Source: Polaromonas sp. JS666 (GTDB lineage Bacteria > Pseudomonadota > Gammaproteobacteria > Burkholderiales > Burkholderiaceae_C). Taken from it: DNA of 64,000 nt. The notes under the pieces are model-generated. The model was given only the letters and a program-made list of their open reading frames with translations. It was not told the origin of the DNA and did not search any database. The stretch lies in assembly GCF_000013865.1 (NCBI RefSeq), contig NC_007948.1, positions 1,612,001 through 1,676,000 of the forward strand, written 5' to 3'. Of the stretch, positions 1 to 64,000 are shown piece after piece. Each line of letters opens with the position of its first letter. Position 1 is the first letter of the stretch. Position numbers and translations under genes: made by a program.

Positions 1-44
1 AACGCCCAGGACTCTGGGCTGCTGCGCCAGCTGCGCGCAGGCAA
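1..44. repeat. 44-bp direct repeat, left copy
   Basis: Bases 1-44 are identical to bases 2000-2043. The two copies bracket the fic gene. The repeat may extend left of the window. Its sequence has no recognised function; it could be an attachment-site or recombination footprint. Confidence 0.85.
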
Positions 45-195
45 TCCACTGCTGCTTAGAAATCACTCTTTGGTAGCCTTGCCAGAAAACTGGCGTTCGA
101 AGTGAGTGCTTGGCCAATCAAGCACCGACCGACCAGCGGCGGCTCATCTTTGGACCCTGTGCCGCTTTGACCTATGGCACCGGTTTCGTGCGCAT

Positions 196-1806
196 CTACT
201 TCGGCCTGTACCGGCTGGTCACACTGTTATCCAGCGGCTCATCGCCCTTGAACGCCTGATTCACCGCATCGGCGATAGCCTCCCAGATGCCAGGTTGCGT
301 CAGCACCGGCATTTCCTTGGCCAGCGCGTTGCTCAACCGGCCCTCGTTCTGCTCCATGGAACGCAGGAGCCGGTCAGCCTGGTGATCTGGCATCTCGACG
401 ACCTCCTTGATCGCTTCCCGCGCACGATGGTGGCCACTCAGGTATTTAGATTCCTCACGCATCTGCTCAGAGATGGTGCGCGCGATCACCCTGGACATAT
501 AGACGATGTGCGGGCTCATATCGGGATAGCGCCAGATCGGCCGAGCCATATCCGGGGCATTGAAAACGAAATTCGAGACAACTCCATCGGGGTATGGTGT
601 GTGGACCTTGGCAAATTCCACTTGGTCACGGATGGACTGCATCAAGGGCTGGGACACCTGGTCGAGTACCTGGTCATAGGAGCGTCGTTCGCCGGCGTCG
701 GCGGTGATGACGGCTGACACAGGCAAGATCACAGGCTCCGGAATGACGCCATCCCGGCGCAGGATGTCATTGATCAGAAATCGATGCACACGCCCATTGC
801 CATCGGCCATCGGGTGGATGTAGACGAAGGCAAAGGCCGCCACAGCGCTGCGCAGGACAGAGGACTGCCCTTGGGTGCGGTCTAGGAAGACGCGCAGGCC
901 TTCCAGCATGTCTCGCAGGTCTGAATCCGGCGGAGCGACATAGTGCACCACTTCTTGGTACCGGACTGTCTCTCCGACGAAGACAGGTGATTGCCGAATG
1001 CCGAGGCGAGTAAGTGTGGTCACCGGTCCAAGGATTTCACGCTGCAGCTCAGCCAGGGCGCCATCTGTCAGGGGCAATTCCCCCTGGCCAGTGCGGCGGG
1101 CCATGACATCCGCGAAGCGCTGGATCCTGGTTCCGCGGTCAGCCTCACCCTCGATGGTGAAGCTGGCCCTGCTCTCGCGCAGGGTCATCCATGCGGCCGC
1201 ACGCAGCAGCAGTTCCTCGCCAAACTCATTCGTGAGCTCCTTGAACAGCGCCCGGACATCGAGCGCCGCGGCCGCGTTCAATGCATCCGTTTTCGCGACA
1301 GTTGGGCAAAAAAACCTAGAGCCCGGCAGGTTGTCGTTGATCCGCCACCGACTAACCTTGACGATCTTCTCTGGGGAGGCGGCCAACATCACGTCGCCGT
1401 CGATCGCGTCAACGTAGTTGCCTCCCAGTCGCTCGGGGACCTGCAGTTGCTCCCCTGTGAGCCACTCATAGAGAAAAGCGGCGCGTCGAGCGTACTGCCC
1501 GGTAGGCTCTGCGATGATCCAACCCTGTACTGGCGCCGGCCCAGTCTTCGGGAAAACGCGGGCGAGGAACTCCAGGTGCATCACCTCATGACGCAGGTGA
1601 AACTGCAGGTGCGACGCAGGGTCCGCCCCGGGACGCATAACCTCCGGATATGTTTCAACTCGGAATCCATCTGCGACCTGGCTCGCACGTCGGCTGCCAA
1701 CCTGACTCAGGACAGGGAATCGGCCCATGGGCAGGGTATCGAACTCCCTGGCCAGCCAAGCGGCCCCTATCGGATCGGAGGGGAGTGTGTTGTCGAAGGA
1801 TGTCAT
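196..1806 (-). CDS. Fic family protein, probable AMPylase
   Basis: This 536-residue protein carries the Fic core motif HPMADGNGR at residues 331-339, with the catalytic His at 331. Fic enzymes usually transfer AMP, or another phosphate-containing group, from a nucleotide to a hydroxyl of a target protein. The usual Phe of HPFxxGNGR is Met here. An upstream S-x-x-x-E-G motif (SFTIEG, residues 215-220) matches the inhibitory helix of Fic proteins that carry their own antitoxin segment, so the enzyme is probably autoinhibited. The C-terminal 150 residues match nothing I recognise. ATG is at 1806. No separate antitoxin gene is adjacent. Direct repeats flank the gene and the neighbours are toxin-antitoxin genes, which suggests lateral acquisition. 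The target is unknown. Confidence 0.9.
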   Translation of the reverse strand: MTSFDNTLPSDPIGAAWLAREFDTLPMGRFPVLSQVGSRRASQVADGFRVETYPEVMRPGADPASHLQFHLRHEVMHLEFLARVFPKTGPAPVQGWIIAEPTGQYARRAAFLYEWLTGEQLQVPERLGGNYVDAIDGDVMLAASPEKIVKVSRWRINDNLPGSRFFCPTVAKTDALNAAAALDVRALFKELTNEFGEELLLRAAAWMTLRESRASFTIEGEADRGTRIQRFADVMARRTGQGELPLTDGALAELQREILGPVTTLTRLGIRQSPVFVGETVRYQEVVHYVAPPDSDLRDMLEGLRVFLDRTQGQSSVLRSAVAAFAFVYIHPMADGNGRVHRFLINDILRRDGVIPEPVILPVSAVITADAGERRSYDQVLDQVSQPLMQSIRDQVEFAKVHTPYPDGVVSNFVFNAPDMARPIWRYPDMSPHIVYMSRVIARTISEQMREESKYLSGHHRAREAIKEVVEMPDHQADRLLRSMEQNEGRLSNALAKEMPVLTQPGIWEAIADAVNQAFKGDEPLDNSVTSRYRPK

Positions 1807-1999
1807 TGAGGTACCGACTCCGGTTTGCTCAAAAATGATTACCGGTGACGTTTGGTGAGGTGTAGTGAATTGCGGCTGTAAAAAAATGATTATTTATTGC
1901 CATTTTTGCTCAAAATCAATTTATTGTCCACTGGATGCGTATGACAATAAGCAGGGGGTGGTGGGATTCATTGAAAAAAGTCGCGGAGTTTGGACGGGA

Positions 2000-2043
2000 A
2001 ACGCCCAGGACTCTGGGCTGCTGCGCCAGCTGCGCGCAGGCAA
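2000..2043. repeat. 44-bp direct repeat, right copy
   Basis: This is the second perfect copy of bases 1-44, in the same orientation. About 2.0 kb separates the copies, with fic the only convincing gene between them. Confidence 0.85.
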
Positions 2044-2332
2044 ATCAGACCGTACAGGGGGTAGCGTGAAATATGCGGGCGGCGCTGAAAACCAAGCTAC
2101 CGCGTTCACGCTTGGAGGAGGGCGGCTGACGGGGTCTTAGCCATCGGGGTCTGGTTGTCCAATCTTTTGATCGAACTTCGCATAAGAGCAGTGGACATTA
2201 CGGACACTGGTTAGCCCGTCTTTGTTGAGAGTCAATGTGATGATCTTCGATTGGATAATGTCTTGAAAGTAGTACAAGACATTAAAAAATATGATTAATT
2301 CAATCACGTTTCTTGGGATTGATTAGAAATCG

Positions 2333-2346
2333 TGCTATTTTTAGCA
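2333..2346. promoter_or_regulatory. Inverted repeat at the abiEi start, possible operator
   Basis: TGCTA-TTTT-TAGCA ends one base before the abiEi ATG. AbiEi-type antitoxins are known to repress their own promoters through inverted repeats, so this is a candidate operator half. A longer imperfect repeat (CACGTTTCT with AGAAATCGTG) lies just upstream at about 2306-2333. Confidence 0.4.
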
Positions 2347-2347
2347 T

Positions 2348-3106
2348 ATGGATAGAACACGACGACACTCTCTAATCAAGAAGCTCCAGACCAGTCTGCC
2401 GCGCGGGATGCCGTTCGATCTGGCCACTCTGGAGCGTATCGGTGTGTCTGCCCAACTCGCGGCCCACTACGCTGAAAGCGGCTGGCTGGACCGGTTGGGC
2501 CAGGGCGTTTATGCGTTTGCCGGTGACACCCTGAGCGCGCATGGCGCGATCAAGCTCCTGCAAACCCGTGTCGTTGGCCTGCATGTGGCAGGCAGGAGCG
2601 CACTGACGCTTCAGGGCGTGCGCCACAACCTCGCGACGCGCGAGGCTTTGGTGCTGTGGGGTGACGTGCGCTTCGCGCTACCGGCGTGGTTCACCTCCCG
2701 ATTTCCATTGCGTTACGTGTCGGCCAGGCTGTTCAACTGGCCGGACAGCACACTTGCCGACAACAGTCTGACCACGCCGCCCGGTGTAACGGATGGCTTG
2801 CGCGTATCGGTCCCGGAGCGCGCCGTCCTCGAACTGCTTTACGAGGTAGGCACGCATCAGGGATTGGAGGAGGCGCGTAACCTGTTCGATGGTCTACGCA
2901 ACCTGCGCAAAGATGTTCTGGGCGAGCTGTTGCAGTCCTGTACCAGCGTCAAAACCGTCCGCCTGTTCCAGACCTGGGCACGCGAAACTAGCGTTGTCGA
3001 TGTGCAAGCCCTGCAACAGCAGTACACGCTGCCCGTCGGCAGCGACAAACGATGGATCACCCGCATGAAAGACGGCAACCTGTTGAGTCTCAAACCTCAT
3101 GGATAA
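2348..3106 (+). CDS. abiEi: AbiEi-family antitoxin / transcriptional regulator
   Basis: This 252-residue protein has an N-terminal winged-helix region (about residues 15-75, with an LDRLGQGVYAF segment typical of the family) followed by the AbiEi C-terminal domain. In type IV toxin-antitoxin systems AbiEi represses the operon and neutralises the AbiEii nucleotidyltransferase without binding it directly. The length is normal and the frame is intact. The downstream toxin starts 8 bases before this stop codon, which is the usual coupled arrangement. The toxin is frameshifted, so this antitoxin may now act alone. Confidence 0.87.
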   Translation: MDRTRRHSLIKKLQTSLPRGMPFDLATLERIGVSAQLAAHYAESGWLDRLGQGVYAFAGDTLSAHGAIKLLQTRVVGLHVAGRSALTLQGVRHNLATREALVLWGDVRFALPAWFTSRFPLRYVSARLFNWPDSTLADNSLTTPPGVTDGLRVSVPERAVLELLYEVGTHQGLEEARNLFDGLRNLRKDVLGELLQSCTSVKTVRLFQTWARETSVVDVQALQQQYTLPVGSDKRWITRMKDGNLLSLKPHG

Positions 3107-4012
3107 AGCCTACGCCGATACGGTCCGCCTGCTGCTGACAGCAGCACCCGATGTGTTCGCTAACGACATCTTCGCCATGAAGGGCGGTACCGCCATCAAC
3201 CTGTTCGTGCAGGACATGCCTCGGCTTTCGGTCGATATCGATGTGGTCTACACGCCTTGGCAAACTCCGCGCGAGCAGGCCTTGAAAGCCATCAGCGACG
3301 AACTCGACGCCATTGCCGACCGGCTGGGCCGATTGGGTCTCGCCACACGCAAGGTCAACTCCAGGGATCTCGGCGACACCAAGCTGCTGATCGAGAGCGC
3401 CGAATCCCAGGTAAAAGTCGAAATCAACGTGGTTTTTCGTGGCACGGTGCTTCCGGTCGAGCGCCATCCTTTGAGCCGAAGACAGCCGGCCTATTCAGCG
3501 TGGCGCTGGAACTGCCAGTCCTGGCACCTGCGGAGCTGTATGGGAGCAAACTGGTCGCGGCCATGGACCGCCAGCATCCGCGCGACTTTTTCGGCGTGTT
3601 GAAGATGTTCGAGTCTGGCGGCTTGTCGGACGCGGCTGTGGAATGCTTTGTGACCTACTTGGCTGGGCATAACCGGCCCACCCACGAAGTGCTGTTCGGC
3701 AATGAAAAAGACATCGCCCATGAATACCACCAGAATTTCGTCGGCATGACCGCCGAGCCCGTCAGTCTTGACGTCCTGCTGGAAACCCGTACCAGGCTGC
3801 GCGAGGAACTTCCGCGACGGCTGACGGGACAGCACAAGCAGTTCCTGATTGGTCTGGCCCGTGCACAGCCTGACTGCACTTTGCTCCAATGTCCGCATGT
3901 CTCCGAGTTACCGGCATTGCGCTGGAAAGTGGGCAACTTGCAGACCTTCAGCCAGCGTCGGCCAGCGGACTTTGAAAAGCAGTCAGCTGCTCTGGAGGCC
4001 CTGTTGGCGTGA
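3099..4012 (+). pseudogene. abiEii: AbiEii-family nucleotidyltransferase toxin, frameshifted
   Basis: The first frame (from ATG 3099) encodes the AbiEii/AbiGii fold: KGGTAINLF at residues 28-36 and the acidic DID at 46-48, the expected nucleotide-transfer motifs. After VERHPL the homologous sequence continues in a second frame (EPKTAGLFSVALELP onward, with AAMDRQHPRD) and ends at 4012. Loss of one base in or near the TTT run at about 3469-3471 explains the break. Both halves are otherwise well preserved, so the mutation is recent or is a sequencing error. If real, it removes the C-terminal half of the toxin. The intact product would be about 304 residues. Confidence 0.85.
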
Positions 4013-4212
4013 CGCCGTGTGTAGTCGAAGCGAAGACCATGGCAGGCTGATCGAGGTTCCCCTTTGACGGCCGCATTTCCCCGGTGCACCGCATCCAGTA
4101 CCGGTTGATTCGAACCGGCCGGAAGCGCTGGTGTTCATCGGTTCTTAGGTCTTTGAGTTTGCACTCACCCAACCCGCTGGTTGCGCATAACCCCGCTCGA
4201 GGTCACTTCTGA

Positions 4213-4240
4213 TTTACAAGGTTTAGGGAGTGTCTATAAT
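4213..4240 (+). promoter_or_regulatory. Predicted sigma-70 promoter of hipBA
   Basis: A TTTACA -35 box (4213-4218) and a perfect TATAAT -10 box (4235-4240) are separated by 16 bases. They lie 40 bases upstream of the hipB ATG. The A+T-rich bases 4235-4275 would hold the HipB operator. Confidence 0.6.
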
Positions 4241-4279
4241 CACAATAACTTGCGATTTATCTTGGTTAAGTCACAGCAT

Positions 4280-4609
4280 ATGAGAGTTTCTTCTTCCACC
4301 AGTCGACTTCCGTTTGAAGCGGAGGATGTGTTGCGCGCGCTCGCCGGCCGCGTTCGTGTAGCCCGGAAAGCGCGCGGCCTGACTCAGCCTGATTTGGCGG
4401 CAAAGGCCGGAATCAGCACCAACACCCTGTTGGCTATGGAGAAAGGCACTTCCAGTGTCCAGCTCGGGTACTGGCTCCAAGTTTTGTGGGCCCTTGACCT
4501 CTTGAGCGGCTTTGCGGAACAGGTTGGCCTCCTCGGACGAGAAGCCGGGGACGTCGCACTGCTGGAGGCCCAACTTCCCCACCGCGTCCGCGGCGCAGGC
4601 ACGCGATGA
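4280..4609 (+). CDS. hipB: HipB-like antitoxin, XRE helix-turn-helix
   Basis: This 109-residue protein carries one Cro/CI-type helix-turn-helix at about residues 25-80 (RKARGLTQPDLAAKAGIS and LLAMEKG). HipB antitoxins bind operators in their own promoter and hold HipA kinase inactive. I chose ATG 4280 over an upstream in-frame start at 4181, because the upstream extension would cross the predicted promoter. The stop overlaps the hipA start (ATGA, 4606-4609), so translation is coupled. Confidence 0.83.
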   Translation: MRVSSSTSRLPFEAEDVLRALAGRVRVARKARGLTQPDLAAKAGISTNTLLAMEKGTSSVQLGYWLQVLWALDLLSGFAEQVGLLGREAGDVALLEAQLPHRVRGAGTR

Positions 4610-5823
4610 GCGCCACAGAAAAGCCGGTTTGGGTGTGGCTACCCGGCCAGGCGCAACCAGTGCATTGCGGCACATTCTCCCTGCAGGGAGGCGTGGGGAC
4701 TTTTCACTACGACGCATCCTACCGGGCACGTGAAGACGCGCTGTCACTTGACCCATTCAGCTTGCCGTTCACCCGGCGCGTTCGCGGCGCCAAGGAGACC
4801 CGTCAAGGGGGTCTATTTGGCGTTATCCGCGACGCGAGCCCTGAGGGCTTCGGCCTGGCGCTGCTTGAGCAGTTGCGTGGCACCACCTTGGCCGACCCCA
4901 TGCTCCGCCTGGAGCTTTCGGAAGGCGACTCCGTGGGGGCTATTGAGGTGTGCGATGACATTGAGTCCAAGCTGGCGTTTAGCGCGCCTACTTCAGAGCA
5001 GTTGCTGGCCGCCATCGCGAAACTGCCGCCCGAGCGCGCCAGCAGCCAGGCTGCGCGGGAGGTGAAGGGGATGCACGGCACCAGCCTGGGCGGGGAGCGC
5101 CCCAAACTAACGGTGTTGCACAAAGGGCAACTGTGGATTGCCAAGCTCCAGGACCGCGGCGACCCGCCCCATGCCCCGCTGCGAGAATTCGTTGCAATGC
5201 GTCTGGCCGCCCAATGCGGCATCACGGCCGCCGAGGTGGAGTTTGTGCAGCAAGGTGAGCGCGAAATTCTGCTCGTCAGGCGCTTTGACCGGCACAGGGA
5301 CGCGATGGGCAACGTGTTCCGCAGTCTCTACGCTAGCGCGCATACCGTCCTGCGCCTGGACACTCAGACACGCGGCGAGCGGCAGCGCTCCTACGTGGGT
5401 TTTTCGCACGAAATCCAGCGCTGGTGCGGCCTGGGGGACGTGGATACCCGAGAAATGCAACGCGAGCTGTGGCGGCGCATGGCCTTCAATGCTCTCTGCG
5501 GAAACGGTGACGACCACCCCCGCAACCACGGCCTGGTTTACCGGGACGGGCGCTGGGGCCTGGCTGACGCCTTTGACATCGCCCCCTACATCACGTTTTC
5601 AGGAACACTTGCGATGGCCATTACCCGCGAGGGGGACTCCGCCGCGACCACCGTGAACCTGCTGAAGAACTGCGACAACTTCGGCTACGAGAAAGCCGAG
5701 GCCCTTCATTACCTCGAGCAGACCATGCAAAAAATTTCCACCGGGTGGGGCAATGAGCTGGCCGGGTGCGGACACGCACGCGACCTCCTGCCGACTCCAT
5801 CCTTCGTATGGCTCGAGGACTAG
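4606..5823 (+). CDS. hipA: HipA-family serine/threonine kinase toxin
   Basis: This 405-residue HipA-type kinase has all landmarks: an N-terminal HipA domain, the glycine-rich loop GTSLGGERPK (158-167), a lysine in WIAKL (177-181), the catalytic loop NGDDHPRNH (300-308) with Asp 302, and a DFG-like Asp in FDIAP (323-327). The best studied HipA phosphorylates glutamyl-tRNA synthetase and so blocks translation; targets differ between subfamilies and the target here is unknown. It overlaps hipB by four bases. The length is slightly under E. coli HipA (440). Nothing looks inactivated. Confidence 0.88.
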   Translation: MSATEKPVWVWLPGQAQPVHCGTFSLQGGVGTFHYDASYRAREDALSLDPFSLPFTRRVRGAKETRQGGLFGVIRDASPEGFGLALLEQLRGTTLADPMLRLELSEGDSVGAIEVCDDIESKLAFSAPTSEQLLAAIAKLPPERASSQAAREVKGMHGTSLGGERPKLTVLHKGQLWIAKLQDRGDPPHAPLREFVAMRLAAQCGITAAEVEFVQQGEREILLVRRFDRHRDAMGNVFRSLYASAHTVLRLDTQTRGERQRSYVGFSHEIQRWCGLGDVDTREMQRELWRRMAFNALCGNGDDHPRNHGLVYRDGRWGLADAFDIAPYITFSGTLAMAITREGDSAATTVNLLKNCDNFGYEKAEALHYLEQTMQKISTGWGNELAGCGHARDLLPTPSFVWLED

Positions 5824-5850
5824 GAGGCTAGTCCTCGATCTATACGAAGC

Positions 5851-5976
5851 GAAGGATATCTGACTGGCCGTTATGGCGCGGTGCCGTTCTTCAAGAAATT
5901 CCCAAACTTCCTGCAGCGCATGCCGGCCAAGGCGTCCCGCCCCAGCCCTAAGTCTGGCCCTTCGACTGCGGCCTGA
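5851..5976 (+). pseudogene. C-terminal remnant of an AAA-family abortive-infection ATPase (RloA-like)
   Basis: In the frame ending at TGA 5974-5976 the bases encode EGYLTGRYGAVPFF followed by a short basic tail. The GYLxGRYGAVPF ending is characteristic of the AAA/OLD-like ATPases that pair with RloB. Nothing upstream in this frame encodes the ATPase body; the hipA stop lies 28 bases before the remnant. A deletion therefore joined the hipBA end to the last 40 codons of this gene. Confidence 0.6.
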
Positions 5977-6000
5977 GCCCGTACGGAACGCGGGCTCGGC

Positions 6001-6435
6001 ATGGGTAAGGACAACCAACCGAAGCATCGGCAAGCGGCTCGCAACCTTAGACGTCGCGCCGCAGTCCGCCAGCCGTACGAGCGGATCCTTATCGTCTGTG
6101 AAGGGGAGAAGACAGAGCCGCAATACCTGAACGATATTCGGGACGAGCTACGTCTCTCGACAGCCAACGTACAGGTGTGCCAGGGCGCGAGCGGCACCGA
6201 GCCCTCTCAGATTGTTGAATACGCTGAGGACCTCTTCCTAAATGGCGATCTTGCCCGCGGCATCGAGGCGTGCGCCTTCGATCGCGTAGTGGATGTGCTT
6301 CGGTATGGTCACGCTGGGCGTTGCGATGAGCGTCTGTGTGGGGCCCCACTTACGTCGTTGGTGACGTATCGATGGTGTAAAAATTCATATAACTTGTTGA
6401 TTTTATTGAATTGGCCGTACAAAATACAAAAATAA
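6001..6435 (+). pseudogene. 5' remnant of an RloB-like gene
   Basis: The first 95 or so codons match the RloB family: ILIVCEGEKTEPQY at residues 29-42 (a nucleotide-binding, Toprim-like acidic motif), then GTEPSQIVEYAEDLF and AFDRVV. After about residue 98 (near 6295) the expected FDRD motif and the rest of the roughly 200-residue protein are missing, and the frame runs into unrelated A+T-rich DNA. RloB proteins work with an RloA ATPase in phage defence. Here the partner survives only as a C-terminal scrap 24 bases upstream. The fragment is unlikely to work. Confidence 0.7.
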
Positions 6436-6451
6436 TATTTATACGGCCAAT
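6410..6451. promoter_or_regulatory. 10-bp inverted repeat over the promoter and start of the nucleotidyltransferase gene
   Basis: ATTGGCCGTA at 6410-6419 and its exact complement TACGGCCAAT at 6442-6451 flank an A+T-rich core that contains TAATAT (6433-6438), a possible -10 box. The right arm includes the A and T of the ATG at 6450. A dimeric repressor binding here would cover both the promoter and the start codon. Confidence 0.5.
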
Positions 6452-7460
6452 GGACTATCTACCGCTTTCAGACAACGCAGCCCGACAAGTCATCGACGCC
6501 TCCACCATCTTCGAGGAGTGGCGCCGCGTTGAGAGGGCGGCGCGGGCCTACGTCGGCGGCATGTACTGGAAGCGGCAGGGGGAATATGAGTACCTCGTCA
6601 AAACCCTGCCCGACAACCGTCAAAAGCGCATCGACCCACGCTCCGCCAAGACGGAGGCGATTTTCAAGGATTTCACCGAGCGCAAGACCGAGATAGAGGC
6701 GCGACTGAAGTCACTGCAAGGCGCCCTGAAGGAGGCCGAGCGATTGAACAAGGCGCTGAAGGCGGGTCGTGTGCCGTCCAAAGTCGTTGCCGTATTGCAG
6801 GCTCTTGAGGGTGCGGGTCTGGGTGAACATCTCAGGGTGGTTGGTACCCACGCTCTGTACGCCTATGAGACGGCTGCTGGCGTTCGCATCGTGCAGGGAG
6901 CGCTGGCAACGCAGGATGTCGACCTGCTTTGGGATGCCGGGCGGCGCGTGAGCTTTGTCACCACCATGGACAAGCTCGACAAGTCGATGCTCGAGGTGCT
7001 GCAAAAGGCCGAACCGAGCTTTCGGCGCAAAGAGGGGCAGACCGAAACAGCGATTGATGATAAGGGGTTCGAGGTGGACTTCCTGCGCCGCCAGGTCGCA
7101 GAGGGTGACCCCCACCCGTTTCGTTTCACGGACGACGAGGAGGACTTGTGGCCCGTGCAAGCCGAGCGCGCTGCGGTGCTGACAAGTACGCCCCTGTTTG
7201 AGCATCTGGTCATCTCCGCGACGGGGCGCATGGCGCTTATGCGAACCATTGACCCCGCTGTGTTCGTGAGCTTCAAACGCTGGATGGCTGACAACGCGCA
7301 GAAAAGGCCAGAGCTAAAGCGGCGACGCGATGTGCGCCAGGCCGATATCGTGGAAGCGCTCTTGAAGGAGGGTCTGCTGCAGACGCAAGTCCCGACCACT
7401 GCCCCGGCGCCAGAGCCGGAGCAGGTGCCCAACGAGTCGGGTACAAGTCCAGCGCCATGA
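6450..7460 (+). CDS. GSU2403-family nucleotidyltransferase-fold protein
   Basis: This 336-residue protein matches the GSU2403-like nucleotidyltransferase family (NTP_transf_8). It has a charged helical N-terminus (residues 60-105, probably coiled coil), GTHALYAYE at 132-140 and an acidic pair in TQDVDLLWD (Asp 156, Asp 158). The fold suggests nucleotidyl transfer, and the distant kinship to AbiEii-type toxins suggests a defence or toxin role, but no activity is established. An upstream TTG at 6411 is in frame. I prefer ATG 6450, although it has no Shine-Dalgarno; if the -10 at 6433 is used, the message is nearly leaderless. The C-terminus is Pro/Glu-rich. Confidence 0.72.
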   Translation: MDYLPLSDNAARQVIDASTIFEEWRRVERAARAYVGGMYWKRQGEYEYLVKTLPDNRQKRIDPRSAKTEAIFKDFTERKTEIEARLKSLQGALKEAERLNKALKAGRVPSKVVAVLQALEGAGLGEHLRVVGTHALYAYETAAGVRIVQGALATQDVDLLWDAGRRVSFVTTMDKLDKSMLEVLQKAEPSFRRKEGQTETAIDDKGFEVDFLRRQVAEGDPHPFRFTDDEEDLWPVQAERAAVLTSTPLFEHLVISATGRMALMRTIDPAVFVSFKRWMADNAQKRPELKRRRDVRQADIVEALLKEGLLQTQVPTTAPAPEPEQVPNESGTSPAP

Positions 7461-7524
7461 GGCTTAGTGGCGTGCTGGTGTGCACCGCAGGTGGACACCC
7501 TTCAAGGCAAAGGCGATGGAGAGG

Positions 7525-7690
7525 TCAGGCGGGCGGCCGCTGGTTGTCATTGTCTGGCTGTCGCTGGATTTGGGCCGCCACATTCCATGGCAACAATTGA
7601 GCCACCCGGTTGACCGGATGCTCACCGATGCGCTGCAACACATGGCGCAAGTACGCCTCGGGGTCGAGTCCATGCCGACGTGCCCTCGAA
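7525..7690 (-). pseudogene. IS66-family transposase (TnpC) C-terminal remnant
   Basis: Read on the minus strand, the frame ending at TGA 7525-7527 encodes [20 protein letters not shown] and then a [11 protein letters not shown] segment, the standard end of IS66 transposases. The rest of the element is missing. The remnant lies between the nucleotidyltransferase and yjjJ-like genes. Confidence 0.75.
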
Positions 7691-7714
7691 TGAAAAGTGT
7701 TGAGGTTTTAATTT

Positions 7715-7804
7715 ATCGTTTCAATAATCGTTTCCAATTACAATGACTATTGGCGAAATTATCATTCACAAAAATTTTCGTTTAATCTACTTGTAAATCG
7801 TTTC
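7715..7804 (+). promoter_or_regulatory. Repeated ATCGTTTC motif upstream of the yjjJ-like gene
   Basis: ATCGTTTC occurs at 7715-7722, 7727-7734 and 7797-7804, with a relative TTCGTTTA at 7777-7784. The first two are 12 bases apart and the last touches the ATG at 7805. The stretch is much richer in A+T than the genes around it. Regularly spaced copies suggest a protein-binding control region, perhaps for the helix-turn-helix at the N-terminus of the downstream protein. Confidence 0.45.
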
Positions 7805-9160
7805 ATGACGACTTCCGAGGACCTGCTCCGAACACTACGAACTTGGCACAAGCTGCCCGCCAAGCAACTGCTTGAGCGGCTTGGCATCAGTCGCGCGACG
7901 CTCATGCGCGCAGTTCGTGAGCTTGGCTCGCAGGTAGTTGCTCGCGGGCGGGCGCGCAGGACAGCATACGCTGCCCGCCGTGCGCTGCGCGGCAGTTTGC
8001 AGGCGCTGCCGCTCTACCGCATTGACCAGGATGGCCAGGCCCACGAAGTTGCGATGCTGTATCCGGTCTATCCGGCAGGGTGTGCGCTTGACTTTCTTGA
8101 GTCGCTTGACTGGCCGTTGGATGAAGACATGCGGGACGGCTGGTTTGAAGGCCTGCCTTACTTTCTGGACGATATGCGCCCACAAGGATTCTTGGGGCGG
8201 CACTTTGCTCGACGTCACGCCGACTTGCTCCAAGTCAGCGCGGACCCCAAGGTTTGGTCGGAGGACGACACGCTGCATGCGCTGACGTTGTTAGGCAGTG
8301 ACACGCCAGGCAACTACGTCCTGGGAGAGCCGGCATTGCGCCAGTGGCTGGCCCATTCTCAACAGAACGCACTTCCCCTGGAATCGAGCCAAGTTGTGCC
8401 TGCCTACCTGCTCAAGGCCGAAGAGGCTATGACTCACGGGACTGCGGGCTCCTCGGCAGGAGGAGAGTTCCCGAAGTTCACCGCGTTTCGCGAGGTGGCG
8501 GGCAAGCCGATCCACGTCATCGTCAAGTTTTCGGGCTCCGATGAGGCGCCCGGAACTGTGCGCTGGTCTGACCTGCTGGTCTGCGAACACTTGGCCCTGT
8601 GCGCCGTCGCCGAGCACCTGGGTCTTGAGGCCGCGGTCAGCCGCATCCATCAGGCGGGCGGGCGAACTTTCCTGGAGGTGGAGCGGTTTGACCGCCATGG
8701 CAGGCTCGGGCGCTCGCCCGTCTGCTCTTGGTCAGCCTTGAACGCAGCTCTGTTTGGGTTTGCCGGCAAGCCTTGGCCGGAGGGCGGCGCCGCCCTGCTC
8801 AGGCAAGGGCTCATCGACACCGAATGCCTGGTCGCCCTGCAACGACTTTGGTTGTTCGGGCAGCTCATTGCCAACACAGACATGCACGACGGCAACCTGT
8901 CGTTCAGGCCCGGGCTTCAACCGGCCCCGGTATATGACATGCTGCCCATGGGGTACGCCCCGGTGCGCGGCGTGGAGCTGCCGGTAAAGGAGTTTGTGCC
9001 CCCTCTGCCCCTGCCCGCCGAGAAAGACGCCTGGCTGACGGCTGCCCATGCGGCGGAGCACTTCTGGACAGCAGCAAGCGGCGACGCGCGAATCAGCAAG
9101 AACTTCAGAGCAATTTGTAGCCAAAACGCGAGCAAGGTTCGCAAGGCCTTGTACGGCTGA
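7805..9160 (+). CDS. yjjJ: HipA-family kinase of the YjjJ type
   Basis: This 451-residue protein combines an N-terminal helix-turn-helix (about residues 15-45, LLERLGISRATLMRAV) with a HipA-like kinase. Visible kinase motifs are the glycine-rich GSSAGGEFPKF (215-225), a lysine in VIVKF (238-242), the catalytic loop NTDMHDGN (357-364) and the Asp of VYDML (378). YjjJ-type HipA proteins usually have no hipB partner. The built-in DNA-binding domain may replace it, and none is seen here. It is the second HipA homologue within 2 kb of hipBA, but from a different subfamily. The target is unknown. Confidence 0.85.
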   Translation: MTTSEDLLRTLRTWHKLPAKQLLERLGISRATLMRAVRELGSQVVARGRARRTAYAARRALRGSLQALPLYRIDQDGQAHEVAMLYPVYPAGCALDFLESLDWPLDEDMRDGWFEGLPYFLDDMRPQGFLGRHFARRHADLLQVSADPKVWSEDDTLHALTLLGSDTPGNYVLGEPALRQWLAHSQQNALPLESSQVVPAYLLKAEEAMTHGTAGSSAGGEFPKFTAFREVAGKPIHVIVKFSGSDEAPGTVRWSDLLVCEHLALCAVAEHLGLEAAVSRIHQAGGRTFLEVERFDRHGRLGRSPVCSWSALNAALFGFAGKPWPEGGAALLRQGLIDTECLVALQRLWLFGQLIANTDMHDGNLSFRPGLQPAPVYDMLPMGYAPVRGVELPVKEFVPPLPLPAEKDAWLTAAHAAEHFWTAASGDARISKNFRAICSQNASKVRKALYG

Positions 9161-9689
9161 GTCCAGGTCGCAAGAATTACGCACGACCGATGGTGGCCGT
9201 GCGCGAATCCCCACCAATGATGGGAGAGGACCGCATGGAGAGCGTTGCCGGCGAGATGCTGTCCGGGGTTGGTGAGATGTAAAAACGCTTTCGCTGGTAT
9301 CAGGACTGTTCCAAGGCCTGGGCAATGCACACTTCGCGGCCGCCGTCTTAGCGGCTAAGAGGTTCCGCGCCACTCGCCCTGTCACAGGCTATTGAGGATC
9401 GGTGAAGCCCGATGTGGACGGATGCCCAGATGCGTCCAGTTGGTTGAGCATGCGTGAAGTATTAGTCTGCCATCTCGCACATCGACTCGCTAGCATCACC
9501 GATGAGGCCGAACTCGCAACACCCTGCCAAGCAGCCATAAGGTGCTGCGCTCCTTCCTGGGAACTCAGGAGTTCCCCTTTGCCAGCCCTAGCGGCGAGAC
9601 GATGATTGCAAGCATCAGCCATATCGAGGCTGCGGGCCTGTTGATTCTCACTGGTGATTGCATAGGTTTCTTTCCACAGCACTACGCGC
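9161..9689. other. Degenerate region without a credible gene
   Basis: Several open frames cross this stretch on both strands, but none has recognisable motifs. With the IS630-like remnant next to it, the region looks like decayed mobile-element DNA. Confidence 0.5.
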
Positions 9690-9905
9690 AGCAGTGGATT
9701 GATACCGGGGCTTGCGCCAGCCGTGACGCGCCAGCATGCGCTACACACTGGACAGCGCCAGCGTCTTGCCAAGTTTGGCCTCAATGGCCGGTTTGATCTG
9801 GGGAATGACGACCACGCCGCCACTGGCGGCATCGGGCAATACTTCATCAAGAATTTGCCGCTCTCGTTCCAGCTTTGCATTGATCGTTTTCGAATAGCGC
9901 TGCGT
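9690..9905 (-). pseudogene. Transposase remnant with IS630-like winged-helix region
   Basis: The minus strand encodes an IS630-like N-terminal segment: LERERQILDEVLPDAASGG, then IKPAIEAKLGKTLALSSV, a TAG stop where the family has Tyr, and RMLARHGWRK. The in-frame stop and the absence of the catalytic domain show that it is dead. Confidence 0.6.
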
Positions 9906-9914
9906 ATGCATTCA

Positions 9915-10937
9915 TCACAGGCTTGGAGGACCAGATGTGTCACGGCGAATGAGTTGCACCGGCAGGATGTCATGGGTCGGAGGTGTCATGGCGCCGGTTC
10001 GGATACGGTCAACCATTCGCCGACAAGTGACGCGCGACATTTCCTTTGCTGATGCGTCGATTGTCGACAGGCTGATGAGCCTGGAACCCGACAGCGGGAT
10101 ATTGTCGAAGCCAACGATAGAAAGTTGAGAGGGAACCTGGATGTTCTTGGCGCGAGCAGCTTCCAGCACACCCAGGGCGATCCCGTCGCCTCCGGCCATG
10201 ATGGCGGTGACTTGAGGTTGATTTGAGAGCATCTGGGTCGCGCACGAATAGCCAGCCTCGTAAGAAAAAGCGTTCCACATCACGGGTGAATCCTCTGGCG
10301 GGATGCCCTGTTCCCGTAGGTACGTGAGCGCCCCACGAGCGCGATCTCTGCTTGTTGAGGAAGCCTCCGGGCCCATTACCAAGCCAATGCGGCGATGGCC
10401 TAGTTCATAGAGGTGGCGCATGATTTCGGCTCCACCGTAGGCGTTGTCGGACTCGATCACGTCGATTGCCGCGTTGTCCACCGATCTGACTGTGAGTACA
10501 ACCGGCACGCCCAGACGCTGCAACTCTTGGACCATGAACGAGGTCGGCGTCACCGACAGCAGGATCATCCCGTCGAGGTAGCCGTCAATGATAGGTCTGA
10601 ACGTCGACAGGTGTGCCATGTCTTTCGTCGAGTTCATTGGATCCATGATCACCATGACGTGGTAGCCAAGATCCATCAGGTCATGATGGATGTTCTCGAG
10701 CAGCATGGTCAGGAATCGGTTATGCAACTCAGTCACGCTCAGCAGGACGCCGATGGTTCGCGTTTCCGAGTTGCGCTTTTTGTTGCCAGGGCGTTTGGCT
10801 TCATACCCCATCAACACTGCGGCACTTTGTACCTTTTCGCGGGTGGACTCGCTGATAGCGGGATGGCCAACCAGCGCTCGTGACACGCTCGCAACCGATA
10901 GACCAAGGACGCTTGCGATGTCCTGAAGGCGAACATT
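9915..10937 (-). CDS. LacI-family transcriptional regulator, start codon missing
   Basis: The reading frame encodes a LacI-type helix-turn-helix (LQDIASVLGLSVASVSRAL, reading down from about 10928), a hinge and the periplasmic-binding-protein-like effector domain, with a normal C-terminus. No ATG, GTG or TTG precedes the helix-turn-helix in frame. The frame runs back into a patatin-like fragment at about 10938. The first usable start, GTG 10886, would delete the DNA-recognition helix. The gene has therefore probably lost its first few codons in a rearrangement and may be inactive. The effector and targets are unknown. The coordinates give the homologous frame, not a proven start. Confidence 0.7.
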   Translation of the reverse strand, partial: NVRLQDIASVLGLSVASVSRALVGHPAISESTREKVQSAAVLMGYEAKRPGNKKRNSETRTIGVLLSVTELHNRFLTMLLENIHHDLMDLGYHVMVIMDPMNSTKDMAHLSTFRPIIDGYLDGMILLSVTPTSFMVQELQRLGVPVVLTVRSVDNAAIDVIESDNAYGGAEIMRHLYELGHRRIGLVMGPEASSTSRDRARGALTYLREQGIPPEDSPVMWNAFSYEAGYSCATQMLSNQPQVTAIMAGGDGIALGVLEAARAKNIQVPSQLSIVGFDNIPLSGSRLISLSTIDASAKEMSRVTCRRMVDRIRTGAMTPPTHDILPVQLIRRDTSGPPSL

Positions 10938-11146
10938 ATCTGGGCCGGGGGAAAGGCCCCCGGATAGGAAGCCGATGCGCGGGCGGCGAAAGCAAGCGAC
11001 GGCAAACTTTCGAGGTCAAAGTCGCTTTGAAGATGGCCGGTTTTGTCATGGTCGAGGCGGAAACGGAGAATGCGACGATGCTCGCGTTCCTTGACCACGG
11101 GCGGATCGTGAATGAAAATCGACCGATCCAGGCCGCGAAAATCGGT
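10938..11146 (-). pseudogene. Internal fragment of a patatin-like phospholipase gene
   Basis: The minus-strand frame encodes LAFAARASASYPGAFPP, the signature around the catalytic Asp region of patatin-like proteins, preceded by about 45 related residues. The fragment is cut on one side by the IS6-family element (11147) and on the other by the lacI frame (10937). Both breaks point to rearrangement. Confidence 0.55.
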
Positions 11147-11955
11147 GGTTCTGTCGCGATAAGGGTATCCGACAATCCGGGCCATGCTTGATTTCCGCAA
11201 AAGTTCAATCAACAGCGCCCTGCGCAAGGTCCTCAAACGGTTTCACTATCCCCTGGAAGTGATGCTGACGTGCGTGCGCTGGTATGTGGCCTATCCGTTG
11301 AGCCTGCGCCACATAGAGGAGATGATGCAAGAGCGCGGTGTTTTCGTTGACCACGCCACGGTACATCGCTGGACGATCAAGATGTTGCCGGTACTGGCCG
11401 CTGTTTTCCGCCGACGCAAGAAGCCTGTGGGAACAAGCTGGCGAATGGATGAGACCTACATCAAGGTGTCCGGCCAGTGGAAATACCTTTACCGCGCTGT
11501 TGATCGCGCGGGTGACACAGTCGATTTTTTGCTCACCGCCAAGCGCGACTTGTCAGCCGCCCGTCGCGCTCTGGAGCGCGCCATCAATCTGCACGACTTG
11601 CCAGAGAAGATCACCATCGACAAAAGCGGCGCCAACACGGCAGCCATTGAAAGCGTCAAAGCTGACGCCTGCGTCAATATCCAACTACGCCAATGCAAAT
11701 ACTTGAACAACATCGTTGAGCAGGACCACCGGGCCATCAAACGCATTACGCGCCCGATGCTGGGCTTCAAGTCATTCTGGAGTGCTCGAATCATCATCGC
11801 TGGCATTGAGACGATGCACATGATCCGCAAAGGGCAGCTTGACTGCCCAGTTGGCCAAGCCATGTCTCCAGCCGATCAGTTTTACACCCTGGCGATCTGA
11901 TCGCCACCCATCAGTTCACCTTTTCTCGGCCATTCATACTTATCGCGACAGAACC
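11147..11955 (+). mobile_element. IS6-family insertion sequence, 809 bp, intact
   Basis: The ends are perfect 17-bp inverted repeats: GGTTCTGTCGCGATAAG at 11147-11163 and its complement at 11939-11955. One transposase gene lies between. IS6-family elements normally leave an 8-bp target duplication. The flanks here (AAATCGGT left, GATGAGCG right) do not match, so this copy probably marks an IS-mediated deletion or a recombination between copies. Confidence 0.9.
11184..11900 (+). CDS. IS6-family (IS26-like) transposase
   Basis: The 238-residue transposase has a normal length for the family. An N-terminal helix-turn-helix (about residues 35-65, with LRHIEEMMQERG) precedes the DDE nuclease: Asp 89 in RMDETYIKV, Asp 146 in ITIDKSG and Glu 179 in NNIVEQDHR. 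It would cut and join the element's ends, usually forming cointegrates. The frame is complete and both terminal repeats are intact, so the element may still be active. Confidence 0.93.
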   Translation: MLDFRKSSINSALRKVLKRFHYPLEVMLTCVRWYVAYPLSLRHIEEMMQERGVFVDHATVHRWTIKMLPVLAAVFRRRKKPVGTSWRMDETYIKVSGQWKYLYRAVDRAGDTVDFLLTAKRDLSAARRALERAINLHDLPEKITIDKSGANTAAIESVKADACVNIQLRQCKYLNNIVEQDHRAIKRITRPMLGFKSFWSARIIIAGIETMHMIRKGQLDCPVGQAMSPADQFYTLAI

Positions 11956-11956
11956 G

Positions 11957-12445
11957 ATGAGCGCGCCACGCGGTGGCAAAATGCTGGCTGCCTTCGCTGC
12001 CGCGTTACATGCCGCCTTGCTCAGCGGTGCGATGAACCGCGTGTTCGACATGACGCTGCAGTATTGCAACGACCGCGTCCAGTTTGGAAAATCACTCGGT
12101 AAATTTCAGGCCGTGCAACACCAGTTGAGCGTGATGGCCGAACACACGGTTGCCGCATCGATCGCGGCCGAAGCCGCCTTTCTGGGCACCGACAAAACGC
12201 CTGCCCTGCTGGCCAGCGCCATGGCCAAGTCACGCACCAGCGAAGCGGCCGTGCTGGTCGCAGCGACCGCCCACGCTTTACATGGTGCCATCGGGGTGAC
12301 GGAAGAATACGATCTCCAACTGCTGACCCGTCGCCTGCACGAGTGGCGCATGGCGCACGGATCCGAGGCTTACTGGAACACGCTGGTCGGCCACCATGTG
12401 CTCGCCAGCGAGCTGTCGCTGTCGGATTTCGTCCGTACGATTTAA
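11957..12445 (+). pseudogene. Acyl-CoA dehydrogenase, C-terminal fragment
   Basis: These 162 codons match the C-terminal helical domain of acyl-CoA dehydrogenases. YCNDRVQFGKSLGKFQAVQH contains the conserved flavin-contact Arg and Gln-Phe-Gly segment, and HALHGAIGVTEE follows. The N-terminal and middle domains, about 200 residues, are gone because the IS6-family element ends one base before the ATG. A full enzyme would oxidise an acyl-CoA to an enoyl-CoA. The fragment lacks the catalytic base and much of the FAD site. Confidence 0.8.
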
Positions 12446-12466
12446 GCTTTATCCCCAGGAGACAAA

Positions 12467-13153
12467 ATGAACTTCCAAAAAATCAAATCCCGGATGGCGC
12501 TGGTGCTGGCACTGGTCTCTTTGTGCAGCGCTGCCTTCCTGCTGCCCGCTGGTCAGGTCTGGGCGCAGGAGTTTCCATCCAAGCCCATCAAGTTCATCAA
12601 GTTCATCGTGCCCTTCCCACCCGGTAGCGGCACCGACACCTCGGCACGCTACTTCGGCAAAAAACTCGGCGAACTGACCGGTCAGCCCGTGGTGGTCGAA
12701 AACCGCCCGGGTGCCAACGGCTTTATCGCGGCAAAGGCCTTGCTCAGCGCGCCCGCCGACGGTTACATCGTCTTTGTCGGTAGCAATTCGTCGCTGGCCG
12801 TCAACGTGGCCTTGTTCAAGAAGCTGCCCTACGACCCGCAGACCGACATGGCGCCATTGACCATGATGATGCGCGCACCCACCGTGCTCGTGGTGCCGCC
12901 CAACTCCCCGTACAAAACCCTGGCTGATCTGATCGGCGCGGCCAAGGCCCAGCCCGGCAAGTTCAACTACGCGGCGGGCTCCGCAGGCTATCAGCTGATG
13001 TTGGAGGCATTGAACGATAGCGCGCACCTGGACATCCGCAACGTCCCCTTCAAGGGCGCCTCCGAAGCCTTGATCGCCATCGCCTCGGGAAGCGTGGACA
13101 TGGCCGCTGCATCGCCGCGCGCCACCCCAAGTGGGACGAACGCCCGCTGCTGA
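12467..13153 (+). pseudogene. Bug/TctC-type solute-binding protein, 3' end replaced
   Basis: A strong Shine-Dalgarno (AGGAGA) precedes ATG 12467. The first 34 residues form a signal peptide ending VWA. The body is a typical Bug (tripartite tricarboxylate transporter) binding protein with VPFPPGSGTDTSAR and VVVENRPGANG. At about residue 214 (SGSVDMAA, near 13105) the family sequence stops and the frame enters the 3' part of an acyl-CoA ligase gene, giving a 14-residue nonsense tail. Roughly the last 100 residues, including half of domain 2, are lost. A secreted but non-functional product is likely. Confidence 0.8.
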
Positions 13154-13353
13154 TCGTGGTCAAGAAGCCCGGCGCGGAGTTGACCCGCGACGAGCTGCTG
13201 GCCTTCTACGACGGCAAGATCGCCAAGTGGTGGACGCCCGATGATGTGGTCTTCGTCGACAGCATCCCGCTGGGCGCCACGGGCAAGATGCTCAAGCACC
13301 AGTTGCGCGACCGTTTCCAGGACCACCTGGTCAACAAGGGCAACAAGGATTAA
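13108..13353 (+). pseudogene. Acyl-CoA ligase, C-terminal fragment
   Basis: The frame from about 13108 encodes ARHPKWDERPLLIVVKKPGA and ends with IPLGATGKMLKHQLR, the C-terminal domain of medium-chain or aryl/alkanoate-CoA ligases including the A10 lysine. It lacks the adenylation core. The fragment is joined in another frame to the truncated binding-protein gene, so a deletion removed the end of one gene and the start of the other. Confidence 0.8.
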
Positions 13354-13357
13354 TGCC

Positions 13358-13480
13358 ATGAACGCATGGAAGGCCCGAACGGCCGAACTCTCGCCCGGCA
13401 TGCTGGTGCTGGAGACGCTGTTCCTGGCAATACTGTTCTATGGCCTGATGCAACTGGCCGGGATGCACGCCCATGGCTGA
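13358..13480 (+). CDS. Possible small membrane protein, 40 residues
   Basis: ATG 13358 follows the ligase stop by four bases and opens a 40-residue frame. Residues 15-34 (MLVLETLFLAILFYGLMQLA) form one credible membrane helix, followed by GMHAHG. No family is recognised and no strong ribosome-binding site is seen. It could be a real small protein or a chance frame. Confidence 0.3.
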   Translation: MNAWKARTAELSPGMLVLETLFLAILFYGLMQLAGMHAHG

Positions 13481-13826
13481 GTGGGTCACGGCCACGTCGT
13501 TGCATACTTGCACCCCCACGGCGCGGAGTTGGCGCTGTTCCTGATCGATGGTGAGGTGCGCGCCAATCTTCCAGCTGTCCACTCACTGAAGAACGCGTGG
13601 AAGTCCTCAATCCGGCGGCTAACACGATCACCACATGCCGGTTAAATGATTTATTATTAATTTATAATTATATGTTCAAAATCTGTCGAAATTGAGCCCA
13701 ACCAATCCGTGCCGGGATTCAAAGCCTTCCGCGCTGTCCAGCCAGCATGGAGCAGCATTGAGCTGATGCCCATGAGCCGCAAAATTCGATAGAACCAATT
13801 CTTTCATCTAACCGGAGAAACGAGCC
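13481..13826. other. Intergenic region upstream of bktB
   Basis: The first half has no recognisable gene. Bases 13641-13680 are strikingly A+T-rich and include TATAAT at 13663-13668, a candidate -10 box about 160 bases before bktB. A clear ribosome-binding site (CGGAGAAACGAG) directly precedes the bktB ATG. Confidence 0.45.
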
Positions 13827-15011
13827 ATGTCACGTGAAGTTGTTGTAGTCAGCGGTGTACGCACCGCCATTGGTACCTATGGCGGCAGCCTGAAGGATAT
13901 TTCCCCCACCGAACTGGCCGCGCAGGTTGTGCGCGAATCACTGGCGCGCGCCGGCGTCGAGGGGAGCGACGTGGGCCATGTGGTGTTTGGCCATGTGGTC
14001 AATACCGAGCCCAAAGACATGTACCTGTCGCGCGTCGCCGCCATCAACGGCGGCTGCGCCGAGGGTACGCCGGCGTTCAATGTCAACCGCCTGTGCGGCT
14101 CCGGCCTGCAGGCCATCATTTCGGCCAGCCAGTCCATTTTGCTGGGCGATACCGACGTGGCCATCGGCGGCGGCGCCGAGAACATGAGCCGCGGCCCCTA
14201 TGCCAGCCTGTCGGCGCGCTGGGGCGCCCGCATGGGTGACAGCACGATGGTCGACATGGTGGTGGGCGCGCTGCACGACCCCTTCCAGAAAATTCACATG
14301 GGCGTGACCGCCGAGAACATCGCCGCCAAGTGGGGCATCAGCCGTGAAGAGCAGGACGCGATTGCCGTCGAAAGCCACAACCGCGCCCAGCGCGCCACCG
14401 AGGCCGGTTACTTCAAGGACCAGATCGTCCCCGTCATGCTGAAAAGCAAAAAGGGCGAGGTGGCCTACGTCACCGACGAGCATTTCCGTGCCGGCTGCAC
14501 GCTGGCCGACATGGCCAAGCTCAAACCGGTGTTCATCAAGGAAAACGGCACCGTCACCGCCGGCAACGCCTCCGGCATCAACGACGCGGCCGCCGCCGTG
14601 GTGCTGATGGAAGCCGGCACCGCCAAGGCCCGCGGCGCCAAGCCGCTGGCCCGCCTGGTGGCCTACGCCCACGCCGGCGTGGACCCCCAGTACATGGGCA
14701 TTGGCCCGGTGCCCGCCACGCGACTGGCGCTGAAAAAGGCCGGCCTCACGGTGAACGACCTGGACGTGATCGAGGCCAACGAAGCCTTTGCCGCCCAGGC
14801 CTGCGCCGTCACGCGCGAGCTGGGGCTGGACCCGGCCAAGGTCAACCCCAACGGCTCGGGCATCTCGCTGGGCCACCCGATTGGCGCCACCGGCGCGCTG
14901 ATCACGGTGAAAGCCCTGTACGAGCTGCAGCGCATCGGGGGCCGCTACGCGCTGGTAACGATGTGCATAGGCGGCGGTCAGGGCATTGCGGCGATTTTTG
15001 AGCGGATGTAA
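13827..15011 (+). CDS. bktB: Acetyl-CoA acetyltransferase / beta-ketothiolase
   Basis: This 394-residue thiolase is complete. The nucleophilic Cys 90 lies in NRLCGSG, His 350 in GHPIGATG and the second Cys 380 in CIGGGQG. The sequence is close to BktB of Cupriavidus, which condenses acetyl-CoA with acetyl- or propionyl-CoA for polyhydroxyalkanoate synthesis and also cleaves beta-ketoacyl-CoA. It is cytoplasmic and tetrameric in the family. No phaB or phaC neighbours are present, so it may serve degradation of acyl-CoA intermediates. The promoter region is A+T-rich, unlike the rest of the locus. Confidence 0.93.
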   Translation: MSREVVVVSGVRTAIGTYGGSLKDISPTELAAQVVRESLARAGVEGSDVGHVVFGHVVNTEPKDMYLSRVAAINGGCAEGTPAFNVNRLCGSGLQAIISASQSILLGDTDVAIGGGAENMSRGPYASLSARWGARMGDSTMVDMVVGALHDPFQKIHMGVTAENIAAKWGISREEQDAIAVESHNRAQRATEAGYFKDQIVPVMLKSKKGEVAYVTDEHFRAGCTLADMAKLKPVFIKENGTVTAGNASGINDAAAAVVLMEAGTAKARGAKPLARLVAYAHAGVDPQYMGIGPVPATRLALKKAGLTVNDLDVIEANEAFAAQACAVTRELGLDPAKVNPNGSGISLGHPIGATGALITVKALYELQRIGGRYALVTMCIGGGQGIAAIFERM

Positions 15012-15200
15012 GGGCGGTGGGCGCGTCCGTGCCAGCTGAGAAATCGAACCCATGAGGCAACAACCCGATCCATGGGGCGAACTTTTTCTGACAAACCGAC
15101 TTGATTTCAGCCCGCGCAGGCCGTTTCGAGCCAGGTCGTCTACAAGGCCTGATGCCCCATGACGTGACTGAAATTCCCCCATTGATTACAGAGACCCATC

Positions 15201-15581
15201 ATGTTCCGAACCCTGCTCAAATCCAAGATCCACCGCGTCGCGGTAACCCACTGCGAGTTGCATTACGAAGGCTCCTGCGCCATCGATGAAGACCTGCTCG
15301 ACGCGGCCAACATCGCCGAGAACGAGCAAATCCATATCTGGAACATCAACAACGGCGAGCGCTTTGTCACCTATGCGATCAAGGGGGAGCGCGGCTCCGG
15401 CATGATTTCGGTCAACGGCTCGGCCGCACGCCGCGCCGCTGCCGGTGATCTGATCATCATCGCGGCCTTTGCCCAGGTGCACAACGACCAGGTGAGCGCA
15501 CATGAACCCCAACTGGTGTTTGTGGACGACAAGAACCGCCAGACCGAGTTGCGCCACAAGGTGCCAACCCAACGCATGTGA
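15201..15581 (+). CDS. panD: Aspartate 1-decarboxylase proenzyme
   Basis: This 126-residue PanD has the self-cleavage site Gly 24-Ser 25 in YEGSCAID, which yields the pyruvoyl-bearing alpha chain. The enzyme makes beta-alanine for pantothenate and CoA synthesis. The length is normal for the family. It is not next to panB or panC. Its stop overlaps the start of a small open frame that leads into bioF, which suggests co-transcription with biotin genes, an unusual pairing. Confidence 0.95.
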
Positions 15582-15709
15582 TGCCGCACCCCGGCGGCCT
15601 ACCCGCCACCACCCTGGCCCAGCGCGTGCCGGCAACGCTGGACGATGTGCTGACCCAAACCGCAGGCTTCTCCGATGCTGATCGACCACTTGAACCGTCA
15701 ACAGCTTGA
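15581..15709 (+). CDS. Possible 42-residue leader ORF between panD and bioF
   Basis: ATG 15581 overlaps the panD stop (TGATG) and the frame ends at 15709, 35 bases inside bioF. No family is recognised. Its overlaps at both ends would allow coupled translation from panD to bioF. It may equally be a chance frame, as GC-rich DNA offers many. Confidence 0.25.
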
Positions 15710-16892
15710 GCGCGAGGCCCAAGGGCTACAGCGCCAGCGCCGGATCGCCGAGTCCCCGTGCGCGCCGCGCCAGTGGGTCAGCCAGGACGGCCAGCCGGCG
15801 CGCGAAATGCTGGCGTTTTGCAGCAACGACTACCTGGGCCTGGCCAATCACCCGGCCCTGGTCGAGGCGCTGGCGGAAGGTGCGCGGCAATTTGGCGCGG
15901 GCAGCGGCGCCTCGCACCTGATCAGCGGTCACTCACGCGCCCATGCCGCGCTGGAGGGCGACTTGGCCGCCTGGCTGGCACCCAGCATTCCCAATGCCGC
16001 GGCGCTGTACTTCTGCACCGGCTACCTGGCCAACCTGGCCTTGCTCACCGCGCTGGGCGACGCCAGCGCCACGATCTTCGCCGACAAGCTCAACCATGCG
16101 TCGCTGATTGACGGTGCGCTGCTGGCCAAGGCGACTATGCAGCGCTATGCGCACCGCAATCTGACGGTGCTGGCCAGCCAGCTCGAAAGTTGCACGACGC
16201 CCATCAAGCTGATCGTGACCGATGCGGTCTTCAGCATGGACGGCGATCTGGCCGACCTGCCGGCGCTGCTGGCGCTGGCGGAGCGTTTTGACGCCTGGCT
16301 GATCGTGGATGACGCCCATGGCTTTGGCGTGCTCGGTGATCAGGGGCGGGGCAGCCTGTCGCATTTTGGCCTGCGCAGCGAACGGCTGATCTACATGGGC
16401 ACCCTGGGCAAAGCGGCGGGCCTGGGCGGCGCTTTTGTCGCGGCCCACCCGAGCATCATCGACTGGCTGGTGCAGGCCGCCCGCCCCTACATCTACACCA
16501 CCGCCGCCCCACCCGCCGTGGCCCATGCCTTGCGCGAAAGCCTGCGCCTCATCAGCAGCGCCGAGGGCGAGCAGCGGCGCGCGCATCTGCAGCAACTGAT
16601 CATCCAGCTGCGCACGCAGCTATCCGCCCTGATCGGCGCGCACCCGACCCTGGGTTGGCGGCTGGCGGACTCCAGCACCGCGATTCAGCCACTGATCGTG
16701 GGCGACAACGCCGCCGCCCTGGCCCTGATGGCGGCACTCGATGCGCAAGGTCTGTGGGTGCCGGCCATCCGTCCGCCCACGGTGCCGGTGGGCACGGCCC
16801 GGCTGCGCATCACGCTCAGCGCCACTCATAGCGCCGCGGATGTGCAGCGCCTGGTCGATGGCCTGGCCTGCGCAGCCCGGGAGTTGCCATGA
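15675..16892 (+). CDS. bioF: 8-amino-7-oxononanoate synthase
   Basis: This 405-residue PLP enzyme condenses pimeloyl-ACP (or pimeloyl-CoA) with L-alanine, the first ring-forming stage of biotin synthesis. Landmarks are [10 protein letters not shown] (48-57), [10 protein letters not shown] (212-221) and the PLP-binding Lys 246 in [14 protein letters not shown]. The length is usual. It ends 132 bases before bioB. No bioD lies between them and none is found elsewhere in the window, although bioA-F-D-B clusters are common in related bacteria. Confidence 0.93.
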
Positions 16893-17024
16893 CAACACTG
16901 CCTCCGTTACACGGCGGTTTCGTCACTCGCCGCGTGGCGGCCCATCTGGACAATACGGCCCTCAGAAGCGTGTTTTCATGGCTATCCCTTTTTTCTCTTC
17001 CCTCTTCACCTGAGAAATGCACTC

Positions 17025-18059
17025 ATGATGAGCATTGCCACGATTCCCGTTTCGTCCCTGCGTCGCGCGCCCGCGCCCACCACCGCGCCGCAGGCACCGC
17101 TTCGCTGGCAGGTCGAAGACATAGCCGCCCTGTACGAACTGCCGTTCATGGACTTGCTGTTTCGCGCCCAGCAGGTGCACCGCGAACACTTTGACGCCAA
17201 CGAAGTGCAGCTGTCCACACTGCTGTCCATCAAGACCGGCGGCTGCGCCGAAGACTGCGGCTACTGCCCGCAGTCGACCCATTTCGAGACCGAGGTGAAA
17301 GCCAGCAAGCTGATGCCACTGGCCGAGGTCATCGAGGCAGCCCGGGCCGCCAAAGACCAGGGCGCCACCCGCTTTTGCATGGGCGCGGCCTGGCGCAGCC
17401 CGAAAGAGCGCGACATGGAGCGCGTGACCGAGATAGTGCGCGAGGTCCGCTCGCTGGGCCTGGAGACCTGCATGACCTTGGGCATGCTGCAGGCCGAGCA
17501 GGCCCAGGCCCTGAAGGACGCCGGGCTGGACTACTACAACCACAACCTGGACAGCGCGCCCGAGTTTTATGGCGACATCATCAGTACCCGCACCTACCAG
17601 GACCGGCTCGACACCCTGGGCCATGTGCGCCAGGCCGGCATCAACGTCTGCTGCGGTGGCATCGTCGGCATGGGCGAAAGCCGGCTGCAGCGCGCCGGGC
17701 TGATTGCGCAGCTGGCCAACCTGAGCCCCTACCCGGAGTCGGTGCCCATCAACAACCTGGTCCCGGTGGCAGGCACGCCGCTGGCCAACACCGCGCCGCT
17801 GGACCCGTTCGAGTTCGTGCGCACCATCGCCGTGGCCCGCATCACCATGCCGCTGACCATGGTCCGCCTGTCGGCCGGTCGCGAGCAGATGGATGAAGCC
17901 CTGCAGGCGCTGTGCTTCGCGGCGGGCGCCAATTCGATTTTTTATGGCGACAAGCTGCTCACGACCAGCAACCCGCAAGCCGATCGCGACCGCCAGCTGT
18001 TTGAGCGCCTGGGACTAAAAACCCAGGGCGCTCGCCCCGCAGCGCAACAGGCGCAGTAG
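17025..18059 (+). CDS. bioB: Biotin synthase, radical SAM
   Basis: This 344-residue protein inserts sulfur into dethiobiotin. The radical-SAM cluster ligands are Cys 74, 78 and 81 in CAEDCGYC, and the second-cluster region includes [12 protein letters not shown] and the Arg of VRLSAGR. The N-terminal 25 residues are poorly conserved; two adjacent ATGs mark the start. The stop lies two bases before the P450 start, so the two are surely one operon. Confidence 0.95.
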
Positions 18060-18061
18060 AC

Positions 18062-19303
18062 ATGAACGCAGACCTGAGGCCGCCAGCGCCGGCGTACCCC
18101 ATCATTGATGCCGCGTTCCTGGCCAACCCTTACCCGACTTACGACGCCCTGCGGGAGGCCGGCGCTATCCACTGGAGCGAGGAGTTTTTTGGCGGTGCCT
18201 GGCTGGTGACACGCCATGCCGATGTCGAACTGGTGCTGCGCGACCCGCGCTTTTCTGCGCAGCGCACGGGCGCCTGGGTCAAGGACCGCGAAGAAACTTC
18301 GGGTGAACTGAGCGGCTTTCAACAGCTGTTTGCCCGCGCCTTGCTGTTTCTCGACGCACCGGACCACCCGCGCATCCGCAAGGTGCTGCATGCGGGCTTT
18401 CGGATGGATGTGCTTCAGCGGCTGGTGCCGCACATTGAGCAGGCTGTCACTGAACTGCTCGACCAGGGGGAGGGCGCTGACTGCTTCGATTTCATCGAGA
18501 CGGTCGCCCGGCCGCTGCCGGTGCGGGTGATCACGCGGCTGCTGGGCATCGAGAACCTCCAGTACGATGACTTCATGGCCTGGTCGGAGGATCTTGCCAG
18601 CTTCATCGGCGCACCGCAGCCCACGCGGGGGCAGGCGCGCCGGGCCCAGGTGAGCCTGTTGGCCATGAGCCGCTACTTCGAGACCCTGCTGGAACAAAAA
18701 CGCCAGACGCCAGGCGACGATCTGACCAGCCGCCTGGCGCAGGCCGAGGCCAGGGGCGAGATCCAGGGTGGCGCCGAGCTGCTCGCACAGTGCGCCATGC
18801 TGCTGTTTGCCGGCTTTGAGACCACGCGCCATTTGCTGGGAAGCGGCTTGCAGGCATTGCTGGCGCATCCCGACCAATGGCAGCGTCTGCAGCAAGCCCC
18901 CGAACTGCTGCCTGGCGCGGTGCGCGAGCTGCTACGTTTTGACAGCCCGGTGCAGTACACGGGACGGCGCGTGAGCACCGATCTGGTTTTGCACGGCCAG
19001 CAACTGCGTCGCGGTGACCTGGTCGTGCCCCTGATTGGCGCCGCCAACCGGGACCCAAGGCGCTATGCGCAGCCAGACGTTCTCGACATCACTCGGCGCG
19101 ACGGCAGTTCGCTCTCATTCGGTTCGGGCCCGCACGTTTGCATTGGCGCGGCGCTCACGCTGATGGAGGCCGAGATCGTCTTCCAGCAACTGCTGCGACG
19201 CTGGCCGGAACTCAGTCTGGTCGATGCCACGCCGCGCAGGATCACCAACCCGCTTTACCGCGGGTTGGTGACGCTGCCGCTGCGGTGCAGGGCGCCCGCT
19301 TAA
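18062..19303 (+). CDS. Cytochrome P450, biotin-cluster associated
   Basis: This 413-residue soluble P450 has the I-helix oxygen-binding AGFETT (250-255), the ExxR pair Glu 289/Arg 292 (ELLRFDSP) and the haem loop FGSGPHVCIGAAL with ligand Cys 360. It begins two bases after bioB. In Bacillus, BioI (CYP107H) cleaves fatty acyl chains to give pimeloyl units for BioF. Position and class make a BioI-like role the simplest hypothesis, but sequence alone does not prove the substrate. It has no signal peptide and no fused reductase, so ferredoxin partners must be encoded elsewhere. Confidence 0.9.
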   Translation: MNADLRPPAPAYPIIDAAFLANPYPTYDALREAGAIHWSEEFFGGAWLVTRHADVELVLRDPRFSAQRTGAWVKDREETSGELSGFQQLFARALLFLDAPDHPRIRKVLHAGFRMDVLQRLVPHIEQAVTELLDQGEGADCFDFIETVARPLPVRVITRLLGIENLQYDDFMAWSEDLASFIGAPQPTRGQARRAQVSLLAMSRYFETLLEQKRQTPGDDLTSRLAQAEARGEIQGGAELLAQCAMLLFAGFETTRHLLGSGLQALLAHPDQWQRLQQAPELLPGAVRELLRFDSPVQYTGRRVSTDLVLHGQQLRRGDLVVPLIGAANRDPRRYAQPDVLDITRRDGSSLSFGSGPHVCIGAALTLMEAEIVFQQLLRRWPELSLVDATPRRITNPLYRGLVTLPLRCRAPA

Positions 19304-19578
19304 CCAGCGGCACTCAAACCAGCATGGCGCCGTTTGCAATTTCTATGCTGTCAACCACTACTCAAGCAGCCGGGCCGGGCCGCGCCGCTCGATAGGGAAT
19401 ACGACGGAAAGGCTGGGAAGTGGGCTCGGTCGATTTTGACTGGATCATGGGCAGGTTGCGAGCGAAATTCCTTTAAAGCCGATCGACAAACACCGGACAG
19501 TCAGACGCGTGGTGCTGAGTACGCGCTGAAGACTGACTCCAGACATTCGGGGCGGCCGACAGCAGTCGTTCAACGTGG

Positions 19579-19663
19579 AGCTAACCGGCCGCCGGAGGCC
19601 GAAGGCCGGAGGGAACCCAACAGCGCAGCTGTTGGGCGGTCCGCGTTGAGCGTAGGGTTAGAC
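19579..19663 (-). repeat. attC recombination site 1 of a cassette array
   Basis: On the minus strand the site runs from GTCTAAC (perfect RYYYAAC core, 19657-19663) to GTTAGCT (19579-19585). Between them lie nested inverted repeats, including CCCAACAGC-GCA-GCTGTTGGG at 19616-19636. The stop codon of the Imm50-like gene overlaps the first core, as is common in cassettes. Confidence 0.72.
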
Positions 19664-20092
19664 ATTGGCATTGGATAAGACTTCCACAGCCTCGACCTCG
19701 ACACGCGAACAACGCAATATTCCACCGAACCCCCAGATTGACTCAATTGCAACACGGAGGTTGGCAGATTCGTCTGTTGTGACTGGAGTAACCACTATGG
19801 CGTCAATTACGTTTTGGTGATTGAACCCGGAAAACTCAAAATCGCATGCCCCGGTAAACAGAAAGTGGATGAGCACGCTTGCAGAAAGAACCTGAGCATA
19901 CTGTGCTGTACCTTCGCCTACGGTTGTGTAATTGCGTACATGAACCGTCATACGAAAGATGGAGTAACCGCACTTGACTGGGAGTGCGCGCTCGGCCGCA
20001 AACGAAATTACCTCGGCGTCGTGAAACGTTGGCCAATAACCCAACGTTTCTACGACCTTGCTTGTGCCGATAATGTGCTCGATAGGCTGCAT
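19658..20092 (-). CDS. Imm50-like immunity protein in a gene cassette
   Basis: This 144-residue protein has the segment WPTFHDAEVISFAAERA near its start, which matches Imm50-type immunity proteins, a family associated with polymorphic toxin systems. I chose ATG 20092 because it lies six bases after the attC2 core, as cassette genes usually begin. An upstream in-frame start would lie inside attC2. No matching toxin is next to it. Such orphan immunity genes are frequent in integron arrays. Confidence 0.65.
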   Translation of the reverse strand: MQPIEHIIGTSKVVETLGYWPTFHDAEVISFAAERALPVKCGYSIFRMTVHVRNYTTVGEGTAQYAQVLSASVLIHFLFTGACDFEFSGFNHQNVIDAIVVTPVTTDESANLRVAIESIWGFGGILRCSRVEVEAVEVLSNANV

Positions 20093-20097
20093 GAAAT

Positions 20098-20211
20098 GTC
20101 TAACGTTGGAGTAGACCGGCACGCAGCGGCATTGCGCCGCGAGGCGTACGCTCGCCAGCACGCTTCGCGGCGCAATGCCGCTGCGTGTCCGTGTCGAACG
20201 ACCTGTTAGCC
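20098..20211 (-). repeat. attC recombination site 2
   Basis: Core GTTAGAC (minus strand, 20098-20104) faces GGCTAAC (20205-20211). A perfect 23-bp inverted repeat (20120-20142 with 20165-20187) forms the long stem expected of an attC site. The site separates the two cassette genes. Confidence 0.78.
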
Positions 20212-20232
20212 TGCGTGCTTCGGCTCACGCCG

Positions 20233-20595
20233 CTACCTTCCCAAAACGAAGTCCAACGCCTGCTCGCCAGGAGGGACGCGCCCGTTGTAGAACTCCGTAA
20301 AGCTACACCGACGGCAGATGACGGCGGTGTACTTGGCGCTCTCGACTCCAAACACCGAGCCCAAAAGGCTGCGAGCGGTGCGGATCGCCTGGACCTCAAA
20401 CTCACCGTTTCCGCACTTCATGCACCTGTACTTCGCCGTTGGCGACCGTGACTCCAGCTCTTTCTCCAAGAGCGGGGTCACGTGCAGATAGTGCCCGGGA
20501 TTCACCTTGCTGAGGCGGAGATGTTCCGAAAGCTCGCTGTGACTGAGGCGAGGAATCGCTTCGGCGTCGGGCACAGACCAAGAGTGGTTGGACAT
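20233..20595 (-). CDS. Zinc-ribbon protein of DUF2082 type in a gene cassette
   Basis: This 120-residue protein has a C-terminal zinc ribbon: YRCMKCGN (Cys pair 1, about residue 57) and CRRCSFTEFYNG (Cys pair 2, about residue 93). The layout matches the DUF2082 / nucleic-acid-binding zinc-ribbon family of unknown function. The N-terminal 50 residues are unlike the family and may be a cassette-specific extension. It starts 10 bases after the attC3 core and ends 21 bases before attC2. Confidence 0.65.
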   Translation of the reverse strand: MSNHSWSVPDAEAIPRLSHSELSEHLRLSKVNPGHYLHVTPLLEKELESRSPTAKYRCMKCGNGEFEVQAIRTARSLLGSVFGVESAKYTAVICRRCSFTEFYNGRVPPGEQALDFVLGR

Positions 20596-20605
20596 TGTTC
20601 GCGCA

Positions 20606-20689
20606 GGCTAACGAATAGCGTTTATCTGCCGCGAGGCGATGCAAGAGATGCAAGCGATGTTCATACGCGGCAGATAAACCTTGTTGGAC
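20606..20689 (-). repeat. attC recombination site 3
   Basis: On the minus strand the cores are GTCCAAC (20683-20689) and GTTAGCC (20606-20612). A perfect 13-bp inverted repeat, TTTATCTGCCGCG at 20621-20633 with its complement at 20666-20678, forms the stem. The cassette that should precede it is missing; only about 280 bases separate this site from the IS91-family gene. Confidence 0.72.
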
Positions 20690-20966
20690 TGAACCGGCGT
20701 CCAGGATGGCCGCCGGTGGACGGCATAGGGGGTTACTCAAGCGCCCCCGGCCGATTCACTCAAATTATGGCGCAGGCCCGGAGCGTTTCAAGTCTCTTTT
20801 TCTGTGACGGATGACCCAACCCTGCACCGCTGCCTGGCCGGCGGCATCGGCAATGTGCTTTGGTCGGCCCCCTTGCAGATGCCGTCCTTTGTCGCCCACA
20901 GCGCTGCCCCGAACACCAAGCAAAGTGCCCTGTAAATCCCCCCCCAGAACCCATCCGCCCGGCATG
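20690..20966. other. Gene-less stretch between the cassette array and the IS91-family gene
   Basis: No credible gene is seen on either strand. The stretch probably contains one terminus of the IS91-family element and the end of an interrupted cassette. I could not place the element boundary. Confidence 0.4.
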
Positions 20967-22166
20967 TCACGGTGGCCCTCTGCAATCTACCTGCCCCGTG
21001 CGACTGGGCGCTGGCAGCGACTGCTGTCCCTGTAGTCCTGCCGTGACGCGCATGCGCCCCAGCTTGCAACACGGGCACAGCAGCACGTCCAGCTGGGCCA
21101 CCCGCGCCATGAAGTCCTTCGCCGACTCGGCCGCTTCTCGGTTACGCGCAGGCATCTGCAGCGCCTGGCGTGCAGCCTCCAGCTTGACCCCTTTGCAGCT
21201 GGCAGCCAGCACCCCGTAATGCCGGATGCGCTTGACCCCGGTGGGCAGCACATGCAGCAGGAAGCGGCGCACAAACTCCGCACCCGGCAGGCGTAGCAGA
21301 TGTTTGCCGCCCTTGTCATCGGCACGCACCGTGAACGCCACCGCGTCAGGAGTCACGGCGCGGATGCGCGCGTTGCTGATCGCCGTGCGATGCGTGTAGC
21401 GGCTCAAGTACTCCAGCACCTGGGCCGGGCCGCCCAGCGGCGTCTTGGCATACACCACCCAGTGGTGGCGGTACAGCTGCCGGTGCCGCTCGTTCCAATC
21501 GGTGGCGTTGCCTTGCGGATCGTGTTCGATCAGGTTGTCGCAATGCGCCGCCGCCAGCGCCGCCAGGAACTTGCCGCGAAACACCGTGGACAGTGCATGC
21601 ACCGGGAACAGGAAGTCGGGCTGGCGTACGGGTGTAGCCCATTGCCCCGCGCCTTCTGGGTCCAGTACCCCGCAGGCCATCACCGCATGCACGTGGATGT
21701 GCCGGCGCAAATCCTGCGTCCAGGTGTGCAGCACCAAGCTGAAGGCCGGCGTGCCGTCTACGCGGCCCATCCATCGGGGGTTGGCAGCAAATTCGCTCAG
21801 GGTCTGTGCCGTGCAACGAAACAGCGTATCGATCACCCAGCGCGGATGGGCCCCGTACAAACCGTTCAGGCTGTGCGGCAAAGTAAACACCAGGTGCGCA
21901 TACGGCACCGGCAGTACTTCGGCCAGCCGCCCCTGCAGCCAGGCATCTTTGGCCCGGCTGCCGCACTGCGGGCAGTGGCGGTTGCGACAGGAGTGGTATT
22001 GCCAGTGGCTGTGGCCGCAGGCATCACAGGCCAGTTGCTGACCTCCCAGTGCTGCGGTACGGCAGGCAACAATGCCCCGCCACGCTTTGGCTTGCGGGGT
22101 CGAGAGGGAATGGGTTGCCAGATACGCCGCGCCATGCTGGCGCAGCGCATCGGCCAAGGTGGCCAT
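20967..22166 (-). CDS. IS91-family transposase
   Basis: This 399-residue protein starts with a zinc-binding region (CDACGHSHWQYHSCRNRHCP, residues 45-64). It continues with the rolling-circle replication-initiator type core, including IHVHAVMACG and the tyrosine segment VLEYLSRYTHR. IS91 transposases cut one strand at the origin end and move by rolling-circle replication. The gene follows the tyrosine recombinase gene by 18 bases on the same strand, the known two-gene arrangement of one IS91 subgroup. A second Cys pair (CPCCKLG) sits near the C-terminus. Confidence 0.9.
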   Translation of the reverse strand: MATLADALRQHGAAYLATHSLSTPQAKAWRGIVACRTAALGGQQLACDACGHSHWQYHSCRNRHCPQCGSRAKDAWLQGRLAEVLPVPYAHLVFTLPHSLNGLYGAHPRWVIDTLFRCTAQTLSEFAANPRWMGRVDGTPAFSLVLHTWTQDLRRHIHVHAVMACGVLDPEGAGQWATPVRQPDFLFPVHALSTVFRGKFLAALAAAHCDNLIEHDPQGNATDWNERHRQLYRHHWVVYAKTPLGGPAQVLEYLSRYTHRTAISNARIRAVTPDAVAFTVRADDKGGKHLLRLPGAEFVRRFLLHVLPTGVKRIRHYGVLAASCKGVKLEAARQALQMPARNREAAESAKDFMARVAQLDVLLCPCCKLGRMRVTAGLQGQQSLPAPSRTGQVDCRGPP

Positions 22167-22184
22167 GGCGGGGGTGGCTCAATC

Positions 22185-23045
22185 TCAGAACAGGCGCAGC
22201 GCGGCCAGCAAGTCCAGTGGATCGAGTTCTTTGGGTGGTCGAAACTGGGGGCTGATCAGGTGCAGATAGCGTCCCGTGGTGGCGATGTGGCCGTGGCCCA
22301 GCAGTTTTTGGATGGTGAAGAGGTCCACGCCGCCTTCGAGCAAATGGGTCGCAAAGCAGTGGCGCAGGGTGTGGATGCCTCCGCTCTTGGTGATGAGCGC
22401 GTGCGCTCGGGCCGCGTGGTAGGCGCGCTGGGCGATCTCGATATTCATGGGCTGGGTACCGCTGGCGTTGGCAAACAGCCAGGTGGTGGGTCGGTAGTTG
22501 CGCACATACGCACGCAGCAGATCAAGGAGCGTGGGACTCAAAATGCTATAGCGCCCCTTGCCGCCTTTGCCGCAGGCCACGCGGATGCACATGCGGTCGG
22601 GCGCGCTGTCGATGTCGCTCACCCGCAGCGCACAGGCCTCAGACACGCGCAAGCCACTGGCATAGATGGTTTGTAGCAGCATGCGCCGCTTGGGGTGGGT
22701 GCAGGCTACCAGCAGGCGCGAGATCTCCTCGCGCGCAAGCAGTTCGGGTTGTTTGGCGGGCACTTTGGCAAACGGAACATGGAAGTGTTCGCGCCCGTGC
22801 CCCAGCACGGTTTGGAACAGGAACTGTGCCGCGCAAGCGGCCTGGTTCATGCTGCTGTAGGAGAGTTGCTCATCTTTGACCATGTGCAGCAGGTAGGCTT
22901 GAACCTCTTGTGGCGTGTACAGCGCCGGATCGCGTCGGTAGTACTTGGCCATGCGCCGGATGGCGCGGATGTAGCTCTCCTGGGTGCGTGCGGCAAAGCC
23001 GCGCTGCACCATGGCATCGATCATGCGCTGACGTAGTTCTGTCAT
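22185..23045 (-). CDS. Tyrosine recombinase paired with the IS91-family transposase
   Basis: This 286-residue recombinase has an N-terminal SAM-like core-binding domain (residues 1-90) and a catalytic domain with Arg in SGLRVSEACAL, the HTLRHCFATHLL box, the second His in LLGHGHIATTGRYLHL and the nucleophile Tyr in the same segment. It is shorter than integron integrases and I see none of their typical extra domain, so it is not evidence for an integron integrase despite the neighbouring attC sites. It probably serves the IS91-type element. Confidence 0.88.
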   Translation of the reverse strand: MTELRQRMIDAMVQRGFAARTQESYIRAIRRMAKYYRRDPALYTPQEVQAYLLHMVKDEQLSYSSMNQAACAAQFLFQTVLGHGREHFHVPFAKVPAKQPELLAREEISRLLVACTHPKRRMLLQTIYASGLRVSEACALRVSDIDSAPDRMCIRVACGKGGKGRYSILSPTLLDLLRAYVRNYRPTTWLFANASGTQPMNIEIAQRAYHAARAHALITKSGGIHTLRHCFATHLLEGGVDLFTIQKLLGHGHIATTGRYLHLISPQFRPPKELDPLDLLAALRLF

Positions 23046-23713
23046 GAGGTTTCTCCTTGAAGGCCGGGGAACATTCCCCGCCCCGAAGGCTTGTCCTCAA
23101 CCCTCTCCCGCGCAAGCAGCCCACCAATGCAAAACGCGGTGGCGGGCTCAAGGACCACACCACCGCGTCAGCGGTTTAGTTCAACGTAATGTATACCGCA
23201 AGGTGCTGCGGTATAACGTGGCGACTTCAACTGCAAAACCTGGCATTTAGGCTTGTCTCATTTGAATAGTTTGCTCCATTAAAGATAGCGACAAACCCGG
23301 CAACTTGCAAGAAATGGCGCGACCCACATTTGGAGCGATTCTCGACCAAACGTTGTGATGTGAACATCCCCTATTTGAGGGGGGCGGCCGAAAGACCGCT
23401 CTCGCTGCAAAGCGGGTGCTCGTCGCGCTCCAAAGCTGCCCTTGAAGCTGCCAGGCCGATCATTTGTCGCATTGGCCAGAGGTCATTTGAACTATTTTTT
23501 TGTAATTTTGACCATCACGATTCGTGAACATCAGGCCATCGAATTAGTTGATCACACTCACTGATGCGCAAAATCTGTAGGGGTGATCATGCGTATCAGT
23601 TGCGGCACGTATTTCTCGCGGGGGCTGCGGACGCACTCAGCCGCAGATACGAGCAGTCAGTACAAAATCCCGTACTGATGGCTACATGGTGGCTACATGA
23701 CCCGAAAAAAGCA
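23046..23713. other. Gene-less region between the recombinase gene and the tRNA-Thr terminator
   Basis: No convincing gene is present. A perfect 9-bp inverted repeat (TATACCGCA at 23192-23200, TGCGGTATA at 23207-23215) could belong to the outer end of the IS91-family element. The bases near 23640-23710 resemble nothing I can name. Confidence 0.45.
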
Positions 23714-23744
23714 AAAGCCCGCTATCAAAACGATAGCGGGCTTT
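23714..23744. terminator. Rho-independent terminator, bidirectional
   Basis: A perfect 13-bp stem, AAAGCCCGCTATC / GATAGCGGGCTTT, encloses the loop AAAAC. A-rich and T-rich flanks serve both directions. It lies just downstream of the 3' end of tRNA-Thr. Confidence 0.85.
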
Positions 23745-23756
23745 CCTTGTGGATAT

Positions 23757-23832
23757 TGGTGCCGGAGAGATGAATCGAACACCCGACCTTCTCATTACGA
23801 ATGAGCTGCTCTACCGACTGAGCTACACCGGC
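23757..23832 (-). tRNA. tRNA-Thr (CGT)
   Basis: The minus strand folds as a 76-nt tRNA with encoded CCA. The anticodon stem CTCAT/ATGAG holds a loop with CGT, which reads ACG (Thr). The T-arm GTTCGATTC is standard. The acceptor stem has one T-T mismatch at the sixth pair. It marks the border between accessory DNA on the left and core genes on the right. Confidence 0.92.
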
Positions 23833-23855
23833 GTGGTATGAATTACAGCCCGCAA

Positions 23856-24863
23856 TTATAGCCCGGAGTGGTAGCCGGTCACCCGCTCTACCTCATTTTT
23901 GGACCCGAGGATGACGCTGACCCGCTCGTGCAGCTTGCCGGGCTGGATGTCCAGAATGCGCTGTTTGCCGTTGGTGGCGGAGCCGCCGGCCTGCTCGACG
24001 ATCCAGCCCATGGGGTTGGCTTCGTACATCAGGCGCAGTTTGCCGGCCTTTTCGGGCTCGCGTTTGTCCCAGGGGTACATGAAGATGCCGCCGCGGCTCA
24101 GGATGCGGTGTACGTCGGCCACCATGGAGGCAACCCAACGCATGTTGAAGTCCTTGCCGCGCGGGCCTTCGGTGCCCTGCAGGCATTCGTCGATGTAGCG
24201 CTTCACCGGCGCATCCCAGTGGCGCATGTTGCTCATGTTGATGGCGAATTCCTTGGTGTCTTCGGGGATGCGCACGTTTTCCTCGATGAGCACAAAGGAG
24301 CCCTGCTCGCGGTCGAGGGTGAACATGGCCACGCCGTCGCCCACGGTCAGCACCAGCGTGGTTTGGGGGCCATAGACGCAGTAGCCGGCGGCCACCTGTT
24401 TGTTGCCCGGCTGCAAAAAGTCTTTTTCTTCAACGCCGGCATGGTCGTCGGGCTTTTTGAGCACGCTGAAGATGGTGCCGATGCTGACATTCACGTCGAT
24501 GTTGCTGGAGCCGTCGAGCGGGTCGAACAGCAACAGGTATTCACCTTGCGGATAACGGTTGGGCACCAGGTAGATGCTGTCCATTTCTTCCGAGGCCATG
24601 GCGGCCAGGTGGCCACCCCATTCGTTGGCTTCGATCAGCACTTCGTTGGCGATGATGTCGAGCTTTTTCTGGACTTCGCCCTGCACGTTTTCACTGCCGG
24701 CCGTGCCGAGCACGCCGCCCAGTGCGCCTTTGTTGACGGACTGGCTGATGCCTTTGCAGGCGCGGGCCACCACTTCAAGCAGCAGCCGCAACTGGGCAGG
24801 AATGTGACCTTCCCTGCGTTGCTGCTCAACCAGGTAGCGGGTGAGGGAAATTCTTTGAGACAT
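23856..24863 (-). CDS. fbp: Fructose-1,6-bisphosphatase, class 1
   Basis: This 335-residue enzyme hydrolyses fructose-1,6-bisphosphate in gluconeogenesis. The metal-binding [13 protein letters not shown] motif and the substrate-binding [16 protein letters not shown] region are intact, and the length is normal. It lies 42 bases downstream of pepN on the same strand, so the two may be co-transcribed. Confidence 0.96.
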
Positions 24864-24905
24864 GGTGTACTCCTGTGGTGTGGGACGTTAATCGCGTTAG
24901 TCCCG

Positions 24906-27626
24906 TTAATCGGCCAGTGCGCGCGTGACGACTTCGAGCGTGTCCTTGCTCAGGTCCGTCTTGGCCGCCACCCGGGCAATCGCTTCGCGGGCTGCGCTGC
25001 GGTAAGGCTCGGCCAGTTTGCTCCAGCGGTCGAGCGCACGTGCCAGGCGGGCTGCCACCTGGGGATTGATGGCGTCGAGCTCCATCACGCGGTCGCTCCA
25101 GAACACGTAGCCGGCGGCATCCGTGCGATGAAAGGCCGCCGGGTTGGCCTGGCAGTAGGTGCTGATGACGCTGCGGGCGCGGTTGGGGTTGCGCAGGCTG
25201 AAATCGGGGTGCTTCATGAGCTGCCTGACGGCCGGCAGGACATTGCCGCTGCGGTCGGGGGCGCCGGCCTGCAGGCCAAACCATTTGTCGATGACCAGTG
25301 CCTCGTCCTTGAACATGGCATGGAACTTCGCCAGCGCCTGAGCGGCCAGCGGGTGGCCGCTGGACACCAGGGCGGATAGCGCGTTGAAGCGGTCGGTCAT
25401 GTTGCCTGCATCCTTGAAGCGCTGCAGCGTTTTGCCGGGCCACACGGTGTCTCCGGTGGTCATCGCGGCCAGGCAGAGCTGGGACAGGGCCATGCCCGCC
25501 AGCGCACGGCGGCCTGAAGAGGTGGGGTCGGGTGTGTAGGCGCCTGTGCCCTGGTTGGCTTCGTAGACCTGCTGCCAGTCGCCGGCCAGTGCCACGGCAA
25601 GTTGCTGGCGCATGGCCTCGCGCACGGCGTGAATGCGCTGCGGGTCGACCACATCGAGCTGCTCGGCGAGGTAGGTTTCGGAGGGCAGGGTGAGCACCAG
25701 TTCCTTGAATGCGGCATCCAGCCTGGGGTGGTGCAGCACGCTGCGCATGGCCTGCACATAGGCCTCATCGAGCGGCGCAGCATCCACGGGATAGGCGACG
25801 GCAGCGATTGATTTGATAGCGCGCCTGACGGCCAGCCGCTGGCCGGCTTCCCAGCGGTTGAACGGGTCGCTGTCGTGGGCCAGCAGGTGCAGCAGCTGGG
25901 CGTCGGTGTAGTCGAACTCCAGCACCACCGGGGCGGTGAAGCCGCGCAGGATGGACGGCACGGGCTCGGCATCGACATTCACAAAGGTCAGCGTTTCGCT
26001 GGCTTGCGTGAGCACCACGGTGCGCGACGTCCCCGCTGCGGCAGTTTCGTGGGCCAGTTGCAGGGGCAGGTCGGCTCCGTCTGCGCCCAGCAGGCCCAGG
26101 CCCACGGGAATGACGAACGGCTCCTTGACCGCCTGGCCGGCGGTGGGTGCGCAGCTTTGGGCGAGCGTCAGGGTGTAGGTGCGGGCGGCTGCGTCATGCA
26201 CGCCCTGGGCATGCACGCGCGGCGTGCCGGCCTGGCTGTACCAGCGCTTGAACTGCGGCAGCAGGCGTGCCAGGTCCGAGCCGGGGTTGGCATCGGCAAT
26301 GGCTTGCGCAAAGTCGTCACACGTGACAGCTTTGCCGTCGTGCCGCTCGAAGTACAGGGTCATGCCTCTGGCAAAGCCTTCGCGGCCAACCAGGGTCTGC
26401 ATCATGCGCACGACCTCGGCGCCTTTTTCGTAAATGGTGACGGTGTAGAAGTTGCTGATCTCGATATAGCTGTCGGGCCGCACCGGATGGGCCATCGGGC
26501 CCGCGTCTTCCGGGAACTGGGCAGTGCGCAGCACACGCACGTCTTCAATGCGCTTGACGGCGCGGGCCGACGCCTCGCCGCACAGGTCCTGCGAGAACTC
26601 CTGGTCGCGGAATACGGTCAGGCCTTCCTTGAGGCTGAGCTGGAACCAGTCGCGGCAGGTGATGCGGTTGCCGGTCCAGTTGTGGAAGTACTCGTGGCCC
26701 ACCACGCTTTCGATGTTCGAATAATCGGTGTCGGTGGCCGTCGCCTGATTCGCCAGCACGTACTTGGTGTTGAAGATATTCAGGCCCTTGTTTTCCATGG
26801 CGCCCATGTTGAAGTCGCTGGTGGCCACGATCATGAACCGCTCCAGGTCCAGCGGCAGGCCGAAGCGGGCTTCGTCCCAGGCCACCGAGTGCATCAGCGA
26901 GTTCATCGCATGCTCGGTCTTGTCGAGGTCGCCGGGGCGCACATAGACCTGCAGCGTGTGTTCCTTGCCGGCGCGCGAGGTGATGCGCTGCTCGCGGCTG
27001 ACCAGCTGGCCGGCCACCAGCGCAAACAGGTAGCTCGGCTTTTTGTGCGGGTCCACCCATTTGGCGAAATGGCGCGGGCCGTTGGGGCCGTTTTCCAGCA
27101 TGCCTTGTTCCACCAGATTGCCGTTGGACAACAGCACGGGGTACAGGGCCTTGTCGGCGCGCAGCGTGACGCTGTAGCTCGCCATCACATCAGGGCGGTC
27201 CAGGAAGTAGGTGATGCGCCTGAAGCCTTCGGCCTCGCACTGTGTGAAGAACGAGTCGTTGCTGACGTAGAGACCCATCAGCTTGGTGTTTTTGGCGGGG
27301 CAGGTGGTGGTGAAGATTTCCAGCTCGAAGTCGTCGGGCAGGTTGTCCAGCACCAGCCGGTTGCCTTCCATCCTGAACGAGGTGCCTTGCCCGTTGACCA
27401 GCACGCGGGCGAGATTCAGCTCTTCGCCGTCGAGCTTCAGGGGCTGGGTCGGCACATCCGGGTTGCGGCGCAGCTTCATCTTGTTGAGCACGCGCGTTTT
27501 GGCCGGGTCGAGGTCAAAACACAGGTCGACGGTGTCAATCCAGTAAGCGGGCGCGACGTAGTCGGCGCGGTTAACTACCACGGCGGGCATCTGTCCGTTT
27601 TCTCTGTCATCTGGCATTTGCAGCAT
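24906..27626 (-). CDS. pepN: Aminopeptidase N (M1 family)
   Basis: This 906-residue zinc aminopeptidase has the substrate-binding GAMEN (275-279) and the zinc site HEYFHNWTGNR (311 onward). The C-terminal helical domain is complete. PepN removes N-terminal residues from peptides in the cytoplasm. ATG 27626 is used. A 763-codon open frame on the opposite strand across this gene is a composition artefact. Confidence 0.96.
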   Translation of the reverse strand: MLQMPDDRENGQMPAVVVNRADYVAPAYWIDTVDLCFDLDPAKTRVLNKMKLRRNPDVPTQPLKLDGEELNLARVLVNGQGTSFRMEGNRLVLDNLPDDFELEIFTTTCPAKNTKLMGLYVSNDSFFTQCEAEGFRRITYFLDRPDVMASYSVTLRADKALYPVLLSNGNLVEQGMLENGPNGPRHFAKWVDPHKKPSYLFALVAGQLVSREQRITSRAGKEHTLQVYVRPGDLDKTEHAMNSLMHSVAWDEARFGLPLDLERFMIVATSDFNMGAMENKGLNIFNTKYVLANQATATDTDYSNIESVVGHEYFHNWTGNRITCRDWFQLSLKEGLTVFRDQEFSQDLCGEASARAVKRIEDVRVLRTAQFPEDAGPMAHPVRPDSYIEISNFYTVTIYEKGAEVVRMMQTLVGREGFARGMTLYFERHDGKAVTCDDFAQAIADANPGSDLARLLPQFKRWYSQAGTPRVHAQGVHDAAARTYTLTLAQSCAPTAGQAVKEPFVIPVGLGLLGADGADLPLQLAHETAAAGTSRTVVLTQASETLTFVNVDAEPVPSILRGFTAPVVLEFDYTDAQLLHLLAHDSDPFNRWEAGQRLAVRRAIKSIAAVAYPVDAAPLDEAYVQAMRSVLHHPRLDAAFKELVLTLPSETYLAEQLDVVDPQRIHAVREAMRQQLAVALAGDWQQVYEANQGTGAYTPDPTSSGRRALAGMALSQLCLAAMTTGDTVWPGKTLQRFKDAGNMTDRFNALSALVSSGHPLAAQALAKFHAMFKDEALVIDKWFGLQAGAPDRSGNVLPAVRQLMKHPDFSLRNPNRARSVISTYCQANPAAFHRTDAAGYVFWSDRVMELDAINPQVAARLARALDRWSKLAEPYRSAAREAIARVAAKTDLSKDTLEVVTRALAD

Positions 27627-27680
27627 GTCGGGTTCCTGAAAAAATGGTTTGTTGTTGGTGATGAACGTCGGCGGCCGTCG

Positions 27681-28785
27681 TCAGACGCCCTGCTTCAGGG
27701 AAGCCTCGATAAACGGGTCGAGGTCGCCGTCAAGCACCTTTTGCGTGGCCGAGGTTTCGTAGTTGGTGCGCAGGTCCTTGATGCGGCTCTGGTCGAGCAC
27801 ATAGCTGCGGATCTGGTGGCCCCAGCCCACGTCGGTCTTGCTGTCTTCGAGCTTTTGCTGCTCGGCCTGGCGTTTGCGCATCTCGTGGTCATACAGGCGC
27901 GAGCGCAGGCGCTTCCACGCCACATCGCGGTTGCTGTGCTGCGAACGGCCGTCCTGGCATTGCACCACGATACCGGTCGGGATGTGCGTCAAACGCACGG
28001 CCGAATCGGTCTTGTTGATGTGCTGGCCGCCGGCGCCGCTGGCGCGGAAGGTGTCGGTGCGCACATCCGATGGGTTGATGTCGATCTCGATCGAGTCATC
28101 AATCTCGGGGTAGACAAACACCGAGGCAAACGAGGTGTGGCGCCCGCCGGAGGAGTCAAACGGTGACTTGCGGACCAGGCGGTGCACGCCGGTTTCGGTG
28201 CGCAGCAGGCCAAAAGCGTATTCGCCCTCGATCTTGATGGTGGCGCCCTTGATGCCGGCCGTGTCGCCCGCGGTTTCATCTTCAATGGTGGTCTTGAAGC
28301 CCTTGCGCTCGGCGTACTTGAGGTACTGGCGCAGCAGCATGCTGGCCCAGTCACAGGCTTCGGTGCCGCCGGCGCCGGCCTGAATGTCCAGAAAGCAGGG
28401 CAGCGGATCGGCCGGGTTGTTGAACATCCGGCGGAATTCCATCTTTTCGACTTCGGTGGCCACCTTGCCGGCTTCGTCTTCAATGGCCAGCATGCCGGCT
28501 TCGTCGCCTTCGCCCTTGGACATCTCGAACAACTCGGTGTTGTCGGCCAACTCCTGCGTGAGCCGGTCGATGACATGCACCACGTCTTCAAGCGATTTCT
28601 TTTCCCGGCCTAGTTCCTGTGCGCGCTTGGGGTTGTCCCAGACCTTGGGGTCTTCGAGCGCGGCGTTGACTTCGTTCAGTTTTCGTTCTTTGGCAGGGTA
28701 GTCAAAGATACCCCCGAAGTTCGTTTACCCGGTTGCTCAGGTCTGCGAGCTGGTTGCCGATGATGTTAATGCGTTCTGCGTCCAT
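27681..28785 (-). CDS. prfB: Peptide chain release factor 2, programmed frameshift
   Basis: The protein is encoded in two frames. Codons 1-27 run from ATG 28785 to CTT at 28707-28705 and meet TGA at 28704-28702. A +1 shift on CTT-T continues as GAC and gives a 367-residue RF2. The SPFDSSGGR region carries the SPF codon-recognition tripeptide, and [15 protein letters not shown] carries the GGQ peptidyl-hydrolysis motif. RF2 reads UGA and UAA. When RF2 is scarce the internal UGA is read slowly and the shift rises, which is the classical autoregulation. Confidence 0.96.
28701..28712 (-). promoter_or_regulatory. prfB +1 programmed frameshift site
   Basis: The minus strand reads GGTATCTTTGAC: the CTT slip codon is followed by the in-frame UGA and then C, the least efficient stop context. 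A purine-rich CGGGGG directly upstream (28713-28718 included) serves as the internal Shine-Dalgarno-like stimulator. Confidence 0.92.
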
Positions 28786-29097
28786 GAGTGTTCAATCCTG
28801 AAGGGTAGGGGTCGTTTGGCCATTTTTGGCCATTTGGCGGTCTGGCGAATGATCTGGCGATTTATGCCAATTAACCTGTGATTTTCTCACGAGGATAGCC
28901 CCCACGCTCCAATACGGTTCAGTTAGCACACCGCATGCAGCGCCGATCATCTCCTTCCCCGCTGGGGGAAGGCCGGGATGGGGGCTCACGGCGTGGGCGT
29001 CGGGCCGCCGTGTTGACCTGGTCGCCGCTGGCCCCCACCCCAACCCTCCCCCGGAAGGGGAGGGAGCTTACGGGCCCTTGACTGAACCGTGCGGCCC
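28786..29097. other. Intergenic region between prfB and the hydrolase gene
   Basis: No gene is visible. The right part (about 28940-29080) consists of GC-rich short inverted segments such as CTCCTTCCCCGCTGGGGG and CCCCCGGAAGGGGAGGG, which look like dispersed intergenic repeats and could act as transcription or mRNA-stability signals for the two minus-strand genes. Confidence 0.4.
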
Positions 29098-30129
29098 TTA
29101 ACCCAGGAAATCCTCGATCCGCCTGGCCAGCTGCTCGGGCTGGTCATGGTGCAGCATGTGGCCCGCATCCTGAACCACGGCGACCTGCGCTTGGGGTATC
29201 TGCTTGAGCCTTTCGTGGTATTGCGCCAGGGTGTAGGAGCCCTTCCACCAGGTCGCCAGGGAGTCGTCAGACGCCTCAACGGACAGCGTGGGCGCGCTGA
29301 TCTGCCGGTAGATCTCCAGCGCTTCGTCCAGCCGGTACAGGTGCGCGCTGGTGATCTTGTGCGCGGCATCGCCCAGAATTCGCCATTTGCCGCTGGCGTC
29401 GGGGCGGGCCCAATGGTTGGCCAGCCAGTGGGCCTTGTCGGACGAGAGCCGGGGGTTGGTCCTCATGAGCCGGCGCGCCACGCCGTCCACGTCGTTGTAG
29501 GCCTTCAGGTCGAGTTCGCCCCGGTGCAGGCTTTTGAGCTCGTCCATCCATTTCGCATAGCGCGCGGGGGCCTGGCTGGGTTTGCTGGCCGGCAGGCCAA
29601 ACCCTTCGAGGTTGACGAGCTTGCGAATGCGTGCCGGCCGCACGCCGGCGTAGAGCATGGCTACATTGCCGCCCATGCTGTGCCCCACCAGGTCCACCGC
29701 CTGGCCGGCCGCATAGTGGTCCAGCAGGAAGTCCAGGTCGGCCAGGTAGTCGGCGAACCAATAGGTGTCAGCGGCCCCCACGCTTTTCACTTCGTGTAAT
29801 GCGCTTCCCCCCGAGGGGGCTAATTTTCCTTGGGGCGGCCCGGCGGAAAATTGGGCGTCCCCCACGTGGCGCTGCTCGGCGCTGCAAGTCAGGCCAAAGC
29901 CGCGCCAGTCAGGCGCAATAATCGTGCGGCCCTGCGCAAACGCGTCTGACAAGGCATCGACCATGAACTGCCAGGAGGCCGCGACGTCCATCCAGCCATG
30001 CACCAGCACCAGGGGCGGGCGGGTGGAGGCGGAGGCGGGGCCAGCTGCGGCCGGCCAGACCTGGACGTGGTAGCTGAGCCCGCGTATAGGGACAAACTCG
30101 CTGCGGGAAGAACGTTTTTCTTTGTACAT
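29098..30129 (-). CDS. Alpha/beta hydrolase with an in-frame repeat insertion
   Basis: This 343-residue hydrolase has the oxyanion HGWMDVAASW, nucleophile GHSMGG and catalytic His in DAGHMLHHDQP. The substrate is unknown. Start ATG 30129 opens MYKEKRSS; a longer open frame upstream overlaps the divergent ligase gene and is rejected. Around residues 90-118 the protein contains GPPQGKLAPSGGSALHEVKS and adjoining residues, the direct translation of the dispersed chromosomal repeat found elsewhere in this window. It sits between two conserved parts, so it is probably a tolerated surface-loop insertion. Confidence 0.85.
   Translation of the reverse strand: MYKEKRSSRSEFVPIRGLSYHVQVWPAAAGPASASTRPPLVLVHGWMDVAASWQFMVDALSDAFAQGRTIIAPDWRGFGLTCSAEQRHVGDAQFSAGPPQGKLAPSGGSALHEVKSVGAADTYWFADYLADLDFLLDHYAAGQAVDLVGHSMGGNVAMLYAGVRPARIRKLVNLEGFGLPASKPSQAPARYAKWMDELKSLHRGELDLKAYNDVDGVARRLMRTNPRLSSDKAHWLANHWARPDASGKWRILGDAAHKITSAHLYRLDEALEIYRQISAPTLSVEASDDSLATWWKGSYTLAQYHERLKQIPQAQVAVVQDAGHMLHHDQPEQLARRIEDFLG
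29774..29858. repeat. Dispersed repeat inside the hydrolase gene
   Basis: The plus strand begins GGCCCCCACGCTTTTCACTT, continues through a CCCCCCGAGGGGGC palindrome and ends with an AATTTTCC / GGAAAATT hairpin. The same subtype lies before purF (46151-46232). Here it keeps the reading frame open. Confidence 0.75.
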
Positions 30130-30156
30130 TGGGTCCTCATCATAAGGAGGCCCGAG

Positions 30157-31944
30157 TTGAAACGCAGTCAAAACAGGGACAAGCCCGCGGGAGGGCCGTC
30201 GGGCCCGGCGGCAGACCACTACGCAGCCATGCACAGCGGTTTTCGCTGGCAGGTCCCTGAGCACTTCAACATCGCCGAGGCCTGCTGTGGTCGCTGGGCC
30301 CGGGATGGGGGCGACGGGCGGGATGCTGCAAAAAGAATAGCCATACGCGAGCATCAAACCGGAGCTCGCACCACTTTGTATACCTATCGGGCGCTGCAGC
30401 AGGCGGCTGACGCGCTGAGCCACGTGCTGGCCGGCCTGGGCGTGCAGCGCGGCGACCGCGTCGCCATCGTGATGCCGCAGCGCTTTGAAACCGCGGTGGC
30501 CTACATGGCAATCTTCCAGATGGGGGCAGTGGCCATGCCGCTGTCCATGCTGTTTGGCCCTGAAGCGCTGGAGTTTCGTTTACACGACAGCGAGGCCGTG
30601 GTCGCCATCTGCGATGAAAGCGCCATCGCCAGCATCAGGGCAGTCAGGCCGCAATGCCCGGCGCTGCGCACCGTGGTCGCAGCCGGCGCCGCAAAAGGCC
30701 AGGGCGATATTGACTACGAGACCGCGCTGGCGGCGCAGCAACAGGCCTTCACCGCCGTCAGGACAAAGGCAGAAGACGCGGCCATCCTGATCTACACCAG
30801 CGGCACCACCGGCCCGCCCAAGGGCGCGCTGCTGCCGCACCGCGCGCTGATCGGCAACCTGCCGGGTTTTGTTTGCAGCCAGAACTGGTTCGGATTTGAT
30901 GGCAAGGCCAACGCGGGGACGGACGCCGTCTTCTGGAGCCCGGCAGACTGGGCCTGGACCGGTGGCCTGATGGATGCCTTGCTGCCCACCCTGTATTTCG
31001 GCCGCCCCATCGTCGCGTTCAACGGCCGCTTCAGCCCGGAGTTGGCGTTCACGCTGATGGCCGGGCAGGGCGTGACGCATACCTTTTTGTTTCCCACCGC
31101 ACTCAAGGCCATGATGAAGGCCTACCCGCGGCCGCGCGAGCATTTCCAGTTGAAACTGCAGGCCATGATGAGCGCGGGCGAAGCGGTGGGCGATGCCGTG
31201 TTTGCTTACTGCCAGGAGCAACTGGGCGTGACGGTCAACGAAATGTTCGGCCAGACCGAAATCAATTACGTGGTGGGCAATTGCAGCAGCCTGTGGCCAG
31301 CCCGGCCGGGCAGCATGGGTAAGGGCTACCCTGGCCACCGCGTGGCGGTGATTGATGATGAGGGTCAGGAATGCGCGGTCGGCGTGCCCGGCGATGTTGC
31401 GGTGAACCGTTACGACATCCATGGCGATCCCGACCCGATTTTCTTTCTGGGCTACTGGAAGAAGGACGCTGCGACACAGGCCAAGTTCACCGGCGACTGG
31501 TGCCGCACCGGCGACCTGGCCCGCCGTGACGCCGAGGGCTACCTCTGGTACGAGGGCCGGGCCGACGATGTCTTCAAGGCGGCCGGCTACCGCATCGGCC
31601 CCGGTGAAATCGAGAACTGCCTGGTCAAGCATCCGGCGGTGGCCAATGCGGCGGTGGTGCCCAAGCCGGACCGGGAACGGGGCGCCGTGGTGAAAGCCTA
31701 TGTGGTGCTTGCTCCTGATTTCATGGCTGATCGTTCAGGGTTTCCAGGAGGCGCGGACCAATTCGATCTGGAAATGACTGCGACACTGCAGGCCCACGTG
31801 AAAACCATGCTGGCGCCGTATGAGTACCCGAAGGAAATCGAATTCATTGACGCCCTGCCGATGACAACCACCGGCAAGGTGCAACGGCGCGTGTTGCGGC
31901 TCCGTGAGGAAGAGCGCTTCAGGGCGTCGCCAGCGCCGCGGTGA
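30157..31944 (+). CDS. Acyl-CoA synthetase, AMP-forming
   Basis: The product is 595 residues from TTG 30157. A perfect AAGGAGG at 30144-30150, six bases upstream, decides this start over the in-frame ATG 30229. The ATP loop YTSGTTGPPKG, the WSPADWAWTGGL segment, YEGRADDVFKAAGYR and the C-terminal lysine in TTTGKVQRRV mark an acetyl-CoA synthetase-like ligase of the medium-chain acyl/aryl type. It would activate a carboxylic acid to its CoA ester. The gene is divergent from the hydrolase with only 27 bases between start codons, so their promoters must overlap each other's 5' ends. Confidence 0.88.
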   Translation: MKRSQNRDKPAGGPSGPAADHYAAMHSGFRWQVPEHFNIAEACCGRWARDGGDGRDAAKRIAIREHQTGARTTLYTYRALQQAADALSHVLAGLGVQRGDRVAIVMPQRFETAVAYMAIFQMGAVAMPLSMLFGPEALEFRLHDSEAVVAICDESAIASIRAVRPQCPALRTVVAAGAAKGQGDIDYETALAAQQQAFTAVRTKAEDAAILIYTSGTTGPPKGALLPHRALIGNLPGFVCSQNWFGFDGKANAGTDAVFWSPADWAWTGGLMDALLPTLYFGRPIVAFNGRFSPELAFTLMAGQGVTHTFLFPTALKAMMKAYPRPREHFQLKLQAMMSAGEAVGDAVFAYCQEQLGVTVNEMFGQTEINYVVGNCSSLWPARPGSMGKGYPGHRVAVIDDEGQECAVGVPGDVAVNRYDIHGDPDPIFFLGYWKKDAATQAKFTGDWCRTGDLARRDAEGYLWYEGRADDVFKAAGYRIGPGEIENCLVKHPAVANAAVVPKPDRERGAVVKAYVVLAPDFMADRSGFPGGADQFDLEMTATLQAHVKTMLAPYEYPKEIEFIDALPMTTTGKVQRRVLRLREEERFRASPAPR

Positions 31945-31955
31945 TCGGGCACAAA

Positions 31956-31982
31956 AAAAAGCACCCGGGTCGAGTGCTTTTT
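31956..31982. terminator. Rho-independent terminator
   Basis: The stem AAAAAGCAC / GTGCTTTTT encloses a nine-base loop, just after the acyl-CoA synthetase stop. The symmetrical A/T tracts could also serve the converging lipoprotein gene. Confidence 0.75.
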
Positions 31983-32001
31983 CCAGCAGGCGCCGCGGAT
32001 C

Positions 32002-32079
32002 TGGCTACGCCAGGCCGCAGGCGCCGTCCCCTGCAAGAGGAGAAGGCGCTACACGAAGTGAGCGCCGACAGGGGTGTGT
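32002..32079. repeat. Dispersed repeat, second subtype
   Basis: The segment contains GGCCGCAGGCGCCGTCCCCT and CACGAAGTGAGCGCC and ends near GGGGTGTG. It resembles the copy before folC at 43188-43274 and lies between two convergent genes. Confidence 0.6.
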
Positions 32080-32082
32080 CTG

Positions 32083-32766
32083 TTATCGCCCAGCGACCTG
32101 CTCGGCCACATAGATCTCGACACGGCGGTTCTTGTCGCGGCCTTGCTGCGTGTTGTTGTCGGCAACCGGCTCGCGTGAACCGCGGCCATCGGTTGCGATG
32201 CGGGTGCGGGCCACGCCGCGGCTCACCAGGTAATCGCGGGCTGCATTGGCGCGGTCTACGGACAGCGGGTTGTTGATCGCATCCGAACCGGTGCTGTCGG
32301 TGTGGCCGATGATGGTCACCGTGGTGACCTGGTTCTGGTTCAGGCTGGTGGCAAACTGGTTCAGGATAGGCGCGAAGTTGGGCTTGATGGCGGCGCGGCC
32401 CACGTCAAACGACACGTCGCTGGGAATGTCCAGCTTCAGGCGGTTGTCGGGGGTCTGGCTTACCGCCACACCGGTGCCGGCGGTAGCGCGCTCCATGGCC
32501 GCTTTCTGTTCCTGCATTTTCTTGGACCAGATATAGCCGCCACCCGCACCGACGGCGCCGCCCAGCACTGCACCGGTGGCAGCTCCTTTTGAGCCACCGG
32601 TTGCCGCGCCCAGCACCGCGCCGGCCAAGGCGCCAATGCCCGCGCCCTTGGCCGTATCCTGCTGGGTTTCGCTCATGTTGGCGCAACCGGAGAGGCCGCC
32701 AATGGCGAGTGCTGCGGATGTCAGGGCTGTGATGGCCAGTTTGTTCATGTTCATGTTTATGTTCAT
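32083..32766 (-). CDS. OmpA-family lipoprotein with glycine-zipper segment
   Basis: The product is a 227-residue lipoprotein. ATG 32766 follows a GAGGAG ribosome-binding site. The signal peptide ends in the lipobox LSGC with acylated Cys 28. Residues 45-85 are a glycine-zipper (GAGIGALAGAVLGAATGGS) followed by a short coiled linker. The C-terminal OmpA domain binds peptidoglycan (GHTDSTGSDAINNPLSVDRA and NRRVEI). It probably anchors the outer membrane to the wall. Confidence 0.9.
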   Translation of the reverse strand: MNINMNMNKLAITALTSAALAIGGLSGCANMSETQQDTAKGAGIGALAGAVLGAATGGSKGAATGAVLGGAVGAGGGYIWSKKMQEQKAAMERATAGTGVAVSQTPDNRLKLDIPSDVSFDVGRAAIKPNFAPILNQFATSLNQNQVTTVTIIGHTDSTGSDAINNPLSVDRANAARDYLVSRGVARTRIATDGRGSREPVADNNTQQGRDKNRRVEIYVAEQVAGR

Positions 32767-33000
32767 CGAAAAGCTCCTCATGGAAATTGATTGGCTTGGC
32801 AGCGCGGCAAAGCGCTGGCAGGCAGATGGTACGCCCAGCGAAAGGTGACGATTTGTAAGACAAGCGCGCGACTTCGGCACGGGCGGATAGGCCTTGAAGC
32901 CTTAAACTAGCCGTTTTTCGAGTGCTGTCATCGCAGACCAGATGATGGCTTCGCGCTCCCGGTAACCGGGGGCCTTCCTCATTCTTCAGCTGAAATTTTC

Positions 33001-34065
33001 ATGAATAAAGTTCAACTCGGCGCCAGCGATCTGCAGGTCACCCCCATTTGCATGGGCACCATGACGTTTGGCGAACAGGTGGATGAAGTCACGGCGCACG
33101 CCATCCTGGACCGGTCTTTTGAGCGCGGTGTCAATTTTCTCGACACGGCGGAAATGTACTCGGTGCCGGCACGGGCTGAAACCTTTGGCGCCACTGAAAC
33201 CATCATTGGCAGCTGGTTCGCCAAAAATCCCGCAGCCCGCAGCAAGCTGGTGCTGGCCACCAAGGTGGCGGGGCCGGCGCGCGGCATGTCCTGGATTCGC
33301 GAGGGCAGCCCGGATCTGACCGCGGCGGATATCACGCAGGCGTGCAACAACAGCCTGAAGCGCCTGAAGACCGATGTGATTGACCTCTACCAGATTCACT
33401 GGCCGGCCCGCCATGTGCCGGCCTTCGGCATGCTGTATTTCGAGCCGGCCAAGGACCAGGCGGTGACGTCCATCCACCAGCAGCTGGAGGCGCTCGGCGG
33501 CCTCGTCAAGGCGGGCAAGGTGCGCGCCATCGGCCTGTCCAATGAAACCCCTTACGGCGTGCACGAGTTCGTGCGCCTGGCCGAGCAGCATGGCCTGCCG
33601 CGTGTGGCGACGGTGCAGAACCCCTTCTGCCTGGTCAACCGCACCGTGGAAAACGGCCTGGACGAAACCATGCATCGCCTCGGTGTTTCGCTGCTGGCTT
33701 ATTCACCGCTGGCCTTTGGCCTGCTGACTGGCAAATACGACGAGTCGGGCACGGAAGGCCCGCGGGCGCCGAAAGACGCGCGCATTGGCAAGTTCGAGTC
33801 GGTGCGCAAGCAGCGCTGGGGCCGCCCGGAGGCCCTTGCAGCTGCGCGGCGCTACAACGCGCTGGCGCGCGCGCATGGCCTGACGCCTGCGCAACTGGCG
33901 CTGGCCTTTTGCTACACCAAGTGGCAGGTCGCCAGCACCATCATCGGCGTGACCACTGTGGCACAACTCGACGAAGACCTGGATGCCTTTGGGACCACAC
34001 TTTCCCCGGAGGTATTGGCCGAGATTGACACTATCCGCTGGGAACTCCGGGATCCGGCGCAGTGA
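33001..34065 (+). CDS. tas: Aldo/keto reductase, Tas-like
   Basis: This 354-residue NADPH-dependent reductase has the catalytic Asp/Tyr in FLDTAEMYSVP, Lys in LATKVAG, His in YQIHWPAR and the cofactor segment near the C-terminus (STIIGVTTVAQLDEDL). The overall pattern, including the loop after LDTAEMY, is that of E. coli Tas. The physiological carbonyl substrate is not known. It stands alone, with the dispersed repeat downstream. Confidence 0.88.
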   Translation: MNKVQLGASDLQVTPICMGTMTFGEQVDEVTAHAILDRSFERGVNFLDTAEMYSVPARAETFGATETIIGSWFAKNPAARSKLVLATKVAGPARGMSWIREGSPDLTAADITQACNNSLKRLKTDVIDLYQIHWPARHVPAFGMLYFEPAKDQAVTSIHQQLEALGGLVKAGKVRAIGLSNETPYGVHEFVRLAEQHGLPRVATVQNPFCLVNRTVENGLDETMHRLGVSLLAYSPLAFGLLTGKYDESGTEGPRAPKDARIGKFESVRKQRWGRPEALAAARRYNALARAHGLTPAQLALAFCYTKWQVASTIIGVTTVAQLDEDLDAFGTTLSPEVLAEIDTIRWELRDPAQ

Positions 34066-34119
34066 GCTCCACACATGTTTCAGCGCCTGTGATCCGCGAA
34101 TTGCAAGTTCGAGCCGTGG

Positions 34120-34280
34120 AACCGGCTTTGCCGGGCCACAGGCGGGCGGCCCCCGAGGGGCTGGAGCCTGCGGCTCCAAAGCTGCTTGAGCAGCTTTGGA
34201 CAGGCGACAGAGGCGAAGCGTCTCGCGAGCCGCGGCCTGCAAGGCCTCGGGAGCTACACGGAGTGAGCGACCGTGGGGGC
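34120..34280. repeat. Dispersed repeat cluster upstream of ybaK
   Basis: About 160 bases of nested GC-rich inverted segments (CCGGCTTTGCCGGG, CTTGAGCAGC-type hairpins) end with ACACGGAGTGAGCGACCGTG. The terminal GTG at 34273 is the likely ybaK start codon. Confidence 0.65.
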
Positions 34281-34764
34281 TAAGAATCACGTCAGCGAAA
34301 CGCCAGCCACCCAGATGCTCAAGGCCCATCATGTGGCTTTCACCGAGCATCCCTACGACTACGTGGAGCACGGCGGGGCGCAGCACAGTGCCGAGGTGCT
34401 GGACCTGGACCCCTTCACCGTGGTCAAGACGCTGGTCATGCAGGACCAGGACGGCAAGCCCCTGCTGGTGCTGATGCATGGCAACCGCAAGGTCTCGACC
34501 AAAAATCTTGCGCGCCAGATCGGCGCCAAATCGGTCGAGCCCTGCAAGCCTGAAGTGGCGAATCGCCACAGCGGCTACCTGGTGGGCGGTACCTCACCCT
34601 TCGGAACGCGAAAGCCCATGCCTGTCTACATCGAGGAAACCATTCTGGCTTTGCCGCGGATCGCCATCAACGGGGGCCGGCGCGGTTATCTGGTCGGCAT
34701 CGATCCGCAGGTGTGCGTTACGCTGCTGGGTGCAAAATCGGTGCAGTGCGCACTTAGCGAATAG
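34273..34764 (+). CDS. ybaK: Cys-tRNA(Pro)/Cys-tRNA(Cys) deacylase, YbaK family
   Basis: This 163-residue YbaK/EbsC protein clears mischarged Cys-tRNA(Pro). Family signatures include HVSETPATQ near the start, VVKTLVMQD, the substrate-site KVSTKNLARQIG and GYLVGGTSPFGTRKPMPVY. An in-frame TGA at 34264 forces the start to be GTG 34273, or else ATG 34315, which would cut off the conserved HVSETPATQ. GTG 34273 is part of the dispersed repeat, so the repeat supplies the initiation codon. The C-terminal end is followed by three imperfect 12-bp tandem repeats (34763-34798). Confidence 0.9.
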   Translation: MGAKNHVSETPATQMLKAHHVAFTEHPYDYVEHGGAQHSAEVLDLDPFTVVKTLVMQDQDGKPLLVLMHGNRKVSTKNLARQIGAKSVEPCKPEVANRHSGYLVGGTSPFGTRKPMPVYIEETILALPRIAINGGRRGYLVGIDPQVCVTLLGAKSVQCALSE

Positions 34765-34815
34765 CCAGACAAATAACCAGACAAATAGCTAGACGAATAA
34801 CAAGGGGAGAAGACA

Positions 34816-35454
34816 TTGGTTTATGCATACTCACTCGGCGCAACGCTTGCGGCCTACCTGCTCGGCTCGCTGTCTTTTGCGGTCATTGTCAGCAAGGTGA
34901 TGGGCTTGCACGATCCCCGCAGCTACGGCAGCAAAAATCCGGGTGCAACCAACGTGCTGCGTTCAGGCAACAAGGTGGCGGCGGTGGCCACCTTGCTGCT
35001 TGATGGCTTGAAGGGCTGGCTGCCCGTGATGCTGGTCCGGTGGCTGGGTCGCGACTATGGCCTGGGCGACGGCACCGTAGCGGCCGTAGGCTTTGCGGCT
35101 TTTATTGGCCATCTGTACCCGGTGTTTTTCCACTTCAAGGGCGGCAAGGGCGTGGCCACGGCTGCGGGCGTGCTGCTTGGCATCAGCTGGGTGCTGGGTT
35201 TGGCAACCCTGCTGACCTGGGTGATCGTGGCGTATTTCTCGCGCTATTCCTCGCTGGCGTCCCTGGTTGCCGCAGTCTTTGCGCCCCTGTATTACCTCTT
35301 TGGTGACCGGGCCGCGTGGTACGTGGACAAAGGCATCCTGGTCGCCATGTTCGCCATCAGCGCGCTGCTGGTGTATCGCCACCGCGAGAACATCAACAAG
35401 CTGCTGAAGGGCACCGAGTCCAAGCTGGGCTCCTCGGGCAAGACGGCGCGATAG
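34816..35454 (+). CDS. plsY: Glycerol-3-phosphate acyltransferase PlsY
   Basis: This 212-residue inner-membrane enzyme has five or so membrane segments and transfers acyl from acyl-phosphate to glycerol-3-phosphate, the first step of phospholipid synthesis. Conserved motifs are [14 protein letters not shown] (glycerol-phosphate site) and [12 protein letters not shown]. The start is TTG 34816, supported by GGGGAG eight bases upstream. The C-terminal tail is basic and cytoplasmic. Confidence 0.94.
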
Positions 35455-35505
35455 CACCGCAACTGCGCCGGTGCGTGAATGCCGGCGGGTTGTGTGTGGA
35501 CAGGT

Positions 35506-36261
35506 CTAGTACCGCTTGTCCAGCGTCATCTGGTTGTTTTCCCGCCTCATCTGAAAGCGCGTCAGAAAACTGTTGCCCAACAGCAGGAAGGGCATGGGTT
35601 CGGGTGTTACCACAGCCGCCACGTCGTACACCTCCACGTCGCCGATGCGTACCGAGTTGAGCTGGATGCGAAAGCCCTGCGTGTTGCCGTTGGCGGTGGA
35701 GATGCGCACCGGCTGCCCGTTCTTGTAGTTGATGCCCGCACGGTCGGCATCGGCGACGCTCATCGCAATACTGGTGGCACCGGTATCAACCATGAATTGC
35801 ACGGCGCGGCCATTGATCTGCCCGGCGGTCATGAAGTGGCCGCCTCCGCTTTCCGTCAGGATGATGCGGGTGCCCCGGCCCGCCGAGGCGCCGCTGCCGC
35901 CCGTGCTCACCGGTGCGTCACCCACCCGCAGGGTGTGGCGTTTGCCGGATTGCTCAATGACGGCCTGGTCGCCTGAGGTGGAAATGACCTTGACCCCCTG
36001 GTGGGTCTCACCCGCCGCCACAGACTTTGGCGTGCTGCCATCAACCACCAGCAGGGCCTTGCTGCCCATCATGCCGGCCAGCGCCACCGACTGGGCATAA
36101 GCCGCGCCGTGCAGCAGTGTGAACGCCGTCAGCAACCCTGCTACAACGGAAATACGCGAGGAGGGCAAAGTGCGCCGCGCCGGGCCGCCCCAAGCAAGCA
36201 CAGCCCCCTTTTCTTGTGAAAGGGGCAGCGCAGTACGCAAAGCGACAAGCGTGGGGGCCAT
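35506..36261 (-). CDS. Retropepsin-like aspartic protease, periplasmic
   Basis: The C-terminal half is a clan AA aspartic protease domain: FMVDTGATSIAMS carries the catalytic Asp, and FLLLGNSFLTRF follows. It would work as a homodimer. A signal peptide (VVAGLLTAFTLLHGAAYA) precedes the mature part. The only good start, ATG 36261, lies within a dispersed repeat copy, so about 30 residues (MAPTLVALRTALPL and so on) upstream of the hydrophobic core come from the repeat. This gives an unusually long n-region, and a start after the repeat is possible. The gene begins two bases downstream of the yajQ stop. Confidence 0.82.
   Translation of the reverse strand: MAPTLVALRTALPLSQEKGAVLAWGGPARRTLPSSRISVVAGLLTAFTLLHGAAYAQSVALAGMMGSKALLVVDGSTPKSVAAGETHQGVKVISTSGDQAVIEQSGKRHTLRVGDAPVSTGGSGASAGRGTRIILTESGGGHFMTAGQINGRAVQFMVDTGATSIAMSVADADRAGINYKNGQPVRISTANGNTQGFRIQLNSVRIGDVEVYDVAAVVTPEPMPFLLLGNSFLTRFQMRRENNQMTLDKRY
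36170..36261. repeat. Dispersed repeat at the protease gene start
   Basis: The copy contains CGCCGGGCCGCCCCAAGCAA, a CCCCTTTTCTTGTGAAAGGGG hairpin in place of the usual CCCCCTCGGGGGG, and ends ACAAGCGTGGGGGCCATG. On the minus strand the final bases read ATGGCCCCCACGCTTGT, providing the start codon. Confidence 0.8.
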
Positions 36262-36263
36262 GT

Positions 36264-36749
36264 TTAATCCCTGAAATTATCAAAGCTCAGTGGAAGATCT
36301 TTCATGTCCGCCCGGATTAGCGCCATGGCAGCTTGCAGGTCGTCGCGCTTGGCGCCCGTGACACGGACTTTGCCTTCCTGGATGGCAGCCTGCACCTTCA
36401 TCTTGCTGCCTTTGATGAGTTGCTGGATTTTCTTGGCCTGCTCGGTTTCGATGCCGTCACGTACCTTGGTCACCTGCTTGACCTTGTCGCCACCAATTTT
36501 TTCGATCTTGCCGACGTCCAGAAAGCGGATGTCGACACCGGCCTTGGTGAGCTTGTTGCGCAGAACGTCGTTGATCTGGTCGATCTGGAAATCACTATCG
36601 CCCACCAGCGTGATGTCCTTGTCCTTCAGTTCGATCGAGGCGGCGGTGCCCTTGAAGTCAAAGCGGGTTCCGATTTCCTTGCTGGTGTTTTCAACGGCGT
36701 TCTTGACCTTGACCATATCGGTTTCTAAAACGGTATCAAAGGAGGGCAT
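36264..36749 (-). CDS. yajQ: YajQ-family nucleotide / cyclic di-GMP-binding protein
   Basis: This 161-residue protein matches YajQ over its whole length: MPSFD at the start, GTRFDFKGT, and [19 protein letters not shown] in the second ferredoxin-like repeat. Members bind cyclic di-GMP or nucleotides and in plant pathogens act as transcription co-regulators. The retropepsin-like gene follows on the same strand and murB is divergent upstream. Confidence 0.93.
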
Positions 36750-36866
36750 GATGCGGGTCTTTGCTGGAAGTAAGAGAAAAGGACAGGTGAAAAAGGGGGG
36801 CGTAGAGGGCGGTAAAAGGGCGGGAAGAGGTGGGGCAGGGGCGGGCAGGGATGAGACAATCCCGTG

Positions 36867-37931
36867 ATGTTAGTCGAGAAAAACGTTCCGCTCCAGCATT
36901 CCAACAGCTTTGGCATTATGGCCAAGGCGCTTTCCCTCGTCCGGGTCAGTGCCGAGTCCGACATTGCCGCCGTGCTGCAGGATGATGCGTTGCGCGCCAT
37001 GTCCAAGTTTGTGCTGGGCGGTGGCAGCAACATCGTGCTGACCGGTGACGTCAAACCCCTGGTGCTCAAGGTGGAGATCATGGGCAAGCGCCTGGTCGGC
37101 GAAACCGCCAAGGCCTGGATCGTCGAGGCCGGGGCTGGCGAGAACTGGCACGATCTGGTCACCTGGACCCTGCAGATGGGCTACCCGGGCCTGGAAAACC
37201 TGGCACTGATCCCCGGCACCGTCGGCGCATCGCCTGTGCAGAACATTGGCGCCTATGGGGTGGAGCTGCAGGACCGCTTCGAGTCGCTCGATGCCGTGGA
37301 CCTGACCACCGGCCAGCGCTTTACCCTCAATGCCGCGCAGTGCGCGTTCGGCTACCGCGATTCCGTGTTCAAACACACCAGCATCGCCACCAGTGCGGGC
37401 ACGCCCGGTTTCGGCTTGGCGGGCAAGGCGCTGATCACCCATGTGCGGTTTTCCCTGCCCAAGGCCTGGAAGGCCGTGCTGGGGTATGCCGATATCGAGA
37501 AAAAGATGCAGCAGGCCGGGGTCCATGCGCCGGATGCGCAGCAAATTTACGACTGGATTTGCGAAATCCGCCGGGCCAAGCTGCCCGATCCGCAGGTCAT
37601 CGGCAATGCCGGCAGCTTCTTCAAGAACCCGACCGTTTCACCCGAGCAGTGCGCCGACATCATCCAGCGCGAGCCCAAAATTGTTCACTACCCGCTGGCC
37701 GACGGCACGGTCAAGCTGGCCGCAGGCTGGCTCATCGACGCCTGCGGCTGGAAAGGCAAATCCGTAGGCAATGCCGGCGTGTACGACAGGCAGGCACTGG
37801 TGCTGGTGAACCGCGGCGGCCCCGGCAACCCGGTGACGGGCGGTGAAGTGATGACCCTGGCCAAGGCCATCCAGACCAGCGTGTACGAACGTTTTGGCAT
37901 CCTGCTGGAGCCCGAGCCGGTGGTGGTCTGA
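36867..37931 (+). CDS. murB: UDP-N-acetylenolpyruvoylglucosamine reductase
   Basis: This 354-residue FAD enzyme reduces the enolpyruvyl group to give UDP-MurNAc for peptidoglycan. The FAD site [34 protein letters not shown] and the catalytic [10 protein letters not shown] are all present. The length fits type I MurB. I use ATG 36867; a GTG directly before it is also possible. Its stop overlaps the start of the next gene (TGATG), so they are translationally coupled. Confidence 0.95.
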
Positions 37932-38731
37932 TGGACCTTTTCCATCTGAATTTCCGCCGCCGCATCAACGCGCTCGTGTGGGCGCGGCGCGCGGTGGTGC
38001 TGGCCGCGGTGCTCGCGGTATGGGTCTGGCACCGGCATTGGGGCGGGGTGATCGCGCTCGTGGCCGCGGGTCTGGTGCTGGTCGGGTCGCTCCAAGCCTG
38101 GGAGGCTAGTGCGAGGCGCCAATTCATCCGGGAAGCCAGCCTGCCGGGTTTCCTCATCGGCAAACTGCGTGCGGCGCATCCGCAACTGCAGGAGCGCGAT
38201 GCGGAGCTCGTGCTGCGCGGCTTGCGCCAGTTCTTCATGGCGCATCTGCGCAGCAACCGCAAGTTCGTGGCCATGCCCTCGAAAGTGGTCGATACCGCCT
38301 GGCATGAATTCATCCTGCACACCCAGGGTTATCAACGCTGGTGCGCTGCGGCCTTCGGTGGCCTGCTGCATCACAGTCCGGCCGAGGTGCTGGGCCGGGA
38401 CGCGCGCCGCAACGACGGTCTTCGCCGCACCTGGTACTGGGCCTGCAAGGAAGAAAGCATCGACCGGCGCAAGCCGACGCGGCTGCCGCTTCTGTTTGCG
38501 CTAGATGCGAAGTTCGGCGTGCCGGGTGGATTCCAGTATGTGCCGGACTGCCAGGCGATCGACCGGCAGAGCGGGTCGGATGCCCATTGCGGCACCAGTT
38601 TCAGCGACTCGGGCGGCGGTGCGGGGGATGCAGGGGGTTTCGGCGGCAGCGAGTCCAGCGGCGGCGACGGCGGTTCGTCAGGCGATGGCGGCTCGGGCTG
38701 CGGCGGAGGGTGCGGCGGCGGAGGCGACTGA
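37931..38731 (+). CDS. Membrane-anchored protein with glycine-rich C-terminus
   Basis: The 266 residues divide into two N-terminal membrane helices (about residues 17-56), a cytoplasmic domain with VVDTAWHEFILHTQGYQRWC, which resembles the core of glycine-rich-domain proteins of unknown role, and a 55-residue tail of Gly, Ser, Asp and Cys (SGCGGGCGGGGD). The tail resembles other low-complexity GGCGGGCGG ends that may bind metal. The gene is coupled to murB by a one-base overlap. Function is unknown. Confidence 0.7.
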   Translation: MDLFHLNFRRRINALVWARRAVVLAAVLAVWVWHRHWGGVIALVAAGLVLVGSLQAWEASARRQFIREASLPGFLIGKLRAAHPQLQERDAELVLRGLRQFFMAHLRSNRKFVAMPSKVVDTAWHEFILHTQGYQRWCAAAFGGLLHHSPAEVLGRDARRNDGLRRTWYWACKEESIDRRKPTRLPLLFALDAKFGVPGGFQYVPDCQAIDRQSGSDAHCGTSFSDSGGGAGDAGGFGGSESSGGDGGSSGDGGSGCGGGCGGGGD

Positions 38732-38756
38732 TCGCGGCCCCGGCCTCCGCAACGGC

Positions 38757-40124
<1,368 letters not shown>

Positions 40125-40451
40125 TTAACCGAAGTGGCAGATGTAGTGGTAGGCCTCGAAGCCTTCTGCCACGCGGATGTCAAACTTCGCGTTGCCCGGC
40201 ACGCTGAATTTCTCGCCCGCTGCGGATTTGACCCAGCTGTCGCTGCCGGCCAGCCTGTACTCGCAGGCGCCGGCCACGCATTCCATGATTTCCGGCGCGC
40301 CGGTATTGAAGGTCAGGGTGGCGGGAAGAATCACGCCGACGGACTTTTTGGTGCCGTCAGTAAAAGTGATGCCATGGCTCACGCATTTGCCGTCAAAGTA
40401 GACATTGGCCTTGGTGGTAACGCTGATGTTGTCGATTTTTTCGGTAATCAT
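40125..40451 (-). CDS. ppnP: Pyrimidine/purine nucleoside phosphorylase PpnP
   Basis: This 108-residue cupin-like protein matches the PpnP (YaiE, DUF1255) family over its full length, with VYFDGKCVSHGITF, GVILPATLTFNTGAPEIMEC and KFDIRVAEGFEAYHYICHF. Members phosphorolyse several nucleosides. It lies upstream of argG on the same strand. Confidence 0.92.
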   Translation of the reverse strand: MITEKIDNISVTTKANVYFDGKCVSHGITFTDGTKKSVGVILPATLTFNTGAPEIMECVAGACEYRLAGSDSWVKSAAGEKFSVPGNAKFDIRVAEGFEAYHYICHFG

Positions 40452-40592
40452 GAATGGATGGGGGTAAACAGGAAAAACGTCGCAGACAGAGGTTGCTGCG
40501 GTAATCCCTGATTTTAGGTTACCCGGGCCTTGCCCTAGCCCCGTGCCCCACCTCTGCCGAATCCATCTGTCGCTGAAGCCGACAGGGGCATA

Positions 40593-40621
40593 AAAAAGGG
40601 GGCATTCAATGCCCCTTTTTT
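40593..40621. terminator. Bidirectional rho-independent terminator
   Basis: AAAAAGGGG(G)CAT / ATGCCCCTTTTT forms a strong stem with a three-base loop. It can end the glycine-zipper gene transcript. Just beyond it, at 40638-40667, is a threefold 10-bp tandem repeat of CTCAGTTCAA. Confidence 0.85.
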
Positions 40622-40662
40622 ATGATTCGCTGAAAGCTCAGTTCAACTCAGTTCAACTCAGC

Positions 40663-41367
40663 TCAACGCCAGTGATGATGTCCGCCATAGCCCCGGCTGT
40701 AGCCGAAGTTCAGCGAGAGGCCAATGGGTGCGTAATACGGCGCGTAGTAAGGCCGGGCGTAGTAGGCGGGATAAGACTGATACATCACAGGGGCTGTCAC
40801 CACGGGCTGCACGTACACCGGCTGCTGCGGTGCCGGCTGGATGAAGCTCTGCGGCTGCGTGGGCTGTGCCGGTTGGGCGCCGGGCGTTATGGCGCCGACC
40901 GGTGTGACCTGCAGCCGTACATACTGGCCCGGGTCGTTGGCCATCTGCACGTTGTACTGGGTGCCCTGGTATTCGTACACGACGTTGTAGTGGCTGGGCC
41001 GGTTTTCATAGAAGGTCTGCGTGCTGCACTGCTGCACGTTTTGCACCTGGTTGTTGGGCCCCTCGATGCGGTCGCCAATCATGGCACCCCCTACCAGTCC
41101 GATGACGGTGGCCACAGCCCGGCCGCCGCCATTGCCGATGGCGTTGCCGGCCGCGCCACCCGCCAGCGCACCCATCAGGGCGCCCGCGCCCGACTTGGGC
41201 GCCTGCATGATGACCGCCTCGTTGCTGCACACCTGGCGGGGCACGGCAACCTGCTGCACCACCGGTGTGCTGGAAATCACCCGCGCCAGGATGTCGGTGG
41301 CAAAGGCGGGCAGGGCCGCCAGGGTTGCTGCAGCCGCAACGGTGGAAATAACAAATGCTTTTTTCAT
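40663..41367 (-). CDS. Exported glycine-zipper 2TM protein
   Basis: The 234-residue product begins with a signal peptide (MKKAFVISTVAAAATLAALPAFA). Residues 59-105 form the glycine-zipper 2TM domain (GALMGALAGGAAGNAIGNGG, AVATVIGLVGGAMIGDRIEG), which inserts in or along a membrane. The C-terminal third is rich in Pro, Gln and Tyr and ends in GYGGHHHWR. The family occurs in the outer membrane or periplasm; the role is unknown. A ribosome-binding site (AAAAAGGGG) precedes ATG 41367. Confidence 0.86.
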   Translation of the reverse strand: MKKAFVISTVAAAATLAALPAFATDILARVISSTPVVQQVAVPRQVCSNEAVIMQAPKSGAGALMGALAGGAAGNAIGNGGGRAVATVIGLVGGAMIGDRIEGPNNQVQNVQQCSTQTFYENRPSHYNVVYEYQGTQYNVQMANDPGQYVRLQVTPVGAITPGAQPAQPTQPQSFIQPAPQQPVYVQPVVTAPVMYQSYPAYYARPYYAPYYAPIGLSLNFGYSRGYGGHHHWR

Positions 41368-41581
41368 GATTCAACCCCTTTTTCAGCTGGTGGCTGAGTT
41401 TCAAGCGTTTGCCGCCTTGTACCCGGTCCCGAACAATCGCCCTGCGGGAGGCAAGGACTGTTCGCCGGAGCGGCGGCTCAGGCAATTACCCTGATTTTAG
41501 TGAATCAGAGCCGTTTTGGCCGGCAGAGTTCTGCAAATTCACTGTAAAGCTGGCTGGCAGTCGCCTTGGCTGCCGCAGTCG

Positions 41582-41932
41582 TCAGGTGCGCACCCGCGCA
41601 GCCCAGCCGGCCACATCAAACCCCAGCGTGATGCCCGTGTCCCACTCTACGACCGGGCGCTTGATGACGCTGGGATTGGCCCGCATCAGCGTCTGGGCGG
41701 TAGCGGCGTCGTGCACGGCCGCCTGCGTCGCCGGGTCCAGTTTGCGCCAGGTGGTGCCCTGCCGGTTGAGCAGCTTGTCCCAACCCGCCGCCTGGGTCCA
41801 CACTGCGAGTCTTTCTGGCGGGACGCCCTGTTTTTTAAAGTCGTGGAACTGGTAGTTCACGCCCTGGGCGGTGAGCCAGGCGCGTGCCTTTTTGACAGTA
41901 TCGCAGTTGGGAATGCCGTAGAGGATGATCAT
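41582..41932 (-). CDS. ArsC/Spx-family thiol reductase, YffB type
   Basis: The 116-residue product has a thioredoxin-like fold with a single active Cys in YGIPNCDTVKKA (Cys 10) and the ArsC signature region VIKRPVVEWDTG, where Arg would bind the oxyanion. YffB-type proteins have ArsC similarity but no demonstrated arsenate role and may be glutathione-dependent thiol reductases. Start ATG 41932; longer upstream frames run through unrelated DNA. No ars genes are near. Confidence 0.88.
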   Translation of the reverse strand: MIILYGIPNCDTVKKARAWLTAQGVNYQFHDFKKQGVPPERLAVWTQAAGWDKLLNRQGTTWRKLDPATQAAVHDAATAQTLMRANPSVIKRPVVEWDTGITLGFDVAGWAARVRT

Positions 41933-42149
41933 CTGTTTATTCTTGCAGAGTGTTAGAGGAATTTGGCTTTTTACCCTGATTCGACGGGGACCAGAAGCTA
42001 TCAAATAAATAGCTGATCCGGTGGATTCCGGCAAACCGGGACGCCCGCGACGGTGCCGTCGGTTGATGGTGGGCCAACACTGGAATAATGCCAGCACGCC
42101 CCTGCAGTAGCCCGTAGCTGTTGCGGCCTTTTCCCTGCCCCCATTTTGA

Positions 42150-43151
<1,002 letters not shown>

Positions 43152-43187
43152 ACGAGCGCTGGATGAGGCGTCTCGCGTTAGCAGGGG

Positions 43188-43274
43188 CCGCCGGTCCGGC
43201 TTTGCCGGCCGCAGGCGCCGCCCCCTGCAAGGGGGGAGGACCCTACACGCAGTGAGGGTCAACGGGGGTGTGCC
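43188..43274. repeat. Dispersed repeat, second subtype, before folC
   Basis: CCGGTCCGGCTTTGCCGGCC leads into CCCCCTGCAAGGGGGG-type inverted arms and ends ACACGCAGTGAGGGTC, AACGGGGGTGTGCC. It ends at the first possible folC start codon. Confidence 0.6.
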
Positions 43275-43301
43275 ATGGCTTGCGCGACAATGCGGGCCTG
43301 T

Positions 43302-44780
43302 ATGGAACAACTCAAGACACTGCAAGACTGGCTGGCCCACTGCGAGCGCCTGCACCCCAAAAGCATCGACATGGGGCTGGAGCGGGTGCAGGCCGTGGCC
43401 AGGCGCATGGGGCTGGCGTTTGCCTGCCCCGTCATCACGGTCGCCGGAACCAATGGCAAGGGCTCGACCTGCGCGATGCTCGAAGCCATCCTGCTCGAGG
43501 CGGGCTACCGCACCGGCGTTTACACCTCGCCGCACCTGGTGCATTTTGAAGAACGCTGCAGGGTCCGCGGCGACATCGTCAATGCGACTGATTTGGTCGC
43601 AAACTTTGCCCGTGTTGAAGCGGCCAGGGTCCAGAACGGCGATGAAATCTCGCTGACCTACTTTGAATTCACCACGCTGGCTATCCTGCAGCTGCTGGCC
43701 GATGCGAAGCTGGACGTTGTCATCCTGGAAGTGGGGCTGGGCGGCCGGCTGGACGCTGTCAACATCCTGGACACCGACTGCGCCGTGATCACCAGCATCG
43801 ACCTGGACCACATGGAGTTTCTGGGCAACGACCGCGAGAGCATAGGCCGGGAGAAAGCCGGCATCATGCGCGCCGGCAAGCCGGTGGTGGTGAGCGACCC
43901 GGTGCCGCCGCAAAGCATTCTTGACCATGCCGCCGCACTGGGCGCTGACCTGTGGCGCTTCGGCCAGGACTTCAATTTTTCGGGCGACAAGCAGCAATGG
44001 AGCTGGGTGGGGCGTGCGGACACCGGGCCGCCCCAAGGCAGCACAGCCCCCTCGGGGGGCAGCGCAGTACACGAAGTGACAAGCGTGGGGGCCAAAGTGC
44101 GCCGCGCCGGGCCGCCCCAAGCAAGCACAGCCCCCTCGGGGGGCAGCGCAGCACACGAAGTGGCAAGCGTGGGGGCCAAAACATACCGCAGGTATGCCGG
44201 GCTGGCTTACCCGGCACTGCGCGGCGCCAACCAGCTGGTCAATGCCTCTGGTGTGCTGGCGGCGCTGACGGCCCTGCGCGATCGCCTGCCGGTGACGGCC
44301 CAGGCGGTGCGCAATGGCCTGTCCATGGTCGAGCTGCCAGGGCGTTTCCAGATCGTTCCGGGCCAGCCCACGCTGGTGCTGGACGTGGCGCACAACCCGC
44401 ATTCGGTGGCGGCCCTGGCCGAAAACCTGGACGCCATGGGCTTTTACCCCTGCACCCATGCGGTGTTTGGCGCCATGGCCGACAAGGACCTGGCACCCAT
44501 GCTGGCGCGGGTCGGCCCGCTGATCGATAAATGGTATTTCACTGATTTGCCCACGGCCCGGGCCGCGAGCGGCGAAGAGCTGGCGGCGAAATGGCAGGCG
44601 GTGGAAAGCCGGCCCGACGTGACCGCCACCACGCACAAAGACCCCGAACTGGCGCTGCAGGCCGCCGTGAGGGCTGCAGGGCCCGCTGATAGAATTGTGG
44701 TGTTCGGCTCGTTCTACACGGTGGGCGGTGTTTTGAAGGGCGGGGTGCCGCGCCTCATGGCCCCGCACCTGGCTTCTTGA
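43302..44780 (+). CDS. folC: Folylpolyglutamate/dihydrofolate synthase with a repeat-derived insert
   Basis: FolC adds glutamate to dihydropteroate and to folates. The ATP loop VAGTNGKGSTCAML, the YTSPHLVHFEERCR segment and the C-terminal LDVAHNPHSVAAL are intact. I chose ATG 43302 (MEQLKTLQDWL), where family members begin; ATG 43275 is an alternative inside repeat-flanking DNA. About 56 codons at 44014-44180 are two tandem copies of the dispersed repeat read in frame (APSGGSAVHEVTSVGAK, APSGGSAAHEVASVGAK). Without them the protein would have a normal length of about 436. The reading frame is maintained, so the gene is probably still functional. Confidence 0.93.
   Translation: MEQLKTLQDWLAHCERLHPKSIDMGLERVQAVARRMGLAFACPVITVAGTNGKGSTCAMLEAILLEAGYRTGVYTSPHLVHFEERCRVRGDIVNATDLVANFARVEAARVQNGDEISLTYFEFTTLAILQLLADAKLDVVILEVGLGGRLDAVNILDTDCAVITSIDLDHMEFLGNDRESIGREKAGIMRAGKPVVVSDPVPPQSILDHAAALGADLWRFGQDFNFSGDKQQWSWVGRADTGPPQGSTAPSGGSAVHEVTSVGAKVRRAGPPQASTAPSGGSAAHEVASVGAKTYRRYAGLAYPALRGANQLVNASGVLAALTALRDRLPVTAQAVRNGLSMVELPGRFQIVPGQPTLVLDVAHNPHSVAALAENLDAMGFYPCTHAVFGAMADKDLAPMLARVGPLIDKWYFTDLPTARAASGEELAAKWQAVESRPDVTATTHKDPELALQAAVRAAGPADRIVVFGSFYTVGGVLKGGVPRLMAPHLAS
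44014..44180. repeat. Two tandem dispersed-repeat copies inside folC
   Basis: Copy 1 spans 44014-44096 and copy 2 spans 44097-44180. Each has GGGCCGCCCCAA, a CCCCCTCGGGGGG palindrome, CACGAAGTG and AAGCGTGGGGGCCAAA. The second copy is exactly 84 bases, that is 28 codons. Confidence 0.9.
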
Positions 44781-44871
44781 TGCCGGATAAACCTGTCTGA
44801 CCCGGGGCCTGTGATGCCTGGAAATGCAGACCGACAGCCCACGTTAACCGTCAACGGATTCAAGCCACACC

Positions 44872-45639
44872 ATGCCGTTTTTCAACTTCCGCCGGGGCGG
44901 CTCCAACGCTGCTCCCACTGCCGGATCAGCCGTTCAAACGGAAAGCGTGGAGGTGGTGCGCAAGCGCGCCAAACACCGCCTGATCGGCTCGGCCGTGCTG
45001 GTGCTGATTGGCGTGGTGGGTTTTCCGCTGCTGTTTGATACCCAGCCGCGGCCGATTGCCGTGGACATTCCGATTGAAATTCCCGCCAAGGGCACGGTCA
45101 AACCTCTCGCCGCTCCCGCGCCTTCCGAAAAAGTGGCCGCCACCGCCAGCCTGGCCCCGCAGGAAGAAATCCTGCCATCCAAACAGGCTGCGGGCCCTGT
45201 AACGCCGGCGCCTGCAGCTATCAAAAGCGAAGCAAAGCCGGAGTCAAAAGCTGAACCTAAACCTGAACCCAAATCCGAGCCCAAGCCGGAAGTGAAGGCG
45301 GAGCCCAAAGCAGCCCCCAAGCCAGCCGCTGCGAGCGACGATGCGGTGCGGGCCAGCGCGTTGCTCAGTGGCTCGTCCGCGCCGGCCGGCAAGGTAGCCG
45401 AAGAGGCCGCTGGCCGTGTCGTGGTGCAGGTTGGTGCCTTTGCCGATGTGGCCAAGGCCCGCGAAGCGCGGCTCAAGCTGGAAAAAGCCGGTCTGAAAAC
45501 CTATACACAGGTCGCCGAAACCAAAGATGGCAAGCGTATTCGTGTCCGCGTCGGGCCGTTTGCCAGCAGGGCAGAGGCTGAAACGGCGGCCAGCAAGATC
45601 AAGGCCCTTGATTTGCCGGCCGCCATCCTGACCTTGTAA
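44872..45639 (+). CDS. dedD: SPOR-domain membrane protein, DedD-like
   Basis: The 255-residue protein has a cytoplasmic start, one membrane helix (about residues 37-55), a long periplasmic linker rich in Lys, Pro, Glu and Ala (KAEPKPEPKSEPKPE), and a C-terminal SPOR domain (VVVQVGAFADVAKAREARLK) that binds denuded peptidoglycan glycans at the septum. Its place between folC and cvpA is conserved in proteobacteria and supports the DedD call. Confidence 0.88.
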   Translation: MPFFNFRRGGSNAAPTAGSAVQTESVEVVRKRAKHRLIGSAVLVLIGVVGFPLLFDTQPRPIAVDIPIEIPAKGTVKPLAAPAPSEKVAATASLAPQEEILPSKQAAGPVTPAPAAIKSEAKPESKAEPKPEPKSEPKPEVKAEPKAAPKPAAASDDAVRASALLSGSSAPAGKVAEEAAGRVVVQVGAFADVAKAREARLKLEKAGLKTYTQVAETKDGKRIRVRVGPFASRAEAETAASKIKALDLPAAILTL

Positions 45640-45658
45640 GCAGCGGGTCGGGACATTC

Positions 45659-46144
45659 GTGGCGGCTGTTGACTGGATTTTGCTGGCGGTATTGGTCTTC
45701 TCGCTGGTGCTGGGCGCCTGGCGCGGGCTGGTTTATGAGGTTTTGTCGGTACTGGGGTGGGTGGTGGCGTTTTTTGCGGCGCAATGGTTTGCGCCCGAGG
45801 TGGCCGCCCGGTTGCCCATCCAGTCCGCCTCGAATCCGGTGCGCTATGCGGCTGCGTTTGTGCTGGTATTCATTGTTGCGGTGTTTGCGGCCGGTTTGCT
45901 GGCTTTTTTGCTGAAGAAGCTGGTCGAAGCCGTTGGCTTGCGGCCGGTGGACCGCGTGATGGGCGCGGGATTTGGCCTGCTGCGCGGACTGATCCTGCTG
46001 CTGGCCGCCACGGTGGTGATTGACATGACGGGGCTCAAGACCACTGAATGGTGGCGGGAGTCCAGAGGCGCGGCCATGCTGACGGCCACGCTCAAAGGTT
46101 TGCAGCCGGTTCTGCCGGAGAAGTTTGCGAAGTATTTGAAATAG
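45659..46144 (+). CDS. cvpA: CvpA family membrane protein
   Basis: The 161-residue protein has four hydrophobic segments and the CvpA signature VDRVMGAGFGLLRGL. The role is poorly defined; E. coli CvpA is needed for colicin V production and membrane homeostasis. The start is GTG 45659. It lies between dedD and purF as in E. coli, and a dispersed repeat follows it. Confidence 0.92.
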   Translation: MAAVDWILLAVLVFSLVLGAWRGLVYEVLSVLGWVVAFFAAQWFAPEVAARLPIQSASNPVRYAAAFVLVFIVAVFAAGLLAFLLKKLVEAVGLRPVDRVMGAGFGLLRGLILLLAATVVIDMTGLKTTEWWRESRGAAMLTATLKGLQPVLPEKFAKYLK

Positions 46145-46150
46145 AAGTAT

Positions 46151-46232
46151 GACCCCCACGCTTTTCACTTCGTGTGAGGTGCGGCCCCCAAAACGGGCGC
46201 ATTTTCCCCGGGGCGGTCCAGCGGAAAATTTA
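46151..46232. repeat. Dispersed repeat between cvpA and purF
   Basis: CCCCCACGCTTTTCACTTCG at the left and an ATTTTCC / GGAAAAT hairpin at the right match the subtype found in the hydrolase gene (29774-29858). It ends 20 bases before the purF start. Confidence 0.75.
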
Positions 46233-46251
46233 TGAATGGAAATATAAGCTT

Positions 46252-47769
<1,518 letters not shown>

Positions 47770-47772
47770 ACG

Positions 47773-49008
47773 ATGAGCAACAAGAAACTGCCTGAGAACC
47801 TGCACCTCGACACGCTGGCCGTGCGCGCCGCCGTCGACAAAAGCCAGTACGGCGAAAACTCCGAAGCGCTGTACCTGACCAGCAGCTTTGTGCAGCCCGA
47901 TGCCGCCACTGCGGCGCGGCGCTTTGCCAATGAGGAAGAGGGCTACATCTATTCGCGCTTTACCAACCCCACGGTGACCAGCATGGAGCAGCGCCTCGCG
48001 GCGATGGAGGGAACCGAAGCCTGCATCGGCACCTCCAGCGGCATGGCGGCCATCCTGCTGATGTGCATGGGCCTGCTCAAAAGCGGCGACCACGTGATCT
48101 GCTCGCAGTCGGTGTTTGGCTCCACCATCAAACTGATTGGCAGCGAGTTCGGCAAGTTCGGTGTCGAAAGCACTTTTGTGTCGCAAACCGACGTGGCCGA
48201 GTGGAGGGCGGCGATCAAGCCCAACACCAGGCTGCTGTTTGCCGAAACGCCGACCAATCCGCTGACCGAGATATGCGACATACGCGCGCTGGCCGACATC
48301 GCGCATGCCGCAGGCGCCCTGCTGGCCGTGGACAACTGCTTTTGCTCACCCGCGCTGCAGCAGCCCGTGAAACTGGGCGCCGACCTGATCATCCATTCAG
48401 GCACCAAATACCTCGACGGTCAGGGCCGTGTGATCGCCGGTGCGATTTGCGGCACCAGGCAACTCATTGACGACAAGCTGGTCCCCATCATGCGCAGCGC
48501 CGGCATGACGCTGTCGGCGTTCAACGCCTGGGTGGTGCTCAAGGGCCTGGAAACACTGTCCATTCGCATGCAGGCGCAAAGCGCCAATGCGCTGGCGCTG
48601 GCCACCTGGCTGGAGGCGCAACCGGGCGTGGCCCGCGTGTATTACCCGGGCCTCGAGTCGCACCCGCAATATGCGTTGGCGATGCGGCAGCAAACCATCA
48701 ACGGGCAGGGCTGCGGCGGCGCGGTACTGTCGTTTGATGTCAATGGCAGCGATGTCGAAAGCGCCCGCAAAAATGCCTTCCACGTGATCGACAGCACGCA
48801 AGTCTGCAGCATCACGGCCAACCTGGGCGACACCAAGACCACGATCACCCATCCGGCCACCACTTCGCACGGCCGGCTCAGTGAAGCGCAGCGGCAGGCC
48901 GCCGGCATAGGCCAGGGCCTGATCCGCGTGGCCGCGGGCCTGGAACACATTGACGATTTGAAAGCCGATCTCCGCAGAGGTCTGGACGGTCTGGGCCGTT
49001 TGAAATGA
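47773..49008 (+). CDS. metZ: O-succinylhomoserine sulfhydrylase
   Basis: The 411-residue PLP enzyme converts O-succinylhomoserine and sulfide to homocysteine for methionine. [16 protein letters not shown] and the PLP-binding lysine in [14 protein letters not shown] are typical of the MetZ branch of the Cys/Met metabolism family. It starts three bases after purF and overlaps gltX by four bases, so purF-metZ-gltX is one transcription unit. Confidence 0.94.
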
Positions 49009-50393
49009 CACAGAAAATACGAACGCGTTTTGCGCCATCGCCCACGGGCTTTATCCACCTGGGCAACATCCGCTCGGCGCTGTACCCGTGGGCATTTGCC
49101 CGCGCCACCGGCGGCGATTTCATTTTGCGCATTGAAGACACGGACGTGGAGCGTTCCAGCCAGGCCGCGGTCGACGTGATCATCGAGGGCATGCGCTGGC
49201 TGGGCCTGGACCATGACGAGGGCCCTTTCTACCAGATGCAGCGCATGGACCGCTACAAGGCCGTGCTGGCCGAGATGCAGGCGGCCGGCCAGGTCTACCC
49301 CTGCTACATGAGCGTGGCCGAGCTCGACGCGCTGCGCGAAAAGCAGATGGCCGCCAAGGAAAAACCGCGCTATGACGGCACCTGGCGGCCCGAGCCGGGC
49401 AAGACGCTGCCGCCCATTCCCGCGGGCGTGCAGCCCGTGCTGCGCTTTAAAAACCCGCAGGGCGGCTCGGTGGTCTGGGACGACAAGGTCAAGGGCCGCA
49501 TCGAGATCAGCAACGACGAGCTCGATGACCTCGTCATTGCGCGGCCGGATGGCACACCCACCTACAACTTCTGCGTGGTGGTGGACGATATCGACATGGC
49601 CATCACGCATGTGATTCGCGGCGATGACCATGTGAACAACACGCCGCGCCAGATCAATATCTTCCGCGCGCTCGGCAAGGACGTGCCGGTTTATGCCCAT
49701 TTGCCCACGGTTCTGAACGAACAGGGCGAAAAGATGAGCAAGCGCAACGGTGCCAAGCCGGTGACGCAGTACGCGGCCGAAGGTTACTTGCCCGACGCCA
49801 TGGTGAACTACCTGGCGCGCCTCGGCTGGAGTCACGGCGACGACGAGATTTTCAGCCGCGAGCAATTCCTGAAGTGGTTCAACCTCGATCACCTCGGCAA
49901 GAGTGCCGCACAGTTCGATGAAGCGAAGCTGCGCTGGGTCAATGCACAGCACCTCAAGGCTACGGCAGACGACAAGCTGGCCGAACTTGTGCAGCCCTTC
50001 CTGGCTGCGCGCGGCGTGGGCCTGGACACCGCACGCATGGTCGGTGGTTGCGGGCTTTTCAAGGACCGCTGCAGCACGCTGGTGGAGCTGGCCGACTGGC
50101 TGCAATTGCTGGTGACGGGCGGACAGCCGAGCGCACAGGATATCAGCACCCACGTGACCGAAGCCGTGCGCCCGGCTCTGGGCAAACTGGCCGATGCGCT
50201 GGTTGCCTGCGAGTGGAGCAAGGCGGCCATTGCGGCGGCGATCAAACAGGTGCTCGCGGAGACCGGACTGAAAATGCCGCAGCTCGCGATGGCGGTGCGC
50301 GTGCTGGTGATGGGCACTCCGCAAACGCCCTCGCTGGATGCGATTCTGGAGCTCATGAAACGGGAAGATGTGATCTCGCGTTTGAAGATTTGA
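49005..50393 (+). CDS. gltX: Glutamyl-tRNA synthetase
   Basis: The 462-residue class I synthetase has the HIGH-like motif in [18 protein letters not shown] and KMSKR in [10 protein letters not shown]. It charges tRNA-Glu, and a tRNA-Glu gene lies 230 bases downstream. GltX is the known target of E. coli HipA kinase, and a HipA homologue is encoded in this window. The -35 element of the tRNA promoter overlaps its stop codon. Confidence 0.96.
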
Positions 50394-50419
50394 AAAACCG
50401 CGAATTTTCGGGCTATAAT
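50390..50419 (+). promoter_or_regulatory. Predicted promoter of the tRNA operon
   Basis: TTGAAA (50390-50395) and TATAAT (50414-50419) are separated by 18 bases, and tRNA-Ala starts 38 bases further on. The -35 box overlaps the gltX stop. Confidence 0.7.
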
Positions 50420-50457
50420 TCAAGGCTCGACAACTGCTGAGAAATCTGCAGGGTTTT

Positions 50458-50533
<76 letters not shown>

Positions 50534-50619
50534 AAAATTGTTGAGAGAGATTTAGCAGAGTTTTTTTGTCAGGCCTTTGTGTAAAAACAAAAAGCCTGTC
50601 CGGAAAGTTCCAAGGCTTT

Positions 50620-50695
50620 GACCCCATCGTCTAGAGGCCTAGGACATCACCCTTTCACGGTGAGTACCGGGGTTCGAATCCCCGTGGGGTCGCCA
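50620..50695 (+). tRNA. tRNA-Glu (TTC)
   Basis: The gene is 76 nt with encoded CCA. Acceptor stem GACCCCA/TGGGGTC and anticodon loop CTTTCAC (TTC) are clear. Its last 14 bases plus the following spacer are duplicated at 56844-56918. Confidence 0.96.
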
Positions 50696-50756
50696 GCATT
50701 CATCACCCTATGTGATGTACAAGGCGCAAGTCAGTAACAGCCAGCCCGCAAGGGCA
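50682..50756. repeat. 75-bp direct repeat, left copy (tRNA-Glu end plus spacer)
   Basis: This segment aligns without gaps to 56844-56918, with six mismatches by my count (69 of 75 identical). It begins inside the tRNA-Glu T-arm region and ends in the spacer before tRNA-Asp. Confidence 0.85.
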
Positions 50757-50794
50757 GGCGACTTGGCTCGAAAGAGCGAACGTTGCTACTACCA

Positions 50795-50871
50795 GGAGTG
50801 GTAGTTCAGTTGGTTAGAATACCGGCCTGTCACGCCGGGGGTCGCGGGTTCGAGTCCCGTCCACTCCGCCA
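50795..50871 (+). tRNA. tRNA-Asp (GTC)
   Basis: The gene is 77 nt with encoded CCA. Acceptor stem GGAGTGG/CCACTCC and anticodon arm CCGGC-CTGTCAC-GCCGG (GTC) are perfect. An integrase remnant follows at 51059, so this tRNA was probably used as an integration target. Confidence 0.96.
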
Positions 50872-50915
50872 AGGTTACGTTTTAGACTGTCCAGCACAGT
50901 ACTAAAAACACCCCT

Positions 50916-50942
50916 AAAAGCCCCTATCCACGGGGCTTTTTT
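50916..50942 (+). terminator. Rho-independent terminator of the tRNA operon
   Basis: AAAAGCCCC / GGGGCTTTT with a seven-base loop and a following T run lies 45 bases after tRNA-Asp. Confidence 0.85.
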
Positions 50943-51058
50943 GTTTTCTAACGTCCAACAATGGGTATTGCAAGCCGGTGCTTGTGGGGGGTATCTTTGG
51001 GGGCGTAGTGTGTATTCGATTGGGGGTATCGCCAGAAATTGCACTCCCTGGAGAGCCC

Positions 51059-51165
51059 ATGCCACTCACCGACACCGCAGTCAAAAAAAAGCAAAGCCTG
51101 GGGATAAACCCGTCCAGCTCAGCGACGGCGGGCGAAGTACTGGCGCTTGGCCCGCTCATTGTGGG
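51059..51165 (+). pseudogene. P4-type integrase, N-terminal remnant
   Basis: ATG 51059 opens MPLTDTAVKKK, and after a +1 shift in an eight-A run the sequence continues KAKPGDKPVQLSDGG. This is the standard N-terminus of phage P4-type tyrosine integrases. A later scrap, KYWRLAR, is joined after a deletion. The catalytic domain is gone. The location 190 bases after tRNA-Asp is where such integrases usually sit. Confidence 0.72.
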
Positions 51166-51295
51166 CGTTGTGATTCGTCATGGCTGATGCTCCTTATCTC
51201 AAGTCACCGTGTACGGAAGGGTCACCGGCGCCTGCCCCCCAACCAGGAGGCACCCGTCCGTTCATGCACGTTCCCACTAACCACGAAGAATCACC

Positions 51296-52207
51296 ATGCT
51301 CACTAAAAAACGCACCCTTCAAGCCTGCGTGCTCGCATTGGCATTGGGCGTCATTGCGGCGTCCCCGATTCGCGCTGGCGAGCCTGTCATGCTGATGCAT
51401 GTCCACGGGCTGTCCTACAGCGCTGACGGCAAGCAGCTCCTGATCCCCAGCCACCATGGCCTGGCCGTGTACGCGGACGGGCGCTGGTCCAAGGCCGCAG
51501 GGCCGGCGCACGACTACATGGGCTACTCCGCCACGCGCGACGCGTTGTACAGCAGCGGGCACCCGGCACCGGGTTCCGGACTGACCAACCCTTTCGGCCT
51601 GATCAAGAGCCGCGACGGCGGCAAGAACTGGCAGCAGTTGGGGCTCACGGGCGAATCGGACTTCCATATGCTGGCGACCAGCTACGCGACCAACGCGGTG
51701 TACGTGCTCAATCACCAGCCGAACTCCCGCATGAGCCAGGCCGGCATCTACCACACACTAAACGATGGCCTGAAGTGGACGCGCGCCGCCGCCAGGGGGC
51801 TGGGTCCCAAGCTCAACAGCCTGGTCGTGCACCCCACGGACGCCAAAGTCGTCGCTGCCGGCATGGACGACGGGCTGTATCTGTCCCGGGATTCGGCCGA
51901 GAGCTTCGAGCGGCTGGCGGGTGGCCAGCGCGTACTCGCCCAAAGCTTCGACCTGGACGGTCAGCATCTGTGGTTCAGCACCCATGCAGGCAAGGCGGCG
52001 CTGGCGAGGATCGCATTGAAGGCCGGTTCCAAGGCAGAGGAGGTCACTGTCCCGGCACTGACGGAGGACGCCGTGGCCTACATCGCGCAGAACCCCGTCC
52101 GGCGATCCGAGATCGCCATCGCGACCTTCAAACGAAGCGTGTTTCTCAGCAAGGACCAGGGGCGGACCTGGACGCAGATCGCGAAGGACGGAACAACGCA
52201 TCAGTGA
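51296..52207 (+). CDS. Exported beta-propeller protein of the F510_1955 type
   Basis: The 303-residue protein begins with a signal peptide ending in SPIRA. The mature part shows repeated propeller blades with Asp-box-like motifs (SRDGGKNWQQLG, SKDQGRTWTQIA, SRDSAESFERL). It matches the F510_1955 glycosylhydrolase-like group, for which no enzymatic activity is established. Members often lie beside copper or heavy-metal resistance genes, and a copper-ATPase fragment follows here. Confidence 0.78.
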   Translation: MLTKKRTLQACVLALALGVIAASPIRAGEPVMLMHVHGLSYSADGKQLLIPSHHGLAVYADGRWSKAAGPAHDYMGYSATRDALYSSGHPAPGSGLTNPFGLIKSRDGGKNWQQLGLTGESDFHMLATSYATNAVYVLNHQPNSRMSQAGIYHTLNDGLKWTRAAARGLGPKLNSLVVHPTDAKVVAAGMDDGLYLSRDSAESFERLAGGQRVLAQSFDLDGQHLWFSTHAGKAALARIALKAGSKAEEVTVPALTEDAVAYIAQNPVRRSEIAIATFKRSVFLSKDQGRTWTQIAKDGTTHQ

Positions 52208-52269
52208 TTCAAAGAACGACCCTGCACTCAGGATCGTTGTGATCGTGCTGGCGCCCATGGGTGACGTAG

Positions 52270-52647
52270 ATGGCCGGCGACGGCATCAACGACGCGCTGG
52301 CTCTGGCCGAGGCATATGCCGGTGTCGCCCTGGGCGGTACGGGCACGGATGTGGCGATGAACAGTTCGCAGGTGACGTTGGTCAGGGGAGATCTGCGCGA
52401 TGTTGCTACGGCTCGCGAGTTATCCCAAGCGACCATTGCCAACATCAAGCAGAACCTGGGGTTCACCTTCGTTTACAACTCCCTCGGCGCGCCCTTGGCC
52501 GCGGGCCTGCTTTTCCCCTTTACAGGTGGGCTGTTGTCACCCATGATTGCTGTTTTGGCGATGAGTCCAGGTTCAGCATGGGTCATCGCTAACGCACTGC
52601 GTTTACGCTGTCCAGGCTGGTCAGCAGGCCAGACAAGCGGAAAGTGA
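52270..52647 (+). pseudogene. Copper-type P1B ATPase, C-terminal fragment
   Basis: The frame begins with [20 protein letters not shown], the hinge motif of P-type ATPases (normally GDGINDAPAL, with Pro replaced by Leu), and continues through the last two membrane helices ([35 protein letters not shown]). The metal-binding helices, the phosphorylation domain and the DKTGT motif are missing. The MSPGS segment is the MSxSS-like motif of CopA-type pumps. It cannot transport metal. Confidence 0.82.
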
Positions 52648-52660
52648 AAGTGTTATCACC

Positions 52661-53527
52661 GTGCCAAAGCCGATTCAAGAACCATTCAGCAGCGCTACCT
52701 CGCTTTTTTGCACAAATTTGAGCCGCAGTGCCTTCTCGCTCTTGTTGATGGCTTGCGCATTGTGCAGCCAAAGCGCGCAAGCCGTGCCCAGCAGTGTTTA
52801 TCTCGATGAGCTGACCTGGACGGAAGTCCGTGACACCCTGCGCGCGGGAGCGACAACCATCATCATTCCCGTCGGTGGCACCGAGCAAAGCGGCCCCCAC
52901 ATGGCCTTGGGAAAGCACAATGTTCGAGTTCAGGCGCTCGCTGGGCGCATAGCTGACAAACTGGGCAATACACTGGTGGCGCCGGTCGTTTCCTACGTCC
53001 CTGAGGGCCGTGTGTCTCCGCCTTCCGGTCATATGAGGTTTGCCGGCACCATATCGGTCCCTGACGATGCATTCGTTGCAGTGCTGTCGGGTGCCGCCCG
53101 CAGCCTGAAGCAGCACGGCTTCCTCCATATTGTGTTCATCGGTGACCATGGGGGCTATCAGAACCTTTTGAAGGAGGTGGCCCAACGCCTGAACCGCGAA
53201 TGGACCACTTCAAAAACACGAGCACACTATATTTCTGCCTACTATCGCGCAGCGGATGAGGATTTTGCGCAGGCATTGCGAGCGCGTGGCCTGCCCAGCA
53301 ATCAAATTGGAACCCATGCGGGACTGGCAGACACCTCCCTCATGCTGGCCATAGATCCCGGCCGTGTGAGAACCGGGCAACTGAACGGTTCTGCCATGAC
53401 GGGACCATCCTCTGGTGTCTCGGGCGATCCCGCAGGATCAAGTGCGCTGTTGGGCCGCATTGGCACAGACATGATCGTGGACAAGAGCGTTCAATCGATT
53501 CGCGAGGCAATTACGGCCCGTCCCTAG
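52661..53527 (+). CDS. Exported creatininase-family protein
   Basis: The 288-residue protein starts at GTG 52661 and has a long signal-like segment (FSLLLMACALCSQSAQA). The fold is that of creatininase amidohydrolases: PVGGTEQSGPHMALGKHN supplies metal ligands, and FIGDHGGYQN and THAGLADTSLMLAI follow. Most family members are cytoplasmic, so an exported version is notable. The substrate is unknown. It is followed by a YncE-type propeller gene 38 bases on, suggesting a functional pair. Confidence 0.82.
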   Translation: MPKPIQEPFSSATSLFCTNLSRSAFSLLLMACALCSQSAQAVPSSVYLDELTWTEVRDTLRAGATTIIIPVGGTEQSGPHMALGKHNVRVQALAGRIADKLGNTLVAPVVSYVPEGRVSPPSGHMRFAGTISVPDDAFVAVLSGAARSLKQHGFLHIVFIGDHGGYQNLLKEVAQRLNREWTTSKTRAHYISAYYRAADEDFAQALRARGLPSNQIGTHAGLADTSLMLAIDPGRVRTGQLNGSAMTGPSSGVSGDPAGSSALLGRIGTDMIVDKSVQSIREAITARP

Positions 53528-53565
53528 CGACACATCATTTTTCAACTCACAAAACTTTATCTGAC

Positions 53566-54846
53566 ATGCACTTCTTTAAAACTCCAGCGATCGCAGCCGC
53601 GCTCGCGATCCTTCTGTCCTTTGCCCAGACTGAACACGCAAGTGCACAGGCTGGTGTGCAGGCAAACACTGCTGCAAATGGCCCAGGGATGCCTGCAGTG
53701 CCAGACCGGAACAACCTCTATAGCGAAACGGTCGCCGGACGCTTTTCCGCGGCGGTGTCCGGAGCACTGGAGAGGGTATATGTTCCCAATCGATCGGCCA
53801 ATACCGTAACCGTTATTGATCCGGGCACGCTGAAAGTGGTCGACACGCTCAAGGTGGGCGTGCACCCGCAACACATAGTTCCCTCCTGGGATCTGAAAAC
53901 CTTATGGGTGGCCAACAACGCAGAAGGAAGAACAGACGGCAGCCTGACGCCGATCGACCCGCGTACAGGCAAAGTCGGTCCCTCGATTCCCGTGGATGAT
54001 CCGTACAACCTGTACTGGTCGCTGGATGGCCGCTATGCCATCGTGGTCGCTGAAGCCTTCAAAAGGCTGGATTTCCGCGACCCCCAAAGCATGAAGCTGG
54101 AATTCTCAATCAGCACACCGGCATGTGCGGGCATCAATCATGCGGATTTCTCGATGGACGGGCGTTATGCCGTATTTACCTGCGAGTTCGGCGGCGCGAT
54201 TACCAAGATCGACCTGGCTACCCGTCGAATCGTGGAGACGATCAAACTCAGCGCTTATTTCAATCGCCCCGACGTGCTCGCGTTGTTGGCCAAACCAGGC
54301 AAGAAACCGATGCGCGTGCCGGACCCCAGCAACCCTGAAGCCAGGGTCAACACCAAATTAGGCATGCCCCAGGACATTCGAATGTCCCCAGACGGTAAAA
54401 CGCTCTTCATTGCGGACATGATCTCCGATGGCGTGCATGTGGTGGACTTTGAATCATTTCGACAGGTTGGCTTTATTTCCACCGGCGTCGGTGCGCATGG
54501 GCTATACCCGAGCCGCGATGGGAAGAGTCTGTATGTCGCCAACCGGGGCAGCAACAAGATTCGCGGTGACGCTAAAGGCAAGGGCGGCGTTTCGGTGATC
54601 GACTTCGCGACCCGAAAAGTGACGGCCACCTGGGTGGTGCCCGGAGGAGGAAGCCCGGATATGGGAAATGTCAGCGCTGATGGCAAATATCTTTGGCTGT
54701 CCGGTAGATACGACAATGAGGTTTACCGTTTTGACACCAGCACGGGCGCAGTAGACAAAGTCAAAGTTGGCCGCGAGCCGCACGGCTTGACTGTGTGGCC
54801 GCAGCCCGGCCGGTATTCATTGGGCCACACGGGCAACATGCGTTAA
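53566..54846 (+). CDS. YncE-family periplasmic beta-propeller protein
   Basis: The 426-residue protein has a signal peptide (residues 1-27, ending ASA) and seven YVTN-like propeller repeats (ERVYVPNRSANTVTVIDPGT, KTLFIADMISDGVHVVDFES, KSLYVANRGSNKI, KYLWLSGRYDNEVYRFDTST). YncE-type proteins bind DNA or ligands in vitro; no enzyme activity is assigned. It ends the small operon with the creatininase-family gene. Confidence 0.85.
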   Translation: MHFFKTPAIAAALAILLSFAQTEHASAQAGVQANTAANGPGMPAVPDRNNLYSETVAGRFSAAVSGALERVYVPNRSANTVTVIDPGTLKVVDTLKVGVHPQHIVPSWDLKTLWVANNAEGRTDGSLTPIDPRTGKVGPSIPVDDPYNLYWSLDGRYAIVVAEAFKRLDFRDPQSMKLEFSISTPACAGINHADFSMDGRYAVFTCEFGGAITKIDLATRRIVETIKLSAYFNRPDVLALLAKPGKKPMRVPDPSNPEARVNTKLGMPQDIRMSPDGKTLFIADMISDGVHVVDFESFRQVGFISTGVGAHGLYPSRDGKSLYVANRGSNKIRGDAKGKGGVSVIDFATRKVTATWVVPGGGSPDMGNVSADGKYLWLSGRYDNEVYRFDTSTGAVDKVKVGREPHGLTVWPQPGRYSLGHTGNMR

Positions 54847-54996
54847 TTTTCTCGCCCATGCGGGCCTTGGATGCGACACTTTTTTCTGTCGATTGTCCCG
54901 GGAAAGCCCAATCCGTCACTCGCCGGTGTTGGACAACGAGGGTATCGAGGTCGTCCAGCCAGTGCTCTTGAGGCTGCCCAGCCCGTCCTTCGGGAT

Positions 54997-55350
54997 CTAC
55001 GCCACGGTTTCAGCCTTCAGCATGTGGCCATGCGATCCGGCACCGTCGTTGAGCGCCATGCGGATGAATTGCATGTATTCGCCCACGGTGGCGTACAGCC
55101 CGTGGTCGCCGCAGTCCATTTCGGGCGGCTGCGGCAGCATCAGGTCGGGTCGCGGCGTGAGCTTGCCGTCGGCAGCGCGGCCGTGGATCGTCACGTGGCG
55201 CGGCTTCATCGAATCGGTCATCGTCAAGGCGATGTCCTGCATGGCCAGCGGTGCAAGGATGCGCTCCTTCATCACCTCGCCGGGGCGCTTGCCACGCTGC
55301 TGCTCAATAATGCGGCCCAGCCAGTCGATGTTGCCATTCAGACGGGCCAA
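54997..55350 (-). pseudogene. Serine hydrolase (EstB/beta-lactamase-like), internal fragment
   Basis: The frame encodes NIDWLGRIIEQQRGKRPGEV, then ATIHGRAADGKLTPRP and GDHGLYATVGEYMQFIRMAL, the middle of class C beta-lactamase-like esterases such as EstB. The SxxK nucleophile region and the C-terminus are missing. Its 5' end overlaps the end of lysR. Bases 54847-54996 contain no further gene. Confidence 0.72.
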
Positions 55351-56216
55351 TGATAGGCACGGATGCTTTCTACAAACAGCCTTGAAGCAGGTGCCCGCTG
55401 GCGGCCGCGCACGTCGGCTATCAGCACAGCACGCTCAACCGGCGGATCGACCAGTGGACGTTGCTGTAATCCGCTCAGGCGCACTGAATATTCCGGCATG
55501 AAAGCGAAGCCGAGCCCGGCCAGCACCATGGATTCGACCCAGTCCTCGCGCTCGCTGCGAAATGCGGCGTACAGCTCGACCTTGCGCTGTCCGCACGCGG
55601 CCATGACTGCCTCGCGCAACTCGCAGGCGAGCCGGTCCACATAGTCTTCCCCGGCAAGGTCATTCAAGGCGATGCCCTCCAGGCGCTCAAGGCGGTGGCC
55701 CGGCGGAAACACGACGACGTAACGCTCCCGGTAGAGCGGTTCAGAGCGGAAGGTGTCGCCCAGGCCCTTGGGCGTGCTCACCACCGCGAGATCGAGATCA
55801 CCGCGCTCCAGGTCATGCAGCAGCCCGGGCAGCGTGGCGTCGCGTACCGTGAGCTCTATGCCAGGGTTGTCTTGATGAAAGTGTTGAAAAAAGCGGGACA
55901 TCCTGGTCGGACCAATCGTGGTCATGACGCCGATCCGTAGCGGAGCCTGGCGCAGCAGCGTGAAGTCGCGCGCTATCTCGCGCGCGGTCTGCGTCCCCAC
56001 CAGCACCTGCTCGAGGTGCGGTTTCACCATACGGCCAAGCTCGGTCAACACCAGGCGCTTGCCTTCGCGGTACAGAAGTGGCGCACCGATTTCGGTTTCG
56101 ATCTTTTTGATGGCCGCTGTCAATGCCGGCTGCGAAACATCGCAGGCCTGTGCGGCGCGGGAGAAGCTGCCATGCTCATGGATGGCGAGGAAATAGCGAA
56201 TCTGCTGCAGTTCCAC
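55338..56216 (-). CDS. LysR-family transcriptional regulator
   Basis: The 292-residue regulator has an N-terminal winged helix-turn-helix (HGSFSRAAQACDVSQPALT, about residues 15-33) and a periplasmic-binding-protein-like effector domain. It is divergent from the DUF4242 gene with 154 bases between them, the usual LysR arrangement, and a T-N11-A type palindrome lies between. The inducer is unknown. The 3' end abuts a truncated esterase gene, which may have been its original neighbour. Confidence 0.9.
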   Translation of the reverse strand: MELQQIRYFLAIHEHGSFSRAAQACDVSQPALTAAIKKIETEIGAPLLYREGKRLVLTELGRMVKPHLEQVLVGTQTAREIARDFTLLRQAPLRIGVMTTIGPTRMSRFFQHFHQDNPGIELTVRDATLPGLLHDLERGDLDLAVVSTPKGLGDTFRSEPLYRERYVVVFPPGHRLERLEGIALNDLAGEDYVDRLACELREAVMAACGQRKVELYAAFRSEREDWVESMVLAGLGFAFMPEYSVRLSGLQQRPLVDPPVERAVLIADVRGRQRAPASRLFVESIRAYHWPV

Positions 56217-56278
56217 GATGCCTCCCGTCAGTACGAGTGAATATACCCCTCCAGCGTCCCTCCAGCGGGGCAGTCATT

Positions 56279-56296
56279 GCTTATGGATGCATAAGC
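56279..56296. promoter_or_regulatory. Candidate LysR operator
   Basis: GCTTATG-GATG-CATAAGC is an 18-bp inverted repeat with perfect seven-base arms and contains the LysR-type T-N11-A pattern. It sits 62 bases before the lysR start and 75 bases before the DUF4242 start. Confidence 0.55.
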
Positions 56297-56370
56297 GCTA
56301 GCGGCTTCCCCGCGCCCAGGCTGAAGCCTAGACTGAATCCGGGGTTCTTCCCCGTCAACAGGAGAACACG

Positions 56371-56634
56371 ATGCAAGTCTATATGGTAGAGCGCTCACTC
56401 AAGGGCATACAGATGAACGATCTTGCTGCCGCGCAGAAGAGGGCGATCAGCACCGGCGTGGAAATGACCCAAGCGGGTATTCCGGTGCGGTATATCCGCA
56501 GTACATTCGCACCCGATAGCGGCCGTTGCATGTGCCTGTTCGAGGCCAACGACGCCGAGCAGGTGAAGAAGCTGAACGAGACGGCGAACATTCCGTTTGA
56601 CAATATTGTTCCGGCGCTTGATTTGACGCCGTAG
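56371..56634 (+). CDS. DUF4242 (SCO4226-like) protein
   Basis: The 87-residue protein matches DUF4242, a ferredoxin-like fold that includes the nickel-binding protein SCO4226: MVERSLKGI at the start, then RYIRSTFAPDSGRCMCLFEA and IPFDNIVPALDL. A good ribosome-binding site (CAGGAG) precedes ATG 56371. It is probably controlled by the divergent LysR protein. Metal binding here is inferred from the family only. Confidence 0.78.
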   Translation: MQVYMVERSLKGIQMNDLAAAQKRAISTGVEMTQAGIPVRYIRSTFAPDSGRCMCLFEANDAEQVKKLNETANIPFDNIVPALDLTP

Positions 56635-56946
56635 CCATCGCGCATCCGGATGCCGCTGCGCTGTGTGGTCGTGTTGCGACGGGCCAGAGGAGTATCTTCC
56701 AATTCAGGTAAGAGCCTGAGAGGCCGGTTTGGGTCGATCATTTTCCGCGTGGTGATCCCGCTGAACGCGCCCGTGAACGGTAAGGCTGAGGCCGAAACCA
56801 CGGGCCTCCAGCGATTGACCTTTGGTTTGCTGGGGGCTGGTCACCGTGGGGTTGCCAGCATTCATCGCTCTGTGTGATGTACAAGGTGCGAGTCAGTAAC
56901 AGCCAGCCCGCAAGGGCATCCTGAAAACGCTCTGTCGCCTGGCGCG
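56635..56946. other. Gene-less stretch with the duplicated tRNA spacer
   Basis: No credible gene is visible. The last third contains the right copy of the 75-bp repeat. After the repeat the sequence runs directly into the end of the binding-protein gene. Confidence 0.5.
56844..56918. repeat. 75-bp direct repeat, right copy
   Basis: It copies the last bases of tRNA-Glu and 61 bases of the spacer that follows (see 50682-50756). It has the same orientation and length, with six differences. No tRNA accompanies it. Confidence 0.85.
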
Positions 56947-58101
56947 TTATTTTTTTAGCGCTCCCTGGCCATTGATGATTGAAAGCTCCACGCCTCCCCA
57001 GCCCTGGCGTTTGACTGGCGTGTATTTGACATAGAGTCCACCCAGATCGAACTCACCCAGGTTCGTCAATGCCGCCAGGACTTTCGCTCGTGTGGGTTGA
57101 CTGCCTGCCCGGTGCACTGCTTCTGCGGCTATCTTGGCGCCCAGGTAGCCCTCAAGGCTGGAGAAGGAGAGTGGCTGTCCTGCCGCATATTTATTCATGT
57201 CCGTCAGGTATTCGTTGATGACGGCCTTGCTTGGAATGAAGGGGTAGGGAACCGCCTGGCTCAACACGATACCCCGCGCCTTGTCTGCGCCAACGGCGTT
57301 GACCAGCGCGTCGTGCAACAGTACAGACAGCCCATAGACCTGGGTAGCGCCACCCGGTGCCTCGCGGAAGGCCCTGATGAATTCAGAGGCGGGTTTGCCG
57401 GCGGCCAGCACCAGGACTGCTTTCGGCTGGGACTTCGACACTGCTGCAACCGCCGCTTTAACGCTGGCGTCAAATGCTGCGGGACTGACATCAATCACTT
57501 GATGGGTAGCGATTTTCAGGCCTTGTGCATTGGCCTGCTGGATTGCCAGTTGGGCCAGGGGCGGTCCAAAAGCAATGTTCATGTTGACGATCGCGACTTC
57601 GTTCTTGTCCCAACTCTTTGCTTCCTTGAGCAAGGCAGTGACTTCGTCCGCGTAACCACTGCGCAGAGGAAATACATTTCCGGCGCTGATCACATGCTTG
57701 TCACCCTGAAGCGGTGTGATCAACGCGATGCCCGCCTTCACGGGCAAATCCTGTTTGGCCATTTCAGCCAGCCCTGCGCTGTTGAGGAAGCCCAGCAGGC
57801 CAACAATGGAGGGGTCGGCAACCAGCTGCTGGGTCAGTTCCAGCATTTTCGGGCCCTGCAGGTCATCGTCAAGCGTCACCAGCTTGAGCTTGTTGCCCGC
57901 GATGCCGCCTTTGGCGTTGACTTTGGCGAAGTAAGTCTGGATGCCAACGGCAAGGCCCTTGGCGTTGGCTGCCGACGCCGGGTTGGTTTGCGATGCAACC
58001 TGCCCAAAAACAATCTCCTGCGCAGCGTGGCCGGCGCTGGAAAAACTGCAGAGTGTGGCGAGAAGAAGCCGGGCGAGGAGAGGCGAGGAGATTTTTTTCA
58101 T
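56947..58101 (-). CDS. Liv-type ABC transporter substrate-binding protein, second copy
   Basis: The 384-residue periplasmic protein has a signal peptide (MKKISSPLLARLLLATLCSF, cleaved near GHA) and the two-lobed type I binding-protein fold seen in LivJ/LivK (LKLVTLDDDLQGPKMLELTQ). It is the last gene of the operon, 59 bases after livF. It differs clearly from the binding protein at 61714-62883, so the operon encodes two proteins that may deliver different ligands to the same permease. Confidence 0.88.
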   Translation of the reverse strand: MKKISSPLLARLLLATLCSFSSAGHAAQEIVFGQVASQTNPASAANAKGLAVGIQTYFAKVNAKGGIAGNKLKLVTLDDDLQGPKMLELTQQLVADPSIVGLLGFLNSAGLAEMAKQDLPVKAGIALITPLQGDKHVISAGNVFPLRSGYADEVTALLKEAKSWDKNEVAIVNMNIAFGPPLAQLAIQQANAQGLKIATHQVIDVSPAAFDASVKAAVAAVSKSQPKAVLVLAAGKPASEFIRAFREAPGGATQVYGLSVLLHDALVNAVGADKARGIVLSQAVPYPFIPSKAVINEYLTDMNKYAAGQPLSFSSLEGYLGAKIAAEAVHRAGSQPTRAKVLAALTNLGEFDLGGLYVKYTPVKRQGWGGVELSIINGQGALKK

Positions 58102-58160
58102 GCCAATGTTTTTTTGAATTCAGGAAAATGGCCAGAGCATGCAAGCGAAGGCTCGCATGC

Positions 58161-58874
58161 TCAAACCCCCAGATACAGCTCAAGCAGTTCAGGCCTGGCG
58201 TGCAGCTCGTCGGAGGAGCCCTCGAACACCACCTGGCCCTTGACCAGGATCACATTGCGGTCGGTGATCTGCGTGACATGCTTCCAGTTCTTGTCCACGA
58301 TGACGCTGGAGATGCCTGTTTCCCGCACGATCTGGCAGATGCGCCAGATGTCCCGGGCAATCAGCGGCGCCAGGCCCTCGGTGGCCTCATCCAGGATCAG
58401 CACATCCGGATTGGTCATCAGCGCCCGGCCAATCGTCAGCATCTGCTGCTCCCCGCCCGACAGCTGCTGGCCGCCATGGCCCAGGCGCTCCTTCAGGCGC
58501 GGAAACGTCTCCAGCACCCGCTCATAGGTCCAGTCGCGCTGGCCCCGCGTGCCCGCGCGCGCCGCCATCTTCAGGTTCTCCACCACACTCAGGTTGCCAA
58601 AGATGCCCCGGCCCTCCGGCACATAGGCCACGCCCAGCCGCGACACCTCATACGGCGCCCGGCCCAGCATCGGCCGGCCCATGATGTCGATCGAGCCCGA
58701 GCGCGGCCTGACCAGCCCCATCAGGCTCTTGAGCAAGGTGCTCTTGCCCATGCCATTGCGCCCCATCAGGCCAATCGTCTCACCGCGCGCCACCCGGAAG
58801 TTGATGCCGCGCAGGATGTGGCTGGCCCCGTAGTAGGTGTGGATCTCTTTCGCATCAATCAACAGATTTGTCAT
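58161..58874 (-). CDS. livF: ABC transporter ATP-binding protein, LivF-like
   Basis: The 237-residue ATPase has Walker A GRNGMGKST, signature LSGGEQQMLTIGRAL and Walker B VLILDEATEGL. I chose ATG 58874 (MTNLLIDAKEIHTYYG) with GGAGA upstream; the longer frame would translate the dispersed repeat between livG and livF. It powers uptake with LivG. Confidence 0.92.
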   Translation of the reverse strand: MTNLLIDAKEIHTYYGASHILRGINFRVARGETIGLMGRNGMGKSTLLKSLMGLVRPRSGSIDIMGRPMLGRAPYEVSRLGVAYVPEGRGIFGNLSVVENLKMAARAGTRGQRDWTYERVLETFPRLKERLGHGGQQLSGGEQQMLTIGRALMTNPDVLILDEATEGLAPLIARDIWRICQIVRETGISSVIVDKNWKHVTQITDRNVILVKGQVVFEGSSDELHARPELLELYLGV

Positions 58875-58885
58875 AAAGTCTCCAG

Positions 58886-58969
58886 CCGGCCGCAGCGCCG
58901 GGCCGCCCCAAGCAAGGCCAGCCCCCTCGGGGGGCAGCGAAGTACACGAAGTGACGAGCGTGGGGGCCA
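58886..58969. repeat. Dispersed repeat between livG and livF
   Basis: GCCGGGCCGCCCCAAGCAAG, a CCCCCTCGGGGGG palindrome and ACACGAAGTGACGAGCGTGG make this a typical first-subtype copy. It fills nearly the whole livG-livF spacer and could affect the relative expression of the two genes through mRNA structure. Confidence 0.85.
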
Positions 58970-58971
58970 TA

Positions 58972-59724
58972 TCATGCGTGTTCCTCCCCCAGGTAGGCCG
59001 CCTGCACCCCGGCATCGGCCCGGATCTGCGCCGGCGTGCCAGTGGCGATCACCTGGCCGTTGACCATCACCGTCAGCTGGTCGGCCAGCGCAAACACCGC
59101 ATCCATGTCATGCTCGACCAGCAAGATGCCGTGCTCTTGTTTCAGCGCCAGCAGCAGCGCCACCATGCGCTCGGCCTCCGCCACGCCCATGCCGGCCAGC
59201 GGCTCGTCCAGCAGCAGCACCTGCGGCTCGGTGGCCAGCGTCATCGCGATCTCCAGCTGGCGCTGCTCGCCGTGGCTGATGGTGCCGGCGATGCTGTGCT
59301 GGCGGCTGTGCAGCCCGGCCAGCGCCAGCGCCCGATCGGCCCGCTCGTTGATGGCCGCAAAACGGCTGGCACGGCTGAGCCAGCGTGCCGCCCGCGGCTG
59401 GCGCGACTGCGCGGCCAGCCGCACGTTCTCCCAGACCGTGAAGGGCAGGAAGATGTTGGTCTTCTGGTAGCTGCGCCCCAGGCCCTTGTTTGAAATCTTC
59501 TCCGGGCTCCAGCCCGTCACGTCGTGCTCGCCCAGCAGGACCGTGCCCGAGGTCGGCGGCAGATCGCCCGACAGCAGGTTGGTCAGCGTCGACTTGCCCG
59601 CGCCATTGGGGCCGATCACCGCATGGATGTGGTTGCGCCAGAGATCGACAGAGACATCGTTGACCGCCGCCAGGCCGCCAAAGCGCTTGGTCAGGTGCTG
59701 CGCCGACAGCAGTAGTTCAGCCAT
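58972..59724 (-). CDS. livG: ABC transporter ATP-binding protein, LivG-like
   Basis: The 250-residue ATPase has Walker A GPNGAGKST, a signature-like ISHGEQRQLEIAM and Walker B VLLLDEPLAGM. ATG 59724 gives MAELLLSAQHLTKRFGG; the start overlaps the livM end by eight bases, so translation is coupled. Confidence 0.92.
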   Translation of the reverse strand: MAELLLSAQHLTKRFGGLAAVNDVSVDLWRNHIHAVIGPNGAGKSTLTNLLSGDLPPTSGTVLLGEHDVTGWSPEKISNKGLGRSYQKTNIFLPFTVWENVRLAAQSRQPRAARWLSRASRFAAINERADRALALAGLHSRQHSIAGTISHGEQRQLEIAMTLATEPQVLLLDEPLAGMGVAEAERMVALLLALKQEHGILLVEHDMDAVFALADQLTVMVNGQVIATGTPAQIRADAGVQAAYLGEEHA

Positions 59725-60823
59725 GGTCCGCTCCCTGTTTCTGGACCAGGACCTGTTTCTGGTCCTGTTTCTGGTCCTGGCTGTCTTTGCTGTCTTGGCT
59801 GTTCCTGGCAAAGCGCTCCACCAGCCCGAGCAGGCCGCGCGGCGCAAATACCACCACCGCCACGATGAACAGACCCATCCACAGCTGCCAGTGCTTGCCC
59901 AGGTTCACGCTGCCGCCCCCCAAGCCTACCACCCCCCCGGCATCGACGGTGGGCAGGTCCTTGAACACATGCAGCAGGTACTCGAAGGCAAAGGCGCCCA
60001 CAATGGCGCCGGCAAAGTTGCCCATGCCGCCCAGGATCACCATCATGATGGCGTGCGCGCTCATGTGAAAGCCCATCAGCTCCGGGTTGATGTAGCCGGT
60101 CTGCGCGCCCCACAGGTAGCCGGCCAGCCCGGCCAGGCTGCCGGCCAGCGTGAAGGCCGCCAGCTTGTAGCCGAAGGTGCCGTAGCCCATGGCCCGCATG
60201 CGGTGCTCGTTGACGCGGATGCCGGCCAGCGCCCGGCCGAACGGGCTCCACAGCAGGCGCCGCAAAAAGGCATAGACCGCCAGCAAGGTGGCCAGCGTGA
60301 AGTAGTACAGCGTGCGCTTGCCGTCCAGATCAAAGGGCGTCCAGCCGAAGAGCTCGGCGCTGGGCTTGAAGTTGATGTACAGCCCGTCCGAGCCGCCCAG
60401 CACCTTGTTGTCAAAGAACAGGTAAAACACCATCTGGGCAAAGGCCATGGTGACCATGATGAAGTAGATGCCGTGGGTGCGCACCACAAAAAAGCCGATC
60501 ACCAGCGCCGCCAGGCCCGAGGCCAGCACGGCCACGGGCAGGGTCCACCACAGGCTGACGGGCTCGCCCTGCGGGGTGAGGAAGGCCAGGGCGTAGCCGG
60601 CAATGCCGAAGAAGGCGGCGTGACCCAGCGAGACCAGGCCGGTCACGCCCTGCAGCAGGTCCAGGCTCATCGCAAAAATTGCCATGATCATCATGCGCGT
60701 GACCATCTGGGTGTAAAAGTCGGTGCCGGCAAAGGGAAAGGCCACGAGGGCGATCAGCCCCAGCACGAGCGCCACCTGCACGCCGCGCGGCAGGACTTCG
60801 AGGTTGGATTTTTGTGCGCTCAT
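59717..60823 (-). CDS. livM: ABC transporter permease, LivM-like
   Basis: The 368-residue permease has about ten hydrophobic segments and the LivM pattern GVTGLVSLGHAAFFGIAGYA and GGMGNFAGAIVGAFAFEYL. The C-terminal tail is a run of Gln, Lys and Asp (QDQKQDQKQ), encoded by short tandem repeats, unusual for the family and probably cytoplasmic. It overlaps livH by four bases. Confidence 0.91.
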   Translation of the reverse strand: MSAQKSNLEVLPRGVQVALVLGLIALVAFPFAGTDFYTQMVTRMMIMAIFAMSLDLLQGVTGLVSLGHAAFFGIAGYALAFLTPQGEPVSLWWTLPVAVLASGLAALVIGFFVVRTHGIYFIMVTMAFAQMVFYLFFDNKVLGGSDGLYINFKPSAELFGWTPFDLDGKRTLYYFTLATLLAVYAFLRRLLWSPFGRALAGIRVNEHRMRAMGYGTFGYKLAAFTLAGSLAGLAGYLWGAQTGYINPELMGFHMSAHAIMMVILGGMGNFAGAIVGAFAFEYLLHVFKDLPTVDAGGVVGLGGGSVNLGKHWQLWMGLFIVAVVVFAPRGLLGLVERFARNSQDSKDSQDQKQDQKQVLVQKQGADHG

Positions 60824-61683
60824 TGCTTGAACAGCCCTTCAGGTTTCCACAGCAGAACGCCGGCCATCAGCATGTAGACCAGCATGCCGGCCACGGAGGG
60901 CAGCAAGACCTTGCCAAAGGTATCGACCAGCCCGACCAGCAGGGCGGCAATCAGGGCGCCGCGCACCGAGCCGATGCCGCCGATCACGACGACGACAAAA
61001 CACATGATGAGCACCTGCGAGCCCATGTTGGGGTAGACGCTGGCGATCGGTGCGGCGATCATGCCGGCGACGGCCGCCAGGCCGACGCCCAGGGCAAACA
61101 CCACGGCATGGATGCGCTTGATGTTGATGCCCAGCGATTCGGCCATCTCGCGGTTGAAGGCGCCGGCGCGTATCTTCATGCCCAGGCGGGTCTTGGAGAT
61201 CAGCCCATACAGGCCCAGCGCCAGCGCGATGCAGACGCCGGCCATGAACAGGCGATACACCGGGTAGGACAGGTTCTCGGTCAGCGGGATGGAGGCGCCG
61301 AGCAGCTCGGGAATGGTCACGCCGTGCACGTCGTCGCCCCACAGGATGGAGCGCAGCTCTTCGAAGATGTAGATCAGCCCGAAGGTCAGCAGCACCTGGT
61401 CGAGGTGGTCGCGCTGATAGAAGTGGCGAAACAGCAGCCATTCGAGTGCCAGGCCAAAGATGACCGAGAGCACGGCGCCCACGACAATGGCCAGCGTCAG
61501 GCTGCCGAACTGGGCGCTGAGCGACCAGGCCAGATAAGCGCCCAGCATGTAAAAGCTGCCGTGCGCCAGGTTGACCACGCCCATGATGCCGAAGATCAGG
61601 GTCAGGCCGGCGGCCAGCATGAACAGCAGCAGCCCGTACTGCACGCTGTTGAGCAGCTGGATGAGGAAGTTGGCTAAATCCAT
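60820..61683 (-). CDS. livH: ABC transporter permease, LivH-like
   Basis: The 287-residue permease has eight hydrophobic segments, a conserved GVVNLAHGSFYMLGAYLA near the N-terminus and GGIGSVRGALIAALLVGL in the last third. It pairs with LivM to form the channel. It lies 30 bases after the livK-like gene. Confidence 0.92.
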   Translation of the reverse strand: MDLANFLIQLLNSVQYGLLLFMLAAGLTLIFGIMGVVNLAHGSFYMLGAYLAWSLSAQFGSLTLAIVVGAVLSVIFGLALEWLLFRHFYQRDHLDQVLLTFGLIYIFEELRSILWGDDVHGVTIPELLGASIPLTENLSYPVYRLFMAGVCIALALGLYGLISKTRLGMKIRAGAFNREMAESLGINIKRIHAVVFALGVGLAAVAGMIAAPIASVYPNMGSQVLIMCFVVVVIGGIGSVRGALIAALLVGLVDTFGKVLLPSVAGMLVYMLMAGVLLWKPEGLFKQ

Positions 61684-61713
61684 AAATCGGTCATGTCAAG
61701 TCGTCATGCCAGA

Positions 61714-62883
61714 TCACAGGCGGCAACCGCGCGCAGGATCCGCCAGCCCCTTGGCGGCGACACTGACCATTTTGTTTTCCTTGTTCTCGACTTTGCGCAG
61801 GTAGATGTCCTGCACCGGGTTGTGCGCCTTTGACAGGGTGAACGCGCCACGCGGGCTGTCGATCTTTGCCTGCTCCATGCCCTTGATGAGCACCTCGCGC
61901 TTGCTGAAGTCGCCGCCAGCGGCTTTCAGTCCGGCCGCCAGCATTTGCGCCGCGTCGTAACCCTGGACCGCGTACACATCGGGCTGCAGCTTGTAGGTCT
62001 TGGCGTAGCTGAGACGGAAGGCGCGGTCTTTCGGCGTGTCGAGGCCATCGGCATAGTGCAGGGTGGTGAGCAGGCCCGTGGCCGCGTCTCCCTGCGCCTC
62101 CAGCGTGCCGTCGGTCAGAAAGCCTGCGCCGTACAGAGGAATCTTGCCCTTGAGGCCGGCGGCGGCATAGTCCTTGACAAACTTGACGGCACCCGCACCC
62201 GCAAAAAACGTGTAGACGGCATCGGGCTTCGCCGCGGCGATTTCGGCCAGCAAGGCCTGGAATTCCACCGTCGGGAAAGGCACGCTCAGCTCCTTGGTGA
62301 CCTTGCCGCCTTTGGCTTCAAAGCCCTCCTTGAAGCCCTTGACCGACTCCTCGCCGGCTGCATACTTCCAGGTGATGGTGACGGCGCTCTTGTGTTTGCG
62401 CTCGGCGGCCACCAGTCCCATGGCGTAGGCCGGTTGCCAGTTGGTGAACGAGGTGCGAAAGATGTTGGGTGCGCACAAAGACCCGGTGATCACGTCTGCC
62501 CCCGCATTCGGAATGATGAGCAGGGTCTTGGTGTCTTTCGCCACCTTGGCCATGCCCATGGCAACGCCGGAGTGCACGGTGCCAATCAACACATCCACCT
62601 TGTCGCGCTGAACCAGCTTGTTGGCGTTTTCGATGCCCTTGGACGGCTCGGACTCATCGTCGACCTTGAAGAACTCGATCTTCTTGCCGGCGAGCGCGCC
62701 ACCCTGTTCCTGCACAAACAGCTTGAAGCCGTTTTCGATGGCCACGCCGAGCTGGGCAAAGGTGCCGGTATAGGGCAGCATCAGGCCGACCTTGATGGTG
62801 TCGCTGCTCTGCGCCTGGGCGACTGAGGCAGCGAGCAAGGCACAGGACAGGGCCAAGAGGGAAGGGGTAGAAAGTTTTTTCAT
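61714..62883 (-). CDS. Liv-type ABC transporter substrate-binding protein
   Basis: The 389-residue periplasmic protein starts at ATG 62883, with a signal peptide (LLALSCALLAASVAQA). It has the type I binding fold (KVGLMLPYTGTFAQLGVAIE and RDKVDVLIGTVHSGVAMGMA). Its position between a benzoate-CoA ligase/hydrolase pair and the permeases suggests it binds an aromatic acid rather than branched-chain amino acids. This is inferred from context. Confidence 0.9.
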   Translation of the reverse strand: MKKLSTPSLLALSCALLAASVAQAQSSDTIKVGLMLPYTGTFAQLGVAIENGFKLFVQEQGGALAGKKIEFFKVDDESEPSKGIENANKLVQRDKVDVLIGTVHSGVAMGMAKVAKDTKTLLIIPNAGADVITGSLCAPNIFRTSFTNWQPAYAMGLVAAERKHKSAVTITWKYAAGEESVKGFKEGFEAKGGKVTKELSVPFPTVEFQALLAEIAAAKPDAVYTFFAGAGAVKFVKDYAAAGLKGKIPLYGAGFLTDGTLEAQGDAATGLLTTLHYADGLDTPKDRAFRLSYAKTYKLQPDVYAVQGYDAAQMLAAGLKAAGGDFSKREVLIKGMEQAKIDSPRGAFTLSKAHNPVQDIYLRKVENKENKMVSVAAKGLADPARGCRL

Positions 62884-62977
62884 TGGTATGTCTCCGTTGG
62901 ATTGGGCGAATAAGGGGCAAATACAGGGGGCAAGCAAGGGGCGAACGAGGAATGCGGAAAATGCGGGGAATTCGGGT

Positions 62978-63820
62978 CTACGCCGCAGAGGCGGCAACGC
63001 AGGGGTGTTGATCGATGAATTCCGTGACGGCGCGGATCAATGCTGCAGGCTGGTCGCGATGGGGCGAGTGCCCGCATTGCGCGAGTTCGAGCAGCTGCGT
63101 TTGTGGCAGACGGCGGGCAATGCCGTGGATATGTTCCAGCGTGCCGTATTCGTCGTCCACCCCTTGCACGGCAAGAATCGGGCAGGTGATGGAAGTCAGC
63201 TCGGCCTCGATGGTCCAGTTGGGAAAGCTGGGGTCCAGCCAGATGTCGTTCCACCCTTTGAAGGCGGAATCAACATCGTCGTGGTAGCGCGCCAGTTTCT
63301 CTTTGAGGCCAGTCGTGGCATAGGCTTCGCGGGCGATGCGGATGCTTGCCAGGCCATACTCTTCAACCATCAGGTGGGGAGCGACAACCACCAGGCCCGC
63401 TACCGAGTCTGGAAAGCGCGATGCGTACAGCAATGCAATGGAGCCGCCATCGCTGTGGCCCAGCAGCCAGGGTTTCTCCCTGACGTTCAGTGCTTCCAGC
63501 AGGGCGGGCAGAACCTCGTGTGCCTGTGCGTGCATGAAGTCGGCGTTCCAGCGCTCAGCGGCTGCGCGCGGCGTCGAGCGTCCATAGCCGGGGCGCGAAT
63601 ACACCAGGCCGCGAACATCGGCCGCATCACACAGCGCCTGCGGGAAGTCCTTCCACATGGCCACCGATCCCAGCCCTTCGTGCAAGAACACGATCAGGGG
63701 GCGATCCTGCTTCTCTGCGTTGACCCATTGATGCTCGATACGCACCGGCCGACCTGCCCAGTCGATGTCGACGAATTCGGTGGCGCTCATGGTTGTTTGA
63801 AGTGGCTGCGCTGCACTCAT
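62978..63820 (-). CDS. Alpha/beta hydrolase of a benzoate-CoA pathway cluster
   Basis: The 280-residue hydrolase has LHEGLGSVAMW (oxyanion), nucleophile GHSDGGS and catalytic His in CGHSPHRDQP. It overlaps the upstream ligase stop by ATGA, so the two are coupled. In aerobic benzoyl-CoA (box) clusters such a hydrolase often accompanies the ligase; it may act as a thioesterase or ring-fission product hydrolase, which the sequence does not settle. Confidence 0.85.
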   Translation of the reverse strand: MSAAQPLQTTMSATEFVDIDWAGRPVRIEHQWVNAEKQDRPLIVFLHEGLGSVAMWKDFPQALCDAADVRGLVYSRPGYGRSTPRAAAERWNADFMHAQAHEVLPALLEALNVREKPWLLGHSDGGSIALLYASRFPDSVAGLVVVAPHLMVEEYGLASIRIAREAYATTGLKEKLARYHDDVDSAFKGWNDIWLDPSFPNWTIEAELTSITCPILAVQGVDDEYGTLEHIHGIARRLPQTQLLELAQCGHSPHRDQPAALIRAVTEFIDQHPCVAASAA

Positions 63821-64000
63821 GCCTTGCGCTCCAGTTCCCGCAAGCGAAAGCGCTGGATTTTTCCCGTTGCCGTTTTCGGCAGTTCGGTCATGAACTCGAT
63901 GAAACGCGGGTACTTGTAGGGCGCGAGCCGCTCTTTCACAAAAGCTTGCAGGGTGGCCTCGTCGACCTGATGGCCTGGTTTGACCACGACAAAGGCCTTC
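63817..64000 (-). CDS. Benzoate-CoA ligase family protein, C-terminal part (window edge)
   Basis: Only the last 60 codons are in the window. They encode APYKYPRFIEFMTELPKTAT and GKIQRFRLRELE, the C-terminal domain of benzoate-CoA ligases with the catalytic A10 lysine. The protein would activate benzoate or a relative to its CoA thioester. The gene begins outside the window. Confidence 0.82.
   Translation of the reverse strand, partial: KAFVVVKPGHQVDEATLQAFVKERLAPYKYPRFIEFMTELPKTATGKIQRFRLRELERKA

Follow-up and report, generated by a model that had tools for sequence, protein, structure and literature searches.

In-frame copies of a dispersed foldback repeat in folC and other protein genes of Polaromonas sp. 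JS666

The folC locus and its two repeat units

The window analysed here is a stretch of 64,000 nucleotides corresponding to positions 1612001 to 1676000 of contig C1 of Polaromonas sp. JS666 (genome G000; 5,898,676 bases, three contigs). The forward-strand ORF at 43275-44780 of the window encodes a protein of 501 amino acids from its ATG start, which profile searches identified as the bifunctional dihydrofolate/tetrahydrofolate synthase FolC (NF008101, 418 bits; TIGR01499, 335 bits). A preliminary description of this DNA had reported two tandem, in-frame copies of a dispersed repeat within folC. Both were recovered head to tail on the forward strand at 44014-44181, and the ORF has no stop codon across either of them. 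Unit 1 (44014-44097) and unit 2 (44098-44181) scored 93.6 and 104.3 bits, respectively, with a covariance model of the repeat, R1, which placed them at 44013-44094 and 44096-44178. Two 74-nt cores (44023-44096 and 44107-44180) are spaced by 84 nt and share 95% identity. Unit 2 is exactly 28 codons long, as had been described; unit 1, which had not been regarded as exact, also measures 84 nt or 28 codons.

In the whole genome a single gene exceeded the family cut-off. This ruled out a folC paralogue elsewhere, and the possibility raised in the preliminary description that the gene is duplicated fails. An antisense ORF of 739 amino acids over folC was set aside as a by-product of GC-rich coding DNA. 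Just upstream of folC, at 43196-43270, lies a distinct GC-rich stretch with a weak R1 match (14.9 bits, E 0.096), which shares an ACACG-AGTG hairpin with the repeat and is perhaps a distant relative of the family.

At the insert, the TIGR01499 alignment of FolC is broken between profile positions 214 and 222. Mapping on a FolC structure had been proposed as a check, and an AlphaFold2 model was obtained from 41 sequences (mean pLDDT 71.5). Over about residues 251-300 the pLDDT is only 24-31, and this segment lies between strands 242-247 and 304-310. According to the model, the insertion site is the turn of a beta-hairpin and the insert is predicted to be disordered.

A FolC search was performed in 87 genomes of the genus, at least three of which (G038, G056, G076) gave no proper FolC match, while some gave one part of the protein. 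Among the matches listed, the alignment entered or crossed the insert solely in G000, G071 and G049; in the other genomes with both FolC parts listed it broke at about residues 247-251 and resumed at 301-305. The length of the site was also measured between fixed motifs, a pattern which fitted 78 of 111 sequences. The spacing was 108 nt in 55 of the 78 (empty site, WxWAGRGRRYAG type), 120 nt in 16, and 129 and 156 nt in one each. Two sequences had 192 nt (one copy) and three had 276 nt (two copies), the latter being the window, its own duplicate L111, and L031 (G071). Spacings of 108, 192 and 276 nt imply that each copy adds 84 nt, i.e. 28 codons, and the difference between empty and doubly occupied sites accounts for the approximately 56 additional FolC residues noted earlier.

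In a quick folC tree of 77 rows, from which the sparsely filled insert columns had been dropped, insert carriers fell on three separate branches, and the starred branches force three changes. The history of the insert is thus more complex than one simple insertion. The first units of JS666 and L031 are best or near-best mutual matches with unusual 5' bases in common, and the second units are not each other's best matches. The insert may go back to one insertion followed by loss or between-species exchange, or to repeated insertion at one site.

Between JS666 and L031, dS and dN were 0.14 and 0.17 in the insert and 0.81 and 0.085 in the rest of folC. Compared with L034 and L113 (both G049), which carry one copy (29 codons), dN/dS was 0.4-0.6 in the insert and 0.11-0.14 in the rest of the gene. 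Judged by these substitution ratios (0.4-1.2), the insert is nearly unconstrained as protein, and its peptide would be under weak constraint or none; the values below 1 against L034 and L113 count against full neutrality. The low dS may have any of three causes: an insert younger than the species split, exchange between copies, or maintenance as nucleic acid.

Structure, copy number and arrangement of the repeat

Thirty genomic copies were fetched, and the 22 of equal length were aligned and used to build R1; the other eight were left out, mostly for indels. The consensus structure tested was drawn by eye and has three hairpins. The first combines a variable outer stem with an inner GGG/CCC stem, the second has a GCCCCC/GGGGGC stem and the third encloses a GAA loop. 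In unit 2, hairpin 1 occupies 44097-44128 (model columns 2-33), with the variable outer stem formed by 44097-44100 with 44125-44128 and 44104-44105 with 44121-44122, and the inner stem by 44109-44111 with 44115-44117. Hairpin 2, the GCCCCC/GGGGGC stem, lies at 44130-44144 (columns 35-49), and hairpin 3, a covarying stem around the GAA loop, at 44151-44164 (columns 56-69), all on the forward strand.

Paired cells made up 95.5% of the alignment vs 84.9% in shuffles, cells with both sides changed numbered 47 vs 14.6, and the covariation score was 0.279 vs 0.098; none of 500 shuffles reached any of these values. When partners were slid by 1-3 columns, the covariation score fell below 0.05. No excess was found in the number of pairs with change on both sides (7 vs 6.0 shuffled, reached by 165 of 500) or of further pair types (14 vs 14.8, reached by 405 of 500). 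The RNAalifold consensus agreed on hairpins 2 and 3, gave a different outer closing stem and lacked the variable outer stem. Single copies folded no better than shuffled sequences (z -0.07 to -0.30). At gathering level, Rfam detected four tRNAs in the window and no family on the repeat; at E<=5 its one match in folC was at chance level and lay outside the repeat. The repeat is a structured element whose hairpins show compensatory changes.

Searching the JS666 genome with blastn located the repeat at 49 places, and R1 gave at least 150 matches at E<=7.3e-5 (150 scored of 5,879 candidates). All 150 scored matches are on C1 and none on the two smaller contigs. Only four of 72,556 plasmid records matched the repeat, in a set from which the organism's own genome was possibly left out. 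Ten genomes of the genus contained 15-138 R1 matches each at E<=1e-10, and in the wider family a match at E<=1e-8 was present in 181 of 300 genomes and 88 of 115 genera.

The GC content of the six best copies in the window is 67-76% in four and 60 and 62% in two. A reverse-strand copy at 29772-29853 lies in frame and on the same strand within an alpha/beta-hydrolase ORF (29098-30129, reverse strand) and encodes the peptide QFSAGPPQGKLAPSGGSALHEVKSVGA; this second in-frame insertion in the window obeys the same frame rule as folC (see below). Forward-strand copies at 36169-36260 (91.1 bits) and 58887-58969 (101.9 bits) have flanks that both score as coding, on a single strand and in different frames. 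In the former, the loop of hairpin 2 is nine bases larger than in the model. A weaker member (46150-46232, reverse strand; 55.1 bits) is situated just after an ORF ending at 46144.

Tight head-to-tail arrays were found in JS666 (12) and in two further genomes, G036 (12) and G071 (13). The neighbour was the strictly best genomic match of an array copy in 6 of 24, 7 of 28 and 10 of 27 cases, respectively. By this comparison many arrays appear to gather unlike copies while others are local duplications, and their make-up suggests frequent insertion of the element next to a resident copy.

A RAYT transposase was considered as a partner of the element. All five genomes searched encode a Y1 transposase, and G005 has two such genes. 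No R1 match at E<=10 occurred in 19,995 bases around these six genes, and RAYT was rejected because no element lies beside the one or two Y1 genes per genome; no transposase accompanying the element was found among them. One of the Y1 genes (L375, 1413-2260) is flanked by an inverted repeat around TCAGATTCCAATT / AATTGGAATCTGA, which is unlike the folC repeat.

In-frame copies in other genes and the choice of reading frame

A count of repeat copies within genes had been proposed earlier. The repeats of JS666 form 127 clusters, and flanks were obtained for 124. In-gene calls were based on codon-usage scores of the flanks alone and on ORFs read through the element. In-frame, open copies were found in 27 clusters in 26 ORFs, a list that rests on looser flank thresholds than the uniform frame test below and includes six matches of 51.8-59.6 bits. 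Four more open ORFs were excluded, as their predicted start is downstream of the element. Family matches, several scoring below the curated cut-off, were obtained for 24 of the 26 host ORFs: FolC, an RstB-like histidine kinase, ExoIII, MadB ATPase, RecJ, RlmI, XdhA, an alpha/beta hydrolase, GcvP, MoaE, CobQ, a P450-like protein, kynureninase, IcmF, a PhzF-family isomerase, a histidine phosphatase, PriA, TrpE, a LysR regulator, GlnE (at two places), KsgA, AmgK, an MFS protein and SulP. The remaining two gave no family match, and the G036 orthologue of one of them matches glycoside-hydrolase domains.

Family alignments of the host ORFs often stop or start at the edges of the element, as in RecJ (alignment edge at residue 244, element 218-244), TrpE (330; 303-329), MoaE (74; 44-71) and KsgA (152; 127-152). 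For TrpE, the site was empty in 12 of 24 matched genomes, with one aligned segment running to residue 301-304 and the next beginning at 331-333. In seven others the alignment continues through this position, and in G019, G059 and G042 it does so without shortening. The second place in GlnE, which holds a pair of copies, was empty in 19 of 23 matched genomes (break 804-807|860-862).

The reading frames were compared in a uniform test, which required both 150-nt flanks to be coding on the same strand and in the same frame with no stop through the element. Matches below 60 bits were dropped in JS666, and the G036 and G071 lists were limited to E<=1e-12 and E<=1e-14, respectively. In JS666 the test was passed by 19 of 101 clusters. 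The counts were 6 of 95 for G036, where 21 clusters had no flanks, and 5 of 58 for G071, where 19 had none. One of these 30, at 1134466 in JS666, is closely preceded by a stop codon, lies between two genes and was rejected as intergenic. Four others recurred in a second genome, three of them at an identical residue, and were merged, which left 25 independent insertions; the copies of the merged ExoIII pair lie roughly twelve residues from each other and could represent distinct insertions.

In the three genomes, 24 of the 25 insertions follow a rule of one frame per orientation. Copies in the gene's orientation read F0 in 13 of 14 cases (..AGPPQ..APSGGS..HEV.SVGA), and all 11 in the opposite orientation read R2 (APTL....LPPEGA..ARGGP); copies that shift frame near one end, e.g. 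in PriA, were classed by their main part. The pattern was first noticed in JS666 and then checked in G036 and G071, where six of seven new independent events fit it. Among 100 regular-spaced copies outside the in-frame set, F0 was open in 98, F1 in 30, F2 in 92, R0 in 24, R1 in 76 and R2 in 99. Given this openness, the binomial probability is 2.2e-4 for F0 and 4.6e-4 for R2, so stops alone do not explain the choice of frame. The F0 and R2 peptides have a net charge of about +0.4 per 28 residues and contain 46-48% P, G, S and T, whereas those of the other four frames carry +2.5 to +6.8 and in some cases contain cysteine or are more hydrophobic. Since the unused F2 is open in 92 of 100 copies, we interpret the choice as resting on the quality of the peptide. 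Many genes thus carry copies, nearly always in a stop-free sense or antisense frame which gives a neutral peptide rich in P, G, S and T.

The sole exception is an insertion in a COX15/CtaA membrane protein (L288; G036 C1:3882359), which is read in F2 and gives a strongly basic peptide. In a membrane protein such as CtaA, a basic insert may be compatible with the positive-inside rule. Two acyl-CoA ligase orthologues, L250 (G036 C1:4197444) and L340 (G071 C11:129907), have copies near the same site in opposite orientations and in the usual frames. This pair is a case of convergent use of one tolerant loop and was counted as separate events.

Judged by the uniform test, the repeat is depleted from genes. 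The test was passed by 19% of the clusters in JS666 (19 of 101) vs 54% of 2,000 random 84-nt places; the values are 6 of 74 vs 40% in G036 and 5 of 39 vs 46% in G071. In-frame spacing of anchors within the copy occurred in 29 of 34 intragenic vs 103 of 151 other copies (Fisher P 0.058), after 2 intragenic and 74 other copies without anchors had been dropped; this is suggestive of frame-keeping within copies.

Interpretation and comparison with known repeats

We consider the folC feature, with a probability of about 0.8, to be a non-autonomous foldback mobile repeat, very probably the Beta-proteobacterial repeat element (BRE; Hot et al. 2011, PMC3110155), which sits in a beta-hairpin turn of FolC and would be translated as a flexible spacer. 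Translation of the inserts is inferred from the open frames together with the frame choice. A putative enzyme would move the element by recognising its folded form, and insertion would happen in any phase. Gene-breaking insertions and those with basic, cysteine-rich or hydrophobic text would be lost, and the survivors would mark the sites and frames that a protein tolerates. In FolC, the insert would be tolerated and not needed, and the second copy would have arrived by insertion beside the first, not by copying it. These patterns suggest natural selection on mobile DNA according to the peptides that it encodes. More tentatively, the element itself might have been shaped to be harmless when translated either way, with one sense and one antisense frame kept stop-free and bland, and would then act as a genome-wide generator of fixed 28-codon linkers; its basis is that F0 and R2 are stop-free in 98 and 99 of 100 copies outside the in-frame set, and we regard it as possible and rather doubtful.

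That the two folC copies are an ordinary tandem duplication is unlikely, even though the units lie head to tail at 84 nt and are 95% alike over 74 nt, unit 2 is among the best matches of unit 1 in JS666, some arrays consist of near-identical neighbours, and Hot et al. classed BRE loci as VNTR (PMC3110155). Unit 2 is nearer to other genomic copies than to unit 1, the G071 units rank only 46th and 25th as each other's match, and the majority of array copies find their nearest match elsewhere. Action of the element in folC at the RNA or DNA level, as an mRNA stability determinant, processing site or small RNA with the peptide as a by-product, is quite unlikely. Compensatory changes in the hairpins would agree with it, as would the few synonymous changes in the insert (dS 0.14 vs 0.81), which would fit nucleic-acid constraint, and the presence of a BRE in the bprJ1/bprJ2 region of Bordetella (PMC3110155). 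Such a role would, however, leave the frame choice pointless; copies occur in genes in both orientations, the folC insert was found in only three of 87 genus genomes (among the matches listed), and recent arrival or exchange among copies explains the low divergence equally well.

It is very improbable that the insert is kept because 56 extra residues give FolC a useful property: dN about equals dS against L031, most relatives do not show the insert among the matches listed, it is predicted to be disordered, and a like peptide occurs in about 25 unrelated proteins. On the other side, the frame has stayed open in two species with 85% identity over the best FolC segment, and dN/dS is somewhat below 1 against L034 and L113. 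Removal of the element by ribosome skipping or RNA splicing, with a normal protein as the result, would suit the conserved fold and the exact 84-nt unit; it is hardly credible, as the frame would then not matter, whereas two frames account for 24 of the 25 independent insertions, and the folC frame needs no skipping.

With a translated mobile repeat as the preferred reading, an earlier remark on BRE inside coding sequences becomes a measurable process in which mobile DNA enters core proteins of a large-genome bacterium, among them FolC, RecJ, PriA, TrpE, GlnE and KsgA. The rule of one frame per orientation provides a cheap test of real translation and of the peptide text that proteins tolerate, and the inserts mark permissive loops in essential enzymes. 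Annotators should be aware that some two dozen JS666 proteins contain residues derived from the repeat.

Rickettsia palindromic elements (RPE) are dispersed foldback repeats that lie in frame in many protein genes and are apparently translated. The preliminary description had compared the folC insertion to them. An in-frame dispersed repeat was indeed found, much more widely than in folC, with translation predicted from the open frames; the elements share dispersal, foldback structure and in-frame positions in many apparently translated genes, and the folC repeat likewise has inserted in frame in conserved protein genes with empty sites in relatives. It differs in its 5.9-Mb host genome, its fixed 84-nt (28-codon) unit and its head-to-tail arrays. 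RPE are a good analogy and not a demonstrated kinship. REP/REPIN elements, which are associated with RAYT transposases, are also chromosomal foldback repeats, and each of the five genomes has a Y1 transposase gene. In contrast to what is expected of REP copies flanking a RAYT gene, no folC-repeat copy lies beside the six Y1 genes, and the units are arranged head to tail, not as inverted pairs.

The closest resemblance is to BRE, a chromosomal element of approximately 90 bp that occurs in tandem across Betaproteobacteria, with many copies in Comamonadaceae; Bordetella copies measure 75-91 bp with a GC content of 64-79% (PMC3110155). Of the genomes treated there, Polaromonas sp. JS666 has the maximum, 29 copies, and BRE are mostly intergenic, though "surprisingly" some lie "entirely within coding sequences" (PMC3110155). 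The folC repeat agrees in unit size and GC richness, chromosomal location, head-to-tail copies, mostly intergenic and partly intragenic positions, broad family spread and abundance in JS666, and judging by these features it is very probably BRE. The repeat family is therefore probably not undescribed, having been published in 2011 (PMC3110155), whereas the preliminary description knew of no such element in this bacterial family. For the intragenic copies, the available text of that paper describes neither structure nor reading frame and names no host genes, and its count of 29 in JS666 stands against at least 150 R1 matches here. While the existence of the element was already known, what is new relative to BRE, within a limited search of the literature, is its extent, the frame rule, the structure and the make-up of its arrays.
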